Part shown: piece after piece, positions 1-64,000 of the stretch
Layout: each line of letters starts with the position of its first letter
Numbering within the stretch: position 1 is the stretch's first letter
Source of the DNA: Gammaproteobacteria bacterium
GTDB lineage: Bacteria > Pseudomonadota > Gammaproteobacteria > Steroidobacterales > Rariloculaceae
Reading direction: 5' to 3'
Assembly: GCA_022820625.1 (NCBI GenBank)
Contig: JAJEFE010000169.1
Span: 62,001 to 126,000, forward strand
DNA length: 64,000 bases
The notes under the pieces: generated by a model
Told to the model about the DNA's origin: nothing
The model's database searches: none
The model's input: the letters and a program-made list of their open reading frames with translations, nothing else
Position numbers and translations under genes: made by a program

Positions 1-618
1 AAATCTCTCCTGGACAAAGCGGATATCCTGAGCAGCTTGAACCGTGCCGATCCGGTCATTTCCACCTTTTGCCTGTACTGGAATTACGTAGTGCCTTCCC
101 CGCTTGTCGATGCCCACATAGAGTTCATCGATCTCAATCTGACCGACTCCCCTGACGGCCGTTCGAAGGTGGTTCTGTAGGCTGTACGTTGTTAGGCCTA
201 GGAACGTGTCGATGAGGCGGTTGTAACGCACGATTGCCAGCAGGGCCTGTTCGTCGTCCAGCTTGTATACGCGGATCAGCTCCGGCGTTGCGTCTGGAAT
301 ATCTATGGCGACCTAGTCGCTGCGGGGGACGATCCGGACGATCCTGCCCAACTTGAAGCGGTATCGTCCTGTGCCGGCAAGTTCGATGACCCATTCCATC
401 CCGTCCGGCTGCGTCGCGATGACCGACTTGGGCAAGTCCTTGCGGAATCGGTACGAATAGATCACATCGCCCAGATTTTTCGGGAGTTCGATACCGAGGG
501 ACTCCGCTGCCGGTTCCAATTCGGTTCTCTCGAACTCGAATTCGCTCTCGCCCTCGCGAAAATGATCGAAGAAAATGGATTCGATCAGCGCATCGTAGCG
601 GTTGCCCTCTTCAGCCAT
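1..618 (-). pseudogene. Restriction-type nuclease of the RM operon, interrupted by an in-frame amber codon
   Basis: Reading from ATG at 618, the protein starts MAEEGNRYDALIESIFF. It runs about 100 codons to a TAG at 313-315, then continues in the same frame without another stop to the window edge. The downstream part keeps strong protein character: VRYNRLIDTFLG, then EIDELYVGID followed by VIPVQAKGG. This looks like a PD-(D/E)XK-type core with a QxK variant, as in nucleases encoded beside C5 methyltransferases. The start ATG overlaps the methyltransferase stop (ATGgcTGA, 618-611), so the two were translationally coupled. One nonsense change therefore probably inactivated an otherwise well-kept gene; an assembly error or suppression is possible. 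The 3' end lies outside the window. That it is the cognate restriction enzyme is inferred from position and motif. Confidence 0.75.
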
Positions 619-1942
619 GGAACCCTGCTGCCGCCAAGCGCTCCGCCTCGATATCCACCTGCCTGCGCTTTGTCGCCCCGCTCTTTCGATCTCGCCGGTT
701 CGGGAGCGGGTCCACTCCAAAGTAAGCGGCCGCTCCCGAAACATCGAGTTTCAAAAGACCCGGGTCGCCAAGGTCGATCGCACCACGCGGTCGCGTTGGC
801 GTTATCTCCAGGGCTTTCGCTATCTCGGCCGCGATCGCCCTGGCCAGCGGCGGGGGTACAGCATTTCCAATCTGTCGGGCACCATGCCACTTGGTCGCGT
901 GCAGGCGGAACCAGTCGGGGAAACCGTGCAGCCTCGCCATCTCCCGCACGGTGATGCAGCGGTCGTAGCGGTAGTGGATCGGCCGGGGGCTGGTGAATGC
1001 CCCTCGCGCTCCGTCGGTGCCTGCGCGCAACGTGTTGGACACGCCGTCTTCGTGCAGTTTGAAAAACCGGCTGATCGGTTCCACGGTGCCGGATTGCGTT
1101 TCGGCGAACCGGCGCTGCGAAATCTCCGTATGGCGGGTCCTAGCGCTAGATGTGAGTACGGTTCGTTCCCAATTCCTCACGTAGCCGAAATGCCACGCGC
1201 TGTTGGACAGGCACCGCATCTCGTTCGCGTATGCCGACGGCTTGCCGTACGCGCCGGTTGCGGCTTCATCGTCCAGCAGGAGTTCGGGCAAGCCATCAGC
1301 GTCAGGCAGGTCTCCAAGCGCATCGCCGCATGTAGGACAGTCCGGCAATCCGACAAGATCCTTCTGGCGCCCGGCGATTCCGGTTGTCGGTTCAGGATAA
1401 CCGGGGACGGGCACACCACCGCGCGCACCCATGACGATCAAGCGTTGCCGCGACTGCGGCGTTCCGTAGTTCGCGGCATTGAGCACCTTCCAGGGCAGCC
1501 GTACCGCGTACCCCGCGCCCTCGAATTCCGCCACCAACTCTTCGAGAAACGATCTGTGCCTGCCGACCGTGAGGCCCTTGACGTTTTCGAACACAAAAGT
1601 CCTGGGCCGCAATTCCGCCACGAGGCGCACGAAGTGACGCACCAACCCGTTGCGCGGATCGTCCAGCGCGCGATGGCCGATCATGGAGAATCCCTGGCAC
1701 GGGGCGCCGCCGAACACGCAGTCCACGGCCCGATCACCTATGGAGGCCGCGTCCCTGATCTCGACCGCCGACAGCTTGTCGACCGAACGCGGTATGACAG
1801 TCGTGTCGGGGAAATTGAAATGGTGAACGGCGCAATGGACCGGATCGACATCCACGGCCGCGGCGATGTCGAATCCGGCCTGCTCGAAGCCGAGGCTCAG
1901 CCCGCCCGCACCTGCAAATAGATCGATTCCGATGGGCCGCAT
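611..1942 (-). CDS. DNA (cytosine-5-)-methyltransferase
   Basis: The 443-residue protein has the ordered C5-methyltransferase motifs: IDLFAGAGGLSLGF (motif I, SAM binding, near residue 5), GGAPCQGFS (motif IV with the catalytic Cys, near 80), FENVKGL (motif VI), QSRQRLIVMG (motif VIII), and C-terminal RQIGNAVPPPLA (motif X). The region before motif IX would be the target-recognition domain. It methylates C5 of cytosine in an unknown recognition sequence. It lies downstream of vsr and overlaps the start of the nuclease gene by 8 bp, forming a vsr-M-R operon. With the nuclease frame broken it may act as an orphan methyltransferase. The start ATG at 1942 follows an AAGG-type ribosome site. All key motifs are intact. 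Confidence 0.95.
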   Translation of the reverse strand: MRPIGIDLFAGAGGLSLGFEQAGFDIAAAVDVDPVHCAVHHFNFPDTTVIPRSVDKLSAVEIRDAASIGDRAVDCVFGGAPCQGFSMIGHRALDDPRNGLVRHFVRLVAELRPRTFVFENVKGLTVGRHRSFLEELVAEFEGAGYAVRLPWKVLNAANYGTPQSRQRLIVMGARGGVPVPGYPEPTTGIAGRQKDLVGLPDCPTCGDALGDLPDADGLPELLLDDEAATGAYGKPSAYANEMRCLSNSAWHFGYVRNWERTVLTSSARTRHTEISQRRFAETQSGTVEPISRFFKLHEDGVSNTLRAGTDGARGAFTSPRPIHYRYDRCITVREMARLHGFPDWFRLHATKWHGARQIGNAVPPPLARAIAAEIAKALEITPTRPRGAIDLGDPGLLKLDVSGAAAYFGVDPLPNRRDRKSGATKRRQVDIEAERLAAAGFHG

Positions 1943-2030
1943 ACCCGCCTTGTACCTCGTTTCGGTCGTTGATCCGCGTCCCGGACGCTATCGGATGTTA
2001 GCACGGAAAACACCACATATCGATCGCATG

Positions 2031-2438
2031 TTACCGTTCGCCCACAAAATCTTGTAGCCTGGCAGCCAGTGCTTCCATATCGTCAAGTTCGCACTGCCAG
2101 ATCACAAGCGTTTGCCATCCGAGGTCGTCGAGTTCCTCCAGCCTTGTTTTATCGCGAATGACGTTCTCATCCAACTTCGGTTTCCAGTAATTTAGCCTGG
2201 ATTTGGGAAGTCTCCCCTTGGCGCAATCGTGCCGATGCCAGAAGCAACCGTGCACGAAAATCGCCTTGCGGCGACTGCCGAACACGATATCCGGCCTTCC
2301 CGGCAGGTCCTTGCAATGCAGCCGATAGCGGTATCCCATGGCGTGGAGGCAGCGCCGGACGATCATCTCCGGCTTCGTATCGCGGCTCTTGACGGCCTGC
2401 ATGATGCGCCGGCGTTGCTGGGGGGTGCGGGTGTCCAT
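2031..2438 (-). CDS. vsr: Very short patch repair (Vsr) DNA mismatch endonuclease
   Basis: The protein is about 135 residues from MDTRTPQQRRRIM. It carries the Vsr hallmarks: RSRDTKPE-like KSRDTKPEMIVRR, YRYRLHCKDLPGRPDIVF, and the zinc/active-site segment FVHGCFWHRHDC. Vsr nicks next to T:G mismatches made when 5-methylcytosine deaminates, so it offsets the mutagenic cost of the neighbouring C5 methyltransferase. The longer frame beginning at 2492 adds 18 residues unlike the family, so I chose ATG 2438. It is the first gene of the vsr-methyltransferase-nuclease operon, with an 88-bp gap to the methyltransferase. Confidence 0.93.
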   Translation of the reverse strand: MDTRTPQQRRRIMQAVKSRDTKPEMIVRRCLHAMGYRYRLHCKDLPGRPDIVFGSRRKAIFVHGCFWHRHDCAKGRLPKSRLNYWKPKLDENVIRDKTRLEELDDLGWQTLVIWQCELDDMEALAARLQDFVGER

Positions 2439-2484
2439 GGGGATGTGTGCGGACATTGTAGCGTTGGATGGATGGAGTTCCCTC

Positions 2485-2607
2485 GCGACCAAGCACGATT
2501 GGAGGGTTCATCCGATTTATCACTGGACACCCAAGCGCATCCGTGCGCACCTAGCCATCGTCTACATGGCCTTTGCCTCAGTGCGCCACCCGACATTTCC
2601 GAGCTGA
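2485..2607 (+). pseudogene. IS1634-like transposase, C-terminal remnant
   Basis: This short frame encodes KHDWRVHPIYHWTPKRIRAH followed by LAIVYMAFASVRH and a stop. It resembles the conserved C-terminal signature of IS1634/IS4-type DDE transposases, in which a conserved Glu/Lys-rich helix leads into 'RVRPVYHW.P.RI.AH' and a hydrophobic segment. Nothing transposase-like precedes it, because the vsr start lies only about 50 bp upstream, so only the last 40 or so codons survive. It abuts the truncated HNH frame. No terminal inverted repeats could be recognised. The family assignment is from memory of the motif. Confidence 0.6.
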
Positions 2608-3158
2608 TCAGACGACTCTCCGTCAAGGCCAACGCCCCGGTGATTGGGCGTTCATTTCAGGGTCACGCAGCCGTAAGACGGTTGACCCCAGCAGACCACC
2701 GGGTGCTCGTGGATTACGCTCTGCACCTGCCGCTTGAGCCGCGGGCTCGCCTGCTACCGGAGGAGGAGTTGGAGGCCCGAATCCACCTCGGCGATCCGGA
2801 TGCTGTAAGCAGTCTCATCACGACTGAGGCCCCCGGAATCGCCGAAGAGCGTCGCCGCTACTTGTTCGAGCAAACACCACGGCGCAACCCACAGCATGTT
2901 CAAGAGCTACGGAAACTGTACGAAGGCATGTGCCAACTTTGCGGATGGAACCCCAAGTTCCTGTACCGGCGGGATCTCTGTGAAGCGCACCACGTACACT
3001 GGCTGAGCCGGGGCGGCGATGATGAGTTGCACAATATGATGCTCATCTGTCCGAACCACCACCGCGCCATACACCGGAGGGGTTGCTGCGGACGGGGAAG
3101 GAGTCCGGCGACAATAAACGTCCGGGGCCGCCGCTGCCGCCGGTCATCCCCTTCGTAA
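2592..3158 (+). pseudogene. HNH endonuclease, truncated at both ends
   Basis: The frame encodes a clear HNH module: CQLCGWNPK, then CEAHHVHWLSRGGDDE, then HNMMLICPNHHRAIHR. These give two CxxC-type zinc ligand pairs and the H-N-H catalytic residues. The preceding 120 residues are plausible protein (LTPADHRVLVDYALHLPLEP and onward) but have no convincing ATG or ribosome site; a GTG at 2640 is the best alternative. The domain ends at about 3083, where the reading frame runs into unrelated arginine-rich sequence while an Rpn-type frame takes over. Upstream it joins a transposase tail. It is best read as a fragment trapped between two other fragments rather than a working gene. HNH identity is firm; host-defence function is inference. 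Confidence 0.7.
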
Positions 3159-3823
3159 TCTACAATGGAAATCCGCTGTGGACGGCGCCGCTGGACGTTT
3201 CGAAGTTGGTCGCTCCGGCGGCACGGGAATTGGCGCGGCTGCAGCCCTCGAACCGGTACGTGCTGCTGGACATGCAACGGGCAGAGTCCAGCGGCGTGCC
3301 GGCGGACAACGCGGTCGCCTTGCAGGTGGCGCTGGAACAGGCGATGCTGGAGGAGTCGGCGATGCCGATTTGGCGCCGTGTGGAGACGGTGCTGGCCGGC
3401 CCGGAACACGCGGGGCTGCGGCAGGCGTTCGCCGCGTGGCTGCGGTGGTCGTGGACGAAGGACTACGGTGTGTTCGCGGACGGGGACGGGGCGTTGCACG
3501 TCGAGCTGGACCGAATGGAAAATGCGGGAGAGGTGGAAGCGATGGGATCGTTGGCGTTTGAGAGGTGGAAGGAGCGCAATCGGAAGAAAGAGGCGCAGAT
3601 TTTCGCGCAGGGCCGTGCGGAGGGCCTTGAATTCCATCGGCGCCAACTTGGGAGTCAGGCTGCGCTCCGCTTCGGCGCTGATGCTGGCGGACGCCTGTTG
3701 GCGTTGCTGGCAGACGTTTCGAAGCCGGAGCGATTGGCGGCGGTGGGCGACGCGATCATAGAATGCGGCACGGGCGCGGAATTGCTCGCGGCAGCGGAGC
3801 GCATCGTCGGCGGGACGAATTGA
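3083..3823 (+). pseudogene. Rpn/YhgA-like nuclease, C-terminal part (DUF4351-type tail)
   Basis: From about residue 18 the frame reads LPPVIPFVIYNGNPLWTAPL, the junction motif after the PD-(D/E)XK core of Rpn (recombination-promoting nuclease, YhgA-like) proteins. It ends with a DUF4351-like tail (HRRQLGSQAALRFG, with LLALLADVSKPERL). The N-terminal nuclease core that should precede this segment is absent; upstream sequence in this frame is the HNH fragment read in another phase. The only start is a TTG at 3083 with no ribosome site. Intact Rpn proteins are about 300 residues and act as structure-selective DNA nucleases. The remaining 246 residues would lack catalysis. Confidence 0.7.
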
Positions 3824-3919
3824 ACTCAGCGCCGACCCGCACCTTGCGCGTGGCCCGAATTCAACCAGGCAACGGCGACATCCGCCCCAGCGAGCTACAC
3901 TGGAACGAAGTCCACGGCG

Positions 3920-6900
3920 TCAGCTGGTATCGAACGAGTGCCGGAACTGAAGGCCTATCTCACGTCTGCGCTGGTTGAAACGCTGAGCGTCCTGAGCGGG
4001 TGGATCCGAAGAAAACAGGTTGTAGACCGAAAGCGCAACGCTTGACCCCTGGTTGAATCGGTAGGCCCAATTGACGTCGATCGTCAACTGACCCTCGTCG
4101 CGTTCCCACCTGGCAGTCAGGAACTCATCTTGCGGCAAATCATCAAAGGCGTTGTTCAGCCCGTCGCGGTAGCGCGCAACAACGCGGATGTCCTGGTTGT
4201 TGAGGTTGAGCGTCGCGGGGAAGACCCCCTGCCAGTGGGGCATGTCCGTTACACCGTTGAAACCCATGCCGAAGCTACGGCCGATCCCGCTACAGACGCC
4301 GTCGCTGCACAGACCGTCGCGGCCCCCGATATCCCCGAGCGGGAAGTCGTACTGCAGCGTGAAGGTCAGGGAGGGTCGGAAGTTCAACGGCCCTATCGGT
4401 GTATCGAAGTTCATGTTGGCATACAAATCGAAGAACTGCGTGTCGATATAACCGATGTTCACCGGCGAGTTGAGCAGCGTAGCGATATTTTGCCGGGTCG
4501 TGTCGAGAACGCCATCCCCATCGACATCGAAGTAGAGGGACGGATCAGCGTCGATCACCGTACCGACGCACTTGGAGCCGTCGGGGCCGACGACCGGGTA
4601 CATGAGCGAGCCATTGCTCATTCCGGTCTGCGTGTACGGGATGCCGTTGGCATCGCGAACGTAGCATTGCGAGAGCACATTGTTCGCCGTCGTCGAGACG
4701 ATCAGATCCTCGATGTCGATCTGTACGAGGCTACCGCCCACGCTGATCCGGTCGTTGACGACAAAGTCGGCGCCAAACGAGATGTTGTCCGACGTCTGGG
4801 GATCGAGGGCCGTGTTCGGCTTCGAAATACAAATGAACCCGGTGCCGGGACCCATGCCATATGTCATACCGCCGACGGTTGTGCGCGGCGGGCCCATGCC
4901 GGTGAAGATCGTTTCCGCCGCCGATTGGCTGATTGAAGGCCCCTTGAACGAGGTACCCCAGGAAGCACGCAGCGTCAACCGATCGGTCGGCGTCCAGAGC
5001 GCGGCAATCTTCGGTGAGAACTCGCTGAAGCCAATATCGTACTCTTCCTGGCGTCCGGCGACCTGGACATTGACATCCTCGCGGACCGGCAAGGCCAGCT
5101 CGAAATACGCCGAATTCACTTGTTGTTTGCCGCGGAAGTCGTTAAATACGCCGAGCGTAGCCATCTCGCCGGCATTGACCATGGCGTCGGCATCGCGCCC
5201 GACTTCTTCTTCGCGGTAAGCGATGCCGGCGGCGAGACCGATCGGCCCACCCGGCAAAGCGCCGAACTGGCCCGTGATACGCGCGTCCAGGGTGAAGAGC
5301 TCGCCTTCGAAAACATCCGTGCGCAATGGAATCAGCCAGCCCAGCAGATCCGGGTGGTTGGCAAGACCGGTCTGGGAGAGATTCGTTTGCCGCGTTGCCG
5401 CATCAGGCAGCGCCGAGCTCATGAACGGATTGTAGAAATAACAGTCGCCCATGCCCGGTGTCCCGGTGTCCGGGAGACAGTCCGGTCCACCCAGCCCGCT
5501 GATGGCCGGCGGATAGCGGTCGAGGACCACGTCACGGACGCCGGCGCGGAGATCGCTGTACTGGGCAGAAGCGTCGAGCAGCCATGTCCAGTTGGAATTG
5601 ATGTCGCCTTCGACGCCGAACGCTCCGCGGAACAGATCGTTTTGACTGAATGCGGACATCTCACTCAGAAACGGCAGCGTCTCGTCGCGGGCGTAGACGG
5701 GCTGGCCCATGCCGAAACCCGGCTGTAGCGTCTGTGCGCGGACCAGGCCCGGATGGTTGGCCGGCATCGCGAACTCGGGGCCCAGTGCGTTCTGTTCTAT
5801 GAGCCATCCCTGGGAACCGTTGTCGCCCCACTGATCGATGTCGTCGTATCGCTGGCGGCTGTAGGAGATCTCGGCGTTGACCCGCAATGCATCGCTGAAA
5901 TTGTGCTCGGCGCGGGAGAACAGGTTGATTTGTTTGACATTGTTGTTGAGCAGCCTGCCGGCGTCGTCAAAAAGGCCGTTGTCGTACGGCCGCCCACAGG
6001 CGGTAGCAGACGCGTAGTCGGACGCTTCCACCGCCGAGTCCTGCACAAGCGGCTCATCGTCTATGAGCCAACCCGCATAAAACGGGTGGCCGAAGGCCGG
6101 GTTGCCGCAGTCCGGATCGACGTATCGGGCGCCGCCCCCCGCGTTGCGATACTCCAGGGTTTCGTTGGCTTCGAGCCCGTAGCCCGTTTGGTACGTGACG
6201 TCGGGGTTCGCCAGGAACTCGTCGAATTGCGGAGAGACGTCGATGACCTCGACCAGATCCTCCTGGTGAAACTCCATGGCCACGATGATGCTCGTGTCAT
6301 CGTCACCGGCGCCGAAGATCCCTGAAATGGTCGCGTTCTTGGCATCGGTAGCTTCCAACAGCGTCCGACTGCCGATACTCATGTCGAAGCCGCGGAAGTT
6401 GTTGCGAGTGACGAAGTTGACCACGCCGGCCACCGGATCGGAACCGAAGGTGGCCGAGCCGCCGTCGAGCAACAGCTCGGTCCGCTGCACCGCAATCCGC
6501 GGCACGAGCGAGTTGATCGCGGTGCGGTACCAGCCGGTGCCGGTCGGGCTCGGATAGGGGATTGTGCGACGCCCGTTCAGCACGACGAGCGTGTTCATGT
6601 CTCCGAGACCGCGCAGATTGATCGTCGCGTTACGGTCCGAACGCGCCCGGCTCTGGCCATCATTTTCGATCTGGCTGCCGATATCGTCCTCGAAGTTCTG
6701 CGGAACGTTGTTGATGAAGAAGCTGACGAGATCGGGTGGCGCGTAAGCCACCATGTCCTCGCCCGCAATCACCGAAACCGGTGACGGCGAGTCGATGCCG
6801 GTGTAGAGAAAGGAGCCGGTGACGACGATCTCCTCCAACTCCACGCCCTGATCTTCCTGAGCCTGGAGCGGGAGGGAGAGTGCCGCGATGCAAGTGCCGA

Positions 6901-6937
6901 CGATGGCAATGTAAGAAAGTTTGCCAGATTCAAGCAT
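3920..6937 (-). CDS. TonB-dependent outer-membrane receptor
   Basis: The 1005-residue protein has an N-terminal signal peptide ending near SLPLQAQ. A TonB-box/plug entry follows (ELEEIVVTGSFLYTGIDSPSP), then a plug with NLRGLGDMNTLVVLNGRR and VQRTELLLDGGSATFGSDPVAG. The remaining 800 residues are barrel-like with alternating aromatics. It imports a large or scarce ligand across the outer membrane using TonB energy; the substrate cannot be read from sequence. The terminus, RHSFDTS, departs slightly from the usual terminal Phe. ATG 6937 follows a GGGGGA ribosome site. It stands alone between the Rpn remnant and a convergent-free gap of 168 bp before the YheT hydrolase gene. Confidence 0.93.
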   Translation of the reverse strand: MLESGKLSYIAIVGTCIAALSLPLQAQEDQGVELEEIVVTGSFLYTGIDSPSPVSVIAGEDMVAYAPPDLVSFFINNVPQNFEDDIGSQIENDGQSRARSDRNATINLRGLGDMNTLVVLNGRRTIPYPSPTGTGWYRTAINSLVPRIAVQRTELLLDGGSATFGSDPVAGVVNFVTRNNFRGFDMSIGSRTLLEATDAKNATISGIFGAGDDDTSIIVAMEFHQEDLVEVIDVSPQFDEFLANPDVTYQTGYGLEANETLEYRNAGGGARYVDPDCGNPAFGHPFYAGWLIDDEPLVQDSAVEASDYASATACGRPYDNGLFDDAGRLLNNNVKQINLFSRAEHNFSDALRVNAEISYSRQRYDDIDQWGDNGSQGWLIEQNALGPEFAMPANHPGLVRAQTLQPGFGMGQPVYARDETLPFLSEMSAFSQNDLFRGAFGVEGDINSNWTWLLDASAQYSDLRAGVRDVVLDRYPPAISGLGGPDCLPDTGTPGMGDCYFYNPFMSSALPDAATRQTNLSQTGLANHPDLLGWLIPLRTDVFEGELFTLDARITGQFGALPGGPIGLAAGIAYREEEVGRDADAMVNAGEMATLGVFNDFRGKQQVNSAYFELALPVREDVNVQVAGRQEEYDIGFSEFSPKIAALWTPTDRLTLRASWGTSFKGPSISQSAAETIFTGMGPPRTTVGGMTYGMGPGTGFICISKPNTALDPQTSDNISFGADFVVNDRISVGGSLVQIDIEDLIVSTTANNVLSQCYVRDANGIPYTQTGMSNGSLMYPVVGPDGSKCVGTVIDADPSLYFDVDGDGVLDTTRQNIATLLNSPVNIGYIDTQFFDLYANMNFDTPIGPLNFRPSLTFTLQYDFPLGDIGGRDGLCSDGVCSGIGRSFGMGFNGVTDMPHWQGVFPATLNLNNQDIRVVARYRDGLNNAFDDLPQDEFLTARWERDEGQLTIDVNWAYRFNQGSSVALSVYNLFSSDPPAQDAQRFNQRRREIGLQFRHSFDTS

Positions 6938-7105
6938 TACTGAGTCCCCCTATGGTGTGCAGCGCATGTCTTGAGCGATGCTCTTCTGTTGTGCGAGCGC
7001 TACAAGTATTCCGGTAGCATCGTACGCTAGTGGCCCAGGCGTTTCAATTCTGCGACACAGACTGCTCTACTCGCACCGCCGCATGGTCGCGGATCTGCTG
7101 CGCGG

Positions 7106-8143
7106 CTAAGGCGAGGCGGCCCGAATTTCTGAAACCGGCGCTTCGAGCAGGTCGGCGATCGCATCGTCGAGCCAGCTACGCAGGCTGTAGCCGGCGACGA
7201 AGCCGCAGTGACCGCCGTGCGGGAAGAGGCTCACCGAGAGTGCGCTGCTCCGGGCGAGGTCGGCGAGATCCCTGGCGGGTATCACCGGGTCGTCCTCGGC
7301 GGCGATGATCCGGGTGGGTATGTCGAGCCCTTCCAGGGCGCGGCCGGTGATCGCGTAGCCTTCCAGGTAGGTATCGAGGTCGGGAAAGCCCGAATAGCGC
7401 GTGACGAGAAACTCGGTCAAGGCTGACAGCGTGCGGAGCCTGAGCAGTTCGCCAAAGTCGTATAGCCCGGGGAAACAGCGCGACTTCGCGGCGAGCGAGC
7501 GCCGCCAGCGCTTGAGAAAGTAGCGCCGATAGACCCAGAGTCCCGTCTCCAGCGCCTGCATGGTGTTCCTGGGCCTGAGCACCGGGCATACGGCGACGAC
7601 GCGGTCGAGATCGATGCCCGCGCCGGCCGCGCGCACGGCCACCCGCAGGGCGAAGTTGCCGCCGAGCGAGAAGCCGACAAGGACGGTGCGCGGGGCACGG
7701 TGCCAGTCCTGGATGGCCTTGACGGCGTTGACCACTTCGTCGATCCGGCACGAATGGAAGACGCCCTCGTTCAGGGCGTGCGTAGCCCCGTGATCCCTGA
7801 AGTTGAGGCGAAAGACGTCGTAGCCGCGCTCGAGCAGCGTCGCGCCCGCGGACAGCATGTAGATCGAGTCGGCAGAGCCTTCCCAGCCGTGAAGCATTAT
7901 GACGAGCCCGCGTGCGGCCGGGGAACGGGCGCTCATGAGGCCCATGAGGCGGACGCCATCGCCACACTCGACGATTTCCTCGCGCGACGCGTTGAGTAGC
8001 GCCTTGATGCGGTGGCCCGCAACCGGAGCGTGGAGCGGCATTCTCGAGAGCATCGTCTGCACGTGCCGGTGCCTGAGACCGGGCGGCGGCGTGAAGCTAC
8101 CGGTGGCGATGTCGTCCGCAGCGGCGGCTGAAATCTTGGACAT
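7106..8143 (-). CDS. YheT-type alpha/beta-fold hydrolase
   Basis: The 345-residue protein has the YheT/ABHD1-3 arrangement. An N-terminal leader carries RHRHVQTMLSR, the oxyanion segment is MLHGWEGSADS, the nucleophile elbow GFSLGG lies near residue 160, an acid AAEDDPVIPA near 285, and the catalytic His falls in HGGHCGF near 316. It has no signal peptide, so it is likely a cytosolic esterase or lipase of unknown substrate. The family is usually 320-350 residues, so it is full length. The ribosome site before ATG 8143 is weak. It lies immediately downstream of the larger secreted hydrolase on the same strand with a gap of about 50 bp, so the two may be cotranscribed. Confidence 0.88.
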   Translation of the reverse strand: MSKISAAAADDIATGSFTPPPGLRHRHVQTMLSRMPLHAPVAGHRIKALLNASREEIVECGDGVRLMGLMSARSPAARGLVIMLHGWEGSADSIYMLSAGATLLERGYDVFRLNFRDHGATHALNEGVFHSCRIDEVVNAVKAIQDWHRAPRTVLVGFSLGGNFALRVAVRAAGAGIDLDRVVAVCPVLRPRNTMQALETGLWVYRRYFLKRWRRSLAAKSRCFPGLYDFGELLRLRTLSALTEFLVTRYSGFPDLDTYLEGYAITGRALEGLDIPTRIIAAEDDPVIPARDLADLARSSALSVSLFPHGGHCGFVAGYSLRSWLDDAIADLLEAPVSEIRAASP

Positions 8144-8192
8144 GTTCGAGCAGGGGCGTAGAAAAACGGGATCGCAATTCGTCGCGGTCGCG

Positions 8193-10178
8193 CTAATCCC
8201 CCATCAAATGGTCCCAGTGCATCCCGGCATTCTGCAGGATCGCTGGTAGGTCGCCGTCCAACAGGTAACCTTCTTCGATCAAGCTCAGAGCCTCTTCCGC
8301 GACCAGGCCCAGATATTCTTCACGGCTCGCGTAACGCTCCTCCACAGAGAGTCGGGAATCGCCGGCGGCCTCCCGTTCGTTCCGGGTTCGCGAAAGTGGG
8401 ATGTACGAACCCTGGCTGGCGATTGGGCTGAAGGGATTCCAACCGGCATGCGTCGCCAGCGGCACGGCGAGTTCGGGTGATCGTATACCCGCGATTTCGT
8501 TGCCCGTCTGGTCGACTTGGGGCACCAGGAAGGGAAAGGGCGTGTCCCCTTCGGGCGGCTCGTTGGCGATGATGCCCAGGGTTTCGAAATCCGGTCCGTA
8601 GTCCAGCCGGTAGGCGCGGCTGACGTCGACCGGTGGCCGGACCCGCGCAATCTGCGGAAATTCGAGGGCCTCAAGTTCCACCAGCGTACCGTTCGAGATC
8701 TGCGGGTAGCGGCTCTCCGGCGGCAGCGTGCCGTCTTTCGCCCAGGCATCGAGCTTCAACAGCAGCGACCTCAGGAGCCAGGTGTAGTCGTTGTGATTCC
8801 CCACGCGCAAGCCGTCGGTTCGATTTGCGGGAAATTGGGCGGGTACGTGCTGGGTGCCCGAAAAGAAATAGATTCTGGAGGTGTCGGCAGGCGGCACGTC
8901 GGTGCTTCCATCGACCGTCGTGTGGATCAACGCGGTCGGCAGGCGCCAGTACTCGGTCGAGGTGTTCGTATAGAAGATATAGGGCGTCGTTTCGGGCGAT
9001 ACCCGGGCCAACAGACTGTCCTCTGCGCCCGTCACGGGATCCGTCTGCATCACATCCGAAAAAGGAAACTGATCCCCCGGATACAAGTAGCTCGCATCCA
9101 CCGCTCTCGACGGTTGTGCAAAACGGTGGTTGAAACTCCCACGGGCATTGGACCCCGTGTGTGGAATCAGACCATCGAAGACTTTCCTCTGTTCCTCGTC
9201 CGAATTGAAGCCGTCGTGGACATAGTGGCGCAGATACCTGCCCGCCTGGGAATCGCCGAAGGCGATCGCCCGTTCGATGCTGCCCGCCGGAATACCCAAT
9301 GGGTCGGCGCCGCCGTACTTGAGCCGTGAGACGGCATCCCGCATCGCGGCGAGTCCCAGCCCGGCGATGGGTGGGTCCTGCGACACGAACACCGCTTCGT
9401 AGATTCGGCCCGGCTCGAAACCGCTGGAGAGATAGACGCGGGTCGGGTCCGCCACCATCCGCCCGTCCTCAAGACGGCCAAACTGCCATGCGTCCCGGGG
9501 TATGACCGTTCGCTCCCCTGCCGGAGCGTCCCTGACCGTCAGGGTGTTGCGGGGATCGTCGGGATTCACCACCGCGTAAGGGATATGTCCCCGGTCGCCC
9601 AGGGAATGATCGAAAGCCGGCTGGCGGACCACGAAGTCGCTGCGCACCAGGCCTTCGATGGGCTCGCCGCCGTTCGTGGCGACCGGCACGTAGGCCCGCA
9701 TCAGGTCCGGCTGCTCGGGCACGTCGAATTGCCATCCGACATAGAGAAGCGTGAAGCCGTGATGCATGAGAAAGCCGTCGCCGAAATCCGCCTCGGAGCG
9801 CGGGTCGTTGGTCGCGGCGGTGGCGTTGAAGTATCGCAGGATCCGCTTGCGGCCACGGTTCATGACGTCGAGGAATACGGTGCCGTTGCCCGCTTCGATG
9901 TCCTTCGGTTTCAGCAGGTAGAAGTCGGCCGAAAACTCGACGCGGCCCTCTGCGTTGAGCGGCGCGTAGCCGATGTCGCGGATGATGCGGTTGGCGCTGT
10001 TTCGCGGGTCGACCTCAAAGTGTATTCGTCCCGCGAGGCGTTCATAGGGACCGGCAAGGCCCCAGGACCTGCCGCCGAGCACGTCTTCGTGAACTTCCAC
10101 ATCGAAGCGGACGGCTTCCGCGCCGGCGGCAGATGCCAGCAGCAGGATGAGGCAAGGGATTTTGTTGGTGATTTTCAT
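8193..10178 (-). CDS. Secreted alpha/beta hydrolase-domain protein (Abhydrolase_10-like)
   Basis: The 661-residue protein starts at ATG 10178 with a Sec signal (MKITNKIPCLILLLASAAGAEA). An all-beta N-terminal part follows, then an alpha/beta-hydrolase-like core around AIAFGDSQAGRYLRHYVHDG, where a Ser within GDSQAG is the likely nucleophile. A long C-terminal part follows (SGTQHVP, HNDYTWLLRSLLLKLDAW). This matches the alpha/beta-hydrolase-domain family of roughly 650 residues in proteobacteria, whose substrates are mostly unknown. A longer open frame continues to 10745, but that extension is antisense to the PepSY-like gene and lacks protein character, so I reject it. It is divergent from the 10278 gene; the 99-bp space between them holds a relic of another gene tail. 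Confidence 0.85.
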   Translation of the reverse strand: MKITNKIPCLILLLASAAGAEAVRFDVEVHEDVLGGRSWGLAGPYERLAGRIHFEVDPRNSANRIIRDIGYAPLNAEGRVEFSADFYLLKPKDIEAGNGTVFLDVMNRGRKRILRYFNATAATNDPRSEADFGDGFLMHHGFTLLYVGWQFDVPEQPDLMRAYVPVATNGGEPIEGLVRSDFVVRQPAFDHSLGDRGHIPYAVVNPDDPRNTLTVRDAPAGERTVIPRDAWQFGRLEDGRMVADPTRVYLSSGFEPGRIYEAVFVSQDPPIAGLGLAAMRDAVSRLKYGGADPLGIPAGSIERAIAFGDSQAGRYLRHYVHDGFNSDEEQRKVFDGLIPHTGSNARGSFNHRFAQPSRAVDASYLYPGDQFPFSDVMQTDPVTGAEDSLLARVSPETTPYIFYTNTSTEYWRLPTALIHTTVDGSTDVPPADTSRIYFFSGTQHVPAQFPANRTDGLRVGNHNDYTWLLRSLLLKLDAWAKDGTLPPESRYPQISNGTLVELEALEFPQIARVRPPVDVSRAYRLDYGPDFETLGIIANEPPEGDTPFPFLVPQVDQTGNEIAGIRSPELAVPLATHAGWNPFSPIASQGSYIPLSRTRNEREAAGDSRLSVEERYASREEYLGLVAEEALSLIEEGYLLDGDLPAILQNAGMHWDHLMGD

Positions 10179-10190
10179 GGCATCTCCGAC

Positions 10191-10223
10191 TATACCGCAG
10201 CACCCGGATCCTCCGGTTCTTGT
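10191..10223 (-). repeat. Relic of an LVIVD-protein gene tail
   Basis: These 33 bases match 29 of 33 bases at 10853-10885, the extreme 3' end of the LVIVD gene. Read on the minus strand the relic encodes YKNRRIRVLRY, against HKNQGIWVLRY in the intact gene. It sits between the hydrolase start and the divergent PepSY-like gene. It therefore looks like the stump of a second LVIVD gene that once ended just upstream of the hydrolase. Confidence 0.55.
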
Positions 10224-10277
10224 AGTATGTTGGCAAAGAACACTCAGGTCGAACTGATCCTGGCAACGAGGATACCG

Positions 10278-10772
10278 ATGTACGCGAATAGAAAACTCAT
10301 TGCGCTGGCGGTGTTGGCTGCAGCAGTCTGCTCGACGCCTGCTACAGTAACAGCGCAGACAGAAGCCTCCGCATCCCCCGTCCCCGCAGACGTCGCGGCC
10401 CTGGTTTCGGCCGCTGTGCCCGAAATCGCCATTACGGGCGGCGGACTCAATGCCTCCGGCAACCAGTTCGAGGTCACCGGCACGTTGCCGAACGGTGACG
10501 AGGTGGAGGTCGATATGGTGCAGTCGAACGGCGCGTGGACGGTGGATGAGGTGCAGCGCGATATCGAGTGGTCCACCGTGCCGGAACCGGTCCGCGCCGC
10601 GGCCGCCGCCGTGCCTAATTCGTTTGAGCCGATCCGCGTCATCGAAAGCACGCAGGCGGCGGACAGATCGATCGTTTATGAATTGTTCCGCGCAACGGCG
10701 GATGGCAGCCCCTCCGGAGGACCGGCCATGGAAGTGCGCTGGCATGAAGGGAGTGCGGAGGTGATGCCCTGA
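10278..10772 (+). CDS. Exported PepSY-like protein of unknown function
   Basis: The 164-residue protein starts at ATG 10278, six bases after a GAGG site, with a signal peptide cleaved near ATVTAQT. The mature part has one repeat-like unit: LNASGNQFEVTGTLPNGDEV, then VDEVQRDIEWSTVPEPVRAAA, then FEPIRVIESTQAADRSIVYE. The pattern of a beta-hairpin, a helix with 'VP..V..A' and a short strand resembles PepSY/BLIP-like periplasmic domains, which bind rather than catalyse. The frame stays open upstream to 9585, but that part is antisense to the hydrolase gene. Its partner is unknown; the divergent secreted hydrolase is the obvious neighbour. Confidence 0.7.
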   Translation: MYANRKLIALAVLAAAVCSTPATVTAQTEASASPVPADVAALVSAAVPEIAITGGGLNASGNQFEVTGTLPNGDEVEVDMVQSNGAWTVDEVQRDIEWSTVPEPVRAAAAAVPNSFEPIRVIESTQAADRSIVYELFRATADGSPSGGPAMEVRWHEGSAEVMP

Positions 10773-10841
10773 ACGTCGAGGCGTTCGTATAGCAAAGCCC
10801 TTCGAGCCCCGACCGGGTGTCGGCGCTCGCCGAAAACCCTT

Positions 10842-12152
10842 CTACTCGCCCGTATACCGCAGCACCCAGATTCCCTGGTTCTTGTGGCTGACGAAGATAT
10901 TGCCCCGGATGTCCACGAGCACATCCTCGGACTGAAGCGCGAGCGCCCCCCTTGGCAGCGGGCCGCGGCGCTCCCTGGGATCCGGCGGCAGAAACCATCC
11001 CACCTCCTGGGGATTGATCGGCGTTGAAATGTCGTAGATCCGCAATCCGGCGTTGAAGTAAGTCAGGTAGACCAGGTCGTCCTGATTCTTCACCAGCGGA
11101 TTGTGCTGGAGTTGGTTCTGGTTATGGGGCCCGAATCGTCCGCCATGGGTACAGAAATAGTCCAGGGGCTCGCCCTCGGGAGGTTGCGGCAGGGGGAACT
11201 GGGACAGTAGCCGCGGCTGACTCATGTTCGAGATGTCCACGAGACCCGCAAAGTTCAGGGCCTCCTGGCACTCCTCCGCGATCGCCTCGCCGTTCACGAT
11301 GGCCAGGTTCTTCGCAAGGTACGGCGTTGTGGTATGGACGCCCAGGTGGGTCGGGCCGAACAGCGGTGTGAAATCCAGCCGGCTGATCTCCCGGATATTC
11401 GCGGGATTCGAGATATCCGTAATGATGAAGCCCGCACCGCCGAACGGCAGAAACGCCAGATCGCCCCTCACGTCCGCCGGCCCGTGCAGGCGAGCCCTGT
11501 CGTAAGGGCCCGGATCGGACTGCAGCAGGCCGCCGGGCTGGTAGCGCCCGGCCTCGACGGGATTCGACGGATCGCTGATATCGACGATCATGTACATCTC
11601 GCCGCGATAGTCCGGATGATTGGCTGCCAGGTGCATGTAGCGCCCGCCGAAATAGCCGTTGCGGTGGGTGCCGCCGCCGGTCGTGAAGCTGCCGATCCGC
11701 CTGGGATTCAGCGGATCCTCCAGACTCCATATCAGCACGGCCTCGGGCGCATGAGGCGCGTCGGGATCGCCACCCCAGGTGGCGGAAAGCGCATCCAGGG
11801 CCGTGATCATTAGCCCGTCGGCAATATCCACCTGCCAGGTCCCGGTGTTCTCCGGCCCCTCGATGAACTTCACGACCTTCGGGTCCGCCGGATCGGTGAC
11901 GTCCAGAATGCTCCAACCCCTGTGAAAGAGGTTGGACGTGTACATGTACCAGGTGTCGCCCGCCTGAAGCAGCGACATCTTGAAGGGCGATGAGCCGGCT
12001 GCATCGACATAGCCGACCACCTCTACGTTCCCGGCCCGGTAGCCCTCGGGAATTGGATCGGCCAATGCGGCCATACCCAGAGTCCCCGAAAACACGCCGG
12101 CAACGCCGGCTCGCAGAACTGAACTCAACATGCTTCTCGTCTGAACAGCCAT
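10842..12152 (-). CDS. Exported LVIVD-repeat beta-propeller protein
   Basis: The protein is about 436 residues with a signal peptide ending near GMAALADP. Repeats of the LVIVD type follow: WSILDVTDPADPKVV, VLIWSLEDPLNPRRIG, YMIVDISDPSNPVEAG, FIITDISNPANIREIS, LRIYDISTPINPQEVG. Each D-x-[ST]-x-P-x-x-P unit is one propeller blade. Such proteins are secreted or cell-surface and bind rather than catalyse; the specific role is unknown. ATG 12152 is preceded by GGAGGG five bases upstream, which is better than the ATG at 12164. The gene converges with the PepSY-like gene, 69 bp apart. A 33-bp copy of its 3' end lies at 10191. Confidence 0.85.
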   Translation of the reverse strand: MAVQTRSMLSSVLRAGVAGVFSGTLGMAALADPIPEGYRAGNVEVVGYVDAAGSSPFKMSLLQAGDTWYMYTSNLFHRGWSILDVTDPADPKVVKFIEGPENTGTWQVDIADGLMITALDALSATWGGDPDAPHAPEAVLIWSLEDPLNPRRIGSFTTGGGTHRNGYFGGRYMHLAANHPDYRGEMYMIVDISDPSNPVEAGRYQPGGLLQSDPGPYDRARLHGPADVRGDLAFLPFGGAGFIITDISNPANIREISRLDFTPLFGPTHLGVHTTTPYLAKNLAIVNGEAIAEECQEALNFAGLVDISNMSQPRLLSQFPLPQPPEGEPLDYFCTHGGRFGPHNQNQLQHNPLVKNQDDLVYLTYFNAGLRIYDISTPINPQEVGWFLPPDPRERRGPLPRGALALQSEDVLVDIRGNIFVSHKNQGIWVLRYTGE

Positions 12153-12351
12153 AGCACCCTCCATCGCCTGCCACTAATCGCGACCGTGCCTGTTATACAG
12201 CAGATGATCCGGCTCGTGAACGACGACGCAAGGAACGAGGCGCTATCGGCGTCCTGGACGGTCTTGAGGAATCTTCACTGACGCTCGGCGGAAGCGGTTG
12301 TAACCTTGGATTCGCAAGGCGAGTACACCATTGAAGCCAAGGGAACCTGAC

Positions 12352-13031
12352 ATGAAGAAAGTCTTCCTCACGTTCATGACGCTGGCAGCCCTCCTGGTAC
12401 TGGCACTCGGTTTCGCGGAACTGAGTGAAGGGCAGATGGGCGGCAGGGACCGCGACCGGAATCGCTTCGAAGGACCCATCGACGACTTCCCTCTGACCGC
12501 TCTCCCCCGGGATTTCGACGCGCCGCCGGACAATCCCCAGACCCCGGAGAAGGTGGAGTTGGGGAGGCTGCTTTTCTGGGATCCGATCCTCTCGGGAAAC
12601 CAGCGGGTCGCGTGCGCCACCTGTCATCATCCGGATTTCGGCTACGCCGAGGATCTTGACCTCTCCATCGGCGTGGACGGAGCCGGCCTGGGCGGCGACC
12701 GCCGATCGGACGTGGGCGCGCCGTCGATCAACCATACGCCTTTCGGACGCCTTCGCTGCGCAACCTTGCTTACACGGCGCCCTATATGCACAACGGCCTG
12801 TTCCCGACGCTCGAGGACGTCGTCGAGTTCTATGACGATGTCGGGGATCGCGATGAGAGAAACGTGAACGTCCAACGTAACCAGGTGGATCCTCTCACCC
12901 GTACCCTGGACGATCCCGACGACCATGAGCGAGAGCTGATCGCGTTTCTCAACGCCCTGAACGACGACGATTTCGACCGGACAATTCCCGTGCAGGTCCC
13001 CAGCGGCCTCAATCCCGGGGGCGACATCTGA
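12352..13031 (+). pseudogene. Cytochrome c peroxidase/MauG-type gene with central deletion
   Basis: ATG 12352 starts a signal peptide (MKKVFLTFMTLAALLVLALG) and an N-terminal di-haem peroxidase domain: ELGRLLFWDPILSGNQRVAC, then haem motif CATCHHPDFGYAEDL and GAPSINHTPF. At about 12740 the sequence jumps, with a frame change, to the far end of the family: FRTPSLRNLAYTAPYMHNG, then LFPTLEDVVEFYD, ending at 13031. The central 150-200 residues, including the second CxxCH, are missing. A 7-bp direct repeat, ACGCCTT, at 12736 and 12747 flanks the junction. Both ends remain well conserved, so the deletion is recent or an assembly artefact. The product would lack peroxidase activity. Confidence 0.8.
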
Positions 13032-13174
13032 GTGCGATCGGGCGGCCTGCCCGCTTCGGCATTGCGCGCCGTGCATCCATCACGCGCACGGGATCCGGAG
13101 GATGGTGAGAACTGACAGCCTTGCCGAAAGTGCCTATGATCCTGAATTCAAGGGGATGGTAGTGGAGCAAGAAC

Positions 13175-14296
13175 ATGTCAAACGCACGAATAACATTGGC
13201 TGCCCTGGGTTCTTTCGTTTTTCTCGTCGGCGCCGGATCGGTCGTCGGAAATATCATCACCGGCGAAGGCATGCCCAACCCGAATCCCGTGCTCACCAAC
13301 CAATGGGGCGAACTTCCCTCCGGGAGGACCTGGGGGCACACGGCCGGGATCGATATCGATCCCACGGACGGCCATGTCTGGGCCTATGAGCGCTGCGGGT
13401 CCGCTGCCGGCATGGCTGCTGGCGGGCCTGTCAACTGCGACACGAATCCGGTGGATCCGATATTCAAGTTCGATCGCAACACAGGGGAAGTGCTGGCCAA
13501 TTTCGGTGCGGGCATTTTCACGATTCCCCACGGAATCCATGCGGACCATGACGGCAACGTTTGGGTCACCGACTTCGCCACCAACGCCGACGGCACCAAG
13601 GGCCAGCAGGTGCACAAGTTCAGTCCCGACGGCGAGCTGTTGATGAGTCTGGGCGTCGCGGGGCAGTCGGGTACCGACGGCGCCCGTTTCAATCAACCGA
13701 ACGACGTGGTCGTCGCGGCAGACGGCAGTATTTTCGTATCCGACGGCCACAACGGCCAGGGCATGACAACTGCTGACGCGGTCGAAGAAGGCCGGCAGTC
13801 CGGTCAGACTGGCCGCATCATGAAGTTCGCGCCCGACGGCACCTTCATCACGCAGTGGGGGCAGCTTGGAACTGCGCATGGCGAGTTTCGCACGCCCCAT
13901 GCACTGGAGATCGATTCGCAAGATCGCCTCTGGGTAGCGGACCGCGGCAACCATCGCCTGGAAATATTCGACCTGGAGGGCAACTACCTGGAATCCCGCT
14001 ACAGCTACGGCCGCATCAGCGGCATCTTCATTACCGACGACGATATGGTCTACGCGATCGATTCCGAGTCCAACCCGTACAACCACATCAACTGGATCGC
14101 AGGTGTTCGTATCGGCCCACTGGACGAAGATCGGATCGTTGCCTTTATTCCGGGATATCCCACCGAGACCCGCGGCTATCAATCCACCGCGGGTGAGGGA
14201 GTGGCGGTGGCCGGCGACGGCACGGTTTTCGTCGCCGAAGGACCCGCCTCGATACCCATTGCCGGGGGTGCCTTCAGCAGGTATGGCGCAGAGTAG
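13175..14296 (+). CDS. Exported NHL-type six-bladed propeller protein
   Basis: The 373-residue protein has an N-terminal hydrophobic segment (LAALGSFVFLVGAGSVVG) as signal or anchor, then NHL blades: IPHGIHADHDGNVWVTDFA, FNQPNDVVVAADGSIFVSDG, FRTPHALEIDSQDRLWVADR with GNHRLEIFDLEGNYL. The arrangement resembles peptidyl-alpha-hydroxyglycine amidating lyase-like propellers, but catalysis cannot be asserted. ATG 13175 follows a GGAG site at good spacing. It lies between two decayed genes on the same strand and is itself intact. A small dyad element follows its stop codon. It is related in fold, but not closely in sequence, to the propeller gene at 27251-28507. Confidence 0.82.
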   Translation: MSNARITLAALGSFVFLVGAGSVVGNIITGEGMPNPNPVLTNQWGELPSGRTWGHTAGIDIDPTDGHVWAYERCGSAAGMAAGGPVNCDTNPVDPIFKFDRNTGEVLANFGAGIFTIPHGIHADHDGNVWVTDFATNADGTKGQQVHKFSPDGELLMSLGVAGQSGTDGARFNQPNDVVVAADGSIFVSDGHNGQGMTTADAVEEGRQSGQTGRIMKFAPDGTFITQWGQLGTAHGEFRTPHALEIDSQDRLWVADRGNHRLEIFDLEGNYLESRYSYGRISGIFITDDDMVYAIDSESNPYNHINWIAGVRIGPLDEDRIVAFIPGYPTETRGYQSTAGEGVAVAGDGTVFVAEGPASIPIAGGAFSRYGAE

Positions 14297-14331
14297 CAGT
14301 CAGGGAAAACTCCTGAGCATGTCCAACTGTC

Positions 14332-14352
14332 ACGATAGTATTTCCCTATCGT
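14332..14352. terminator. Perfect 7-bp stem-loop after the NHL gene
   Basis: ACGATAG and CTATCGT form a perfect 7-bp inverted repeat around a 7-base loop, 36 bases after the stop of the NHL gene. There is no T-run, so intrinsic termination is unproven; it could equally be a regulatory dyad for the following gene. Confidence 0.3.
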
Positions 14353-14370
14353 CATTCCAGAGGCGGCCAC

Positions 14371-15070
14371 ATGGCGCATGAACGATTGACTCTACTCGTG
14401 TCGGTTCTCGGCGTCGTGCTCGGTGGACACGCCGCCTGCGACCATCAACGGGACAGGCCCGCGCGGCGACCTGATCTTCAACGCCCACAACATGGCTCCG
14501 GTAAAGCCGGGAGCGGAGAGCCTGCTCTACGTTCCGCGCACCGGAGATACGCGCATCGACGAGCCACGCGCGATGTGCCTGCCGGCAGGCTTCCCCTCGG
14601 GGATGCTGTACATCCTGCCGATCCAGTTCATCCATCACCCGAACTACCTGGTCATCATCCCGGAGCAACAGCGTGCCGCCCGCATCATTCCGACGGATGG
14701 GCGCCCGCACCGCGAAGGAATCGAGCCGACCTACTACGGAGATTCCGTGGGGAGGTGGGAGGGTGACACGCTGGTCATAGAATCCGTCAACTTCAAGCGC
14801 TGGATTCTCGACGACTACCACTATACGGACCCGACCCGGAGCCGCTGGCACAGCGACGCGCTGAGGACTACCGAGCGGCTGCGCCGCGTCGGCAACATAC
14901 TTGAGTATCAGATCACCATCGACGATCCGAAAATCTTCGAACGGCCCTGGTCCCAGGACTTCGAGCTGACGCTGCGCCCCGACTGAGAGCAGTTGGGCCT
15001 GCTGGAGTATGCGTGCGAAGCGGGCAATCGGTGCCCCGGCGGCAATTGCAGCAACGACAGCCCGCCGTAA
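14371..15070 (+). pseudogene. Small secreted protein (WEGDTLVIES family), frameshifted and with an internal stop
   Basis: ATG 14371 opens a signal-peptide-like stretch (LTLLVSVLGVVLGGHAA). Conserved protein then continues in a different frame from about 14430: GDLIFNAHNMAPVKPGAESL, MCLPAGFPSGMLYILPIQFI, DSVGRWEGDTLVIESVNF, TIDDPKIFERPW. That frame meets TGA at 14984-14986, yet the same frame continues with family-like EQLGLLEYACEAGN to TAA at 15068-15070. The signal peptide and body are thus out of phase, and the tail is cut off. The family is common as secreted proteins of unknown function and shares the G-x-W-E-x-D-T-L-V motif with the DUF6152-like genes nearby. A GTG at 14423 could start a shortened product, but three defects favour a pseudogene. 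Confidence 0.7.
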
Positions 15071-15106
15071 CGAGGCGTTGATGACGCGCGGGCAATCTTC
15101 CGGCGG

Positions 15107-17371
15107 CTACGGCTGGAAGAGATAGGAGAACTTGGCAAAGATCTGCTGGCCATCCCGCCGCAGGTCGGTTGTCGTCACCAGTTCCGTTCCGAACTCGGTA
15201 TCGATGAGGTCGAAGTTGCTCGAGTTGCTGTTATAGCCGACGTAGAACGCCGACCACGGGTTGAGCACGTAGCGCGCCAGCACGTCCCAGTTCATGTTCT
15301 CGCCGAGGTCCAGTCGCGTCATGACACCCGGGACGGTCTTTTCGTGCTGCGCGATGAGGCGGACCGAGAGTTCCTTCGAAAACTGATAGTTGAGCTTCAG
15401 ACGCGTAATCTCGGTCTTGAAGATCGTTCCCGTGCCACCCTTCGCGTCCGTGAGTTCCCTGAAGAGGTGAGTCGCATCGAGACGAAACCGGTCGATGGGA
15501 CGCCAGAAAAGGCCGAACTGGCCACTGACGACGTCTGCGGGCTCCGGTTCGAAACCGAAGGGCGGAACGAGGTTGATCGTGCCCCCTGTGTCGAGTTCGA
15601 GGTTGAAACCGACCTGGGGGAACGCTTCCGTAGTGAACGAGGCGGACAGGTTGTCGTACTCATAGTCCCGGTTCGAGACCAGGCCCAGGAAATCCTTTGG
15701 CCGCAGGCGCTCGCGGGCCTCCTGGTAGGCGAGGCTGAGCTCGGTGGCGCCGTCCCATCGCCACACATGATCGTATTGCCAGTTCGAAAATATTCGCGTG
15801 CCTGACTGATCGTCGAGATGGCTGAAGTAGAAGACAGGGCTCCAGCTGTTCAGGCGGCTGTTTTCCGGGTAACGCGTAAGCGTCACGCGATTATGGTAGC
15901 CGTTGGTATCGGCCGCGTAGTTGCGGTTGAAAAATCCGAGGTCGGCGCGGAAGTCCTCGCTTGAGTTGATGATGTGGGTGTGCACGGCGACGTGCCGGCC
16001 GCTTCGATCGAAACGGATGTTCTTCTGATTGCCTTCGAGCCGCTGCCCTTTCTGCGTCAGCTTCTCGGTGTCGGTGAGCTGCATCTGGGTCGTCCAGTTG
16101 TCATTCAGCTTGAACCGTCCGTCGAGGCTCATGACCGTGTTGGAGGCGTCACCGAATTGCCGGTCCGTATAAAGCATCCCGACGCGCGACTGCTCGGAAA
16201 TGTCCCTGAAGGCGCGAAAGACACTGATGTCCGCTTTTTCCCCGAACAACGGATCCGCCGGGTCGCGCACCTGCCCGGGCGCCTCGTCGTTCATGAGCAT
16301 CGTTCCGATGCCCCAGTCCCCCAGCCTTCCGGTAAACCGGGCGCCCGCTTCGGGATCGACGATGCGGCGCGTGAACACCAGCTGGGTTTCCGTGCGGAAG
16401 TAGTCGGCGTTCTCGATGAAGAACGGCCGCAGTTCCGGAAACCGCACCTCGAAGCGCTCGTTTACCGTGACCTGCGGTTCGTCGGACTCAACCTGGCTGA
16501 AATCCGGGTTGAGCGTGACATCCAGCACCATGCTGTCCTGAAAGACGAATTTGGCGTCCAGCCCGATATCGTCTTCGGAGTCGTCCCTGAACGTGGGGCC
16601 GGCGCCCGCATCCGGGTCCAGCACATCGAAGTCCCGGGCAAAGACAAACGGAACGACCTGGATATTGCGCCCGGGCGAAACGTCCCGGACGCCGGCCAGC
16701 GGAGCGGCCTGGTTGAGCCGGCCCTCGATGGCTATCGAGTACTCGGGCCAATAGGCCTCCTCGCTGCGGCGCGGGATCTTGCGCTCGAGCATGACGCGCC
16801 ACACCTGCTCGACCTCTTCGGCAAACCGCAGCGTCCGCATGGGAATGGTCATGAGAACCATGTAGCCCGAGTCCGTGACTCGGCCGTCGGTGTACCAGAC
16901 AGCCTGGTAGGCGGCGTCGAAAGCGGGGGTCCTCGCCACCTCGTTCCAGCGCGCATCCCACTGCACGCCGAGCGGGCTGGAACGAAACGCGTACGCCGCG
17001 CGCTGGTTGTTGAAGGTGTCGATCAACAGGCCGACGGTATCGTCGTTGTCGATGTTCTCCCGCGGCGAGAGATTGGCCCGGATCAGTTCCGGCCGGGAAT
17101 CGAAGGCGAGAAAGACAGCATACAGGTTCCGGTTGTCGTAACCCAGGTAGACATCCGTTCGTTCCGTGGCCGGATCGCCGTCATCGGGCAGTCGCTGCAC
17201 GAAGTCCGAGACAAGCGTCATGCTCTCGCGCATCTCGGCGGAGGGCTCCATGCCCGCAAAGTCCGCCAGCGTCGGCGGGCCATCGATCGCCGATATGCTC
17301 AGTCCGTCTGCGGACTGGGCGGAAACGCCGGCGCAGAACGCGACACCGAGGAGGAGGAAGCTAGCGCGCAT
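15107..17371 (-). CDS. DUF5916 outer-membrane protein with N-terminal carbohydrate-binding-like domain
   Basis: The protein is about 754 residues. Its signal peptide (MRASFLLLGVAFCAGVSAQ) is followed by a CBM9-like sandwich (RTDVYLGYDNRNLYAVFLAF, ENIDNDDTVGLLIDTFNNQR). A long barrel-like DUF5916 region follows, with FVFQDSMVLDVTLNPDFSQV and FFIENADYFRTETQLVFTRR. The C-terminus KFSYLFQP suits an outer-membrane barrel. Such proteins are presumed surface ligand binders; substrate and reaction are not known. A GTG at 17386 would add five residues, but I prefer ATG 17371 because the signal peptide begins there. It stands beside an MBL remnant on the same strand. Confidence 0.85.
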   Translation of the reverse strand: MRASFLLLGVAFCAGVSAQSADGLSISAIDGPPTLADFAGMEPSAEMRESMTLVSDFVQRLPDDGDPATERTDVYLGYDNRNLYAVFLAFDSRPELIRANLSPRENIDNDDTVGLLIDTFNNQRAAYAFRSSPLGVQWDARWNEVARTPAFDAAYQAVWYTDGRVTDSGYMVLMTIPMRTLRFAEEVEQVWRVMLERKIPRRSEEAYWPEYSIAIEGRLNQAAPLAGVRDVSPGRNIQVVPFVFARDFDVLDPDAGAGPTFRDDSEDDIGLDAKFVFQDSMVLDVTLNPDFSQVESDEPQVTVNERFEVRFPELRPFFIENADYFRTETQLVFTRRIVDPEAGARFTGRLGDWGIGTMLMNDEAPGQVRDPADPLFGEKADISVFRAFRDISEQSRVGMLYTDRQFGDASNTVMSLDGRFKLNDNWTTQMQLTDTEKLTQKGQRLEGNQKNIRFDRSGRHVAVHTHIINSSEDFRADLGFFNRNYAADTNGYHNRVTLTRYPENSRLNSWSPVFYFSHLDDQSGTRIFSNWQYDHVWRWDGATELSLAYQEARERLRPKDFLGLVSNRDYEYDNLSASFTTEAFPQVGFNLELDTGGTINLVPPFGFEPEPADVVSGQFGLFWRPIDRFRLDATHLFRELTDAKGGTGTIFKTEITRLKLNYQFSKELSVRLIAQHEKTVPGVMTRLDLGENMNWDVLARYVLNPWSAFYVGYNSNSSNFDLIDTEFGTELVTTTDLRRDGQQIFAKFSYLFQP

Positions 17372-17407
17372 AACGCATCGATTCACCGTTCCAGGATCGG
17401 CCCCAGT

Positions 17408-17824
17408 TTACTCCGGCAACCCGAATTCGCCAATCGGATAGCCGACGGGATACAGGCTCTGGTAGTTGCCCGGCGAGTCGTCGTAGTTTGGCTCCCTCCA
17501 GCGGTACATGTTGTCCCACATGGAGATGATGTTCGTGCGGCGCCAGGATGCCATGTTCAGGTAGTCGGCGAATTCGTCCATCGTGACGCGCTCGATGATT
17601 TGCTCGATACTCGCGCCTTGCACCATTTCATTCAACACACGATCTCGGAGCGCCACCACGTAGTCCCGAAAGTCCAGAAACCCCTGTTGTGTGGTGGGTT
17701 CGGCATGCCCGGGTATAATGTGATCCTCGTGGTCATGGCTCGGGATGACGTACTTGACCGGCACATCGTAGCGCCTGCCCAGTTCCGCCTCGAGCCATTC
17801 CGGGTTGCCTTCGCCGCGAACCAT
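17408..17824 (-). pseudogene. Metallo-beta-lactamase-fold hydrolase remnant with internal deletion
   Basis: The 138-codon frame has GNPEWLEAELGRRYDVPVKY, then VIPSHDHEDHI, the HxHxDH metal motif of MBL hydrolases. It moves directly to IIPGHAEPTTQQGFLDFRDY, which in the family lies over 100 residues further on. The N-terminus before the motif and the central metal-ligand segments are both absent. The C-terminal helical part (LNMASWRRTNIISMWDNMYR) is intact. The aldehyde dehydrogenase gene ends only 23 bp upstream, so the 5' part was removed there. A folded hydrolase is very unlikely. Confidence 0.75.
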
Positions 17825-17847
17825 CTCCCCGGGCCGCTAACGGTTAC

Positions 17848-19299
17848 TCAAGTTTCCGCCCAGCCGCAGACGGCCTTGACTTCGAGAAACTCCTCCAGGC
17901 CCCAGACGCCGCCCTCACGGCCGTTGCCCGAGGCCTTCATGCCGCCGAACGGGCTCCCGGCACCGCGAAACTGACCGTTCATCTCCACCATCCCGGAACG
18001 CAGGCGCCGCGCCACGCGATTGCGCTTGGCGCCGTCTTCGCTCTGGACATAGTTGGTCAGTCCGTAGGGCGTGTCGTTGGCGATGCGAACGGCGTCTTCC
18101 TCGGTGTCGAAGGGAATGATCGACAGCACCGGCCCGAATATCTCCTCTCGCGCGATCGTCATGTCGTTCGAGACATCGGCGAACACGGTTGGGCGGACGA
18201 AATAGCCGGAATCCATGCCTTCCGGCAATCCCGGTCCCCCGGCGACCAGGCGCGCGCCCTCGTCGATCCCCGTTTGAATAAAGCCCTGAATCTTGTCGAA
18301 CTGCCCGCGGCTCACCACTGGGCCCGCGTGCCGTCCTTCCCTGGATGCCGGGCCCACTTCGTGGCTGTCCGCAACCTCGGCCGCCGCCGCGACACATTCG
18401 TCGTAAACTTCTCGTTGCACAAGCATCCGGGTCGGCGCATTGCAGGATTGGCCGGTGTTGTTGAAGCAATGCAGGACGCCGCGTTTCACGGCTTGCTCGC
18501 CCGCATCGCTGAATATGATGTTCGCGCCCTTCCCACCGAGTTCCAGGTGTACGCGCTTGTGCGTGGCGGCGGCGTTTTTCGAGATGTCCTCCCCGGCGCG
18601 CGTGGAACCGGTGAATGAAATCATGTCGAGGTCCGGGTGCCCGCTGAGCTGCCTGCCGACGCCGGGTCCGTCGCCGTTGAGCATGTTGAAGACGCCGGGG
18701 GGCGTTCCGGCATCGTGCATGATCTCGGCGAATACCATGGCAGACAACGGCGCGATCTCCGAAGGTTTCAGCACCATCGAGCATCCGGCCGCCAGCGCCG
18801 GGATTACCTTGAGGGTGACCTGGTTCATGGGCCAGTTCCACGGCGTGATCAGGCCGCAGACACCCACCGGTTCATAGAAGATCCGGTCGTTGGGCGCGTG
18901 CGGGCCCAGCATCCGTTCGAACTCGAATTCCTTCAGTGTGCGAATGAAGCCCTTGATGTGCCCCAGGCCCGAACCCGCTTGCTGGGTCCTGGCCAGGTCG
19001 ATCGGCGCACCCATTTCCAGGCTGATCGCGTGCGCGACGTCGTCGTACCTTGCCTCATAGAGTTCGAGGATGCGTTCGAGCAAGACGACCCGTTCATTCC
19101 TGGATGACGCGGACCAGCCGTCAAAGGCCGAATTCGCGGCCGCCACCGCGGCGTCGGTGTCCGCCTGATCTCCCAGCGAAATCACGCCGACGACATCCTC
19201 GGTGGAAGGGTCGATCACGTCGAAATCGTTGGCCTGGCGGGGCGGAACCCACCGACCGTCGATATAGAACTGGCGCTTGTCCAACACGTGCCTCTCCAT
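17848..19299 (-). CDS. NAD(P)-dependent aldehyde dehydrogenase
   Basis: The 483-residue protein shows the full ALDH layout: WNWPMNQVTLKVIPALAAGC with KPSE for coenzyme binding, FTGSTRAGEDISKNAA, the general-base Glu in HLELGGKGANIIF (near 255), the nucleophile Cys in NTGQSCNAPTR (near 290), and EEIFGPVLSII (near 385). It oxidises an aldehyde to a carboxylate; substrate is unknown. There is no export signal, so it is cytosolic. A GTG 12 bases downstream of ATG 19299 has a better-placed GGAG site and may be the true start. It is divergent from the haem-propeller gene at 19466, with a 166-bp space holding two dyads. Confidence 0.93.
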   Translation of the reverse strand: MERHVLDKRQFYIDGRWVPPRQANDFDVIDPSTEDVVGVISLGDQADTDAAVAAANSAFDGWSASSRNERVVLLERILELYEARYDDVAHAISLEMGAPIDLARTQQAGSGLGHIKGFIRTLKEFEFERMLGPHAPNDRIFYEPVGVCGLITPWNWPMNQVTLKVIPALAAGCSMVLKPSEIAPLSAMVFAEIMHDAGTPPGVFNMLNGDGPGVGRQLSGHPDLDMISFTGSTRAGEDISKNAAATHKRVHLELGGKGANIIFSDAGEQAVKRGVLHCFNNTGQSCNAPTRMLVQREVYDECVAAAAEVADSHEVGPASREGRHAGPVVSRGQFDKIQGFIQTGIDEGARLVAGGPGLPEGMDSGYFVRPTVFADVSNDMTIAREEIFGPVLSIIPFDTEEDAVRIANDTPYGLTNYVQSEDGAKRNRVARRLRSGMVEMNGQFRGAGSPFGGMKASGNGREGGVWGLEEFLEVKAVCGWAET

Positions 19300-19328
19300 T
19301 TCGCGGATTCGGACGACAGGTTCTATCA

Positions 19329-19402
19329 GGATTCATGCGCGATGCCAACCGATTTGAGCACCGGTTCGAGCGTCGGGACATTAGGCATGAATCCCGATCG
19401 GG
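19329..19402. promoter_or_regulatory. Inverted repeats in the divergent ALDH/haem-propeller promoter region
   Basis: GGATTCATGC at 19329-19338 is repeated inverted as GCATGAATCC at 19385-19394 (10 of 10), 46 bases apart. A perfect palindrome CCCGATCGGG overlaps at 19393-19402. The position between divergent genes suits an operator for both, but no regulator is encoded nearby. Confidence 0.4.
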
Positions 19403-19465
19403 GTTAGCATTGAGCGTGAATATCAACAATGAAGCTCGTTTCCGTTTCGAGCCGTGGAGAGGATC

Positions 19466-20746
19466 ATGATCCGGATGTCACCTCATCGTTTGATTGTCGC
19501 CGGCGCGATGTCGGCCGGTCTGTCGGCTTACGCGCAGGAGCCATTGACCGCGCTGCCGGACGGCGCCGGGAAGGAGCTGGTCGAGGCCGCCTGCGTGGCC
19601 TGTCACGACACCGACATCATCTACAGTTCCACCGGGTATACCCATGAACGGTGGCGCTTTGTCGTCGACACGATGATCGATCTCCCCGAGCCCCTGGTCT
19701 CGGACCTCACGCAGTATCTCGCCGCGACCTTTCCGGAGCGATACGATCGCCGCCCGATCGTCGTGCCGGGTGACTTCAACATCACGTTCCAGGAGTGGAG
19801 CGTCCCCACGCTCGGGCAGCGGCCGCGGGACCCGCTCATGACGCCGGACGGGATGATCTGGTGGGCCGGCATGTTCGGGAGCCTGATCGGCCGGCTCGAT
19901 CCCGCCACGGGCGAGATGACGGAGTGGAAGCTCGATCCACAGGCCACGCCGCACAGCATCATCGACGATGCGCAAGGCAACATCTGGTACACGGGCAACG
20001 GCAACGGCACCCTGGGAATGCTCGATCCGGACACCGGCGAGATTACCGTCTACCCGATGCCGGATCCTGCGGCGCGCGATCCGCATACGCCCCTGTTCAC
20101 GCGCAGCGGCGACCTCTGGTTCACGCTCCAGAACAGCAACATGATCGGTCGCCTGGTGCCTGATACGGGCGACATCCGGCTGACCGACGCTCCCACGGAA
20201 GACGCCCGCCCCTACGGCATCGATGAAGACTCCAGCGGCATGATCTGGGTCGCCTACCGAGGCGCGCCCGCGATCGCTCGCGTCGACCCCGATTCCTGGG
20301 AGATCACGGAGTTCCAGACCCCGAATCCCGACCCCGAATCGCACCCTGGAATCCAGTATATCCGGCGGCTCTCGATCGACAGCAACGACATGATCTGGTA
20401 CGTGGATTCCGGGCGCGGCTACCTGGGACGCCTCAATCCCGAGACCGGTGAAATCAAGGAGTGGCTGACGCCGAACGGGCACAGGTCGCACCCCTACGCC
20501 ATCCGGGTGATCGACGACATCGTCTGGCTCAACGAATCCGAAATGAGACCCGACGTGCTGCTGCGGTTCGACCCGCAGACGGAGCAGTTCCAGAGTTGGC
20601 CCATCCCCTCCGGGATCGGAATCATCCGCAACATGCGCGCCACGCATGACGGCAACCTGGTCATTCACCAGAGCAGCACGAACACCGTGGGACTGGTCCT
20701 CATCGACCACGAAAGCGAGTGGGTGCCGGGGTCGTACCGGCCCTGA
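19466..20746 (+). CDS. Exported haem-binding/virginiamycin B lyase-like propeller fusion protein
   Basis: The 426-residue protein has a signal peptide ending at SAYAQEP, then a short cytochrome-c-like segment with CVACH and YTHERWRFVVDTMIDL. Seven Vgb-type blades follow (GMFGSLIGRLDPATGEMTEW, NIWYTGNGNGTLGMLDPDTG, DLWFTLQNSNMIGRLVPDTG and others). Virginiamycin B lyase opens streptogramin lactones, but this family is broad, and most environmental members with an N-terminal haem are of unknown role. ATG 19466 follows GAGAGG at ideal distance; the GTG at 19454 is less likely. Its 3' end overlaps the convergent tag gene by 47 bp. It probably acts in the periplasm as an electron-transfer or binding protein. 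Confidence 0.8.
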   Translation: MIRMSPHRLIVAGAMSAGLSAYAQEPLTALPDGAGKELVEAACVACHDTDIIYSSTGYTHERWRFVVDTMIDLPEPLVSDLTQYLAATFPERYDRRPIVVPGDFNITFQEWSVPTLGQRPRDPLMTPDGMIWWAGMFGSLIGRLDPATGEMTEWKLDPQATPHSIIDDAQGNIWYTGNGNGTLGMLDPDTGEITVYPMPDPAARDPHTPLFTRSGDLWFTLQNSNMIGRLVPDTGDIRLTDAPTEDARPYGIDEDSSGMIWVAYRGAPAIARVDPDSWEITEFQTPNPDPESHPGIQYIRRLSIDSNDMIWYVDSGRGYLGRLNPETGEIKEWLTPNGHRSHPYAIRVIDDIVWLNESEMRPDVLLRFDPQTEQFQSWPIPSGIGIIRNMRATHDGNLVIHQSSTNTVGLVLIDHESEWVPGSYRP

Positions 20747-21374
20747 TTCGACTGGCAGGCATGCAGGTACTTCTGGCTGACGCCGCGCCCTGGCCGGACA
20801 TCGCTTCACATTCCCGGTATCGAAAACAGCTCACCAGGTGATCGTTCACCAGGCCGGCCGCCTGCATGTGAGCGTAAACAATGGTGCTGCCCACGAACTT
20901 GAAGCCCCGGCTTTTCAGGTCCTTGCTCAATTTGTCCGATTGGGCTGAGGTGGCAGGAAGGTCGGACATCGATTTCCAGCGGTTCCGGATCGGCTCGCCA
21001 TCCACGAACCCCCAGATATAGGCGTTGAAGCTGCCGAATTCTCCCTGGATATCCAGGAACGCCCTGGCGTTGGTGACTGTGGAGGCGATCTTCAACCGGT
21101 TCCTGATAATGCCCGGATTTCCAACCAGAGCTTCGATTTCCTTCTCGCCGAACCGGGCGACCTCGACCGGATCGAAGCCGGCGAAGGCGCTTCGATAAGC
21201 CTCTCTTTTCCTGAGTACCGTCAACCAGCTCAGGCCTGCCTGAGCACCTTCCAGCACGAGATACTCGAACTGCTTGCCGTCATCGTAAACGGGAACCCCC
21301 CACTCGGTATCGTGGTACCGGCGGAGCAGTTCGCCTCCGCGGTCCCCCCAATCGCAACGGCCGGTCGCTTTCAT
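20700..21374 (-). CDS. tag: DNA-3-methyladenine glycosylase I
   Basis: The protein is about 224 residues from ATG 21374 (MKATGRCDWG). It has Tag signatures: YHDTEWGVPVYDDGKQFEYL, LEGAQAGLSWLTVLRKREAY, GFKFVGSTIVYAHMQAAGLV and NDHLVSCFRY. Cys/His residues near both ends would form the zinc site. Tag removes 3-methyladenine from alkylated DNA. The C-terminus carries about 33 extra basic residues beyond the usual end, running into the 3' end of the convergent gene, and is probably not functional. The longer start at 21446 is rejected because residues before MKATG are unlike the family. Confidence 0.92.
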   Translation of the reverse strand: MKATGRCDWGDRGGELLRRYHDTEWGVPVYDDGKQFEYLVLEGAQAGLSWLTVLRKREAYRSAFAGFDPVEVARFGEKEIEALVGNPGIIRNRLKIASTVTNARAFLDIQGEFGSFNAYIWGFVDGEPIRNRWKSMSDLPATSAQSDKLSKDLKSRGFKFVGSTIVYAHMQAAGLVNDHLVSCFRYRECEAMSGQGAASARSTCMPASRIRAGTTPAPTRFRGR

Positions 21375-21474
21375 CGTGTTACTCAACTCTGCGTGACATC
21401 CGAAGTACGGCCGCTCAGGATACGTAGCGAAGGGCGCCACGTACAATGCCTGGCACCAGGAGGAGAGTGGCCAT

Positions 21475-21660
21475 ATGCAACTGAATCTTTACCAGGTCGA
21501 CGCCTTCACCGACCGCCGTCCCGCTCCGAAACGTAGAAGAGGAGTTCTGCGAATCAGAGAATCCCCGTCCAGCCGGCTGCGAAACAGCCGCTGGCCGATT
21601 GCGCCCTGGCAGGCGCAAATCTCCCCCGACACCTACCCCGACGTCGGATGCGCCGAATGA
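21475..21660 (+). pseudogene. PhzF-family gene, first codons only
   Basis: A strong ribosome site (AGGAGG, 21458-21463) and ATG 21475 lead into MQLNLYQVDAFTDR, the typical start of PhzF/YddE-type isomerases. The next expected motif, GNPAAV, is absent. The frame continues with an arginine-rich sequence unlike the family and stops at 21660. About 270 residues are missing. It appears to be a promoter-proximal stump left by a deletion; the match rests on only 14 residues. Confidence 0.4.
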
Positions 21661-22193
21661 TCCCTCCGTCTGAGGTCGCCAAACGGATTGACGAAATGCC
21701 GGTCGGTCGCCACATGGACCGATTCCGGGTGCTTCTCGCGCATCATGGCCTTGATAACCGCGCCCATGCCCTTGCGGGCGTATATCAGGAACAGGTACCT
21801 GCCGGCCTCTATGTCGTCATGGAACGGCGCTAACTTGCTGTTTTCAGTTGATATTCCAACCAGGCCACCCACCCACGCCCCGAACAAGGTCGCCAGCACC
21901 ACGACGCCGGCGTACGCGGCGAAGGATACATTCGGGCCGAAGGGTTGCAGCGACGCCAATACCACGGCACCGATCACGCCAGCCATGAACCCGGCAAAGG
22001 CGCCGGTGAGTCCGGACCGGACGATGTCCAGGGTCTCTATGTAGTTGCTGGAATGGATGCGATGCTTCTGCAGACCGGCTTCATCCTTGCTGATGACATG
22101 GATGTACCAGTCATCGACGCCGACGGCGTGCAGATCGTCCGAGATGGTATGGGCGCTCTTCAAGGCTGGTGTGAGAAAGTATAAGCATTTCAT
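21633..22193 (-). CDS. Small membrane protein with glycine-rich double hairpin (stress-protein-like)
   Basis: The 186-residue protein has an N-terminal soluble ferredoxin-like part (CLYFLTPALKSAHTISDDLH, VDDWYIHVISKDEAGL). Two glycine-rich membrane segments follow (GLTGAFAGFMAGVIGAVVLA and FAAYAGVVVLATLFGAWVGG), then a soluble tail (HDDIEAGRYLFLIYARKGMG). The layout matches small DUF1269-like or general-stress membrane proteins, whose glycine-zipper hairpins lie between nucleotide-binding-like halves; no enzyme activity is known. ATG 22193 has GGAGG nine bases upstream, better than GTG 22202. It stands alone, divergent from the aldo/keto reductase gene. Confidence 0.7.
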   Translation of the reverse strand: MKCLYFLTPALKSAHTISDDLHAVGVDDWYIHVISKDEAGLQKHRIHSSNYIETLDIVRSGLTGAFAGFMAGVIGAVVLASLQPFGPNVSFAAYAGVVVLATLFGAWVGGLVGISTENSKLAPFHDDIEAGRYLFLIYARKGMGAVIKAMMREKHPESVHVATDRHFVNPFGDLRRRDHSAHPTSG

Positions 22194-22437
22194 ACTCTTC
22201 ACCCTCCAAGACTAGCCTGACCATACTAGCACAGGGCGTTTTCGCCCCAGGCGCCTGCATCGCCGGACAGATTCCGGGAAGCAGCGCCGGGCGTCGAAAT
22301 CGAGCCGTTCAATTGTGTGCTTCAGTGGCAGGACTCCGAAGGCTGATCAGCGACCAGGCCTCCAAAGCGTCCTGAACGGGTGTTACCATGTTGATGCGTC
22401 AGGCAAGGCATCCCTGCTGCCTTCGGGAGATTGAGCG

Positions 22438-23370
22438 ATGGCTGATATGAACAAAAGCAACCGAAGAGAATTTCTGGCTCGGAGTGCCGCACTCGCGGCC
22501 GCGGGCACCCTGCCCATGGGGTCGTTCGCACAGGAAACCATGCGGGCCCGTCCTATTCCGGGAACCGACGAATTCCTGCCCGTTGTCGGACTGGGCGCAC
22601 CTGACATCTTCATCGATCTGCCGCCTGAAGGTAAGGAACTCCCGATATCTGTGCTTGAGACCATGATCGACCTGGGCGGCAGGCTTCTCGATACCCCGTC
22701 GTTCTTCCGGCCGAACGTGCCGTATCTCGGCGAACTCATTGAAGAAATGGGTATACGGGACCAGATGTTCCTGACCGGCAAGATCACGGTGAACGGCAAG
22801 GAAGCGGGCATTGAGCATCTCGAGCGACTCGTTGCGAACCTGAACAAGGAGCCCATGGACCTGCTCATGATCCACAACATGCGAACGGTGGACGAGCACT
22901 GGCCGACACTAAAGGAATGGAAGGAGGCCGGGCGGACCCGCTATATCGGCGTCAGCCGGACAAGACAACAAGATTACGTTGAATTCGATCAATTTGTGAG
23001 GACCGAACGCCCGGACTTCATCATGACCGGCTATTCGATCCACAATCCGATGGCTGCCGAGACCACGCTTCCGCTAGCTGCGGATCTTGGCATCGCCGTC
23101 CTCATTGTCGAGGCGTTCAGGACGAACGACGACGGCGCACTGTTCAGCCTGGTTGCCGGCAAGCCGTTGCCTGAGTGGGCTGGCGAATTCGATATCGAGA
23201 CCTGGGCACAGTTCTCCCTGAAGTACATCCTGTCACACCCGGCCGTCACCGGGGTCGTGACGGAAACCCGCCAGGTCCGCCACGTCATCGACAATATGCG
23301 CGCCGGCTACGGCCGACTCCCCGACGCGGCGACCCGTCAGCGGATGAGCGAGTACTTGCTGTCGTTGTAG
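22438..23370 (+). CDS. Tat-exported aldo/keto reductase-like protein
   Basis: The 310-residue protein begins with a twin-arginine signal, NRREFLARSAALAAAGTLPM. An aldo/keto-reductase-like TIM barrel follows: MIDLGGRLLDTPSFF near 80, FLTGKITVNG near 110, LDLLMIHN near 145, GRTRYIGVSRTRQQDY near 170, and the C-terminal SLKYILSHPAVTGVVTETRQ cofactor segment. In canonical AKRs the 'D-x-A-x-x-Y' tetrad supplies a catalytic Tyr; here the segment is DTPSFF, so the Tyr is replaced. Export by Tat implies folding with a cofactor before secretion. ATG 22438 follows GGGAG at 8 bases. Function is unknown. Confidence 0.85.
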   Translation: MADMNKSNRREFLARSAALAAAGTLPMGSFAQETMRARPIPGTDEFLPVVGLGAPDIFIDLPPEGKELPISVLETMIDLGGRLLDTPSFFRPNVPYLGELIEEMGIRDQMFLTGKITVNGKEAGIEHLERLVANLNKEPMDLLMIHNMRTVDEHWPTLKEWKEAGRTRYIGVSRTRQQDYVEFDQFVRTERPDFIMTGYSIHNPMAAETTLPLAADLGIAVLIVEAFRTNDDGALFSLVAGKPLPEWAGEFDIETWAQFSLKYILSHPAVTGVVTETRQVRHVIDNMRAGYGRLPDAATRQRMSEYLLSL

Positions 23371-23523
23371 ATTCGGACCACCGCACGGAGTCGTGCAAGG
23401 CCATACCGGGCCGGCGTGCGGCGTTACGTCGATAACGGCGCGCCATCTCCAACGACTGGAATCTTCGAATCCCGTCTGTCGTACAATCGACGCATAACAA
23501 CGATTCGAACAGGGAGGAATAAC

Positions 23524-24564
23524 ATGACAGCCCGAGCCCGCATTTTGCGCCCCTGGTCGAGTGTGATCGCTGCGCTGACCTTGTCCGTTCTTCCGGCCGT
23601 TACCGGGGCCCACCACTCCCGCGCCGAGTTTTCGGAAGATGTTATTGAGATCGAAGGCGAAATCGTCGAGGTGGCCTGGAGAAATCCGCACCCGATCATC
23701 ACCGTAAAGTCGGCCGATTCCGCGGGGACGGAAAAGCTCTGGATGGTCGAGTCCTGGCAGTCCGCGAACACGCTGGACCGCAAGGGCGTACCCGAGGGAA
23801 ACCTGTTTCACGTCGGAGATCGGGTCACCGTGGCCGGACGGGAGTCCATGCGCCGCCCGGGCTTGCTTCTGGGGACCAACGCAATGCTTGCCGACGGCAG
23901 CGAAATCGTCCTGCGCTCCCAGGGAGAACCGTATTTCGGCGGACCGGTCGTCGGCGGTGTCGATTGGTCGATTGACGACAGCGTCGCCGCGGCCGGGGCA
24001 GAACCGGAGGGAATCTTTCGCGTCTGGAGTATTGTGAGCCGCGACGTCGTGCCCAATGAACTCCCCCTGACCCACGCCGCGGTCGAGCAGGCGGCGTCGT
24101 TCGACGAATTGAGGGATCATCCCCAGTGGAACTGTCAGCCCGAGGGGATGCCTCTGGTGATGGATTCCTTCTACCCCATCGAGTTCACCGATCATGGCGA
24201 CACGATCAGCCTGCGCCTCGAACGGACCGACACGACACGCACGATTCACATGCGAGCCAGTGCAAGCTCTGAGAACCAGGTTCCCAGCCGGTTGGGCTAC
24301 TCCGTCGGCCATTGGGAGGAAGACACCCTGGTGGTGACGACCGACAACATCGACTTCCCCTACTTCGACGATGACGGCACGCCCCAGACGGAATCGCTGG
24401 TCATCGTGGAGCGGTTCACGATGGATGATGACCGGACCAAACTTCAGTCAACCGCAACCGCCACGGACCCCGCCACGTTCACCGCTCCGGTCACGATTCT
24501 GACCAACTGGCAGTGGGTGCCGGGCGAAGCCATCAAGCCCTGGAACTGCGCGGTGTCCGAGTGA
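23524..24564 (+). CDS. Secreted DUF6152-like protein, paralogue 1
   Basis: The 346-residue protein has a signal peptide ending near VTGAHH. A conserved N-terminal module follows (HHSRAEFSEDVIEIEGEIVE, VAWRNPHPIITVKSAD, GDRVTVAGRESM), then AEPEGIFRVWS, and a C-terminal module with SVGHWEEDTLVVTTDNIDFP and YFDDDGTPQTESLVIVERF. The first part looks like an OB-fold-like DUF6152 domain. There is no known activity. ATG 23524 is preceded by GGGAGGAATAAC, an excellent ribosome site; the longer frame from 23416 is rejected. Two further paralogues lie at 37270 and 54722-55735, and the decayed gene at 14371 shares its C-terminal motif. Confidence 0.8.
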   Translation: MTARARILRPWSSVIAALTLSVLPAVTGAHHSRAEFSEDVIEIEGEIVEVAWRNPHPIITVKSADSAGTEKLWMVESWQSANTLDRKGVPEGNLFHVGDRVTVAGRESMRRPGLLLGTNAMLADGSEIVLRSQGEPYFGGPVVGGVDWSIDDSVAAAGAEPEGIFRVWSIVSRDVVPNELPLTHAAVEQAASFDELRDHPQWNCQPEGMPLVMDSFYPIEFTDHGDTISLRLERTDTTRTIHMRASASSENQVPSRLGYSVGHWEEDTLVVTTDNIDFPYFDDDGTPQTESLVIVERFTMDDDRTKLQSTATATDPATFTAPVTILTNWQWVPGEAIKPWNCAVSE

Positions 24565-24689
24565 CCCCAGCGGCGGAGTTTGAGCGGTGGCCGGCAAGCC
24601 TTTGTCCACCGCCATCGACAAAGACCTTGCCATCGTCTCTGCGTTAGACTCGCACACGCAATTTCAGCGGTTCCTGGAGATGAAACCGG

Positions 24690-26216
24690 ATGTCTGCTTG
24701 GACGAAGACTGGATCGGCGGCCGTGTTCATACTCGTTGGCAGCATGGCAACTGTCGCAACGGCACAGATTGACTACGACAGTATCCGCAATGAGATCGGC
24801 ACCGTCAGCATCGAGGCGCGTGTGCAGCGATTCGAACCGATACAGAGCGTGGTGGCCGGTGCTTTCCCCATTCATACGTCGAATTACGACGTGGTGGCGG
24901 TCTGGGATCCGGCCGGCGGTCGCGCCCACGAGTCGTGGGACATGGAGTTGATCTATCCGCTACCCGGCGAGATGCAAATCTCCTTCACAAGCAACGAAAC
25001 GGTGGGAACCCGGAGACAGAGCGGCGGCCTTGCCGGCCGATCAGTCGAACCCATGGAAAGCTCGCGGATCGGCGCGAACTTCAAGGATCTGTGGCTGTCG
25101 AACCCGATTCTCCTGCTGGCTCATGCGGAGCAAAGAGCAGTCAGCAACGGGGACCGCGACGATAACGGGGACCGCAACGATCAACCGCTCGAATCGCACC
25201 AACTTGCGTTGGAAGGCACTGAATGGCTCGTTGAAATCGACGGCACGAGCGGCCTCCCGGCATCGGCAAGTACCACGGAGAACGATCCGCACCGGGGACG
25301 CATCGAGAACCGAATCGATTTCAGCGACTGGCGCGACGTCGACAGCATCCCCTTCCCGTTTCGACTGGAGCAATTCACCGGAGATCGTCTGGTGCGCCGC
25401 GAGATAAGGGCGGGGGTGGACGTCAATACCGAGGATGCCGAGTCAGTCCTGGCCTTTGAAGTGAGCGAATTACCCCCAGGGGATCCCGCCATGCGGCGCT
25501 GGGGCTGGGACATGTCACATATCGTCCTGAAGCGAGCCGGTGGCGGAAATATCGGCAACTACCCACAGATCGACAACGTCGCCATCGAGGAAATTGCCCC
25601 GGGCATCTTCCTGGTGCCGAGCACACACAACAATCTCATCATAGAGGGACCGGAGGGACTGGCCCTGGTGGATGCAAGCTGGTATCCCGAACGATCACAC
25701 ACGTTGCTGGCCCGTATGGCTGAGCGGTGGCCGGAAAGGCCGATCAGGTACCTGATCCTGACCCATCACCACATCGACCACACGGGTGGCATGCGGCCGG
25801 TGATCGAGACCGGCGCCAGCGTCGTCACGAGCGAGAAGAATGCCGGCTACTTCCGCGAAGTGTTTGAATCGACGATGGCACAGGATGTGAACCTGATCGA
25901 GGTGGGCCAGTTCCTGTCCCTCGATGGGATCGGCCGGGAAATTCACGCCTACGACGTGTATACCGAACATGCCGATGGCATGATCGCGGCCTACGTGCCT
26001 GACGAGAAACTGCTGTTCAACGCGGATCTGTTCTCCCCCAACCGCCCGCTGCAATTCAGCCTGTGGTTCGACGACCTGATGAATGCCATCGACTGGCACG
26101 GGATCGATGTCGAGAAACACGTGGGCGGTCATGGATCGGGTATCGCCGCTCACCCCGTGGATGTCTCCGGGCATACGATGCCCGTGATCCGCCGGTTGGA
26201 AACCGGAGCCAACTGA
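24690..26216 (+). CDS. Exported metallo-beta-lactamase-fold hydrolase
   Basis: The 508-residue protein has a signal peptide (VFILVGSMATVATAQ), an N-terminal beta-rich domain of about 270 residues, and an MBL domain beginning near NVAIEEIAPGIFLVPSTHNN. Metal ligands are visible in YLILTHHHIDHTGG, then EHADGMIAAYVPDEKLLFNAD, and a terminal GGHGSGIAAHPV. Exported MBL enzymes with this long N-terminal domain are usually of unknown specificity. The acidic linker holds two near-identical NGDRDD and NGDRND units (around 25150-25185). It follows the DUF6152 gene by 125 bp on the same strand and may be cotranscribed. Confidence 0.85.
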   Translation: MSAWTKTGSAAVFILVGSMATVATAQIDYDSIRNEIGTVSIEARVQRFEPIQSVVAGAFPIHTSNYDVVAVWDPAGGRAHESWDMELIYPLPGEMQISFTSNETVGTRRQSGGLAGRSVEPMESSRIGANFKDLWLSNPILLLAHAEQRAVSNGDRDDNGDRNDQPLESHQLALEGTEWLVEIDGTSGLPASASTTENDPHRGRIENRIDFSDWRDVDSIPFPFRLEQFTGDRLVRREIRAGVDVNTEDAESVLAFEVSELPPGDPAMRRWGWDMSHIVLKRAGGGNIGNYPQIDNVAIEEIAPGIFLVPSTHNNLIIEGPEGLALVDASWYPERSHTLLARMAERWPERPIRYLILTHHHIDHTGGMRPVIETGASVVTSEKNAGYFREVFESTMAQDVNLIEVGQFLSLDGIGREIHAYDVYTEHADGMIAAYVPDEKLLFNADLFSPNRPLQFSLWFDDLMNAIDWHGIDVEKHVGGHGSGIAAHPVDVSGHTMPVIRRLETGAN

Positions 26217-26387
26217 CCCAGGACGGCGGCGGTGCTCGCGACTGTTGCAGGCGTATGAAAGAAGACCATCCGCTGGAGCAATTTGCGCGGGCCGTTGAGG
26301 GCGATCGGATCGCATTGCTGTGAAACTCACCGCCCACGTTTGAGCTGCGGCGAAGGAAGTAACCGCAGTCTGGAGCCGCCCGTTACC

Positions 26388-27215
26388 CTATCGCGGAGGC
26401 GTTTCCGCGGTGGAGGATATCTCGATGTGGATGCCGCCTGGGCCCTCGAACCACAGCAAGTCCGACCCGGGTGGATTGGGCCTTATGAGGTACGGTGGAT
26501 AGCCGGTCGCCTCGATTCGTTCGGCGAACGACTGCAGGGGCTCGGGAATCCTGAAGCCGAAGTGATCCAGCGAAGTGGTGCGGCTCGGCGCCATCTCCTC
26601 TTCCACCTCGGAAATATGGATCCAGACATCGCCGTAGCTGATGGCGTGATAGCGCCCACCACCGCGCTCCGAATCGTATTCCCCGCCGAAGATCTCCAGG
26701 AACCAGTCCCGCACATGGTCCCGGTCGTTCACCATCAGGTGCACGTGTCCGAGGCCCGAACTGCCGGGATCTTCAAGGAACTCCATGCGCGTGCCCCAGG
26801 GATCCACGATATAGGCGATCCTGGATACGGTAACACCCTCCTGCGGCTCCGAATCGATCGTCGCGCCCATGCTTCGCGCCTTCTCCACCGCGGCATCCAC
26901 GTCGTCCACGTAGACGGAAAAGTGATCGATCGCGCTGCCGACATTGGACGGCGCCGCCGACCCGTCCGGCTCGTTGAACATGGTGGCGATGTTGCCGTTC
27001 GGCTGGCGCGCGGCCCCCATGCCGCGCTCCCCTCCCACCCGGAGGTCGCCGCCCACCAGGTTGTGATACCAGTGCGCGGCCGCCCATGCGTCGGGCACTC
27101 TAAGGTGGACGTGGGTGAAGGTGCTTTGTCCCAGGGCGAGGCCGGGCAGGCAGATCAGTCCCAGAACAACGGCTCCGAGGCGTGCGGCACGAAAGGCAGT
27201 ATCGTATTCCGTCAT
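26388..27215 (-). CDS. Exported VOC (glyoxalase/dioxygenase-fold) protein
   Basis: The 275-residue protein from ATG 27215 has a signal peptide (LGAVVLGLICLPGLALGQ). VOC modules follow: FTHVHLRVPDAWAAAHWYHN, IDHFSVYVDDVDAAVEKARS, LGHVHLMVNDRDHVRDWFLE, and LDHFGFRIPEPLQSFAERIE, ending with DLLWFEGPGGIHIEI. Paired beta-alpha-beta-beta-beta units form a metal cup in glyoxalases and extradiol dioxygenases. Here His residues in HVHL and Glu residues in MEF/HIEI could bind metal, but the reaction is unknown. GGGGAG lies six bases before the chosen ATG. An export signal is unusual for this fold. The upstream open extension to 27767 overlaps the next gene and is rejected. Confidence 0.8.
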   Translation of the reverse strand: MTEYDTAFRAARLGAVVLGLICLPGLALGQSTFTHVHLRVPDAWAAAHWYHNLVGGDLRVGGERGMGAARQPNGNIATMFNEPDGSAAPSNVGSAIDHFSVYVDDVDAAVEKARSMGATIDSEPQEGVTVSRIAYIVDPWGTRMEFLEDPGSSGLGHVHLMVNDRDHVRDWFLEIFGGEYDSERGGGRYHAISYGDVWIHISEVEEEMAPSRTTSLDHFGFRIPEPLQSFAERIEATGYPPYLIRPNPPGSDLLWFEGPGGIHIEISSTAETPPR

Positions 27216-27250
27216 CGGCATCTCCCCAACTCGCTTGCCACATGGGCCAC

Positions 27251-28507
27251 CTAGCCGCCACCCGCCATGACCGGGGCAAACTTCTGAATCCGCTTGGCAG
27301 TATCGACTTCGCCGACAAAGACGTTCCCGTGCGTATCGATTCCGATCGCATTGGGAAAGTGCAGCTGACCGGCGAGTCGACCGTTTCCGCCGAAGTATCC
27401 CAGCGTTTCGCCGCTCTGCCGATCGACCGTCCATACGACGTCGTTGTGCGCATCGGCGACGAACAGGTACTTCTGTTCCGGATCCTTGGAAATGATCATC
27501 TTGTACATGCTGCCGCAGATCGAGGAGTAGAAGGTTCCGACAGGCATGGGAGAGGCGGGATCTTCGCGCAGACCGGCGCATCGGCCGCGTTGCGCAGGCG
27601 TGTTTGGCGAGACATGAATGTTCTGCAGCCACTCCCCTTCCGTGGTGAACACCTGAATCCGGTTCTGGCCACGCTCTCCGATGTAGACGCGACGGTCTCT
27701 TGATATCTCGATAAAGTGCAGCGTCGGAGCGAAATTCCGCTCCTCGGGCGGTGGTTCTCCCGTCCATGTGTAACCGGAAATCGGTTCGTTCGAGACCTCG
27801 CTCAACGGCATCCCGTGCCCGCCCCAGCCACGCTTGAATTCACCGGTCGAGGCGTCGTAGACGGTGACGCGCTTCTGGTCGATGATGTAGATCTCGTCGG
27901 CGACCTCGTCGAGCTGGAAGCGCCCCACGTTCACGATCGTGTCCACGTCCTGGTTGTTCTGGGGCGTCTGCGACGTGCGGTTGTCGGCATCGGTGCCAAG
28001 TCTTGGCGGCCTGCGGCCGAAGTCCCAGACAAACTCGCCGTCGCGCGTGAACTTCAGGATACTGTCCTGCGCCGCCTCGCCCGCGATCCAGACGAAGCCC
28101 TCACTGTCGGCAATGACGGTCTGGAGGTACGTCGGCCACAGCGGATGATATCCGGGGCCTCCCCAGGCATTGAGGACGTTGCCCTCCTGATCGAGTTCGA
28201 TGATTTCCGGCCCGCGCACGCAGCAAAGCGCCGCTCCCGGCCCGAGTTCCGCCGTCAGTTCGATCGGCAGGGCGGCTCTTCCCCGGTTTATGAACCAGAT
28301 ATGGTCCATGTGGTCGACGTGAATGCCCGTGACCTGCTGCATGCTCCACTGGTTCGGCAGCGGCTTGGGCCAGAACGGATCGACACGGTACTGGGGCGCG
28401 CCTTCGGCGTCGACAGCCTGACCCTCCACCACCTGCGCTTCAGCGGCATACGCGACGATTCCGCACAGGCCTGCGACGACAGCTAACGCTCTGCTCTTGA
28501 TCATCAT
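27251..28507 (-). CDS. Exported NHL-type propeller protein (amidating-lyase-like)
   Basis: The protein is about 418 residues from ATG 28507 (or 28504), with a signal peptide ending at YAAEAQ. Blades follow: PNQWSMQQVTGIHVDHMDHI, YLQTVIADSEGFVWIAGEAA, VGRFQLDEVADEIYIIDQKR, ISRDRRVYIGERGQNRIQVF, LHFPNAIGIDTHGNVFVGEV. The layout resembles secreted peptidyl-alpha-hydroxyglycine lyase-like propellers in soil and marine proteobacteria; activity is not established. It lies 35 bp upstream of the VOC gene on the same strand and probably shares its transcript. An IS110 remnant lies immediately beyond its 5' end on the other strand. Confidence 0.82.
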   Translation of the reverse strand: MMIKSRALAVVAGLCGIVAYAAEAQVVEGQAVDAEGAPQYRVDPFWPKPLPNQWSMQQVTGIHVDHMDHIWFINRGRAALPIELTAELGPGAALCCVRGPEIIELDQEGNVLNAWGGPGYHPLWPTYLQTVIADSEGFVWIAGEAAQDSILKFTRDGEFVWDFGRRPPRLGTDADNRTSQTPQNNQDVDTIVNVGRFQLDEVADEIYIIDQKRVTVYDASTGEFKRGWGGHGMPLSEVSNEPISGYTWTGEPPPEERNFAPTLHFIEISRDRRVYIGERGQNRIQVFTTEGEWLQNIHVSPNTPAQRGRCAGLREDPASPMPVGTFYSSICGSMYKMIISKDPEQKYLFVADAHNDVVWTVDRQSGETLGYFGGNGRLAGQLHFPNAIGIDTHGNVFVGEVDTAKRIQKFAPVMAGGG

Positions 28508-28535
28508 GGCCTCTTTCCTCAACTCGGGTGCCGTC

Positions 28536-28604
28536 ATGAAGATTACTCGCGTTGCTGTGGATTTGGCAAAGAATAAGTTTCAGGTGGATGGGATAGACGA
28601 TGCT
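28536..28604 (+). mobile_element. IS110-family transposase, N-terminal stump
   Basis: ATG 28536 begins MKITRVAVDLAKNKFQVDG, followed by IDD. This is the diagnostic start of IS110-family transposases, with the first catalytic Asp of the DEDD domain in VDLAKN. After about 23 codons the frame loses all resemblance to the family. Only the first 70 or so bases of the element's gene remain, wedged between the propeller gene start and the amidohydrolase gene end. Confidence 0.7.
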
Positions 28605-28689
28605 GTCCGCGGTGTGCGGAACCCCCAGCTAACCCTTCAGCGCGCGCTGTGCCCTGTGCGCGCCGGCCCGCCCTCCGGGATAACCGTCG

Positions 28690-30576
28690 TCAGTCGCCGT
28701 AAACCACGGTCAGGTACGCACTGTTGGACGTGCCGTCGCCCCAGGGGGCCACGGCTGCGACATTCAGCGGCGGCGGATTGACGACCACCAGTTCGAATCG
28801 TCCCGCTTCACCGAGAAGATTGTCGTCCAGCGTGACCTCCATCTCCACCGCGCTCAGGGGCCGATTGGGCACCGGCATGCCCCTGAAAAGCACCTGCGAG
28901 CGCTCGACGAAATTGAAGCCCGTCAGTGTCAGCGTCAGGTCGTCCGCGCCGGCTGTGACCATGATCGGATCGATGGTCGCGATCGCAGGTTGCAACGCCT
29001 CACCGGGGTCGCGCAGCGCCGTGGAACGGGGACCGGCGTCGCCGAACAGCGCCTGCCGGTACGCGACCACCCACGGCAGGCCATCCACCGGGGGATTGGC
29101 GGGCGCCTTGATCCAGAACGGGCCGCCGTGCCACGACTGGTAGCCGGGTTCCACCACCCTGCCGTCGAAGATGACGGTATCCACCGCGCGCAGGTTGGCC
29201 GCATCGGCCAGCGGATCCGCGTCCAGGATGACGATATCGGCGATCTTGCCCGCCTCCACCGTACCCAGGTCATCGCCCCTGCGGACCATCTCGGCGGCCC
29301 ACCGGGTCGCTCCCTGGATGATCTGCATGGGCGTGACGCCGGCTTCAACGAAGATCGCGATCTCGTGGTGCAGGTTGTTGCCGGGGACCATTCGGGCGTT
29401 GGTGTTGGCGCCGGGCACCAGCCGTCCACCGGCATCCACGAACTGCTTGTGGAACTGAAGCGCCGCCTGCCAGCCCCGCATCCTGGTGTCGTAGGTTTCG
29501 CGCGCCTCGGCGGTCAGCCCGTCAAGCTCGGCCAGTCCGTTGGGACCCATGGGGCCTGCAGCGCCCTGCGCCGTCCCCGATGTATTCGTATAGCGGTCCA
29601 GCGCTGCCATCATCCTGTCGGGCGGGTAGTACGCCAGCAGGTCCGGATCGGCCTCGGCGAAGAACCGCCGGTCGTCTTCCGCGAAGCGCTTCCAGTCCCT
29701 GGGGTAACCCGGGTACTCGATCTTGAAGGTGGGCGTCAGCGCGGTGCCGCTCTCGACCAGCAACCGGATCAGCGACTCCGCCCTCTCCGGGTCGATGTCG
29801 GCGTACATCTCCAGTTCGTCGCCCTGGGCATCCTCGGACGGGTTGCGGGTGATAGCCCACGGCACGCCCGCCGAGTGAGGCAGGTTCGTCGAGCCCAGCG
29901 CGGCGGCGTCCCGCGGTCCGAAAGACGGCCCGTAGGCGCGCGTGAACACCGGCACACTGCGGCTGTCAGCCACCTCGAAACCGGCCTGATAGTACTCCGG
30001 CGGCAGCCGGCCGTCCTGGAAGATGATGTAGTCGGCAGTTGCGTCGATGTAGGCATTGACCAGGCGGCGCACGTCGTCGACGGACTGGGGTCCGCCGTTG
30101 GGTGTCAACGTGGTTTCCAGTTCCATCACCGGGCTTGGCTGGCGGCGGCTGATCCGCGATACGCCAGTAAAGCTTCGCGGGCCGCGCACGTGTCCCTTGA
30201 TCGCCGCATCTCGCTGGGCCACGGAGAGTTCGCCGGAATTGCCCACGTCGATGGTCGAGGTGATGCCGTGGTTGAGCATGATCTCGCCGTAGTACCAGTT
30301 GTAGCTCACCTGGGCGTCCCAGAGGCCCGGCAGGACGTACTTGCCGGTGGCGTCGATCACCGCCGCATCGGCGGGCATTGAAGCCGCCGACCCCGTGGCC
30401 ACCTCGACGATCCGGTTGCCCTCGATCACGATGACCGCATCGGTGACGGGCTCACCGCCGTTGCCGTCGATCAGGGTGCCGCCGGTGATCACCAGCGCCG
30501 GCTCCTGCGCGGCGACGGGCGTGACCGGCAACTGCACGGCGCCAATAATGACGGCCAACACTGCGCATCGCGCCAT
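28690..30576 (-). CDS. Exported amidohydrolase-like protein with altered metal site
   Basis: The protein is about 628 residues from ATG 30576, with a signal peptide (MARCAVLAVIIGAVQLPVTP). The amidohydrolase frame includes LVITGGTLIDGNGGEPVTDA, GKYVLPGLWDAQVSYNW, GITSTIDVGNSGEL, MQIIQGATRWAAEMVRRGDD and VEAGKIADIVILDADPLADA. An IPT/Ig-like tail follows (PIMVTAGADDLTLTLTGFNF). The metal-binding HxH expected after 'PGLWD' is replaced by Q-V-S, so the classical binuclear centre is missing. Earlier in-frame ATGs (30642 and 30723) are possible starts. Compare the paralogue at 46784, which keeps HAH. It could be a binding protein or a changed enzyme. Confidence 0.8.
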   Translation of the reverse strand: MARCAVLAVIIGAVQLPVTPVAAQEPALVITGGTLIDGNGGEPVTDAVIVIEGNRIVEVATGSAASMPADAAVIDATGKYVLPGLWDAQVSYNWYYGEIMLNHGITSTIDVGNSGELSVAQRDAAIKGHVRGPRSFTGVSRISRRQPSPVMELETTLTPNGGPQSVDDVRRLVNAYIDATADYIIFQDGRLPPEYYQAGFEVADSRSVPVFTRAYGPSFGPRDAAALGSTNLPHSAGVPWAITRNPSEDAQGDELEMYADIDPERAESLIRLLVESGTALTPTFKIEYPGYPRDWKRFAEDDRRFFAEADPDLLAYYPPDRMMAALDRYTNTSGTAQGAAGPMGPNGLAELDGLTAEARETYDTRMRGWQAALQFHKQFVDAGGRLVPGANTNARMVPGNNLHHEIAIFVEAGVTPMQIIQGATRWAAEMVRRGDDLGTVEAGKIADIVILDADPLADAANLRAVDTVIFDGRVVEPGYQSWHGGPFWIKAPANPPVDGLPWVVAYRQALFGDAGPRSTALRDPGEALQPAIATIDPIMVTAGADDLTLTLTGFNFVERSQVLFRGMPVPNRPLSAVEMEVTLDDNLLGEAGRFELVVVNPPPLNVAAVAPWGDGTSNSAYLTVVYGD

Positions 30577-30869
30577 CGACTTCCGAATCGGCCGCCCCGC
30601 CGCCGGCGAGGTTCTCACGTTCCGGGCCGGATTCCCCTGCATCGGCGCATGCGCCGCGCCACTCCTTCCAGCGTTATTGCATATCACGACATCTGCTCCC
30701 ATTCGAACATTGTTTCTGCCCACCCGCTCGTTGCATGCATGCCTGTGTCCATGGTGCCTGTTTTCGCTCTCGACATTCCCATTTGTGACAGACCTGTAAC
30801 ACGGCTTGAATCATCTGTGCCGGCTGCCCAAGAATAGGAAACCCCGGCACATACAATAGCGAGATCCCG

Positions 30870-32573
30870 GTGAAGACTACCAACCGTATCGTTCGTTTTC
30901 CATGGACTGCGGCATTGGCCATCGCCGGTACGCAAGCCGGCGCACAAACGCCGCCCGCTGCAGGTACGGATTCGGTACCCGCCGTGACGCAGATCGCCTA
31001 CCTCAAGGCCTCAAACGCCGAAGCCCACGATCATTTCGGCTGCGGTGGAGCCATTTCGGGTCACACGGGGAACTCCCTGGCCGTCAGCCGGGACGGCATG
31101 ACAATCGCGATCGGAGCGCCCTACGAGAGCAGCGGCGCCAGGGGCATCGACGGCGATCAGAACGACAATTCCCTCTACGGTTCCGGAGCGGTTTACATCT
31201 TCTCCCGTGACGGCGGCAGCTGGGTTCAAACCGCCTACATCAAGGCGTCGAATACGGGATTCGACGATCATTTCGGCGCTTCGGTGGCACTGAGCGCGGA
31301 CGGCAGCACCCTAGCCGTCGCGGCTCCCTTCGAGTCGAGCGCCGCCACGGGCATCGGCGGCGATCAGGACGACGACTCCCTTCCCCAGGCCGGCGCCGTG
31401 TACGTGTTCACGCGCAGCGAGGGCAACTGGGCGCAGCAGGCCTACATCAAGGCTTCCAATACCGGTCGTGCGGGCAGGGACAACGAACTGTCCGATGGCG
31501 ACAGGTTCGGGTACTCGCTGGCGTTGAGTGCGGACGGCGCGACACTGGCCGTGGGCGCCATTGCCGAAGACAGCGCAGCGCGCACCGTCAACGGCGATCA
31601 GGACGACGACACGGTTGCCTCGTCCGGTGCCGCCTATGTCTTCACCCGGTCGGGCGGCGAATGGTCCCAGCAGGCATATCTCAAGGCTTCGAATTCCGAA
31701 GTCGGCGATCTGTTCGGATTCGCCGTGGGGCTGAGCGGCGACGGCGATACGCTGGCGGTCAGCAGCTATGACGAAGATGGGGGAACACGTGTCATCAACG
31801 GTCCCGACGACAACCTCGCCTCGGCTGCCGGGGCGATCTTCGTCTTCGAACGGAACGCCGGCGCCTGGACCGAGACAGCCTATCTGAAAGGCTCCAGGAA
31901 CGAGCGAACGGATCAGCTCGGGTACTCCGTTGCCATCAGCGACGACGGCAACACCATCGCCGGCGGAGCGGGAGACGAGGACTGCCTGACCCCCGGCGTG
32001 AATCCTCCCGGTTGTGACAACGATTCTCCGGCCGGCACGGGAGCCAATATATGGGTAGGGGCAGCTTACGTCTTTACCCGTCCCGACCGGGAAGGATACT
32101 GGACCGAGCAGGCCTTCCTGAAAGCTTCCAACGCCCGACCCTACAACTCCTACGGCGTCAAGCTTGCGTTGAGCGGCGACGGCGACACGCTCGCCGTGGC
32201 GGCCTACCTGGAGGACGAAGCCACCCGGGGCGTCCGGACATCCGAGCCACAACCCTTGCTGATCGTCCCCAATCTGGATCCGTGGCGGTCCGGAGACAAC
32301 CGGGCCGAGGAGTCCGGAGCCGTTTACCTGTATACACGTACGGGCGGCCAGTGGACCGAACGGTCTTACGTCAAGGCCTCCAACGCGGACGCGGGAGACG
32401 AGTTCGGCAGCGCCGTCACCCTGAGCGGCGATGGCGCACTACTGGTCGTCGCCGCGCACCAGGAAGACAGCGCCGCGCGGGGAACAGGCGACACCCGATC
32501 CGACGATTCGGCGGACGATTCCGCGGATGATTCGGGTGCAGCCTATGTCTTCAGCCACGTGCGAACACCGTAG
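30870..32573 (+). CDS. Exported seven-repeat FG-GAP-like propeller protein
   Basis: The 567-residue protein starts at GTG 30870 with a basic, short hydrophobic leader ending near TQAGAQ. Seven units of about 65-80 residues follow, each opening with a variant of AYLKASN, then D-x-F-G-x-S-V-A-L-S-x-D-G-x-T-L-A-V-G-A, and closing with GAVYVFTR. Examples are AYIKASNTGFDDHFGASVAL and SYVKASNADAGDEFGSAVTL. This is the integrin-alpha/FG-GAP-type calcium-binding propeller pattern. The final segment has an acidic DDSADDSADDSG run. Location is likely periplasmic or the cell surface, with a binding role. It is divergent from the amidohydrolase gene. Confidence 0.78.
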   Translation: MKTTNRIVRFPWTAALAIAGTQAGAQTPPAAGTDSVPAVTQIAYLKASNAEAHDHFGCGGAISGHTGNSLAVSRDGMTIAIGAPYESSGARGIDGDQNDNSLYGSGAVYIFSRDGGSWVQTAYIKASNTGFDDHFGASVALSADGSTLAVAAPFESSAATGIGGDQDDDSLPQAGAVYVFTRSEGNWAQQAYIKASNTGRAGRDNELSDGDRFGYSLALSADGATLAVGAIAEDSAARTVNGDQDDDTVASSGAAYVFTRSGGEWSQQAYLKASNSEVGDLFGFAVGLSGDGDTLAVSSYDEDGGTRVINGPDDNLASAAGAIFVFERNAGAWTETAYLKGSRNERTDQLGYSVAISDDGNTIAGGAGDEDCLTPGVNPPGCDNDSPAGTGANIWVGAAYVFTRPDREGYWTEQAFLKASNARPYNSYGVKLALSGDGDTLAVAAYLEDEATRGVRTSEPQPLLIVPNLDPWRSGDNRAEESGAVYLYTRTGGQWTERSYVKASNADAGDEFGSAVTLSGDGALLVVAAHQEDSAARGTGDTRSDDSADDSADDSGAAYVFSHVRTP

Positions 32574-32630
32574 CGCGTTTGTTCGGCAGTAGAATGCCGG
32601 AATACCCGGCATCGAAAGACGGAAATCGAC

Positions 32631-33389
32631 ATGAGAAACCTACTTGTCTGCATCGCGGCGCTTCTCGCAGTACCGGGCGGCAACGCCCAGGAATCCTCTG
32701 GCGTCCTGACAGCCGCCGTCGAGAATCTGGTGGCCGCCAATCGCATCCTGGCGGCCCAGGGAATCCTGCCCGGCTACGGCCACGTGAGCGTGCGCCATCC
32801 GGATGATCCGGGGCGGTACCTGCTGTCCAGATCGATCGCGCCGGAACTGGTGACGGCCGAGGACATCGTGGCATTCGACCTGGACAGTGTCACCGACGAT
32901 TCGCGAGGGTATTCGTACTATCTCGAACGGTTCATTCACGGGGAGATCTACAAGGTCCGCCCCGATGTCAACGCGGTGGTGCACAACCACTCGCCCGCGG
33001 TTATCACGTTTGGAATCGGCGGCACACCGCTGCGTCCCGTATTTCATCAGGCTGCATTCTTCCTTGACGGTATTCCGATCTGGGACTACCGCGATTTCGG
33101 CACGGCGGACGGTGCACTGGTTCATACGCCGGCGCGGGGGGAACGGTTAGCCGAGGCACTTGCGGACAGGCCCGCCGTTCTGATGCGAAACCATGGCGTC
33201 GCGGTAGTGGGATCGACGCTGCCCATGGTGGTGGGACGCAGTATCACGCTCGAGCAAAACGCACAGATGCAAAGCGACGCTCTGGCCAGGGGTAGCGAAA
33301 TCGTCTATCTGGAGTTCGAAAGCGAAACGCCCGGCAGCGACTTCGAGCGTGCCTGGGATTTGTGGAAGCGGCAGGTTGAAATGCCGTAG
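32631..33389 (+). CDS. Exported class II aldolase/adducin-family protein, paralogue 1
   Basis: The 252-residue protein has a signal peptide (MRNLLVCIAALLAVPGGNAQ). A class II aldolase fold follows: AANRILAAQGILPGYGHVSV, RHPDDPGRYLLSRSIAPELV, HNHSPAVITFGI with two zinc-binding His, and LMRNHGVAVVGSTLPM with the third. Relatives in the cytosol cleave or decarboxylate sugar-like and aromatic compounds using zinc. An export signal on this fold is unusual. It lies 57 bp after the FG-GAP gene on the same strand. It is closely similar in design to the exported protein at 53840-54667, including the shared AANRILA and GHVSVRHP blocks. Confidence 0.85.
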   Translation: MRNLLVCIAALLAVPGGNAQESSGVLTAAVENLVAANRILAAQGILPGYGHVSVRHPDDPGRYLLSRSIAPELVTAEDIVAFDLDSVTDDSRGYSYYLERFIHGEIYKVRPDVNAVVHNHSPAVITFGIGGTPLRPVFHQAAFFLDGIPIWDYRDFGTADGALVHTPARGERLAEALADRPAVLMRNHGVAVVGSTLPMVVGRSITLEQNAQMQSDALARGSEIVYLEFESETPGSDFERAWDLWKRQVEMP

Positions 33390-33447
33390 GTGGTCGGCGA
33401 CGAACGGGTCAATGCGGCGCGTCGCTTCCTTAAACACTTGCAACACG

Positions 33448-34470
33448 CTACGGCGATTGTCGACCCGCGAGCTTGGCGAGTTGCCATTCGGTCCCGGTTT
33501 CGAGACAGAATGCTTCGAGTTCCGATATCGAAGGGAGTGAGGGTTGTGCGCCCATCCGGGTCGCGGCGAATGCGCCGGCACTCGATGCCAACCGCACGGC
33601 TTCGGCTCGCTGTAACCCGCTCCCCCATCCAAAGGCCAAGGCGCCGCTGAATGAGTCGCCGGCCGCAGTCGTATCTACCGCCGCTATCGGCGTGGCAGGC
33701 ACCAGGACGGCTCCGGACTCATCCGCCAATAGCGCGCCAGCCGCGCCCATCGTAATAATCGCGCACGTCGGCCCCATTCCGAGCACCACGCTCGCGGCTT
33801 CACGGGCAGATGACTCGTTGGCGACCCGGACCCCGGTCAGGCCCTCCGCCTCCGAAGCATTGGGCTTTATGCAGGTGACGTTGCGGAGCAGGGCCTCGGG
33901 CAGCGGTTTTTCGGGCGCCGGCGCCGGATCGAGGATGACCGGCACACCCGCCTGAGCGGCGATTTCCGCCGCTCGAGCGACGATGCTCACCGGCAACTCC
34001 AGTTGCATGACCAGAACATCCGCATCTCGAATCGCCCCTGCCGCGCGTTCGATGTCTTCGGGGGACATCGCATAATTGGCTCCGGACGCCACGGAAATCG
34101 CGTTTTCTCCCGCCTCATCGACCAGGATCAACGCCACGCCGGTTGCATTTTCCGAATCGCGCGAGATCAGGTCCGTGTTGATGCCGTCACGCTGATATCC
34201 GGCGATGGCCTGGTCGCCGAACGGGTCCGACCCGACTCGGGATATGAAATGAACGTCGGCTCCCAGCCGGGCCGCAGCAACGGCCTGGTTGGCGCCCTTG
34301 CCACCCGGTGCGACGAAGAACTCCCCTCCGACAACCGTCTCCCCGGGCGTTGGTATGCGCCGGGACTTCACGACCATGTCGGTGTTGGAACTGCCGACGA
34401 CAGCGATTCTGGTCGTTTTCGTGGTATTTCCGATTGTCTTGTCCACGGTTTTTTCCATTGTCGTTTGCAT
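33448..34470 (-). CDS. rbsK: Ribokinase
   Basis: The 340-residue PfkB-family sugar kinase has VVGSSNTDMVV at the start and the substrate signature APGGKGANQAVAAARLGADV near 50. LDPAPAPEKPLPEALL and the C-terminal VDTTAAGDSFSGALAF with the catalytic Asp near 285 are ribokinase hallmarks. It phosphorylates ribose to ribose-5-phosphate in the cytosol. The first 12 residues are lysine/threonine-rich and untypical; ATG 34458 is an alternative start. It is the last gene of a three-gene operon after the sugar permease (83-bp gap) and the exported ADP-ribosylglycohydrolase, which points to ribose derived from ADP-ribose or a nucleoside. Confidence 0.93.
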   Translation of the reverse strand: MQTTMEKTVDKTIGNTTKTTRIAVVGSSNTDMVVKSRRIPTPGETVVGGEFFVAPGGKGANQAVAAARLGADVHFISRVGSDPFGDQAIAGYQRDGINTDLISRDSENATGVALILVDEAGENAISVASGANYAMSPEDIERAAGAIRDADVLVMQLELPVSIVARAAEIAAQAGVPVILDPAPAPEKPLPEALLRNVTCIKPNASEAEGLTGVRVANESSAREAASVVLGMGPTCAIITMGAAGALLADESGAVLVPATPIAAVDTTAAGDSFSGALAFGWGSGLQRAEAVRLASSAGAFAATRMGAQPSLPSISELEAFCLETGTEWQLAKLAGRQSP

Positions 34471-34553
34471 CGTTCTTTCGGCACGGGGAAACGCTTCGGC
34501 GCGCGACGCGAGGCACAGCGACGCGAAGCGATGAAACCGAGGAGTCCCTTGGA

Positions 34554-35552
34554 TCAGGCCCCCGCGGCGATGATGAGGACCAGGCCCAGAATGAAGCTGA
34601 CGAACATCATGCCGATCAGCCTATCCGTGCCCGCAGGTGCGTCCCTGAACTCCTTCCACACGAAGACGCCCCAGAATGCCGCGACCATCGTGGCGCCTTG
34701 CCCGAGTCCGTACGAGATCGCCGGCCCGGCAATGCCGAATGCGATGATGGAAAACAGCATGCCGACACACCAGATCATGCCGCCGGCAATGCCCCATACA
34801 TGGTCCTTGCCTGTACCGCGGAAATACTGGGACGGAGCAATCGGATCGCCCTGGAAAGGCTTCAACATGATGATCGTGTTGACGACGAAATTGCTCAACA
34901 GGATGCCCAGGGAGAAGAAAACCATGGCCGTATACGGGCTCAGCATGCCTGCCTGCATGTCGACAAAGTCAGGCGACATGGCCGCAGCAACGAATCGATA
35001 GAAAAATCCCATGAGAATGCCGCACAGAACGGCCAGTCCGAGACCGAGGGTGCCGCGCGAACCGCCCTGTCCCGGCAGTCGCCTGTAGGCCATCGCATCC
35101 ATGATGATCGCGGCCGTGACCAGGCCCACCCCGGCGAAGAGCATCACCGGATCGCCCTGGGGTTGGGCGACATAGTTCACGACTACGCCGATCACCAGCG
35201 CCAGGCCGATTCCGACCGGAAACGCCACGGCCATCCCCGCGAGCGCGATGGCCGCTACGAGCAGGATATTGGCCACGTTGAAGACGACCCCACCGAGGAC
35301 AGCAGAGCCGAGATGGGTTGTCGACGCCTGGGCCAGATCGTCAAGGAATCCGCGGCCCTCCGAGCCAACGCTTCCCATCGTGAACGCGAAGAGCAGTGCG
35401 GCCAGCAGAACGCCGATCACGTAGTCCCAGTAATACAACTCGAAGCGCCAGGTCCTGCCGGCGAGCTTCTGGGTGTTGGCCCAGGACCCCCAGCAGAGCA
35501 TGGTAATGACGCAGAAGACGACCGCCACTGCGTAGTTTTGCAGTACAAACAT
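34554..35552 (-). CDS. GRP/DMT-type sugar permease
   Basis: The 332-residue inner-membrane protein has about ten hydrophobic segments (YAVAVVFCVITMLCWGSWAN first, MMFVSFILGLVLIIAAGA last). It carries the glucose/ribose-porter-like motif CWGSWANTQKL and the loop LYYWDYVIG. It resembles the GRP sugar-uptake and rhamnose-transporter branch of the DMT superfamily, which import sugars by ion symport. ATG 35552 is preceded by AAGGAA. It lies 27 bp after the ADP-ribosylglycohydrolase gene and upstream of ribokinase, so ribose is the likely substrate by context. The family call is from overall pattern rather than a unique signature. Confidence 0.85.
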   Translation of the reverse strand: MFVLQNYAVAVVFCVITMLCWGSWANTQKLAGRTWRFELYYWDYVIGVLLAALLFAFTMGSVGSEGRGFLDDLAQASTTHLGSAVLGGVVFNVANILLVAAIALAGMAVAFPVGIGLALVIGVVVNYVAQPQGDPVMLFAGVGLVTAAIIMDAMAYRRLPGQGGSRGTLGLGLAVLCGILMGFFYRFVAAAMSPDFVDMQAGMLSPYTAMVFFSLGILLSNFVVNTIIMLKPFQGDPIAPSQYFRGTGKDHVWGIAGGMIWCVGMLFSIIAFGIAGPAISYGLGQGATMVAAFWGVFVWKEFRDAPAGTDRLIGMMFVSFILGLVLIIAAGA

Positions 35553-35579
35553 TTCAGTTCCTTGCAGTTGTTCCGGCGC

Positions 35580-37070
35580 TTACTCGGGATCCGCGCCCGT
35601 GGATGAGTCGGTATTCGGTATGTACCAGAGATCGTTCGCAAGATCGACGCCGCCGCCCATCTCTTCCTGCACTACCCTGTCCACGACCAACACGCCTCGC
35701 TCGGCCATGGCCTGAATCGTATCGATGCCATCGTCGGGGAAGCCGCCGCGCGTTCTGTGGATGTTGTAACGGCCGGAAAACGATCTTCCGAACGCCTGCT
35801 CGACCCCCTCCCTGCCGATCATGAACCCCAGCAGCCCGCCCCATGTCGCCGCAGGATTGTCGGAGTCCCAACCCGCCAGGACGGCGATCTTGACAGTTTC
35901 CCGGTAGTCGCCTTCACCGTACAGGAGGCTGACGATGCTCGCGGCAAAGTTGATGCCGGAGGCGTAGCAGCCATTGCATTCCAGGTTTCTCGATGTCATA
36001 TCGTAACCGTCAGCCTGTTCGACCTGGTAGCGGACATAGACCTCGTCGCGAGCCTGCTCCCAGGGCACACCCGCCTCATAGCGGCTCTTCACGAAATCGA
36101 ACATCTTCGCCGTATAGGATTCGTCCGGCACGCCCTGGCGCGCCCGGTCCGCCATCCAGAAGATCTGGTCCCTCATCGGCAGTTCCTGATCGACCCGCGA
36201 GGCCAGCGAATGCATCTCCACATAGAACTCGGCCGCCCACGCCGCGTTCGCCCAGGCGGTGGTGCGGATCGGCAAATAGGCCATCTCCAGCGCCACGTCG
36301 GGCCGGCCCGGCGCAAACAGGCCGAATATCTCGGTCGTAAGCTGCGCGTCGATCATCTCGGAGTCGGGATTGTTGGCGGGGTCGCCGGTGGCCGGTGGCA
36401 CCAGGCCCTGGACGCGCATCAGGTCGTGTGCCGTCTGGTTCGACACCCAGAGAAAATTCTGTTTGTCGCCGTTTGCGGTGGTAAATGGCGTGTTCTCGTC
36501 GGAATAGATATGCGTGAGCCAGCCATCGCGGATCTGTTCGCCGCTCAAAACGCTGGTCTGATGACTCAACAGCAGGTGCTGGTAGATGTACTCGATATCG
36601 GTGTCGTCGTCGGCACCCCAAATCTCGTCCTCGTCCACAAGCACCCAGTCGATGGTCGTTGAAATTCCGCCCCGGATATTGACCTGATCGGGCTGGCCCC
36701 AGTCGTCGCGGGTATAGAATTCCCCGGCCGGTCCCTCCCCGCCGATCTTGTCCGATTCCGTCACGATCCCGGTCCAGTTCGCGATGCACTGGCCCAGCCA
36801 GAAGCCATAGAGCTTGTCGACATACGCCTGCCGGGATATGACGAGGTCATCGGGCGCCGGCGTATAGGGAAGGTAGTCAAGGGAAGGATTGACCACGGGG
36901 CCGGCGGCGGCGGGCACGTCACCCGGATTCACGGCCTGTGGCTCGCTCTGACTGGATCGCTGTTCACATCCGGACAGGACTAACGTGACGGGCAGGAAAG
37001 CCGTGATGATGGCGACAATTGCCGGCCGGATTCGCCCGGCACAGTCATGACCGGCTCGATGATCGATCAT
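35580..37070 (-). CDS. Lipoprotein ADP-ribosylglycohydrolase
   Basis: The 496-residue protein has an N-terminal lipoprotein signal ending TLVLSGC, so it is anchored outside the inner membrane. The ADP-ribosylglycohydrolase (DraG/ARH) fold follows: YGFWLGQCIANWTG near 90, DDDTDIEYIYQHLL near 155 (magnesium ligands), and AGWDSDNPAATWGGLLG near 410 with the second acidic cluster. Family members cleave N- or O-glycosidic bonds of ADP-ribosyl groups, and some relatives act on nucleosides. ATG 37070 follows GGGAGG at seven bases. It heads an operon with a sugar permease and ribokinase, suggesting it frees ribose outside the cytoplasm for import. The exact substrate is inference. Confidence 0.88.
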   Translation of the reverse strand: MIDHRAGHDCAGRIRPAIVAIITAFLPVTLVLSGCEQRSSQSEPQAVNPGDVPAAAGPVVNPSLDYLPYTPAPDDLVISRQAYVDKLYGFWLGQCIANWTGIVTESDKIGGEGPAGEFYTRDDWGQPDQVNIRGGISTTIDWVLVDEDEIWGADDDTDIEYIYQHLLLSHQTSVLSGEQIRDGWLTHIYSDENTPFTTANGDKQNFLWVSNQTAHDLMRVQGLVPPATGDPANNPDSEMIDAQLTTEIFGLFAPGRPDVALEMAYLPIRTTAWANAAWAAEFYVEMHSLASRVDQELPMRDQIFWMADRARQGVPDESYTAKMFDFVKSRYEAGVPWEQARDEVYVRYQVEQADGYDMTSRNLECNGCYASGINFAASIVSLLYGEGDYRETVKIAVLAGWDSDNPAATWGGLLGFMIGREGVEQAFGRSFSGRYNIHRTRGGFPDDGIDTIQAMAERGVLVVDRVVQEEMGGGVDLANDLWYIPNTDSSTGADPE

Positions 37071-37211
37071 GGGATTCCTCCCTGATTCAGCGTTGAATGG
37101 ACGGCCGGCGCGCTGAACGGCTCAATTCCGATCAGCCGCTTTGCCGACAATGATATCTCAATCGAATTCGATGCTTTTCGAGCGAATGCCTGGCTCCGGC
37201 CCAAGCGTCTT

Positions 37212-37227
37212 ACTTGACATGACAACT
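37212..37227. promoter_or_regulatory. Putative MarR operator, site 1 (weakest)
   Basis: ACTTGACATGACAACT matches the local consensus RCTTGNTATRTCAAGY in the left half and less well in the right. It lies between the divergent ADP-ribosylglycohydrolase and DUF6152 genes. Because it contains TTGACA it may instead be just a -35 element. Confidence 0.4.
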
Positions 37228-37269
37228 TACCTGCGCATCATGTATCACAATGACAGGAGGTAACCGGCC

Positions 37270-38397
37270 ATGCAGGACAGCTTTCAGGTAAACGGCCAGG
37301 CGAGTCCGGGTCGCCATGAAAGCACGCCGCGAAGGCGCGTCCGCCGGCTGGCCGGCCTGCTGGGAGCGATGTGCGTCGCCTCCGTCGCGTCGGCGCACCA
37401 TTCCAGCACGACCTTCTACGACTACGACAACTTCATCGAGTTCGAAGGCGAGGTCTCCCGCGTACTGTGGCGCAATCCCCATGTTCAATTCTCGATCATG
37501 CGGACAATGGAAGACGGCACGCGCGAGGAATGGTTGGCGGATTCCGCTTCGGTCAACAGCCTGCAGCGGGGCGGCTTCGATCGACAGCTTGTCTCGCCGG
37601 GAGATGTGGTTCGAGTGTACGGCCCCGTTTCCCGGCAGGGACTCAAGGCGATCCGCGCAGTCAATCTGATGCTCCCGGGCGGCGAGGAATACCTGATGAT
37701 GGCCGGACAAGGTGTGGGCTTCCGGTGGTCGGAAGATGCCCTGCAGGTTCGCGGCGGCCGACTTCCCGTACCGGAGGCGGTGGACGGCGCTGCGGAGCCC
37801 GAAGGCATCTTCAGGGTCTGGTCGCCCGGCACGGACATTCGCACGCTGGAGCGTGCGGCCATGCGCCCCCTGGCGTTGACGGAAAGCGCCCTGGCCCGGC
37901 GCGATGCCTGGGACCCGCTGGTGGACGATCCCGGTTTGACGTGCACGCAGCAGGGCATGCCCGGCATCATGATGAATCCCTTCCCTATCGAGTTTATCGA
38001 GCGAGACGGCGTTATCCTGCTGCGCACGGAAGAGTGGGACGTGGAACGAACGATCCACGTGGACCCTTCGACCGAACCGCAGGCGGAATTCTCCCACCTG
38101 GGATTTTCGGCCGGCCGCTGGGAGGGCAACACGCTGGTCGTCGAAACGAACAGGATCAGCTGGCCGTACTACGACGACCGGGGCACCCCTCAGAGCCCGG
38201 ATGTGCACATCGTCGAGCGCTTTACCCTCAGCGGCGACGCGACCCGGCTGGACTACGTGCAGACTGCCACCGACCCGACAAACTTCCGTGAGCCGCTGGT
38301 GGACGAATTTTTCTGGGTGTGGGTACCGGGGGAAGAGGTCAAGCCGTATGAATGCGCCCTGTGGGATTCATCCGATCCGTCCGGCAACGGCCAATAG
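37270..38397 (+). CDS. Secreted DUF6152-like protein, paralogue 2
   Basis: The 375-residue protein has a basic leader and hydrophobic signal (LAGLLGAMCVASVASAHH). The same two modules as the 23524 gene follow: YDYDNFIEFEGEVSRVLWRN and GDVVRVYGPVSRQGL, then AEPEGIFRVWSPG, SAGRWEGNTLVVETNRISWP, and YYDDRGTPQSPDVHIVERF. It ends with a pair of short conserved motifs, VWVPGEEVKPYECALW. ATG 37270 has a perfect AGGAGGT eight bases upstream. Function is unknown. It is the first gene of the proposed MarR-controlled region, downstream of site 1, and converges with the alkylsulfatase-like gene. Confidence 0.82.
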   Translation: MQDSFQVNGQASPGRHESTPRRRVRRLAGLLGAMCVASVASAHHSSTTFYDYDNFIEFEGEVSRVLWRNPHVQFSIMRTMEDGTREEWLADSASVNSLQRGGFDRQLVSPGDVVRVYGPVSRQGLKAIRAVNLMLPGGEEYLMMAGQGVGFRWSEDALQVRGGRLPVPEAVDGAAEPEGIFRVWSPGTDIRTLERAAMRPLALTESALARRDAWDPLVDDPGLTCTQQGMPGIMMNPFPIEFIERDGVILLRTEEWDVERTIHVDPSTEPQAEFSHLGFSAGRWEGNTLVVETNRISWPYYDDRGTPQSPDVHIVERFTLSGDATRLDYVQTATDPTNFREPLVDEFFWVWVPGEEVKPYECALWDSSDPSGNGQ

Positions 38398-38411
38398 CTG
38401 GCTGGGCGAAG

Positions 38412-39761
38412 CTATTGCCGAGCCAATTCGTTTGCAACGCTGAAGAAATAGTTCCTTGCGGTCGGGTTGACTTGCTGCCTGGCGATCCCTCGGAGCGCCT
38501 GAATCTTGATTTCAGTCACTTCCGTGGTCCGATAATCAGTCGCCAACAGATAATCGGCCAATTGCATGGCCCACTGATAGGCTTCAGATGCAACAGCATC
38601 CTGCAACTCCGTGAAGATGTTGTCCGCACCGCCTCCCAAACCAATGATTCGCTCCGCCTGTTCACGCTCGGAAAGCGGCAGGAGAGTGGTTGGATTTCCG
38701 TCAAACCATCCTATCTTTCCGTTGAATACGGACCTGACTCCCCACGGGACCATGCCATAGAACTCGGTAAGGTATGGAGAATCCGCAAGCTCTTCCGGTA
38801 GCGTGACTGTTTCCGCAAGCTGATTGGCCGTCATGCCGTCGTTCATTCCCTCGACCGTTGCTTCATAGACATAACGTATTGCCGAAGCGTAGTCCCCAAG
38901 TGCCTTGTCCACCTGTTCCTCACCGAGAACCGGCCGGCTATGACCCGGGACCAGGTATTCAGCGCCTTCCTGCCGCATTTTCTCCAGGCTCTCGGCCCAT
39001 ACCTTCACGTCCCGGTACATTGCGCCCCTGATCGGATAAAGATTGGGGAATGCCTTGTAAAAGTTGTCACCGGGGAACAGCACCCGTTGCTCGGGCAGCC
39101 AGACATAGAGTTGATCGTCCGTCTCTCCCGGCGCGGCAACCAACTCCACATCGACTCCCTCGATAGTGACTTCAAAACGTTCTTCGCCAAACGTGACGGT
39201 CGGTGGCAGATAGCCGTCCCCTTCCTCGTCCCGGATCGGGTGCTCCGCGGTACCCATGTTGATGAACTCTTCCGAATCCAGAAAAAAGCCGAATTGCCGC
39301 GAGGTACGGGCGAAACTTATTGCACCCAGGTCCGAATCGGGCAGCAGGTTATTGCGGAAACCGGTACGGGCATAGATTTCGAGTTCGCCATCTCCGAGAA
39401 ACTCCGTGGTCCCGCTCGTGTGGTCCACGTGACCATGGGTGTAGATGATTGCCCTTACGGGCAACTCGCTGATCGCCCTGAACTCTTCCAATACCGCTCT
39501 CGCGGCAGACTTGCTCTCCTTGGTGTCAACGATGATCAAGCCCGATTCACCGACGATCATCGCTGAATTCGAAGCGCCGTAACCCGACGCCATGTAAACA
39601 CCGTCGGTTATCTCGATGATTTCCCGGCGAAATTCTTTGGAGTGTTCTCTCAACAGGGATTCTGCGCTGGTGTCTTGCGCATATGCCGTGTGCTGGCCGA
39701 AAACCATGCAGAAAAGGAGTGTCGTCCCAACAGTCAGCCTGTTGCCAATGCCTGTCACCAT
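38412..39761 (-). CDS. Alkylsulfatase-like metallo-beta-lactamase hydrolase
   Basis: The protein is about 449 residues from ATG 39761, with a signal peptide ending AYAQD. The MBL domain has AIIYTHGHVDHTSG (metal site), APGETDDQLYVWLPEQRVLF, PGDNFYKAFPNLYPIRGAMY and LVPGHSRPV. The helical part carries GMVPWGVRSVFNGKIGWFDG and NPTTLLPLSEREQAERI. These are marks of the SdsA1/BDS1 alkylsulfatase family, which hydrolyse sulfate esters of primary or secondary alcohols. The C-terminal SCP2-like domain of those roughly 650-residue enzymes is absent. The frame is open to 39884, but that part overlaps operator site 2, so I chose the start giving a clean signal peptide (39794 is an alternative). It is divergent from the TonB receptor gene. 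Confidence 0.82.
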   Translation of the reverse strand: MVTGIGNRLTVGTTLLFCMVFGQHTAYAQDTSAESLLREHSKEFRREIIEITDGVYMASGYGASNSAMIVGESGLIIVDTKESKSAARAVLEEFRAISELPVRAIIYTHGHVDHTSGTTEFLGDGELEIYARTGFRNNLLPDSDLGAISFARTSRQFGFFLDSEEFINMGTAEHPIRDEEGDGYLPPTVTFGEERFEVTIEGVDVELVAAPGETDDQLYVWLPEQRVLFPGDNFYKAFPNLYPIRGAMYRDVKVWAESLEKMRQEGAEYLVPGHSRPVLGEEQVDKALGDYASAIRYVYEATVEGMNDGMTANQLAETVTLPEELADSPYLTEFYGMVPWGVRSVFNGKIGWFDGNPTTLLPLSEREQAERIIGLGGGADNIFTELQDAVASEAYQWAMQLADYLLATDYRTTEVTEIKIQALRGIARQQVNPTARNYFFSVANELARQ

Positions 39762-39870
39762 GGTCTGTTGCTCCACGCAGCCGTTCAGATTCATTTGCCC
39801 TATTCCGACAGGACATCGATCCGTCGGGAAATGACCCGTGATTTCTCCACCGCTCAATATCGGGCCGGAT

Positions 39871-39886
39871 GCTTGAGATGTCAAGC
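39871..39886. promoter_or_regulatory. Putative MarR operator, site 2
   Basis: GCTTGAGATGTCAAGC has a near-perfect dyad (half-sites GCTTGA/TCAAGC). It lies 110 bp upstream of the alkylsulfatase-like start and 154 bp upstream of the TonB receptor, in their shared divergent region. Confidence 0.6.
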
Positions 39887-39935
39887 GTCGTTGCTCCGGT
39901 ACGGCTTCTTGACAAGCGCCTGGGCATCAAAGAAA

Positions 39936-39963
39936 CTTTGATATATCAAGTGATAAGTCAAGC
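39936..39963. promoter_or_regulatory. Putative MarR operators, sites 3 and 3b (tandem)
   Basis: CTTTGATATATCAAGT (39936-39951) contains the perfect 12-bp palindrome TTGATATATCAA. A second, weaker copy, AAGTGATAAGTCAAGC (39948-39963), overlaps its end by four bases. They lie 77-104 bp upstream of the TonB receptor start, where bound repressor would block its promoter. Confidence 0.6.
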
Positions 39964-40039
39964 TTCACAAGAAAATATCATTTGTTGATGGCAAACGACT
40001 ATGGCGTTGTATGAGCACAACGCCTAAGAGGGAGGATAT

Positions 40040-42487
40040 ATGGTCAAGCGCTCGATTTTTCCGGGGACAATCTACCGATGCGGGCTCGTCGTTATCGCGG
40101 CAAGCCTCACGGGCACCGTCTCCGCCCAGGTGCTGGAAGAGATCATCGTCACCGCCACCAAGCGGGAAGAGGCGCTCACCGATGTGCCCATCTCCATCTC
40201 GGCCATAGACACCGAAAAATTGATCAACAACGGCTGGAACGAGACCACCGATGTGCTGGATTTCGTCCCGAACGTCACCTTTTATCTGAACGGAACGAGC
40301 ACCACGAAACTGAACATACGCGGCGTGCATTCGGACGGTCCCAATCCCTCCCTGGAAGCACCGGTCGCCGTATTCACGGATGGAATCTACAACCCGCGCC
40401 CGGACTTTGTCCGCGCCCCCCTGCTCGACCTTGAAGGCGTGGAAGTGCAGCGAGGCCCGCAGGCGACCTACTACGGCCACAATGCCACAGCGGGGTCCAT
40501 CAGTTTCCGCTCGACGCGCCAGTCCCTTGACGAAGCCGATGGCTTTCTCGTCGTGGAAGGCTCGGCCGAGAGCAGGAACAAGGTCGACTTTGCCTACGGC
40601 GCACCGCTATCCGATACCTTTGGCCTGCGCTTCTCGGGCGCGCTCAGGAATACTTCGGGTCATATCGAGAACATTGCCCAGGACAGGGACGAACCGAAAA
40701 ACGACACTTCCATTTTCAGGTTGAGCGGCGTGTGGGTCCCCGGCGATCAAACCGATGTCTTCTTCAAACTGGAACGCTATGAAGCCGACGTTACGGGCGA
40801 GGTCAGGGAACCCATTACCTGCGGAGGCGCCGGTAACCCCACGGCGCCCGCTCCGTGCCGGGCGTTCGATCCCTCGGCAAGCGGCAGCCTAGTCGGCCAG
40901 GCCGACGTTGCCCTCGGCGTGGACGATCGTATAGCCGAAGGGGCGACAATACTGCCGAATTACACGACACGCATTTTCGGCATGGGGTCCAACGTCACCA
41001 GCACCATTACCAACGTCGCCGACGCGCGTTTCATGTCGCGGTCCGGCACGTTCTCGGAGAACACCCGGGCCGCCCTGGACATCAGCCACGATTTCGGCTC
41101 TTTCACCCTGACCTCCCTGACCGGAATCGAGACCGGTGAACGCAGCCCCTTGAGGGACGCCGACATGACCCCGATTGCCGGCATTTTCACTCATGGCTAC
41201 CAGGACTACGATTACTGGACCGAGGAACTCCGGCTGACCTCGAATACCGACGGTCCCCTCGCCTGGATGGTCGGCGGCCTGATTCAGGGTACGGATGGCA
41301 GCTCATTCGGCCAGGTTGTTCACAACCTGAATGGAGTATGGACAACCAACTCCCATGTCCAGGAAGACAACATTCTCGGACTCTTCTTCGATCTCAATTA
41401 TGACCTGAACGACGCAGTCAATCTGAGCTTCGGCGGCCGCTACACGGATGTGGAAAAGACGGCTGTCGACATAACGTCCAGGGCCCCGTTGAATGCTGAC
41501 GGCACACCGGGTGCTTTCAGTGAGATACTGAATACGGGCACCGGGTTTGTCGCAAATCTGGCGGGTCCGCCTACCTTCGCGGACGGGATTGCCGATCTCG
41601 GAGACGGGACCTATTCCGAAGACAGCTTCGATCCCTATGTTTCGGTTCGGTTCGCGATCAACGATTCGGCCAACGTGTACGCCTTGTGGTCGAGCGCTTT
41701 CAAGGCCGGCGGATTCAGCAATGGTCCGGGCACGGGGCTGCCGTTTTCCGTCCTGCATCCGGCCTTGCCCGATGTCTACGAGTTCATGGGGGAAGAATCG
41801 GAAAGCTTCGAGATCGGTTACAAGGCACTGCTGGCCGACGGACGCGTGGACCTGAATATCGCGGCCTTCTCCACGGAGTTCACCAACCAGCACACGGTTG
41901 TGCCCGCATTCGCTTTCGGGCCTCCACCTTCCCCTGGCGTGGTGTTCTATACCACCGGCGTGGATTCCGAACAGCAGGGCGTCGAAGTCGATGGCAGGCT
42001 CGCCGCGTCAGACAACCTCACCATCACTTTCGCCGGGGCACTGCTGGATGCCGAAATGACCGATCAGGGCATGATGAACTTCTACGGTTGCCTCGATTGT
42101 GCGCCACGGGAACTCATCCAGGCCTCGGACTGGTCCGCTGCGTTCGGCGCCACCTGGTCCGCACCCATTGGAGATGCCTACGAACTGACATTGAACACGG
42201 AGATGGCCTTTGCTGACGGGTATCAGGTGGCCTATGGGGATCCAGGCGTCTTTGAGGATTCGGCTGTCGGCGATGAATTGTGGTTGTGGCAGGATCCCTG
42301 GGAACGAATCAACGTTCGAGCCGCCCTGAGGCCGATCAACGGATACTGGGACGTCTCGGTCTTCGGCCGCAACGTCACCGACAATCGGCGGACGAACGAC
42401 TACGCGCCCGACGGTAACGCAACGCTGTTTTACGTCACGCGGCAGTACGGCGCCGATTGGGGTGTGGCTTTCCGGTACAACTTCTGA
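40040..42487 (+). CDS. TonB-dependent outer-membrane receptor of the MarR-linked cluster
   Basis: The 815-residue protein has a signal peptide ending TVSAQ, TonB box/plug start VLEEIIVTATKREEALTDVP, plug motifs LNIRGVHSDGPNPS and VEVQRGPQATYYGHNATAG, and a barrel ending in YGADWGVAFRYNF with the usual terminal Phe. It resembles receptors of the sphingomonad/proteobacterial type that often take up aromatic or other small organic compounds rather than iron. ATG 40040 follows GGGAGG. Two or three operator-like palindromes lie in its upstream region, shared with the alkylsulfatase-like gene. It converges with the MarR gene, whose stop is only about 13 bp away. Confidence 0.92.
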   Translation: MVKRSIFPGTIYRCGLVVIAASLTGTVSAQVLEEIIVTATKREEALTDVPISISAIDTEKLINNGWNETTDVLDFVPNVTFYLNGTSTTKLNIRGVHSDGPNPSLEAPVAVFTDGIYNPRPDFVRAPLLDLEGVEVQRGPQATYYGHNATAGSISFRSTRQSLDEADGFLVVEGSAESRNKVDFAYGAPLSDTFGLRFSGALRNTSGHIENIAQDRDEPKNDTSIFRLSGVWVPGDQTDVFFKLERYEADVTGEVREPITCGGAGNPTAPAPCRAFDPSASGSLVGQADVALGVDDRIAEGATILPNYTTRIFGMGSNVTSTITNVADARFMSRSGTFSENTRAALDISHDFGSFTLTSLTGIETGERSPLRDADMTPIAGIFTHGYQDYDYWTEELRLTSNTDGPLAWMVGGLIQGTDGSSFGQVVHNLNGVWTTNSHVQEDNILGLFFDLNYDLNDAVNLSFGGRYTDVEKTAVDITSRAPLNADGTPGAFSEILNTGTGFVANLAGPPTFADGIADLGDGTYSEDSFDPYVSVRFAINDSANVYALWSSAFKAGGFSNGPGTGLPFSVLHPALPDVYEFMGEESESFEIGYKALLADGRVDLNIAAFSTEFTNQHTVVPAFAFGPPPSPGVVFYTTGVDSEQQGVEVDGRLAASDNLTITFAGALLDAEMTDQGMMNFYGCLDCAPRELIQASDWSAAFGATWSAPIGDAYELTLNTEMAFADGYQVAYGDPGVFEDSAVGDELWLWQDPWERINVRAALRPINGYWDVSVFGRNVTDNRRTNDYAPDGNATLFYVTRQYGADWGVAFRYNF

Positions 42488-42499
42488 GGCGCCGGGAGC

Positions 42500-43039
42500 C
42501 TATGCGATATGCTCCCGGTGCTTGAAGTCCGATTCCTTGTAGTCCGTATTGTCGAGAAGTTCGTTCGCATTCGCACGGATCTTCTCGATCGTTTCGAGGA
42601 GTTGGCTGTATTCGTTTTCGTCGATGTTCTCCAGCAGCCGCCCCTCGCGTGACAGATGGATCGCCTCAACGAGTTCATACGCACGTTCACCCTTTTTGGT
42701 CAGCCGAATGAGCTTGCGTCTTCCGTAACTGGGATCCTGTGTTCGCGCGATCATCTTCTTGTCGAGCAGTGACTTGATCACCCTGCTGATCTGTCCCTCA
42801 TCCGCCGACATGGCCACTGCGATCTCGCGGGCGGAAATGACCTTCTTGTAGCCTATTTTTCGAAGCACCCAGGCCTCGACAACCTGAACGCCCGCAGTGG
42901 AGGAAAACGCGCGAATGGAGCTTCGGAAAATCAGGTTTCCCAATTCGTTCAGGATTTGCCCGATCCCCTTGGGCGGAAACTCGCGGCGGCTCTCGTGGTC
43001 CTCGGGACCGAACTTTGTAATGTCATAATTCCTGAGCAT
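42500..43039 (-). CDS. MarR-family transcriptional regulator
   Basis: The 179-residue winged-helix protein has an N-terminal helix (KGIGQILNELGNLIFRSSIR), a recognition region (VISAREIAVAMSADEGQISR and VIKSLLDKKMIARTQD), wing SYGRRKLIRLTKKGERAYEL, and a long C-terminal dimerisation helix. This is the MarR arrangement; members repress genes by binding 16-20-bp palindromes and release on binding small, often aromatic, ligands. ATG 43039 follows GAGG at seven bases. It is the only regulator recognised in the 37-56 kb cluster. A palindrome at 43159-43174 lies in its own upstream region, consistent with autoregulation. The ligand is unknown. Confidence 0.92.
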   Translation of the reverse strand: MLRNYDITKFGPEDHESRREFPPKGIGQILNELGNLIFRSSIRAFSSTAGVQVVEAWVLRKIGYKKVISAREIAVAMSADEGQISRVIKSLLDKKMIARTQDPSYGRRKLIRLTKKGERAYELVEAIHLSREGRLLENIDENEYSQLLETIEKIRANANELLDNTDYKESDFKHREHIA

Positions 43040-43158
43040 GTTCTTCCTCGAATTTTTCTGTCATTACCGAAAACTCAATTGGGTTCCCTGCACCGACCGG
43101 CGCCACAGCCGCACCGAATCTCGACCCATTGAGACTGCGGCATGGCAGCCGGCACGAC

Positions 43159-43174
43159 GCTTGTTATGTCAAGC
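43159..43174. promoter_or_regulatory. Putative MarR operator, site 4
   Basis: GCTTGTTATGTCAAGC lies between the divergent MarR gene (start 120 bp away) and the propeller gene (start 64 bp away). Its half-sites GCTTG/CAAGC are perfect. The position suits control of both genes. Confidence 0.65.
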
Positions 43175-43237
43175 ATAGTCGGCCAAAATGACCGAAACTG
43201 CAACCTGGCCGAGCGTCACCGGCCAGAGGATTTCTTC

Positions 43238-44674
43238 ATGCAAGCAATTCCGGCTACTGCCACGTTAACCTTGACCGCGCTGATACCGCTCGCGGAGGCC
43301 GGTGCCCAGATTCCGGCAGAATTCGTCGTCACGGAACGGGATCGGATGGTCCAGGAGATCGAGTCCTGGGAGACGGTGCTGGAGGATTGGGAGCGGCGCG
43401 CCAGGACCGGGAGCATCAGGAGCGGGTACGAGGTTGAGGTGATTGCGACCTTCGATCCGGGCGAGGCAAGGTTCGAGCCGCAGCCCGGCGGCATCTATTT
43501 CTACGAGAACGTGGATCGGCAGAGTCCATTCGCGCACGGGCCCGACCCCCGACCGGAGTCGAAGTCCAGCGTTATCGTGGTCGGAGATGCCAGAAGCAGG
43601 GAAATCATCGCCCACTACGAATTCGCGCCCGAGCTGTTCGCGTCCGTGCACACCACCGCAATGTCCCCGGATGGCAGGTATCTCTACATCGTCGGCCCGA
43701 GACCCGGAGAATCGAACGAGGAATACCAGGCCCTGGGCACGCCAGGGACACTGATCAAGGTGGATGCGCTGACCCTGCAACCGATCAGTCAGCTGACCGT
43801 CGGCGGTCGCATCCACCACGGACAGATCTTTCAGGACCGCTACATTCTCTTCGACACGTTCGCCCGCGAAGAAGGCGGCCTCGACATCGCATTATTCGAC
43901 CCGGCCACCGACGAAATCGTCGGGGGCGTTCGCGACGAGGACCTGGGCGGCGGCACGGCCACCGCGTTCACGGATGGAGAGTACATCTACGCGTTGATGG
44001 AACCGGCCGGCTACGGTCCCCTCTCGATGTCGGGGTACGTGGCAGCGACCAACCTGGGGCGCGGCCGTGTCGTGGCGCTGAGACCCTTCTGGGTGGCCAA
44101 GATCGATCCGCGGACCTGGGAGGTCGTGCGGGAGTACCCGTATCCGGGCTATCGCGGCGACTGGATCGAGTTCGATGCCGCACGCGAGCACATGTTCATC
44201 CCGTCTGCCGGCTCCGGCAGCCTCAGCAAGATCAACCTCGATACCGGGGAGGTCGTCTGGCATCAGCCAACGGGCGTCGGTCCCTACGGCGCGGAACTGA
44301 CGGCGGACGAGTCCGAGGTCTGGGTGGCCGACAAGGGCGAGGCCGCCGGATTCTTCGGTCGCACCATCACCGTGTTCGACAACGAGAGCGGGCGCCACCT
44401 GGAAACATTGTTTGCCGGATATTCCATCGACCATGTCCTGCTGTCGCCGAACGGCAGGGAGATGTGGGCCACCAGCAACCGGGAGAGCAGGATCTACGTA
44501 TTCGATGCGGGAACGCGCCAGCAGTTGACGCTCATCGACATGCCGACCACGGGGGGCGCCCACGGCCTCGTCTGGGTGCACTACGACGAGGATGGAAGCT
44601 CACGCGTCGTGGCCGACCAGGGCGGCTTCCACAACGGCATCAACCCCCGTCTGGGCCGCCCGCTGGAGTACTGA
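43238..44674 (+). CDS. Exported beta-propeller protein, paralogue 1
   Basis: The 478-residue protein from ATG 43238 (AGAGGA seven bases upstream) has a signal peptide ending AEAGAQ. An N-terminal helix (LEDWERRARTGSIRSGYEV) precedes a YncE/YVTN-like propeller: HTTAMSPDGRYLYIVGPRPG, YGAELTADESEVWVADKGEA, IDHVLLSPNGREMWATSNRE and GGAHGLVWVHYDEDGSSRVV. It is clearly paralogous to the lipoprotein at 52259-53776, sharing the WERRA helix, the FDPGE-x-x-F block and HGLVWVHYDE. Function is unknown; a periplasmic ligand or cofactor-binding role is likely. The open frame upstream to 43142 spans operator site 4 and is rejected. Confidence 0.8.
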   Translation: MQAIPATATLTLTALIPLAEAGAQIPAEFVVTERDRMVQEIESWETVLEDWERRARTGSIRSGYEVEVIATFDPGEARFEPQPGGIYFYENVDRQSPFAHGPDPRPESKSSVIVVGDARSREIIAHYEFAPELFASVHTTAMSPDGRYLYIVGPRPGESNEEYQALGTPGTLIKVDALTLQPISQLTVGGRIHHGQIFQDRYILFDTFAREEGGLDIALFDPATDEIVGGVRDEDLGGGTATAFTDGEYIYALMEPAGYGPLSMSGYVAATNLGRGRVVALRPFWVAKIDPRTWEVVREYPYPGYRGDWIEFDAAREHMFIPSAGSGSLSKINLDTGEVVWHQPTGVGPYGAELTADESEVWVADKGEAAGFFGRTITVFDNESGRHLETLFAGYSIDHVLLSPNGREMWATSNRESRIYVFDAGTRQQLTLIDMPTTGGAHGLVWVHYDEDGSSRVVADQGGFHNGINPRLGRPLEY

Positions 44675-44783
44675 TCGAGCGCTGAACATTAAACGTCCCC
44701 GTAAATCCCGGGACTTTTCGAGACCCGCCTGGCCGGACGCGCGCCTGCGGCCACTTATACGGCGTAATCAGGTTGATACAGCA

Positions 44784-46751
44784 CTACTCCTGAATACTCC
44801 AGCCTGTAGAAAGCAGGGCAAGATTTCTGCCACTGAATGCAGGATAGTCTTTTGGAAACTTGTAGGCACGATAGAAAGTAGAGCGACTGCCCGGGACTGT
44901 CCGCAACACCTCCTCACCCTCTTCCGTAACTTCAAAAATTCCACTTACCAGGCCGCTGACGCCGAAGATATTGCCATTTGGCAGACGCCTGGCCCCCGAC
45001 ATGAACGGTGCGTAAAAGCTCTCCGGCGGATCGCCTGCAAACTCATGAAATTCGTAATCCGGGCTTGCAGGACCGTACGGTTCGTTACCGGCACGCTGGT
45101 ACGCGTCGCCACGCGCAGGCAGTGTCAGCTCAATGTAGCTTGTGTTAGCCGGTTGCCGCTCCACTCCGTTGTTGAATACGCTGATATCCCCGCGCGCAGG
45201 AACACCGTCGGGTATCCAAGCCGCGTCATGCTGCTTGAAAAGCTGTCGCGATTCAGCATCTCCCATCCCGTAGGCATGAGGATTCCCCCATCGATACATC
45301 AGATCGCCACCCCTGCCACTTGCACCTCCCCTATCCGTACTTGCCTCCGCCGTGGTGGTGCTGTGATCGATAATGAATATCTCATTGGTGCCGAAATTGC
45401 TGATCAGAATCTGATCCCGCTCTTCGCTGTAAGAGATGGAGTTGAAGTGAAAAATGCTTCCAGGGATAAACCGGGTTGATTCGCCAACATAGTTGATGTC
45501 GATCTTGCCGACATGATCTGCGGGATCGCCATAGTTGGGGCGTTCCGGATACAGATCCTGGACGATGTGGTCCAGCACATTCCATTCCCAGACAATACGG
45601 GTCGAGCCGTCTTCGAGATTCGGTTGAATTTCAACGATGCGTTCAAAGGCTATCGCCCTGTCGTTGACGGGCCGAAAGCCGAGTGATTCAGCTTCTTCAA
45701 GCGTCTTGAAGTCATTGACGATCAGCAGAATGTTTCCATTGGGCATGGGTTCGAAGTCATGATGCATGCAATGACGATAAGGCCTGCAATAGTCGAATTC
45801 CCAGAGTTGATTCCCGTCCCAGTCGATGATCTCGAGAGTGGTAAAGGAGGCTACGTAATAATCTTCCATACCCAGCCAGTCTTCTCTTGAGTAAGGACGC
45901 ACTACGGTTCCATTTTCCAGCAGGTAGGGACCAACGCCTTCGTGGGCATGATTCGGACTGTCCCAGCGGTGTACCGGTTGAAACAATGAATTCAACAACC
46001 AGGTGGTATTACCAACGGTCCGGCTCATGTTGGTGTTGTGCTCCATGTAGAAAATGTAGCCATCAAACGCCCGGTTGTCCTGGCCCGGTCCAACCCCATC
46101 ATCGAACAAGGTAGCGCCAAACGGACCACGGTTTGCTTCAGTCATTGAACCCTGGAATCCGGTCATGTCCGGACTCCCCGCCCGGCCGCCCTCTGCGTCG
46201 CCACCCCCGGCTGCAGCGGCATCGCCCCCGCGCAGCGCAGTTTCGGCGCTGCTCAGGTTCCAGTCGCCATCTGCGTCTAGGCGCCTTATGGCACTGGTTG
46301 AGTCTTCGATTTCATCGGCATCAACGGTCTGATCGCCATTGCGATCAATTAAATTCATCAGGGGCTGAATCCTTGGATTCTGCATCATTTCCCCCATGAA
46401 TCCTGGCGGGTATTGTCTTCCTTCCGGCAATACCAGCCTTGTCTCTTCCGGTGACAAGACACCATCACCGTTTTCATCCAGTGCTCTTAGTGACCCAGGG
46501 CTGGACTGAACCTCTTCAGTTGAAAGCACGCCATCGGCATTGATATCCAATGCCGTCAGAACAGGCTGTTCCGCTTGAGACATGAACCCCTGGGCCGATA
46601 CAACGGACACACCAGGGACAAGGAAGAATGCCAGGAACGCCATTGCCAACTTGTGACAAGAGTTCGGGGAAGTAGAAATTGAGGCACAAGATTCAGCGGC
46701 GGGGTTGGACAAAATCTTCATCTTTGGAGTCATCCTTCGGAAACCAATCAT
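44784..46751 (-). CDS. EF-hand/arylsulfotransferase-like fusion protein
   Basis: The 655-residue protein has an N-terminal membrane/signal segment (MAFLAFFLVPGVSVVSAQ). Two EF-hand pairs follow (DINADGVLSTEE, DENGDGVLSPEE, DRNGDQTVDADE, DADGDWNLSSAE; residues about 70-180). A large arylsulfotransferase-type propeller comes next: YMEHNTNMSRTVGNTTWLLN, IDWDGNQLWEFDYCRPYRHC, MHHDFEPMPNGNILLIVND, FHFNSISYSEERDQILISNF. PAPS-independent arylsulfotransferases move sulfate between phenols via a His; several conserved His are present, but the catalytic one cannot be fixed here. Calcium binding by the EF-hands is expected. ATGs at 46733 and 46721 are alternative starts. It lies 32 bp after the amidohydrolase gene, in one operon. 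Confidence 0.8.
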   Translation of the reverse strand: MIGFRRMTPKMKILSNPAAESCASISTSPNSCHKLAMAFLAFFLVPGVSVVSAQGFMSQAEQPVLTALDINADGVLSTEEVQSSPGSLRALDENGDGVLSPEETRLVLPEGRQYPPGFMGEMMQNPRIQPLMNLIDRNGDQTVDADEIEDSTSAIRRLDADGDWNLSSAETALRGGDAAAAGGGDAEGGRAGSPDMTGFQGSMTEANRGPFGATLFDDGVGPGQDNRAFDGYIFYMEHNTNMSRTVGNTTWLLNSLFQPVHRWDSPNHAHEGVGPYLLENGTVVRPYSREDWLGMEDYYVASFTTLEIIDWDGNQLWEFDYCRPYRHCMHHDFEPMPNGNILLIVNDFKTLEEAESLGFRPVNDRAIAFERIVEIQPNLEDGSTRIVWEWNVLDHIVQDLYPERPNYGDPADHVGKIDINYVGESTRFIPGSIFHFNSISYSEERDQILISNFGTNEIFIIDHSTTTAEASTDRGGASGRGGDLMYRWGNPHAYGMGDAESRQLFKQHDAAWIPDGVPARGDISVFNNGVERQPANTSYIELTLPARGDAYQRAGNEPYGPASPDYEFHEFAGDPPESFYAPFMSGARRLPNGNIFGVSGLVSGIFEVTEEGEEVLRTVPGSRSTFYRAYKFPKDYPAFSGRNLALLSTGWSIQE

Positions 46752-46783
46752 GGCGAACGGCCGTTTCGGGTCATTTTCAGAAC

Positions 46784-48151
46784 TTATAGCAGCCGCCTGG
46801 AAGACGCCAGCACGTCGGCCAACAGATCCTCGATCGCCGCGGCATCGTAGAGATTCCCGTCGGCGATGACTGCCGAGATCCGAGTCGTGTTCTCGATATC
46901 CTCGAGCGGGTCGGCGTCGAGCAACACGAGATCCGCCAGCTTACCGGCCTCAATGGCGCCGAGATCGCCGCGCCGGTCGAAGTAGAGCGCCGGATTCAGC
47001 GTAGCCGCGCGCAGCGCATCCAGTGGCGACAGGCCCGCCTCCACCATCAATGCAAGCTCGTCGTGCAGAGCAAAGCCAGGCAGTCGATAGAAGGCCCCCG
47101 TGTCCGTTCCCGCGAGAATCGTGACGCCGCCTTCCACCACCAACCTCAGCAGCCGCTGGTTGAACTCGTGAAGATTCCTGTCCGCCTCGCCGGCATAGAT
47201 CGGCGGCGGCCGGTAGTACTCGGCCTTCGCCGGCTTCAGATACTGCAGCCGCTCCCGGGAGACGCCGGGGCTGTCCACCGCCAGTTCCGCGGAGAAGATC
47301 ATCGTTGGCGTAATGAACGTGCCGTTTGCGGCGAGATGCTCGATTGCGGCGCGGCAAGCGGGCTCGTTCAATTCGATCGGCGTCTCGCTCTCGCCGCGGC
47401 CGGTGGGCTCATCGTCTCTGCACGCCCTGCCCAGCGCCATGAGGTGCTCGACGCTGCGCATCCCGGAGTCGGACGCATCCATGATGGTGATCGACTGTGG
47501 CACGTGTCCCGAAAACACGAGGTGATGCCGCCTGGCCTGCTCGACCGCGGCATAGTAGACCTCGCTGGTCAAACCGTTGTGAATCTTCAGGAAATCGATG
47601 CCGCCGGCCACGAGAGAGTCGACGGCGCTGCGAGCCTCCTCGGGCGTGTAGATCATGTGCTCCGGGCCGAACCGTCGAGCCTGCGCCGTTTCCAGGAACG
47701 GACCGGAGGCGACGATCCGCGGCGCGGGCAGGTTCTCGCTGGCGATGCGGCGCTTGCCCGCCAGCAACTGGCCGAGATAGCTTCCCATGTCCCGCACGCC
47801 GGTCACGCCGTGGGCGAGAAACAGCTTGTACATGTCCATCGAGAAATCGTAGTCGATGCCGTAGTGCTCGAAGGCATGGGCGTGCATTTCCCACAAACCC
47901 GGAATCAGAAACTTGCCGCGGCCGTCGAGGACCCGGGCTCCGGGCGGCGCATCTGCCCCTGTGGCCGGACGAACCGAGGCGATCCGGTTGCCGCTCACGA
48001 CGACCGTTTGATTCTCGACGCGCTCGCCCAGATCGACATCGATCACTGTCACGTCGTCGATGACGATGACAGGTGCTTCCTGGGCAACACTCTGCCCGAT
48101 CGGCGAGACAAGTACTCCAATCCCCAGCAATAAGGCCGTAAATCGCGTCAT
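46784..48151 (-). CDS. Exported amidohydrolase
   Basis: The 455-residue protein from ATG 48151 has an AGGAG site upstream and a signal peptide (MTRFTALLLGIGVLVSPIGQ). The amidohydrolase core has intact metal motifs: FLIPGLWEMHAHAFEHYG (HxH), FLKIHNGLTSEV (Lys), LVFSGHVPQSITIMDASDSG (His), SVEHLMALG (His), and ILAGTDTGAFY (Asp). The C-terminus LGAIEAGKLADLVLLDADPL is typical of the imidazolonepropionase/prolidase-like branch. It hydrolyses a C-N or related bond in an unknown substrate in the periplasm. It heads an operon with the arylsulfotransferase fusion. A longer frame to 48775 is antisense to the next gene and rejected. Confidence 0.88.
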   Translation of the reverse strand: MTRFTALLLGIGVLVSPIGQSVAQEAPVIVIDDVTVIDVDLGERVENQTVVVSGNRIASVRPATGADAPPGARVLDGRGKFLIPGLWEMHAHAFEHYGIDYDFSMDMYKLFLAHGVTGVRDMGSYLGQLLAGKRRIASENLPAPRIVASGPFLETAQARRFGPEHMIYTPEEARSAVDSLVAGGIDFLKIHNGLTSEVYYAAVEQARRHHLVFSGHVPQSITIMDASDSGMRSVEHLMALGRACRDDEPTGRGESETPIELNEPACRAAIEHLAANGTFITPTMIFSAELAVDSPGVSRERLQYLKPAKAEYYRPPPIYAGEADRNLHEFNQRLLRLVVEGGVTILAGTDTGAFYRLPGFALHDELALMVEAGLSPLDALRAATLNPALYFDRRGDLGAIEAGKLADLVLLDADPLEDIENTTRISAVIADGNLYDAAAIEDLLADVLASSRRLL

Positions 48152-48191
48152 TGTTGCTCCTGGTAATACCGCCATTGTCACCCAATCCATG

Positions 48192-48287
48192 TGCGATCGC
48201 AGTCCCGACCGCTCCGATCCATTTGTGGCCGCAGCCCTGACCGCTCCGGTCCAGGTGCGGCCACAGTCCTGACCGCACCGATTCATG
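48192..48287. repeat. Three 32-bp imperfect tandem repeats
   Basis: Three head-to-tail units of 32 bases begin at 48192, 48224 and 48256. Each carries a block like GCAGTCCTGACCGCTCCGAT with a few substitutions. They lie between the amidohydrolase start and operator site 5, so they fall in its 5' untranslated or promoter region. There are no spacers of unique sequence, so this is not CRISPR. Confidence 0.75.
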
Positions 48288-48305
48288 CACAAGCTACACG
48301 TCTTA

Positions 48306-48321
48306 ACTTGATGTATCAAGG
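48306..48321. promoter_or_regulatory. Putative MarR operator, site 5
   Basis: ACTTGATGTATCAAGG lies between the divergent amidohydrolase operon (start 155 bp away) and the molybdenum-hydroxylase operon (start 62 bp away). It matches the consensus in nearly all positions of both half-sites. Confidence 0.65.
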
Positions 48322-48382
48322 TTCGGAGTGCTAGTCTTTTCTCTGGCGCAGACTGCGTCCGTACCCAACCGAGCGAGGGGGC

Positions 48383-48859
48383 TTGATGAACGTCAATTTT
48401 TCTGTCAACGGAGAGGCTGTCTCGGTAGACGTGGAACCCGACACGCCGTTGCTCTGGATTATCAGGGATCACCTGGGTCTTACCGGCACCAAGTTCGGTT
48501 GCGGTATGGCCATGTGCGGGGCCTGTACCGTCCACCTGGACGGGGCGCGCACCTTCTCCTGCCAGATCCAGGCCCGGAGCCTGGAGGGCCGGGCCATCAC
48601 CACCATCGAAGGGCTCTCCCCCGACGGCCCGGAGGGCGACGTCCACCCCATCCAGCAGGCCTGGATCGACGAACAGGTGCCCCAGTGCGGCTTCTGTCAA
48701 CCGGGCCAGATGATGGCCGCGCTGGATCTGTTGAACAGGAATCCATCCCCGACGCGTGAGGAGATCGTCGTCCACATGAACTCCAATCTCTGCCGGTGCG
48801 GCACGTATCCCCGCATCGTCAAGGCCATTCAGGCGGCGGCAGAGGAGATGCAGGCATGA
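48383..48859 (+). CDS. [2Fe-2S] subunit of a two-subunit molybdenum hydroxylase (IorA-like)
   Basis: The 158-residue protein has the two-cluster layout of this family. The plant-type [2Fe-2S] site is CGMAMCGACTVHLDG with an upstream Cys region (GTKFGCG) and C in TFSCQIQ. The second site is CGFCQPGQMMAALDLL with NLCRCGTYPRIVKAI. It passes electrons from the molybdenum subunit to an acceptor, probably a cytochrome c in IorAB-type enzymes. No FAD subunit gene is present, as in isoquinoline 1-oxidoreductase and similar periplasmic aldehyde dehydrogenases. Its TGA overlaps the ATG of the large subunit (ATGA, 48856-48859), so the two are translationally coupled. Operator site 5 is 62 bp upstream. 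Confidence 0.9.
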   Translation: MMNVNFSVNGEAVSVDVEPDTPLLWIIRDHLGLTGTKFGCGMAMCGACTVHLDGARTFSCQIQARSLEGRAITTIEGLSPDGPEGDVHPIQQAWIDEQVPQCGFCQPGQMMAALDLLNRNPSPTREEIVVHMNSNLCRCGTYPRIVKAIQAAAEEMQA

Positions 48860-51096
48860 CGATCCAGACAGGCAATCAGACCCGCCGGGAATTCCTCAAG
48901 ACCGGCGCCGGACTCGCCTTTGCGATTCCGCTGGCATCGAAGCTCGGTCTGGCCGGCGCCCAGACCGCCGGCAACGGCGCCGTGGCCAACAGCTACGTGA
49001 TTCTCAAGCCCGATAACCGGATCACCATCTACACGCACGCCAGCGAGATGGGACAGGGCTCGTACACCGGCGTACCCATGGTCATCGCGGAGGAACTCGA
49101 CGCGGACTGGAATCTCGTCGACATCGAGTTCTCGCCGCTCAGCGACGAACTGTACGGCAATCCCCGCTACTACGGCTTCATGCTGACCATCGGCAGCGAC
49201 GCCATTTCGACGTTCTACGAGAAGCTGCGCTTCTCCGGCGCCCAGATCCGCAAGACTGTCATGCAAATGGCGGCGGACAACTGGGGTGTGCCCATCGGCG
49301 AGGTGCACACCGAGCCGAGCCTGGTCGTGCATTCGCCCACCGGGCGCAGCATGACCTACGGCGAGGTTTCGATGCTCGGCAACGTGCCCGAAACGCTGCC
49401 CGAGGTGGACGAGTCCGAGTACAAGCAAGTCGAGGACTACCGCATCGTCAACAATCGGGACATCCAGCGGCGGGACACGCCGGGCAAGGTGTTCGGCGGC
49501 GTGATGAACGGCGAGAAGATGTTCAGCATGGATGTGCGGTTGCCCGGCATGCTGTACGCGACTTCAAAGCGCAATCATTTCGGGAACCGCGAGGTCGTGC
49601 GGATCGTCAACGAGGACGAGGTGCTGGCCCTGCCGGACGTCATCGGGGTGGACGTCATACTGGATTCGGTCACGGTCATCGCCCGAACGTACGAAGCCGC
49701 CCGCAATGGCGAACAACTCCTCCAGGTGGAATGGAGCAACGCCGAGGAAGACGCCAGGTACAACTCGGATGAAGAGCTCGAACGGCTCAAGGCGATCGCC
49801 TACGACGAGTCCCGGGAAGGCATCGACGTCATGGGCCACTGGCGCGCGCGCCTGCGGGGCCAGGTCGGCCAGGCCGAAGGTCTCGACGAGGCGCTGGCAT
49901 CGGCCGACGAGGTGCACCAGCGCCTGTACACCACGGGGTTCATGTATCACGCCCAGATGGAGACGATGAATGCGGTGGTCGATGTCACCGACGACGGCCG
50001 GAAGGCCGAGGTTTGGGCCGGCACACAGGGTCCCACCCAGACCCGGATGAGAGTGGCAGAGGTACTTGAGATTCCCATCGAGAACGTCACGCTGCACCGC
50101 AACTTCATGGGCGGCGGCTTCGGCCGCAAGGCCGTCCGCTCCCACGACAACTTCGTGGAAGCCGCCATGTTGTCGAAGATGTACGAGGCGCCGGTCAAGG
50201 TCATCTGGAGCCGCGAGAACGACCTGATCGCGGGCCACTACCGGCCCCACGGCGCACATCTCGTGACGGCGACCCGCAACGACAGGGGCGCCATCGACAA
50301 CTTCCTGCACCGCACGGTCTCGGACGAACCGCTGCGATGGGGCGACCCGGAGCGCTTCGAAAGAGGCGACTCGCGACCCTACCTGGCCGCAAGTTTCTGG
50401 AACGGTGCCATATACCCCGCCGTGGAGAAGTTCCGCGGCGACGTCGTCATGGAGTTCACGGACACACGGGTCTGCGCCATGCGCGGCATCGGCGGCGTCG
50501 CTACCGCCTTTGCGAGAGAGTGCTTCGTGGACGAGATGGCCCACGAGACGGGAATCGACCCGCTCGAATACCGGCGCAGGCTGTTCGAGGGTCAACCGGA
50601 ATCCCAGTTGGTGTTCGACACGCTGAAAGAGCGCTGCAACTGGGACGGCCGGCCGGGCCTCGGCTGCGCCATGGGAAGCGCGAGCTACGCGCTGGCGGTG
50701 GAGATCGATCTCGACGAGCGCACCGGGATCGTCAAGCCCACGAAGATCTGGGCTGTCGCCAGTTACGCCGTGGTGGTGGAGCCCAGCAACGCAGAGAACT
50801 CGTTCTACGGGCAGCTCATGCTCTACGTCGGCGCCTCGACTTCCGAGGAAATCACCTTCAGGGACGGCAAGCAGGAACAGAGCAACTTCCACAACTTCCA
50901 GATCGCGCGAATGGCGGACGTGCCCGAGATCGATGTCCACGTCATTCCGTCCGAAAGCCGTCAAATCGGCACGTCGGATGGCCCCGCCTATGCGATCGGA
51001 CCCGCCATCTCGAACGCACTCTACAGCCTGACCGGCAAACGGGTCCGGCACCTGCCGGTGAGCCCGAGGGAGGTCCTCAAGGCGCTCAACGCCTGA
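48856..51096 (+). CDS. Tat-exported molybdopterin-binding subunit (IorB-like)
   Basis: The 746-residue protein from ATG 48856 starts with a Tat signal (TRREFLKTGAGLAFAIPLAS). It has the xanthine-dehydrogenase-family motifs of IorB: YTHASEMGQGSYTGVPMVIA, LHRNFMGGGFGRKAV, CAMRGIGGVATAFARECFVD, and KQEQSNFHNFQIARM. Substrates of relatives include N-heteroaromatics and aldehydes, hydroxylated with water as oxygen source. The C-terminal VGEPG-type segment, which holds the catalytic Glu in this family, is replaced by IGTSDGPAYAIGPA. Its chemistry may therefore differ. It is coupled to the [2Fe-2S] subunit gene by a 4-bp overlap and belongs to the proposed MarR regulon. Confidence 0.88.
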   Translation: MTIQTGNQTRREFLKTGAGLAFAIPLASKLGLAGAQTAGNGAVANSYVILKPDNRITIYTHASEMGQGSYTGVPMVIAEELDADWNLVDIEFSPLSDELYGNPRYYGFMLTIGSDAISTFYEKLRFSGAQIRKTVMQMAADNWGVPIGEVHTEPSLVVHSPTGRSMTYGEVSMLGNVPETLPEVDESEYKQVEDYRIVNNRDIQRRDTPGKVFGGVMNGEKMFSMDVRLPGMLYATSKRNHFGNREVVRIVNEDEVLALPDVIGVDVILDSVTVIARTYEAARNGEQLLQVEWSNAEEDARYNSDEELERLKAIAYDESREGIDVMGHWRARLRGQVGQAEGLDEALASADEVHQRLYTTGFMYHAQMETMNAVVDVTDDGRKAEVWAGTQGPTQTRMRVAEVLEIPIENVTLHRNFMGGGFGRKAVRSHDNFVEAAMLSKMYEAPVKVIWSRENDLIAGHYRPHGAHLVTATRNDRGAIDNFLHRTVSDEPLRWGDPERFERGDSRPYLAASFWNGAIYPAVEKFRGDVVMEFTDTRVCAMRGIGGVATAFARECFVDEMAHETGIDPLEYRRRLFEGQPESQLVFDTLKERCNWDGRPGLGCAMGSASYALAVEIDLDERTGIVKPTKIWAVASYAVVVEPSNAENSFYGQLMLYVGASTSEEITFRDGKQEQSNFHNFQIARMADVPEIDVHVIPSESRQIGTSDGPAYAIGPAISNALYSLTGKRVRHLPVSPREVLKALNA

Positions 51097-51156
51097 TCCC
51101 GGCCTCTGCGGTCAGGCCGCAACACGCCCACAACGGCGAGCGGTTCGCCAGATTGG

Positions 51157-51225
51157 ATACTCCGACGCGGCGACCGGGTCGCGGTCGAACGGCAGGTGCT
51201 CGATGAATGGCGAGTGCTGCCATTC
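51157..51225 (-). pseudogene. Relic of a DUF6152 gene tail
   Basis: On the minus strand this stretch encodes EWQHSPFIEHLPFDRDPVAA followed by SEY. It parallels the C-terminus of the DUF6152 paralogue ending at 54722 (EWQHSPHIQRQPFSCDPDAA followed by VEY). There is no gene body upstream, because the NmrA-like gene begins at 51259 on the other strand. It is the stump of a lost fourth DUF6152-type gene. Confidence 0.65.
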
Positions 51226-51258
51226 AGTCATGTTTCCACTCAGTGAGGACTTCCAGGG

Positions 51259-52188
51259 ATGGCCACAACCGCAAAATCCTTCTTTACCAGCCTCATCGCC
51301 TGTGCGGCCCTTTCCCTCACAGGCGCCGCGATCGCGCAATCCGACAGGGTCCCGGCTGAAAAGCGTCTGATACTTGTCACCGGAATCACCGGCAACCAGG
51401 GCGGCGCCGTAGCCCGTGAGCTTGAGAGTCGCGGTTTTCCGTTGCGAGGCCTGTCCAGGGACATCGGGAAAGCCGAGTCGGTCGCGCTCGCGGAGTCCGG
51501 CATCGAGATGGTCCAGGGCGACTTCAATGACCCGGAAAGCGTGCGCAGGGCAGCCGAGGGCGTTCATGGCATGTTTCTCGTACTGCCGCAGATCCGGCAA
51601 GCGGAGGAGGAGGTCCGTATGGGCACGGACACCATCGACGCCGCCATCGCCGCCGGCGTTCAACATCTCGTCTACAGCTCTTCCGGCGCAGGTCACCCGG
51701 TGGACGGATTCCCCGGGGCGGCCAAGATGCAGATTGGCAGGCACCTGAGCGAATCCGGGACCCCCTACACCATCGTGATGCCCGGCACCTTCATGGAAGG
51801 CCTCCTGCCGGCGGAACGACAGCAGGAGATCCTTGAGAACGGCTACGGGAACGGACAGGGTCCCGAGGCCGTGACGGAATTCGTGGCGCTCGAGGACGTA
51901 GGCTTCATCGTGGGCGAGATCTTCGACGATCCGGACCCGTGGCTCGGCGTCGCTCAGCATCTTGCGGGAGATAGTGTGTCCGGTACCGGGCTTGCCACGA
52001 TTTTATCGAGAGTCTCGGGCCGCGACATCGAATTCAGGATCACCGAGCCGCCGTTCTGGATGATGAGTATGCGGGAGTGGATGCAGCAGCAACCCGATGC
52101 CGGACCCGAAGTCGCCGGACTGCGTGAGCGGTACCCGCGACTCTCAACTCTTGAGGAATTTCTCCGCGAGCACCGCTGGGGCCAGTGA
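51259..52188 (+). CDS. Exported NmrA-like NAD(P)-binding protein
   Basis: The 309-residue protein has a signal peptide (FFTSLIACAALSLTGAAIAQ). An NmrA/atypical short-chain dehydrogenase fold follows: LVTGITGNQGGAVARELESR (dinucleotide-binding loop), LSRDIGKAESVALAESGIEM, VQGDFNDPESVRRAAEGVHG, VYSSSGAGH and YTIVMPGTFMEGLLP. Relatives bind NAD(P) and act as sensors or reductases in the cytosol, so the export signal is surprising. It starts 162 bp after the molybdenum hydroxylase and could be read from its transcript. Substrate is unknown. ATG 51259 follows GAGG about ten bases upstream. Confidence 0.85.
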   Translation: MATTAKSFFTSLIACAALSLTGAAIAQSDRVPAEKRLILVTGITGNQGGAVARELESRGFPLRGLSRDIGKAESVALAESGIEMVQGDFNDPESVRRAAEGVHGMFLVLPQIRQAEEEVRMGTDTIDAAIAAGVQHLVYSSSGAGHPVDGFPGAAKMQIGRHLSESGTPYTIVMPGTFMEGLLPAERQQEILENGYGNGQGPEAVTEFVALEDVGFIVGEIFDDPDPWLGVAQHLAGDSVSGTGLATILSRVSGRDIEFRITEPPFWMMSMREWMQQQPDAGPEVAGLRERYPRLSTLEEFLREHRWGQ

Positions 52189-52258
52189 ATCGCGGCGGTT
52201 GAACCTCCTCGCCGGGGCGCGCCCGGGTCAACGCACCCCGATCGCCCTGCCCCCCCTT

Positions 52259-53776
52259 TTACTGCGGTCCGGTCATCGCCAACGCGTTGCCATTGCCCGG
52301 ATCGATCCCGTTGTGGAAGCCGCCCTGGTCCCGGACGACTGCGGGCTCGCCGTTTTCGTCGTAGTGCACCCAGACGAGGCCGTGCAGGTCGCCGCCGCCG
52401 GGTATCCGGATCACGTCCTTTCGTTCCCGTGTGTGGGCGTCGAAGACGTAGATTGCACCTTCGTAGTTGCTGGTCGCCCAGAACTCGTTGCCGTCGGGCG
52501 ACAGGAGAATATGGTCGACGCGATAGGCCGAGAACAGCGTCTCCAGGTGATCGCCGGTCCCGGTCCCGTACACCGTCACGGTTCTCCCGCCGACCAACTG
52601 TGTAGCCTCGCCCTTGTCGGCGATCCAGACTTCGGTGCCGTCGGCGTTCAGGTTGCAGCCGTACGGGCCGACGCCGGTCGGCCGCGTCCAGGCGATCTCG
52701 CCGGTCTCGATGTTGGTCCTGCTCACCGTGTGGGTGCTCGTGCTCGGCACGTACATGTGACTCCCGTCGTGATCGAAACAGATCCAGTTGGCGCGATGGC
52801 CGGGGTGCGGATACTCCTGCAGCACTTCCCATGTGTTCGGGTCCAGCCTGGCGACCCACGAGCTTGGCATCACCGTGATCTCGCCATGCATGTACCTGCG
52901 CGCGCCCTGGAAACCGTACCCGGCGGGTTCCATCAGGACGTAGATGTACTCGTCGTCGGTCCATGCCGTGTAGGCATCGCCGCCGAGGTCTTCCTCGCGG
53001 ACACCGCCGAGAATCCGGTCCGTCCCGGGATCGAACAGGTAGATGCGAAGCCCGTCCGGGTCCGTCGCGAACGAGTCGATCAGCATGTAGCGGTCCTGAA
53101 AGATCTGCGCATGATGCATGCGCCCGCCGATGACGATCTGCCTGACGGGCTGCAGCGTCAGCGCATCGATCTTCAGGAGGCTCGCCGCGGTCTGTATGCC
53201 GGTGCCGGCATACCCCTGCGGCTCCAGTTCCCCGCCGGGTCTCGCGCCGGTGATGTAGACGTAGCGCCCGTCGGGGGTGAGAGCCGTCCCGTGCACGGCG
53301 CTGCGAAGCTCGACGGGGATCTCGTACCAGGCGATCACCTCCCGGGTCTCGGCATCGCCGACGACGACCTTCATGCCCGAGGGCGAATGGACCTCTCCGG
53401 TCGCGACGTCCAGCGTTCCCCGCGTGCCGACGTTTTCGTAGAAGTACGTCCTGCCGGGCTCGGGCGTGAATTTCGGTTCGCCGGGATCGAACTCGGCCCC
53501 GACCGTCACCTCGTAGCTGCGCATGAGACTGCCCGGCTTGGCGCGCCGCTCCCAGGTCTCGACCACGACCGAGTAGTCTTCCAGGGCCCTGAGCAGCCTA
53601 AGGCGTTCGCTGCCTGCCGCGGCAGGGTCGCGGGCCTGCTCTTGCCGGGCATCGCCCGTCTCGGCGGGTGACGCATCTGCTTCGGGCGGGGCCACGCCGC
53701 TCCCCCCGTCGACGGGTTCGTTAGAGCACGAAGCCAGCGCAAGCACCAGAACCGCTGTCGTGATGGGCTTTCTCAT
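52259..53776 (-). CDS. Beta-propeller lipoprotein, paralogue 2
   Basis: The 505-residue protein from ATG 53776 has a lipobox (VLVLALASC) and a low-complexity linker rich in Pro, Ala and Asp. The same helix (VETWERRAKPGSLMRSYEV) and propeller follow as in the 43238 gene: GTALTPDGRYVYITGARPGG, YGCNLNADGTEVWIADKGEA, VDHILLSPDGNEFWATSNYE and HGLVWVHYDENGEPAVV. It is anchored in the outer or inner membrane facing the periplasm. Function is unknown, but both copies lie within the MarR-linked region. It is the last gene of the operon that begins with the DUF6152 gene at 55735 (or the TonB receptor at 58013). Confidence 0.8.
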   Translation of the reverse strand: MRKPITTAVLVLALASCSNEPVDGGSGVAPPEADASPAETGDARQEQARDPAAAGSERLRLLRALEDYSVVVETWERRAKPGSLMRSYEVTVGAEFDPGEPKFTPEPGRTYFYENVGTRGTLDVATGEVHSPSGMKVVVGDAETREVIAWYEIPVELRSAVHGTALTPDGRYVYITGARPGGELEPQGYAGTGIQTAASLLKIDALTLQPVRQIVIGGRMHHAQIFQDRYMLIDSFATDPDGLRIYLFDPGTDRILGGVREEDLGGDAYTAWTDDEYIYVLMEPAGYGFQGARRYMHGEITVMPSSWVARLDPNTWEVLQEYPHPGHRANWICFDHDGSHMYVPSTSTHTVSRTNIETGEIAWTRPTGVGPYGCNLNADGTEVWIADKGEATQLVGGRTVTVYGTGTGDHLETLFSAYRVDHILLSPDGNEFWATSNYEGAIYVFDAHTRERKDVIRIPGGGDLHGLVWVHYDENGEPAVVRDQGGFHNGIDPGNGNALAMTGPQ

Positions 53777-53839
53777 AGTTCGGGAAGTTCGTCCGCGCAT
53801 AAACTGCCACATTGCGAAATTGCTCCGGCGACGCAATTC

Positions 53840-54667
53840 CTAGATCGGCTCGACGCCCGCACGGAGGCAGAAGTATTCCCAGGCTCGCTCCGCGCCCAGC
53901 GGCGAGTTCTCCATTGCCGCTGACAGCTCGATTTCGCCATCCGTAAACTGCCTCGGCTCGCCCAGGCGAAGCGCCTCGGACAACACGCGCGCGTTGACCT
54001 GCAGGTACACGGCGGCCTTCACCGCAAGCTGAACGGTCTCACCGACCACCACCGCCCCGTGCCCGGCCATCAGAAGACATGTGTTCTGTTCCAGGGTTCT
54101 GGCCAGCGATCGGCCCATCTCCATCGTGCGAACCAGCATATTGGTGTCGCCAAATTCATCGTGGATATCCCACACCGGAATGTGACTGCCGATCACGGTG
54201 GCGTTGTGGACGACCGGGCGCAAGGGTGTCGAAGTCAGGCCAAAGGGCAGGACAGCGTACGCGTGATGATGAATCACGGCATTCACATCGGGGCGGGCCT
54301 CGTACACGGCTCCATGGATCATCCGCTCCGAGTATCCCCTCCTGCCCCTCGGGTCGACCGGTTCCCCGGTCTGCTCGAATTCCATCAGATCGTCAAACTC
54401 CACGAGCTCGGGACTCCTTGACTGCGACATTACGTAACGTTGAGCATTACCGGGGTGCCGGACGCTCACGTGACCGAAGGCATCGACAACGCCCTCGTTC
54501 GCCAGGATCCGATTGGCCGCGACCAGCCGCCGGAACTCAATGAGATTCTCGAGCCTCGCCTCGTCCTCCTGCGCCAACAGCGGACCCAACCGGCCGATCG
54601 CGGCCAGTCCCGCAAGTGCCGGAACAGCACTCAGTACCCTGCGCCTGCCTATTCGCTCTTCTGCCAC
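53840..54667 (-). CDS. Exported class II aldolase/adducin-family protein, paralogue 2
   Basis: The protein is about 275 residues. The GTG at 54667 has a GGAG site eight bases upstream and is preferred over GTG 54676. The Tat-like signal is RIGRRRVLSAVPALAGLAAI. The aldolase fold carries AANRILANEGVVDAFGHVSV, RHPGNAQRYVMSQSRSPELV, NAVIHHHAYAVLPFG (zinc His), and LLMAGHGAVVVGETV (zinc His). It is similar throughout to the exported protein at 32631. Zinc-dependent retro-aldol or decarboxylation chemistry is expected. It lies between the DUF6152 and propeller lipoprotein genes with short gaps, so one transcript is likely. Confidence 0.85.
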   Translation of the reverse strand: MAEERIGRRRVLSAVPALAGLAAIGRLGPLLAQEDEARLENLIEFRRLVAANRILANEGVVDAFGHVSVRHPGNAQRYVMSQSRSPELVEFDDLMEFEQTGEPVDPRGRRGYSERMIHGAVYEARPDVNAVIHHHAYAVLPFGLTSTPLRPVVHNATVIGSHIPVWDIHDEFGDTNMLVRTMEMGRSLARTLEQNTCLLMAGHGAVVVGETVQLAVKAAVYLQVNARVLSEALRLGEPRQFTDGEIELSAAMENSPLGAERAWEYFCLRAGVEPI

Positions 54668-54721
54668 TATTTCCACTCCACGACTTCGCAGGACCGGTGT
54701 CCCGCAGTTGACAACGTATTG

Positions 54722-55735
54722 CTACCGCAGGTACTCCACCGCGGCGTCCGGATCGCAGCTGAACGGCTGGCGCTGGATGTGCGGCGAGTGCTGCCACTCG
54801 AACGTGTGAGAAACCGCCGCCGTAAGGTACTCGGGGTCTTCGAGCGTCCAGTCGATGACGATGCTCGTGCCGTTCTCGCTCAACCGGTAGCGCTCGATCA
54901 GATGCTTCTGCGTGCCTGACGGATACGGCGTGTTTCCGCCCGCGCGGGGCCTGAAGTGCCGTGTATCGACAACGAGGGTGTCGCCCTCCCAGTGACCGGT
55001 GGAATGGCCCATGAAATCCATGTCCTCCACCGGGACACTCTCGGGATGGGCGCGTCCGTCCATGAAGATCTGCCTCGGGAACTCCATGTCCTCACCGTGC
55101 ACGAGAATCAGGTCGTCGCCGGCGAACTCGATCTCGAAGACATGCGCGCGGCCAAGTTGCATTGGGAGCACGGCGTAGTTGTAGCATCGAACGCTGGCGG
55201 GCTGGAGCTGTGCTTCGGCCATCTGCGCCCGCTCGGCTCTGGCCAGTTCCGTTCCAAGCGGCTCGACCCTGGCGAACATCTCGCGAAATGTCTGTACGGG
55301 CAGCCAGACACCTTCGAGGCTGGCGGCCGGCGCCCGGTTCAGTCTCCCGGACTCGTCCTCCAGGTTGGGTATGTCGAGAAACGTGCCGTCCGCCTTCACG
55401 AGCGACAGCAACCGCCCGTAGCTGCGATCGGTGTCCCTGGCCGGGTTCACGGTCACGCTGAGCACGTCGCCCACGGCCAGGGAGTCGTCACGCCAGCCGT
55501 TGCGGTAGAGGTCGTTGCGAGTCTCCGTCTCGACCCTGAAGTTGATGGTTTCGCCCGCATCGTTGGCCACGTCCACGAAAAAGTAGGTATGCGGATTGAC
55601 GAACCTGAACTCCGTGACGGTCCCGGTCACCGTGATCGCCGACTCCTCGTCAAAGGCGACAAAGGAGTGGTGGGCGGCGGCAGGCAGAGACGGCAAGAGT
55701 GCGGCAGCCGCCAAAAAACACCCGATCTTCTTCAT
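54722..55735 (-). CDS. Secreted DUF6152-like protein, paralogue 3
   Basis: The 337-residue protein from ATG 55735 (GGGGGAG nine bases upstream) has a signal peptide (LAAAALLPSLPAAAHH). The DUF6152 module follows (HHSFVAFDEESAITVTGTVT, EFRFVNPHTYFFVDV, GDVLSVTVNPARDTDR), then the C-terminal module (STGHWEGDTLVVDTRHFRP, HLIERYRLSENGTSIVIDW), ending HSPHIQRQPFSCDPDAAVEY. It differs from the other two copies by a Cys near the end and lacks the EPEGIFRVWS linker. Operator site 6 lies 92 bp upstream. It begins the operon DUF6152, aldolase, propeller lipoprotein. Confidence 0.82.
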   Translation of the reverse strand: MKKIGCFLAAAALLPSLPAAAHHSFVAFDEESAITVTGTVTEFRFVNPHTYFFVDVANDAGETINFRVETETRNDLYRNGWRDDSLAVGDVLSVTVNPARDTDRSYGRLLSLVKADGTFLDIPNLEDESGRLNRAPAASLEGVWLPVQTFREMFARVEPLGTELARAERAQMAEAQLQPASVRCYNYAVLPMQLGRAHVFEIEFAGDDLILVHGEDMEFPRQIFMDGRAHPESVPVEDMDFMGHSTGHWEGDTLVVDTRHFRPRAGGNTPYPSGTQKHLIERYRLSENGTSIVIDWTLEDPEYLTAAVSHTFEWQHSPHIQRQPFSCDPDAAVEYLR

Positions 55736-55826
55736 GGCAAGTACTCCCCCGCTACGGCGCCCGTCCCCGGAAATCCGGTTGCTGACGTGCATCGGTTCCT
55801 GTCCCCTGCCAAATATCATGCCCCAA

Positions 55827-55842
55827 ACTTGCTATGTCAAGT
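55827..55842. promoter_or_regulatory. Putative MarR operator, site 6
   Basis: ACTTGCTATGTCAAGT has perfect half-sites ACTTG/CAAGT. It lies 92 bp upstream of the DUF6152 start and just after the TonB receptor stop (55893), so it would control the DUF6152-aldolase-propeller operon separately from the receptor. Confidence 0.65.
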
Positions 55843-55892
55843 TTTGCGCCGGCAGGCGACCGCACGAAGACAACTACGGGCACCCCGGCAGG

Positions 55893-58013
55893 CTAAAACA
55901 CACCGCGCACCTCAACTCCCACCACCCTCCCCTCCTTCAACGGCGAATAGGTCGAATCCACCAGTCCGCTGAGATCGAAGTCGCTGCGCCGGAGCACTTC
56001 ATTCAGGAGGTTCTTGCCGTACAGCGTGAACGTCAGCGCATTGGGCGGCGAGTACGCGATGCTCGCATCCACCAGGTTGCCGCCATCGAGCGTGCCCAGG
56101 TTGTTGTCGGTGATCTCGCTGTCGTCGCGATGCGCAAGGCTCGCGCGCAGGGTCAGTTCGCCCCGGTCGCCGACGGTGCGCGTGTGCCGGCCTTCCACGC
56201 CGTACGTGAGCTTCGCAAGCCGGGGCAGCTTGAACCGGTCGTCGCCGACCGTCGATCCGTCGCCGTCCAGGTCGTGGCGAACCTCGTCGTAGGCCCCGTC
56301 CGTGTAGCCGACGAATCCGCTGAGCGTGCCGGACCGGCCGAGGGCGGCCAGAACTTCGGCCTCGAGCCCCTGGATGGTCGCATCGGCGGTATTGGCGGTT
56401 ATCTGGATCGCGCCGCCCGCGGCATCGGCGAAGGTCACCTGGCGCTGCATTCCGTATATCCGGTTGTGGAAAGCGGCCACGTTCATCCGCACGCGTCCAC
56501 CCGCAAGCTCGGACTTCAGCCCGACCTCGAGAGAATCCTGTTCCTCTTCGTCGAACGGTCCCGGTGGCGCGGTCGGTGAAGTGTTGCGCAGGTTGTAGCC
56601 GCCGCTGCGAAACCCTTTCGTGAGGTGGCCATACACCCGGGCCTGCGGGCTCAGCCAGCGTTGCAGGCCGACCTTTGGCGTCACGTTACGCCAGTTGTTG
56701 CCGTCCCTGAAGTCGTACACGCACTGGTGCGAGACGACCGCACAGGTGCCGTTGCCGGCGGTGGCAACCTCCACGTCCTTCTTTTCGAACGTGTAGCGGG
56801 CACCCACCGTCAGGATCCAGTCGTCCCCCAGGTCGATGTCGTTGTTCAGGAAGACTCCGCCGGTCAGGTGATCCTGATCGCCTCCGAAGGGCGCGCCCTC
56901 GGCGCCACGCAGCACTCGGCGCTCCCGGTACCGGATGTCCTGCGCGAAGAAATAGACCCCGAAGGTTGCCTGCCATCCATCCCGAAACCAGCCGGAGTAG
57001 CGCAACTCGTTGCTGAACTGCTCCTGATCGGTGAAAGTGAACCCGTGAAAGACCGGATCGACCGTTCCGTCGACATCTGTCAGGGAGTCGGCTTGAACCG
57101 TTCTCCAACCGAACACGTTGGTGACCGTCCCCCGGCCCAATGCCACACGCCGGTTCGCCTCGACGATGAAGTGCTGCCAGTCGACGAATGAAAATCCGGG
57201 CTCGTCGATGGCGAAATCGAAACCGCTGAAGCGGCGTCGGTTCTGAGTCGCCGCGCCGTCAGCTTCGGTATCGCCCTGTTCATAGATCATCGTGATATCG
57301 AGACTGTCCGAGGGCGTCCAGGTGACCACGGGCCGAACCACCCGTGTCACCTCGGCGCCGACCGCGCCGCCGCCGGGCGCGCTGTTCTCGAACCAGCCCC
57401 GGTCGTCCCGGTAGCCGATGGACAGCCGCGCACCGATGGCGCCGTCCGCCAGACCGCCCTCGACACTCGCGCTCAGGCGACTGTCCAGTCCCGTCTCCGT
57501 GCGCAACGCGGCATTGGCGGAAAACCCGCCGCCGGGACGCCGCGAACGCAGCAGCACCGCACCGCCCGTCACGTTGCGGCCGAAGAGAAGCCCCTGCGGG
57601 CCGCGCAGGATCTCGGCCGCCTCCAGGTCCAGCATGTCCACAACCACACCGTAGTTGACGCCGAGGTACATGCCGTCCACGAACACACCGACCGTCGGAT
57701 CGATGGAAGGGATGGAACCGGCGACGCCCAGGCCGCGAATGGAGAAATTGGCGATGCCCTTGCCGGTCCCGATGGCGTCGAGGGCGACGTTCGGCAACGC
57801 GTAGCTCAAGTCCTCCATGTCGGTGACATGCCGCGCCGCCAGGGCTTCACCCGAGAGGACGCTGATGGCGGCCGGAACGAACTGAACGATCTCCGCTTCG
57901 CTCTTCTTGGTGGCAGTGGTGACCACCTCTTCCAGCACACCCGAATCCGCTGACGGCACCTGCGCCCCGGAGGTCGAGCACACAAGCAGCAAGCCAATCA
58001 GGGGTCGTTTCAT
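55893..58013 (-). CDS. TonB-dependent outer-membrane receptor
   Basis: The 706-residue protein from ATG 58013 has a signal peptide (RPLIGLLLVCSTSGAQ), plug start GVLEEVVTTATKKSEAEIVQ, plug motifs NFSIRGLGVAGSIPSIDPTV and EILRGPQGLLFGRNVTGGAV, and a barrel ending EVRGVF with terminal Phe. The layout matches receptors for small organic ligands or siderophores; the substrate cannot be told. An open extension upstream to 58181 is unlike a signal peptide and is rejected. It lies upstream of the DUF6152 operon on the same strand but is separated from it by operator site 6. The 252 bp to argG contain nothing I can name. Confidence 0.92.
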   Translation of the reverse strand: MKRPLIGLLLVCSTSGAQVPSADSGVLEEVVTTATKKSEAEIVQFVPAAISVLSGEALAARHVTDMEDLSYALPNVALDAIGTGKGIANFSIRGLGVAGSIPSIDPTVGVFVDGMYLGVNYGVVVDMLDLEAAEILRGPQGLLFGRNVTGGAVLLRSRRPGGGFSANAALRTETGLDSRLSASVEGGLADGAIGARLSIGYRDDRGWFENSAPGGGAVGAEVTRVVRPVVTWTPSDSLDITMIYEQGDTEADGAATQNRRRFSGFDFAIDEPGFSFVDWQHFIVEANRRVALGRGTVTNVFGWRTVQADSLTDVDGTVDPVFHGFTFTDQEQFSNELRYSGWFRDGWQATFGVYFFAQDIRYRERRVLRGAEGAPFGGDQDHLTGGVFLNNDIDLGDDWILTVGARYTFEKKDVEVATAGNGTCAVVSHQCVYDFRDGNNWRNVTPKVGLQRWLSPQARVYGHLTKGFRSGGYNLRNTSPTAPPGPFDEEEQDSLEVGLKSELAGGRVRMNVAAFHNRIYGMQRQVTFADAAGGAIQITANTADATIQGLEAEVLAALGRSGTLSGFVGYTDGAYDEVRHDLDGDGSTVGDDRFKLPRLAKLTYGVEGRHTRTVGDRGELTLRASLAHRDDSEITDNNLGTLDGGNLVDASIAYSPPNALTFTLYGKNLLNEVLRRSDFDLSGLVDSTYSPLKEGRVVGVEVRGVF

Positions 58014-58265
58014 AGCGGCCTCTGTTTCGACGTTCGGGCGAAGCCGCAAAACACCCGCACCATCACGTAGCCGGCATGGACGGCCAGCGGGACGCTGCCG
58101 GTCTTTCGGCCAGAATGCGCCTCGCAGGAGATGAAAATGGGGATGAGCAACGCCGAGGATGAGGCCAGCCAGTGAAATCACGGCGCCAAGAGTACATCAT
58201 TGCGGATGAAGCACGGGCAATTCCGAGCAACTCATGTACGCGGCACAGATGGAGATTGACAAGGC

Positions 58266-59477
58266 ATGAAGGTCAACAAGGTCGTCCTGGCCTATTCGGG
58301 CGGACTGGATACTTCGGTCATCTGCCGGTGGCTGCAGGAGACCTGCAGCGCCGAGGTGGTCACCTTCACGGCGGACATCGGCCAGGGCGACGAGATCGAG
58401 CCGGCAAGCGCCAAGGCACAGGCCATGGGCGTGACGGAGATCTACGTTGAAGACCTGAAGGAAACTTTCGCCCGCGACTACGTCTTCCCGATGTTCCGGG
58501 CCAATGCGCTCTACGAAGGCGAATACCTGCTCGGCACCAGCATCGCCCGCCCGCTCATCGCGCGGCGGCTGGTGGAGATCGCCGCGGAAACCGGGGCAGA
58601 CGCCATCGCCCACGGCGCCACAGGCAAGGGCAATGACCAGGTGCGTTTCGAGTTGGGAGCGTATGCGCTCAACCCCGATATCAGGATCATCGCACCCTGG
58701 CGGGAGTGGGAACTGAATTCCCGGGAGGCGCTGCTGGATTACTGCCGCAGCCGGCGGATTCCGGTGGACTTCGAGCGCAAGGGCGAATCGCCGTACTCCA
58801 TGGACGCCAATCTGCTGCACATTTCCTACGAAGGCGGCGGCCTGGAAGACCCGTGGAATGCCCCCGACGAAAACATGTGGCGATGGACCGTGGCCCCCGA
58901 ATCTGCGCCGGACGAGCCGCATGTGCTCGAAATCGGGTTCGCCGCCGGCGACGCGGTGGCGCTGGACGGCCAACCGATGAGCCCGGCAACGCTACTGGCC
59001 CGACTGAACGAACTTGGCGGCGTCCACGGAGTCGGCCGACAGGATATCGTAGAAAACCGCTATGTCGGCATGAAGTCCCGCGGCTGTTACGAGACCCCCG
59101 GCGGCACGATCCTGCTCAAGGCGCACCGGGCGATGGAATCCCTCACGCTGGACCGGGAAGTGGCGCACCTCAAGGACGAACTGATGCCGCGCTACGCCGG
59201 GCTGATCTACAACGGCTACTGGTGGTCACCCGAACGCAAGGCGCTGCAGGCGCTCATCGACGAATCCCAGCAACCCGTCAACGGCGTCGTCCGCCTGAAG
59301 CTATACAAAGGCGCCGTGACCGTGCTCGGCCGCCGGTCGCCGGACAGTCTCCACGACGAGGACACGGCCACCTTCGAAGAGGATCGGGGCGCCTACCGCC
59401 AAGAAGATGCAACAGGATTCATCCGCTTGAATGCGCTGCGCCTGCGCATGGGCGCGAAGCTGGGCCGGAAGTTCTGA
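58266..59477 (+). CDS. argG: Argininosuccinate synthase
   Basis: The 403-residue cytosolic enzyme joins citrulline and aspartate with ATP in arginine synthesis. The N-type ATP-binding motif [18 protein letters not shown] is at residues 8-25. [20 protein letters not shown] is near 120, [20 protein letters not shown] near 185, and [20 protein letters not shown] near 265. Length matches the family and no key segment is missing. The ribosome site before ATG 58266 is weak (an AAGG overlapping the start region). It is the clearest housekeeping gene of the window; no other arg gene is adjacent. Confidence 0.97.
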
Positions 59478-59646
59478 CCGCTCTCACGGCCGAGTCGCCG
59501 CACTGATGTGCAAGGCACGCACGTTGTTCCGCGCACGCCACGCACGGTGTTCCATGCACGCCATCGTCGGAGAATTGCCGCACGAGAGCACCAGGGTCCC
59601 GCATTTTTGGCACAATGCCCGCCTTGCCCGCCGGGAGAATGCGATT

Positions 59647-59949
59647 GTGACGATTCAGGAAATTTGCGCTGACATGGCCGCGAAGGCGGCTTCCATCGAT
59701 CCGCTGGGCAAGACGCTGATCTTCTACCTCGACGACGAGCGCCTGCTCATCGACGGCACCGGCGAGCAGAACCGCGTTTCCATCGTGACCGGGCAGGACG
59801 TGGAGTCCGAATGCACCGTCACCATGTCGCTGGACACGTGGGGGAAGCTGCAACGCAAGGAACTCAAGCCCTTCATCGCGGTCGCCTCCCGCAAGATCAA
59901 GGTCAAGGGCGACCTGTCCATCGCCGCCAAGCTGAAGCAGCTCACCTAG
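59647..59949 (+). CDS. Stand-alone SCP2 sterol-carrier-like protein
   Basis: The 100-residue protein starts at GTG 59647 with GGGAG nine bases upstream. The SCP2 fold is visible as ADMAAKAASIDPLGKTLIFY, LDDERLLIDGTGEQNRVSIV, ECTVTMSLDTWGKLQRKELK, and KIKVKGDLSIAAKLKQL. SCP2 domains bind lipids or other hydrophobic molecules in a tunnel. No export signal is seen, so it is cytosolic. An open frame upstream to 59431 reaches into argG and is rejected. Single-domain SCP2 proteins are common in proteobacteria and often sit near lipid or sulfate-ester enzymes; here a sulfotransferase gene follows. Confidence 0.85.
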   Translation: MTIQEICADMAAKAASIDPLGKTLIFYLDDERLLIDGTGEQNRVSIVTGQDVESECTVTMSLDTWGKLQRKELKPFIAVASRKIKVKGDLSIAAKLKQLT

Positions 59950-60032
59950 ACTGTTGGCCGATCCTGCTGCCGTGATCTGCTCGCCTGACCGGCTCGTCAG
60001 TCATACTGCGTTCCCTCGATCGCCGAAGTCGC

Positions 60033-61277
60033 ATGCACGCGCTCCCAGCTAAGCGCCCGACGGTACTCTCGCTCGTCAACCGGGCCGGAAGTCTCGCCGA
60101 GTCGCTCGGGTTTCGGCCCTTCCACCTCCAGTCCGGCAGGATTCTTGCCAACGCGAGGAAGACCAGCGGGTTCGACTTCCGCGACGACATGTTCGAGGAC
60201 GGTCTGGAGCGCCTGATTCGATCCCTGCAAGACGAGGCCCGGCTCAATCCATTCGGCAAGTTCGCCATTCAAAGGGCTGTGCAGCGCAGCGCCGACTCGC
60301 GTTTCCTCGTCGAAAAGGCAATCTCCGAGAACCCCTCGATCCTGGACGAACCCATCGACGAACCCGTGTTCATCATCGGCATGCCGAGGTCCGGCACGAC
60401 CATACTGCATGCGCTGCTGGAGACAGATGCCTCGCACCGTTCCCCGCTGTGCTGGGAGTGCCTGCTCCCCTACCCCGCACCGACGCCGGCGACCTACCGG
60501 GACAATCCGCGCCTGAAAACCATCCGCAGGGAATTCGGCCAACTGTTCAGGCTCGTTCCGGACCTGCGCATGAAGCACTACATGGCGGCCGACGCGCCCC
60601 AGGAATGCGTGGGCATCACGGCGCTGAATTTCTGCAGTTACCAATATCTCGCCCAGGCCAGAATGCCGGGCTACGAAGACTGGCTTTCCGGCGAAGCCGA
60701 CCAGGTGCGGAACCTTCGCTGGCACAGGCGGTTCCTCCAGTATCTCCAGTCCGGCGGCATTCGCCCGGTGCGCTGGCTCCTGAAGTCGCCCCTGCACGTG
60801 CTGCGTCTCGAGGCGCTGTTCGAGGTCTACCCGGATGCGCGCATCGTCATGCCCCACCGCGAACCGTCGAGTTTCCTGGCCTCCGTGGCAAGCCTCATGA
60901 TGTCCATGCGATCGCTCTACACGGACCACCACGATCCCGTGCTCACCGGACGGGAACTCAAGGAAAGATGGGGCGGCTACCTGGACCGCTTCTTGAACGA
61001 CCGTGCATCGCTGGACAGGGAAAGCCGTTTCGTCGATTTCCACTTCGACGACTTCGTCGGAGACCAGATGCGCATCGTCGATACGATCTACGACCGGTTC
61101 GGCTGGAACCTCGACCCCCGATGCCGCGCGCGCATGGGCGAATTCCTGCGCCGCGAGCGAAAGGACAAACACGGCGTCCACAAGTACTCCCTCGATCAGT
61201 TCGGCATGTCTCCGACCGATATCGACGGGCGATACGACCGTTACATTCAATTCCTGCAGGAGCTGAAAACAGCGTAG
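60033..61277 (+). CDS. PAPS-dependent sulfotransferase family protein
   Basis: The 414-residue cytosolic protein has the 5'-phosphosulfate loop VFIIGMPRSGTTILHALLET near 115, the helix WLLKSPLHVLRLEALFEVYP near 250, and the 3'-phosphate site RIVMPHREPSSFLASVA near 270. Conserved FVDFHFDDFVGDQMRIVDTI follows near 335. These are the marks of sulfotransferase family 1/3, which move sulfate from PAPS to a hydroxyl. The N-terminal 100 residues are a helical extension found in bacterial members. The acceptor is unknown. It lies six bases before the DUF1214-like gene, so the two are cotranscribed. Confidence 0.88.
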   Translation: MHALPAKRPTVLSLVNRAGSLAESLGFRPFHLQSGRILANARKTSGFDFRDDMFEDGLERLIRSLQDEARLNPFGKFAIQRAVQRSADSRFLVEKAISENPSILDEPIDEPVFIIGMPRSGTTILHALLETDASHRSPLCWECLLPYPAPTPATYRDNPRLKTIRREFGQLFRLVPDLRMKHYMAADAPQECVGITALNFCSYQYLAQARMPGYEDWLSGEADQVRNLRWHRRFLQYLQSGGIRPVRWLLKSPLHVLRLEALFEVYPDARIVMPHREPSSFLASVASLMMSMRSLYTDHHDPVLTGRELKERWGGYLDRFLNDRASLDRESRFVDFHFDDFVGDQMRIVDTIYDRFGWNLDPRCRARMGEFLRRERKDKHGVHKYSLDQFGMSPTDIDGRYDRYIQFLQELKTA

Positions 61278-61283
61278 AACACC

Positions 61284-62333
61284 ATGCAAAGCAAACAGGC
61301 ACTGAACGAATTCCTCGACCTCGTCCGCGAATCCGACTACACCTTCCTCGACCCGGACATGGCCCTGGACGAACAGGGCAAGGTGGACGGCTATCAGCAC
61401 TTCTTCCACCTGCTCCAGCTCGCCGTGGACTTCTACCTTTTCAACGACCCGCTGCGTCCGCAGTGGATGCCGCTGGCGAACGCAAACCGCCGCATCTACG
61501 GCGACAACGTGGACGCGGTGTACTACTTCACCCAGGTGCGCGGCGATCAGGAGTACATTATCCGCGGGCGGCGCTTCGATAGCTGTTACCTGAGCTTCAC
61601 GCTGTACGGCGGCGACCCGCACGGCGAACTGGCCGACCGCGTCTCCCTCAGCGTCAACCACCGGGACATCGTGTTTGACGACGACGGGCGCTTCGAGATC
61701 CGGCTGACGCCAAACCCGCAGGGCAAGAACCAGTTCAGGATCGACCCCGACTCGGTCACCCTCTTCTCCCGCGAGTACTTCTTCGATCGCCCAAACTCCA
61801 CCGAAAGCACCCTCGAGATCGAGAACGCAGCCCCGCAACCCAGGGCGGTCCCGCTCGACGACGCACAACTGGCCCGGCGAATTCGCACCATGGCGAACTT
61901 CTTCCAGGGAACCACGTGGGTCGCACCGCTTCCCGTGGATTTCCCCGTCAACGAATTCCTCCCGCCGTTCGAGTTCGACGCCGAACAGGGTGGCTGGGGC
62001 ACCGTCGACAACGTCTACTGCATGTGCCGGTTCCGGTTGCAGGAAGACCAGTATCTGAAGATCCGCTTTCAATCCCCCGAGGCCTGCTACTGGGGCCTGC
62101 AGACCTGGAATTTCCTCATGCAGTCCACCAACTCGACGGATTACCCGGTCTGCCTGAACAAGCGCACCATCGTGCCGGAGGCGGATGGATCGTACGAGGT
62201 TTACCTGAGCAGCCGGCCGGCGACGAAGAACTGGATCAGCACTGCCGGTTACAGCGAGGGGATCGTCTTCTGCCGCTGGCTACTCTCCGAAGCCATGCCG
62301 GAAACGCCGGAGGCTGAAGTCTGCACCTGGTAG
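61284..62333 (+). CDS. DUF1214-like protein paired with the sulfotransferase
   Basis: The 349-residue protein has no signal peptide and is beta-rich: DAVYYFTQVRGDQEYIIRGR, SFTLYGGDPHGELADRVSLS, NQFRIDPDSVTLFSREYFFD, and a C-terminal WISTAGYSEGIVFCRW. Overall it resembles the DUF1254/DUF1214 fold seen beside sulfotransferases in proteobacteria and actinobacteria; I have no function to assign. The six-base gap to the sulfotransferase and shared strand suggest one complex or one substrate. The ribosome site is weak, implying coupling to the upstream gene. Confidence 0.7.
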   Translation: MQSKQALNEFLDLVRESDYTFLDPDMALDEQGKVDGYQHFFHLLQLAVDFYLFNDPLRPQWMPLANANRRIYGDNVDAVYYFTQVRGDQEYIIRGRRFDSCYLSFTLYGGDPHGELADRVSLSVNHRDIVFDDDGRFEIRLTPNPQGKNQFRIDPDSVTLFSREYFFDRPNSTESTLEIENAAPQPRAVPLDDAQLARRIRTMANFFQGTTWVAPLPVDFPVNEFLPPFEFDAEQGGWGTVDNVYCMCRFRLQEDQYLKIRFQSPEACYWGLQTWNFLMQSTNSTDYPVCLNKRTIVPEADGSYEVYLSSRPATKNWISTAGYSEGIVFCRWLLSEAMPETPEAEVCTW

Positions 62334-62382
62334 CAGATGGCGGCGGCGATGAGCGGTGGGCGTCAGAAACGTCCCCCGGGTC

Positions 62383-63993
62383 TCACGCGACGGGCTCAAG
62401 CGTCGTGACATAGGCCGGGTCCAGGCCGGCGATGCTGTCAATGCTCTGGGTCCGGCTGTCCCAGGTGTAGAACGAGCACTCGACGCGATCCCGGTAGAAG
62501 TCCGCAATCATGAACCCGTTCTCACCGATGGGGCCCCACTCGTCGGACAGTTCCAGATGGTTCGCCGGCCGGTCCACGGTGAGCAGTGACGATCCGGCGG
62601 TGCCCGGAGTGCCCGGAAGTATGGTCACCACCGGATTGTCCGCCATGTCGATATCGCCCACCCCGAGAATGCGCGCGTGCGCGGACTTGTGGATGTCGCC
62701 GCTGATGACCAGCGGAATACGCTCCGGCATCCGGTAGATCGACTCCATGATCCGGTCGTGCTGGGCAAGCCACCCGCTGGGCCAGTACGGTTTCGGCTCC
62801 GACACCACCGCCTGCCCGTCGCGAAGCAGGTCCGGGTAGTACTCGTACCAGTTGCCGCGCGTCCAGCCGGGCGGCTGTCCGGGCGCGTTCACCACGTGGG
62901 CGACTTCCCGGTCCGCCATGCGCGCCTTCAACCAGGACTCCACCGTGGGGTCGAATTGAACCGCGCTCGGACCGAGGGTCGTCGCGGAACGGCGATTGTC
63001 GTAGAGGAGAACCTCGAGCAGTTTGCCGTATCTCAACGTGCCGAAGTTGGAGGAGATCTCCGGGCGTCCCTCGTCTTCCCTGGAACCCGGCAATCCCCGC
63101 GGCCGGAAGGGATCCGGCAGAAACTCGGGATAGGCAAGTTTCTGGACACTGCGCGCCAGCGCGAGCATCGCGTGATCGGGCGGAAACGTGACCACTTCGT
63201 CGGTGGCGTCGTCGTTGTCGAAGTAATCGTGATCGTCCTGCAGGAAGAAAACCGGGGTGGACCGAAACGTCGTGCGATAGATCGGCGCGATCTGTTCCAC
63301 GCCGCCCTTCAGGACAAAATCCTCGTTGGAAGTACCGAAAATCGGCTGCGAGCGGTCGAATCTGCCCACATAGGCCAGCCCCTCTTCGCTCTCGGCATAG
63401 AGGGAGGAGAAGCGCGGCGAATACAGATCCCAATACAGGTGGTCGCCATTTGCAACGATGGCGCTGGGTTGCAGTGACGCCAGCTTCGACAGCAGGGCCC
63501 GGCGGACCGCGATTGTAGTACGTCTGCCATGGGCCACGGCGGAAATCTCGTGCCCGCCGGCACAGTGATAGAACCCGATCCGGACGTGATCGATTTCGCT
63601 GTCCGGGGCCGGAAACGTGGACAGGGTCCAGGGCTCCGCCAGTGCGCCTCCCCGGCCGGACCGCAGCTCGAAACTGTACGCGGTTGAAGGACGCAGCGAG
63701 TCGACGTCGAACGCCCAGAATCGCCCTGGCGTGTCCGTTCTCTGGCCCGGGATTCGCCGCCCGTCCACATGCAACTCGGGGGCCCGGGGCAGCGGGGCAT
63801 GAAACGAGCACTTCAGCAGAACCCGATCGTGATTCGCGGTGGGAAGGAGGTGGAACAACTCCCCCGCATCCCAATCCGGTTCCTGTGCCGCCGCGGTGCT
63901 CCCGAACAGACTGGACAGCTCCAGAGGCCGACCCACAAAGGCGCCGGCGGCCAGCATGGACTGCAGTGCGAGGATCTCCCGGCGTGTCAGCAT
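62383..63993 (-). CDS. Exported PhoD-like alkaline phosphatase/metallophosphoesterase
   Basis: The 536-residue protein starts at ATG 63993, seven bases from the window edge, with a Tat-like signal (TRREILALQSMLAAGAFVGR). A fibronectin-like N-terminal domain (STAYSFELRSGRGGALAEPW) is followed by PhoD-type metal motifs: FYHCAGGHEIS, AIVANGDHLYWDLYSP (near 190), FFLQDDHDYFDNDDATDEVV (near 255), and VISGDIHKSAHARILG (near 430). PhoD enzymes are calcium- and iron-dependent phosphodiesterases or monoesterases outside the cytoplasm. It converges with the DUF1214-like gene. Its promoter lies outside the window. Substrate specificity is not visible. Confidence 0.85.
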   Translation of the reverse strand: MLTRREILALQSMLAAGAFVGRPLELSSLFGSTAAAQEPDWDAGELFHLLPTANHDRVLLKCSFHAPLPRAPELHVDGRRIPGQRTDTPGRFWAFDVDSLRPSTAYSFELRSGRGGALAEPWTLSTFPAPDSEIDHVRIGFYHCAGGHEISAVAHGRRTTIAVRRALLSKLASLQPSAIVANGDHLYWDLYSPRFSSLYAESEEGLAYVGRFDRSQPIFGTSNEDFVLKGGVEQIAPIYRTTFRSTPVFFLQDDHDYFDNDDATDEVVTFPPDHAMLALARSVQKLAYPEFLPDPFRPRGLPGSREDEGRPEISSNFGTLRYGKLLEVLLYDNRRSATTLGPSAVQFDPTVESWLKARMADREVAHVVNAPGQPPGWTRGNWYEYYPDLLRDGQAVVSEPKPYWPSGWLAQHDRIMESIYRMPERIPLVISGDIHKSAHARILGVGDIDMADNPVVTILPGTPGTAGSSLLTVDRPANHLELSDEWGPIGENGFMIADFYRDRVECSFYTWDSRTQSIDSIAGLDPAYVTTLEPVA

Positions 63994-64000
63994 TGGCTTC

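Follow-up and report, generated by a model that had tools for sequence, protein, structure and literature searches.

Remnants of three genes, including an RpnS-type unit, at a probable recombination seam beside a vsr-dcm operon

The window analysed here is a stretch of 64,000 nucleotides from the draft genome of a gammaproteobacterium (G000; 169 contigs, 4.94% contamination), and close to its left end parts of three genes follow each other directly beside a DNA methyltransferase operon. The original prediction for this place was a transposase tail, an HNH nuclease without a start and an Rpn-type protein without its nuclease core, fused end to end as a scar of repeated insertion and deletion in a defence hotspot. 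The locus raises two questions: how such an arrangement came about, and whether anything that was left in it could still serve a purpose.

Three gene pieces and their joints

Window positions 2483-3823 consist of three gene pieces that abut without spacer and lie in three different frames (Table 1). The transposase-like tail shares its frame with an ORF at 2338-2607 (position mod 3 = 1), the HNH piece with an ORF at 2229-3158 (mod 3 = 0) and the Rpn piece with an ORF at 3083-3823 (mod 3 = 2). Comparison with intact homologues fixed the breakpoints at 2482, where homology to the sister species G005 ends, at 2589-3076 for the HNH piece, and at 3076/3077 for the onset of rpn homology, which continues to the stop at 3823. 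The seam starts at 2483 and not at 2485 as first noted. Frames and breakpoints together confirm the three truncated pieces end to end. Their DNA matches elsewhere in the same genome score 670 and 564 bits, well above anything chance would give. When the sequences on both sides of the HNH/rpn joint are read, the parental matches share one overlapping base.

The flanking operon is composed of vsr, dcm and a third gene in place of the restriction gene, and only 26 bases separate the start of vsr from the seam, as was expected from the predicted position next to a restriction-modification operon. The combination of vsr, dcm and a gene in the restriction-gene place is that of known vsr-dcm operons, but here the third gene (window 1-744, minus strand) belongs to no Pfam family and is interrupted by an in-frame stop at 313-315, whereas in G005 its frame stays open for 297 aa. 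A tRNA scan of the whole window found none.

Table 1. Coordinates of the seam and of the genes on both sides of it, given as positions in the window.
Feature	Position	Strand	Basis
dcm-like C-5 cytosine DNA methyltransferase, flanking operon	611..1942	-	PF00145 E=2.5e-62; G005 orthologue
vsr mismatch endonuclease	2031..2456	-	PF03852 E=9.2e-32; ATG 2456 taken as start, listed ORF starts at TTG 2492
Left seam edge, last 26 bases upstream of vsr in common with G005	2457..2482	.	G005 homology ends at 2482
Transposase-like C-terminal tail, frame 1, without start or upstream part	2483..2588	+	Weak likeness: 38% over 24 aa to an own-genome DDE_Tnp_1 protein, E=0.056
HNH nuclease fragment, residues 92-253 of 285	2589..3076	+	DNA identity 95% to G001:C257, 90% to the intact copy on the same contig; PF01844 47/47
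rpn remnant, 246-aa open frame 3083-3823	3077..3823	+	69% protein identity to C73 from residue 100; PF04754 108-193/203
Shine-Dalgarno-like GGAGAGG of the internal RpnS-type start	3527..3533	+	Clade-A alignment
RpnS-like C-terminal unit, 93 aa, ATG 3542	3542..3823	+	Equivalent start in 13/13 full-length rpn genes examined
Putative TonB-dependent receptor	3920..6937	-	Right-hand block in common with G001; 96-98% DNA identity to G001:C226 over 4001-7000

The first piece has the least certain identity. Pfam gave no match for the 89-aa ORF that contains it, and its best likeness in its own genome is the short alignment to a protein with a PF01609 DDE transposase domain listed in Table 1. It also resembles one G005 stretch (E = 0.026). 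A search in plasmids gave no match, and among 274 genomes of the class (E<=1e-6) and 398 genomes of the phylum (E<=1e-4), the own genome counted in both sets, the window itself was the sole match. A piece in a frame of its own is thus present, as predicted, while the transposase label depends on a likeness of 38% over 24 aa and is better worded as transposase-like.

The HNH piece is better defined. The Pfam HNH motif is complete (PF01844, 47/47 positions, 27.9 bits against a cut-off of 21.4), and what is missing lies outside it: compared with the 285-aa HNH gene of this bacterial family, with which the fragment shares the motif and, over the kept part, 95% DNA and 95% protein identity to the copy in the sister species G001, it lacks 91 N-terminal residues, the start included as predicted, and also the last 32. 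The same contig carries an intact 285-aa copy (G000:C27:59123-59980), roughly 5 kb further left. We considered that the fragment is a local duplicate of this copy, but it is closer to the G001 gene (dS 0.17 vs 0.29) and this origin was rejected. Over 162 codons, 18 of the differences between the fragment and G001 are synonymous and 4 nonsynonymous (dN/dS 0.06), and pairs of intact HNH genes gave dN/dS values of 0.12-0.18. When the changes were assigned to branches by majority vote, with four other copies as outgroups, the fragment received 9 (8 synonymous, 1 nonsynonymous), G001 received 10, and 3 were ambiguous. Judged from these substitutions, the HNH piece is either recently cut or still constrained, because free drift during most of that time would give mostly nonsynonymous changes.

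The abutment of the pieces without spacer could also be read as a single intact HNH-Rpn fusion gene, the arrangement which, if present in homologues elsewhere, would speak against a scar. Such a gene was not found in the five genomes that carry a full-length HNH gene among 296 of the order, which is a small sample. The gene is free-standing each time and ends at 285 aa in 5/5 full-length relatives; the window fragment is its only further occurrence. In four of the five HNH neighbourhoods, of 8-16 kb each, no rpn-like stretch was present, and in the fifth the only one is the window's own piece. Since the two frames also differ in the window, a fusion gene is extremely improbable. Slow decay of three neighbouring genes through many small deletions would equally leave three pieces that are all cut, as observed. 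In that case the long open frames of the HNH piece (162 codons) and the Rpn piece (246 codons) and the strongly synonymous changes in the former would be difficult to explain, and we regard slow decay as very unlikely.

Two flanks with different relatives

The two sides of the seam resemble different sister species, both of the same genus as G000. On the left, homology to G005 continues to the edge, with 97% identity over 2300-2482 and 98% at the end. In steps of 500 bases, with negative positions left of the window, the match to G005 shows an identity of 96-100% from -5499 to -500, 85-93% from -499 to 0, 87-90% over 1-1000 and 94-98% over 1001-2482; left of -6628 it is 80-92% and right of 8001 it is 80-94%. 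The values between -218 and 1000 are just 85-90%, inside the range of the surroundings (80-95%). By these figures the operon part (-499 to 1000) resembles G005 no more closely than the sequence around it does. This weakens the idea of an imported block but not the seam. On the right, the match to G001 has an identity of 86% over 3501-4000, 96-98% over 4001-7000 and 82-95% beyond.

Gene order agrees with these identities. Contig C226 of G001 carries the Rpn tail, the gene at 3920..6937, which we take to encode a TonB-dependent receptor, and the next two genes, all in window order, and ends inside rpn. In G005, contig C59 carries the restriction-place gene, dcm and vsr, followed by a two-gene pair, presumably mazEF-like, one more gene, and then the window genes from 8194 on. 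Between the operon and the 8194 genes this contig has neither the three pieces nor the TonB receptor. The intact HNH gene and a 552-aa gene, both left of the operon in G000, are found on G005:C51, and the two G005 contigs probably adjoin. Beside the third operon gene, G005 has an extra gene (L039, 9806-10549) and the start of a further gene (L043, 1-299) with a contig break between them; we assume that the former is HNH-like and the latter an IS3-type transposase.

Comparison of the same locus in relatives thus gave other cargo in G005, on one contig, and a match to G001 for the right side from rpn onward. This supports the predicted junction scar in a variable place rich in defence genes. The predicted repeated insertion and deletion fared less well: there are three junctions, yet one complex joining event could yield them, and the HNH piece looks young.

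A draft genome with this number of contigs and this level of contamination raises the suspicion of an assembly or binning artefact that joined unrelated sequence. The long relatives of the pieces in their own genome are 76-90% identical, rather different for assembler confusion, and on each side of the seam one of the sister species agrees in sequence and gene order. An artefact is for these reasons a very unlikely explanation.

In view of the above, positions 2483-3823 are with good probability a fairly young recombination seam that joins two genome blocks, with remnants of three genes left between and at their ends. A left stretch of G005 type, ending in the R-dcm-vsr operon, would have been joined to a right stretch of G001 type that starts inside an rpn gene, and fragments of two genes, one transposase-like and the other an HNH gene of G001 type, would have been caught between the two. 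Joining without long homology appears the likeliest route, because the HNH/rpn joint, which is the one joint with two known parents, shares a single base. Of the three joints, the two that border the transposase-like piece are defined by one flank each, as this piece has no close parent. In this event the nuclease half of rpn would have been lost, while the C-terminal RpnS-type unit would have kept its own ribosome-binding site and start codon.

The Rpn remnant and its internal start

The Rpn piece begins at residue 100 of the 350 residues of the copy on contig C73. It lacks the EFQS motif of residue 78 and retains the natural stop. Its DNA is 76-83% identical to the rpn genes on contigs C73 and C130, and in the genome_contigs set its relatives were found at two loci, both in G005. 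Only positions 108-193 of the 203 of PF04754 (YhgA-like) are covered, a family that all three full-length relatives tested do match, and the nuclease-core profile (A3) gave no match at C27, the window locus. The C-domain profile (A4) did match there with 105.8 bits (E=4.3e-30), and this part is homologous to the C-domain of full-length Rpn proteins in the same genomes. The predicted loss of the nuclease core is hence correct, residues 1-99 being absent, but the view of the piece as a mere remnant overlooked a whole RpnS-like antitoxin unit with a ribosome-binding site and an ATG (3527-3544).

According to Zhong et al. (2023, PMC10327210), rpn genes of E. coli yield both a full-length nuclease toxin, RpnL, and an inhibitor, RpnS, which is the C-terminal domain made from an internal start; RpnL without RpnS is toxic, and RpnS occurs as separate genes too. 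The number of four-residue repeats sets the specificity, and one extra repeat abolished inhibition. The rpn genes examined here share with this system the internal start before the C-terminal unit and four-residue repeats in variable number. They differ in that the repeats lie about 23 residues past the start codon instead of 8-20 (PMC10327210), and the locus itself differs in that its toxin half disappeared where the gene was joined to unrelated sequence. Compared with DUF4351 (PF14261), the window unit gave no match and the C-terminal domains of two relatives scored 13.8-13.9 bits, below the curated cut-off of 25. Compared with the orphan antitoxins of toxin-antitoxin systems, the unit is likewise an antitoxin-type piece without a toxin partner, but its antitoxin lies inside the toxin gene and loss of the toxin is a truncation of the same gene.

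The internal start is conserved in the family. In 13/13 full-length rpn genes examined, out of 14 in the family, an in-frame start codon (ATG or GTG) with a Shine-Dalgarno-like motif lies at residue 239-261 (G014:C44 was left out, and a copy truncated by the end of its contig has the start at residue 203). The site was picked by inspection and then checked, and the 13 copies are related and do not count as independent cases. As a control, such a motif precedes 12 of the 72 remaining internal ATG codons and occurs at 718 of 4413 codon positions. Synonymous distances within clade A are nevertheless 0.34-1.34. The motif reads GGAGAGG in 8/9 and GGAGAAG in 1/9 of the aligned full and truncated copies, and the glycine codon at the site is GGA in 9/9, although the four full-length clade-A genes use GGA for just 9 of their 129 remaining Gly codons.

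Structure prediction with AlphaFold2 gave an all-helical model for the window unit, with a long first helix and three short ones (mean pLDDT 85, four sequences). A fold search against the PDB returned no match at E<=0.001, and the RpnAS structure 7TH0, a helical bundle, was absent among the matches listed, in the fold search as in the sequence search. The window unit carries one four-residue repeat, and the full-length clade-A copies in its own genome carry two (C73) and eight (C130). Comparison of the window Rpn piece with full-length pairs for selection gave no usable difference.

One-sided loss in the rpn genes of the family

In the 22 genomes of the family the nuclease-core profile found 22 places and the C-domain profile 43. 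The 43 C-domain places comprise 14 full-length genes (one of them 5'-cut by a contig end), 7 longer other proteins, 5 places near a contig end, which were left unjudged (G014:C46, C47 and C59; G001:C226 and C149), and 17 interior copies without the core. The 22 core places comprise the 14 in full-length genes, 5 N-terminal remnants that neighbour a core-less copy, two of them containing a stop, and 3 at a contig end without C-domain. Away from contig ends, 17 rpn copies have lost the core and kept the C-domain and none shows the reverse, although the 17 are not independent: four form the array on G005:C67, two are on G005:C56, and several have a common deletion. No stop was found in the matched C part of any of the 17, and 11 of them, the window's included, keep start and ribosome-binding site; the six without are G005:C36, G000:C95, G005:C56:130794 and three of the C67 copies.

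The truncations took several forms. In L139 (1127-1750), L133 (1262-1966) and L141 (1123-1536) the core was lost by in-frame deletion, and the first ~13-64 residues are joined to the C-terminal part. L131 (G005:C67) and L132 (G000:C143) have a common deletion that fuses RIADLCWLD to RDPAAQYP, and two of these deletion copies, from two species, have a stop (TAA, TAG) at the same joint codon. In three pairs among the common-deletion copies (G000:C143 and two of G005:C67) dN/dS is 0.36-0.85 for the N remnant and 0.27-0.79 for the C part; the synonymous distances disagree between the two parts, which suggests exchange between paralogues among these copies. Locus L144 (2608-4464, G005:C56) contains a full-length rpn and, right after its stop, a second frame that repeats part of the C-terminal half with another repeat region. 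These tandem frames resemble the rpnE/ypaA pair of E. coli as described in PMC10327210.

The Rpn C-domain is also found on seven longer proteins, of which one is Uma2 by Pfam, five appear alike by eye, and the seventh (G005:C62) was grouped by frame length only. In L087, L089, L090, L091, L112 and L117 an Rpn-type C-domain is at the end, with short repeats in the linker. An internal start common to the Uma2-type proteins was considered and rejected: in the six inspected, none with a ribosome-binding site is shared, and there are only single candidates such as that in L089.

Two readings of the surviving unit can be considered, both compatible with a recombination seam. In the first, the seam would carry a working orphan RpnS antitoxin, and the family's rpn genes, cut repeatedly to antitoxin-only genes by deletions that take the nuclease core and spare the intragenic antitoxin, would form a lasting reserve of inhibitors against Rpn toxins, whether resident or incoming. 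The open C parts and the starts kept in 11 of the 17 copies speak against idle remnants. It is a tentative proposal and rather unlikely as it stands. In the second reading the seam is real but none of its pieces is in use: the RpnS part would be open simply since the event was recent, in keeping with the young appearance of the HNH piece, and toxin-only copies would be missing since they are lethal. This we find somewhat probable. The toxicity of RpnL without RpnS in E. coli, as stated in PMC10327210, would be enough to remove toxin-only copies, and the single repeat of the window unit differs from the two and eight of the resident copies, where one extra repeat abolished inhibition in E. coli (PMC10327210). 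Start and ribosome-binding site are missing from six of the 17 copies without a core, the selection tests gave no support for use, and a scan for sigma-70-like promoters over 2350-3950 found 0 where 0.3 were expected.

The one-sided loss itself fits the logic of toxin-antitoxin systems, yet lethal toxin-only genes would give the same pattern even if the antitoxin-only genes were idle. Toxicity of toxin-only genes could thus be the cause of the bias towards loss of the core. Among the open-licence papers listed, judged by title and abstract opening, one deals with RpnS and none treats core-less rpn copies as a class.

As such the scar is ordinary, though it is well resolved via two sister species that match its two flanks. 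Of wider interest is the one-sided pattern of loss among rpn genes, where the shared reading frame means that truncation could leave either part. It makes testable now whether antitoxins encoded as a gene within a gene may become free-standing immunity genes through simple deletion.

Follow-up and report, generated by a model that had tools for sequence, protein, structure and literature searches.

What is a lipoprotein of the ADP-ribosylglycohydrolase (ARH) family doing next to a sugar permease and a ribokinase? This constellation occurs in the window, i.e. the whole stretch of 64,000 nucleotides analysed here from a gammaproteobacterial genome of the family Rariloculaceae, and had led to the original prediction that ribose or an ADP-ribose-derived sugar is released outside the cytoplasm, imported and phosphorylated. 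Our data point, with reasonably good confidence, to a ribose-scavenging operon of the type of the ribose-utilization system (RUS) known from gut Bacteroides, in which an exported ARH hydrolase would free ribose, the permease would import it and the ribokinase would phosphorylate it. If this is true, RUS-type ribose scavenging is not confined to the Bacteroidota but occurs in a proteobacterial lineage as well, reduced to a minimum of three genes. Exported ARH-family lipoproteins are named ADP-ribosylglycohydrolases by fold alone, and with one hydrolase, one importer, one kinase and zero nucleoside hydrolase in the genome, this organism would offer a clean test case for their substrate.

Organization of the operon

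The three open reading frames of 33448-37070 are co-directional on the minus strand and separated by 27 nt and 83 nt, in full agreement with the position, order and short gaps that had been described (Table 1). Besides the ribosome-binding-like hexamer in front of the first gene, an AAGGAA precedes the permease gene. Promoter and terminator scans of the operon gave chance-level results; the three genes are presumably co-transcribed.

Table 1. Features of the operon and of its surroundings, with coordinates in the window.
Feature	Position	Strand	Basis
Lipoprotein with predicted ARH fold, gene 1, 496 aa	35580..37070	-	PF03747, lipobox, AF2 model, catalytic motifs
Lipobox LSGC of the ARH protein (residues 32-35; predicted lipidated Cys = residue 35)	36966..36977	-	Sequence
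GGGAGG, purine-rich, ribosome-binding-like, 5' of the ARH start	37077..37082	-	Sequence
DMT/GRP-type sugar permease, RusT-like, 332 aa	34554..35552	-	PF07168, weak PF06800, homologues
Ribokinase, 340 aa	33448..34470	-	TIGR02152 above cut-off; seven RbsK residues kept
Class II aldolase/adducin-domain protein	32631..33389	+	
Metallo-beta-lactamase-fold protein with alkyl sulfatase dimerisation domain	38412..39884	-	
TonB receptor	40040..42487		

The putative exported hydrolase

The product of the first gene matches PF03747 (ADP_ribosyl_GH; E=3.8e-25, 89.6 bits vs a cut-off of 26.2), and no NCBIfam model matched the hydrolase or the permease. An AF2 model calculated from 53 homologues (pLDDT 87.9) predicts the all-helical ARH fold. 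Its best structural match in the PDB is ARH3 (Z 27.2, rmsd 3.0 over 304 residues), and it also matches MJ1187, DraG and ARH1 at low identity (Z 23-27 including ARH3) as well as ARH-fold immunity proteins. A PDB sequence search, using the window protein and a 53-row profile as queries, returned no significant match. The acidic clusters are intact, as had been claimed: E105 (the Glu of WTGxVTE), D154-D155-D156-T157-D158 (DDDTD) and D402-x-D404-N405 (DSDN) are invariant in 52 homologues of the clade, which makes it likely that the metal-site chemistry has been kept.

The protein is also a lipoprotein by its sequence features, since the lipobox follows a hydrophobic stretch, is itself followed by Glu at +2 and contains a cysteine that is nearly invariant (Cys35, alignment A4). 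Among 81 homologues with an intact 5' end, 49 have a lipobox, called by a simple rule, and a further 30 a signal-like hydrophobic N-terminus, so that the clade appears to be extracytoplasmic almost throughout. Glu at +2 predicts sorting to the outer membrane, where most proteobacterial lipoproteins face the periplasm. The ARH lipoprotein is probably periplasmic, and the cell-surface location proposed at first finds no support.

Where the cytosolic YegU of E. coli has NGAAMR, the clade has an invariant IDAQLTTE (by hand alignment, not superposition), and a second exported ARH subfamily from the same kind of operon has IDYQIEAD at this position, with D-x-Q-x-x-x-[DE] as the pattern common to both. 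Comparison of the ARH profile with YegU by hhalign gave no useful alignment, and the replacement rests on the hand alignment together with the pattern shared by the other subfamily. We read it as a sign of a changed substrate pocket. To our knowledge, no activity has been described for this exported clade.

Permease and ribokinase

The permease matches PF07168 (Ureide_permease; E=3.8e-21) and, below threshold, PF06800 (Sugar_transport). It is 53-64% identical to single-copy permeases adjoining ribokinase or ARH genes in other phyla, and is itself the only copy at E<=1e-30 in the window genome. Of the ten-segment sugar permease announced by the original prediction, the sugar-transport-type membrane protein stands, and the segment number is approximate, as hydropathy gives nine peaks above threshold, compatible with about ten TM segments. 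Between G000 and G005 the gene differs by 44 third-position, four first-position and zero second-position changes, i.e. it is under strong purifying selection.

The kinase passes the equivalog model for ribokinase, TIGR02152 (335.9 bits vs a cut-off of 299.65), and conserves all seven residues N14, D16, G42, K43, N46, E143 and D255 of E. coli RbsK, which we take from the RbsK structure to be the ribose-contact and catalytic sites. A second ribokinase model, NF008353, is missed just below its cut-off (316 vs 341). In total, the window genome has five PfkB genes.

Recurrence of the gene set

Relatives show that the operon is not a chance arrangement. The complete ARH-permease-ribokinase operon is found in G005 (93/99/86% identity); in G001 the first two genes, ARH and permease, are present up to the contig end, and in G012 these two are adjacent, whereas the ribokinase gene is at a distance of 2.5 kb and has the opposite orientation. 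Within the family, the distributions of ARH and permease coincide exactly, both being present in the same four of the 22 genomes, which are near relatives with a shared history and not four independent events.

A broader sample comprises 83 ARH loci (the window, two relatives and 80 loci found by scanning GTDB genomes, with related genomes counted separately). Their neighbours were counted by tblastn, since antisense ORFs mask permeases in GC-rich loci when ORFs are called greedily. Permease and ribokinase are both present within about 8 kb in 13 of the 83 loci, in at least five arrangements, and neither is nearby in 67. Besides the window order ARH-permease-ribokinase, we found permease-ribokinase-ARH in Algoriphagus-type loci, ribokinase-permease-ARH in Flavobacteriales, LacI-permease-ARH-ribokinase in Marinilabilia, permease-ribokinase-nucleoside hydrolase-ARH in a Lewinella MAG and ARH-ribokinase-ARH in a Neomarinimicrobiota MAG (L026:783-4865). 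The search for the same three-gene order, set as a test of the prediction, thus recovered a conserved set whose order is permuted among Flavobacteriales, Cyclobacteriaceae, Saprospirales and Marinilabiliales. A set that stays constant while its order is permuted speaks strongly for a pathway shared by ARH, permease and ribokinase.

Several of these loci have features of their own. In the Neomarinimicrobiota locus, two exported ARH proteins of different subfamilies (24% identical types) flank the ribokinase, and the permease is located elsewhere, beside a LacI-type regulator (L120). A gene pair encoding an amidohydrolase and a DUF6671 protein is conserved upstream of permease-ribokinase-ARH in the Algoriphagus-type loci L067, L077 and L085. 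Some ARH loci have an RbsB/A/C-like ABC importer just upstream (29-39% identity to E. coli Rbs); in marine gammaproteobacterial MAGs (L050, L054, L059) the RbsB/RbsA/RbsC-like importer is followed by ARH and an aldo/keto reductase, an alternative importer with the same kind of hydrolase. A lipoprotein nucleoside hydrolase adjoins ARH in L027 and L046, and polysaccharide enzymes are found among the neighbours of some ARH loci.

From the permease side, we surveyed 41 loci, nearly all Bacteroidales-side (40 from 393 genomes of the order of Marinilabilia and the Neomarinimicrobiota permease locus), for which neighbours were not selected on. Within 6.5 kb of the permease, a ribokinase is present in 28 of the 41 loci, an exported lipoprotein of the second ARH subfamily (24% identity to the window type) in 20 and a nucleoside hydrolase in 13; by our own estimate, based on about five PfkB genes per genome and genomes of 4-5 Mb, fewer than one in 41 would have a ribokinase by chance. 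One of these loci, L133, has the order ribokinase, lipoprotein nucleoside hydrolase, permease, SusC and SusD. In a class-wide search of 369 genomes, five carry the permease and one the window ARH subfamily, all four other permease carriers being without the latter. Besides the window genome, four genomes of the class have permease and ribokinase as a unit of two genes. Because these two genes alone make up a unit there, ribose is the likely cargo of the permease. Taken together, the neighbour counts and the two-gene units indicate that permease and ribokinase are the core unit, to which exported hydrolases would be interchangeable feeders.

The two-gene units (L172-L175, in G746, G504, G642 and G773) have no hydrolase nearby, and three of these four genomes are small, at about 2 Mb. 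Another variant is seen in L151, L152 and L154-L157, where three exported ARH proteins are encoded in tandem within the 8 kb or so that precede a RusT-like permease, and where no ribokinase was detected in the vicinity.

In the permease tree, the proteobacterial copies fall in two separate places among the Bacteroidota, which suggests lateral acquisition; the window pathway was probably acquired from this phylum.

Comparison with known systems

The original RUS paper by Glowacki et al. from 2020 reportedly includes ADP-ribosylglycohydrolases among the RUS variants. The window operon resembles these systems in combining a ribokinase, a DMT permease and exported hydrolase(s), and its permease is 55% identical to that of the RUS-type locus L133 (the comparison being with L133, not with BT2809). 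In similar Bacteroidales loci of the RUS type, exported ARH lipoproteins likewise adjoin this kind of permease and a ribokinase, so that the exported nutritional ARH, presented as a novelty at first, is not new in kind. In contrast to RUS, the window operon is without SusC/SusD, nucleoside hydrolase and a linked regulator of its own, and its hydrolase belongs to a different exported ARH subfamily, at the above-mentioned distance from the RUS-side type. A search of the whole window genome with PF01156 (nucleoside hydrolase) gave no match. Since SusC/SusD and nucleoside hydrolase are missing, we call the operon RUS-like and not RUS, and its gene content characterizes it as a putative stripped-down, compact RUS-like pathway of a proteobacterium.

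In B. thetaiotaomicron, BT2803-2809 is needed for ribose use, with RusT as the proposed carrier of free ribose (PMC12596196). The annotation of this locus comprises a ribokinase, a TonB receptor, SusD, a DUF4969 protein, a nucleoside hydrolase and a DMT permease (PMC10434189). Compared by functional labels, the staphylococcal cassette SERP2216-2218 agrees with the window operon in all three genes and in their order, but its permease is annotated as a member of the cytosine/purine/uracil/allantoin family (PMC3637587).

Proposed pathway and alternative explanations

In the proposed pathway, the lipoprotein would be anchored in the envelope, most likely on the periplasmic face of the outer membrane, and its acidic metal site would liberate D-ribose by hydrolysis of an N- or O-riboside, be it a nucleoside or a similar ribosyl compound; the RusT-like permease would then move ribose across the inner membrane, and ribokinase would convert it to ribose 5-phosphate. 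Points against this pathway are the 67 ARH loci with neither partner nearby, the polysaccharide enzymes near some ARH genes, the lack of a significant PDB sequence match and the absence of a dedicated outer-membrane receptor from the operon. The exported enzyme is most likely an ARH-fold ribosidase or nucleosidase, and the alternation of nucleoside hydrolases with ARHs at these loci makes nucleosides the first substrate candidates. Free ADP-ribose is an unlikely product, since it would meet a ribokinase as partner enzyme and would hardly be carried by a DMT-type permease. Of the initial proposal, release, import and phosphorylation of ribose hold as one apparent pathway, encountered again in different phyla and in combination with two exported ARH subfamilies, whereas ADP-ribose as the released product is disfavoured by the ribose contacts kept in the kinase and by the change from NGAAMR to the invariant IDAQLTTE. 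There is perhaps an even chance that the large and widespread exported ARH-fold clade as a whole consists of extracytoplasmic ribosidases or nucleosidases, not ADP-ribosyl hydrolases, which would stand in for nucleoside hydrolases in ribose scavenging; a fold associated with the reversal of a protein modification would then have been put to nutritional use.

The main rival to nucleosides is a glycan-linked sugar, in view of the GH92, GH9, GH3 and apiosidase-like enzymes encoded at some related loci. The exported ARH would then be a glycosidase acting on a glycan or on a plant or algal glycoside (ribofuranosyl, apiosyl or another pentose), and permease and kinase would handle that sugar. The operon in L027 indeed includes GH92, GH9 and GH3 enzymes, L058 an apiosidase-like enzyme, and several ARH neighbours are CBM and GH proteins, GFO/IDH/MocA proteins or aldo/keto reductases. 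We nevertheless consider this explanation rather unlikely, as the window operon is without a GH partner, both the curated cut-off and the contact residues identify its kinase as a ribokinase, and nucleoside hydrolases recur beside the same permease.

Far less probable is an extracytoplasmic enzyme that strips proteins or other acceptors of ADP-ribose, for protection or reversal, with the adjacent ribose genes as a feeding by-product or a coincidence. The window protein shares the fold (Z up to 27.2) and the acidic metal-site motifs of ARH3 and DraG, and ARH-fold immunity proteins are among its structural matches; but it is only about 11-14% identical to ARH3 and DraG, is exported, comprises 496 vs about 340 aa and has a substituted mid-domain motif at the position of NGAAMR in YegU. 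Moreover, genes for ribose import and phosphorylation repeatedly accompany exported ARHs, in separate phyla and for both of the exported subfamilies, and we know of no ribokinase that acts on ADP-ribose.

A pathway in which a cytosolic ARH acts on a nucleotide sugar or nucleoside, and in which the N-terminal cysteine plays no part in export, can practically be dismissed: its model, E. coli yegTUV (the GgaR operon), likewise joins transporter, ARH-family protein and PfkB kinase in one operon, but YegT is of the MFS type, YegU has NGAAMR and no export signal in contrast to the lipobox or signal-like N-terminus of nearly all homologues here, BLAST gives no significant match of YegU or YegT with the proteins of the window, and YegV is only 28% identical to the window kinase and lacks three of the seven ribose residues.

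Genomic surroundings

The nearest TonB receptor, 3 kb from the operon, is separate and divergently transcribed, and no adjoining SusD was seen. Between this receptor and the operon lies the gene for the metallo-beta-lactamase-fold protein (Table 1). On the other side, the gene for the class II aldolase/adducin-domain protein is convergent with the ribokinase gene, and its product has an apparent signal peptide, indicative of export.
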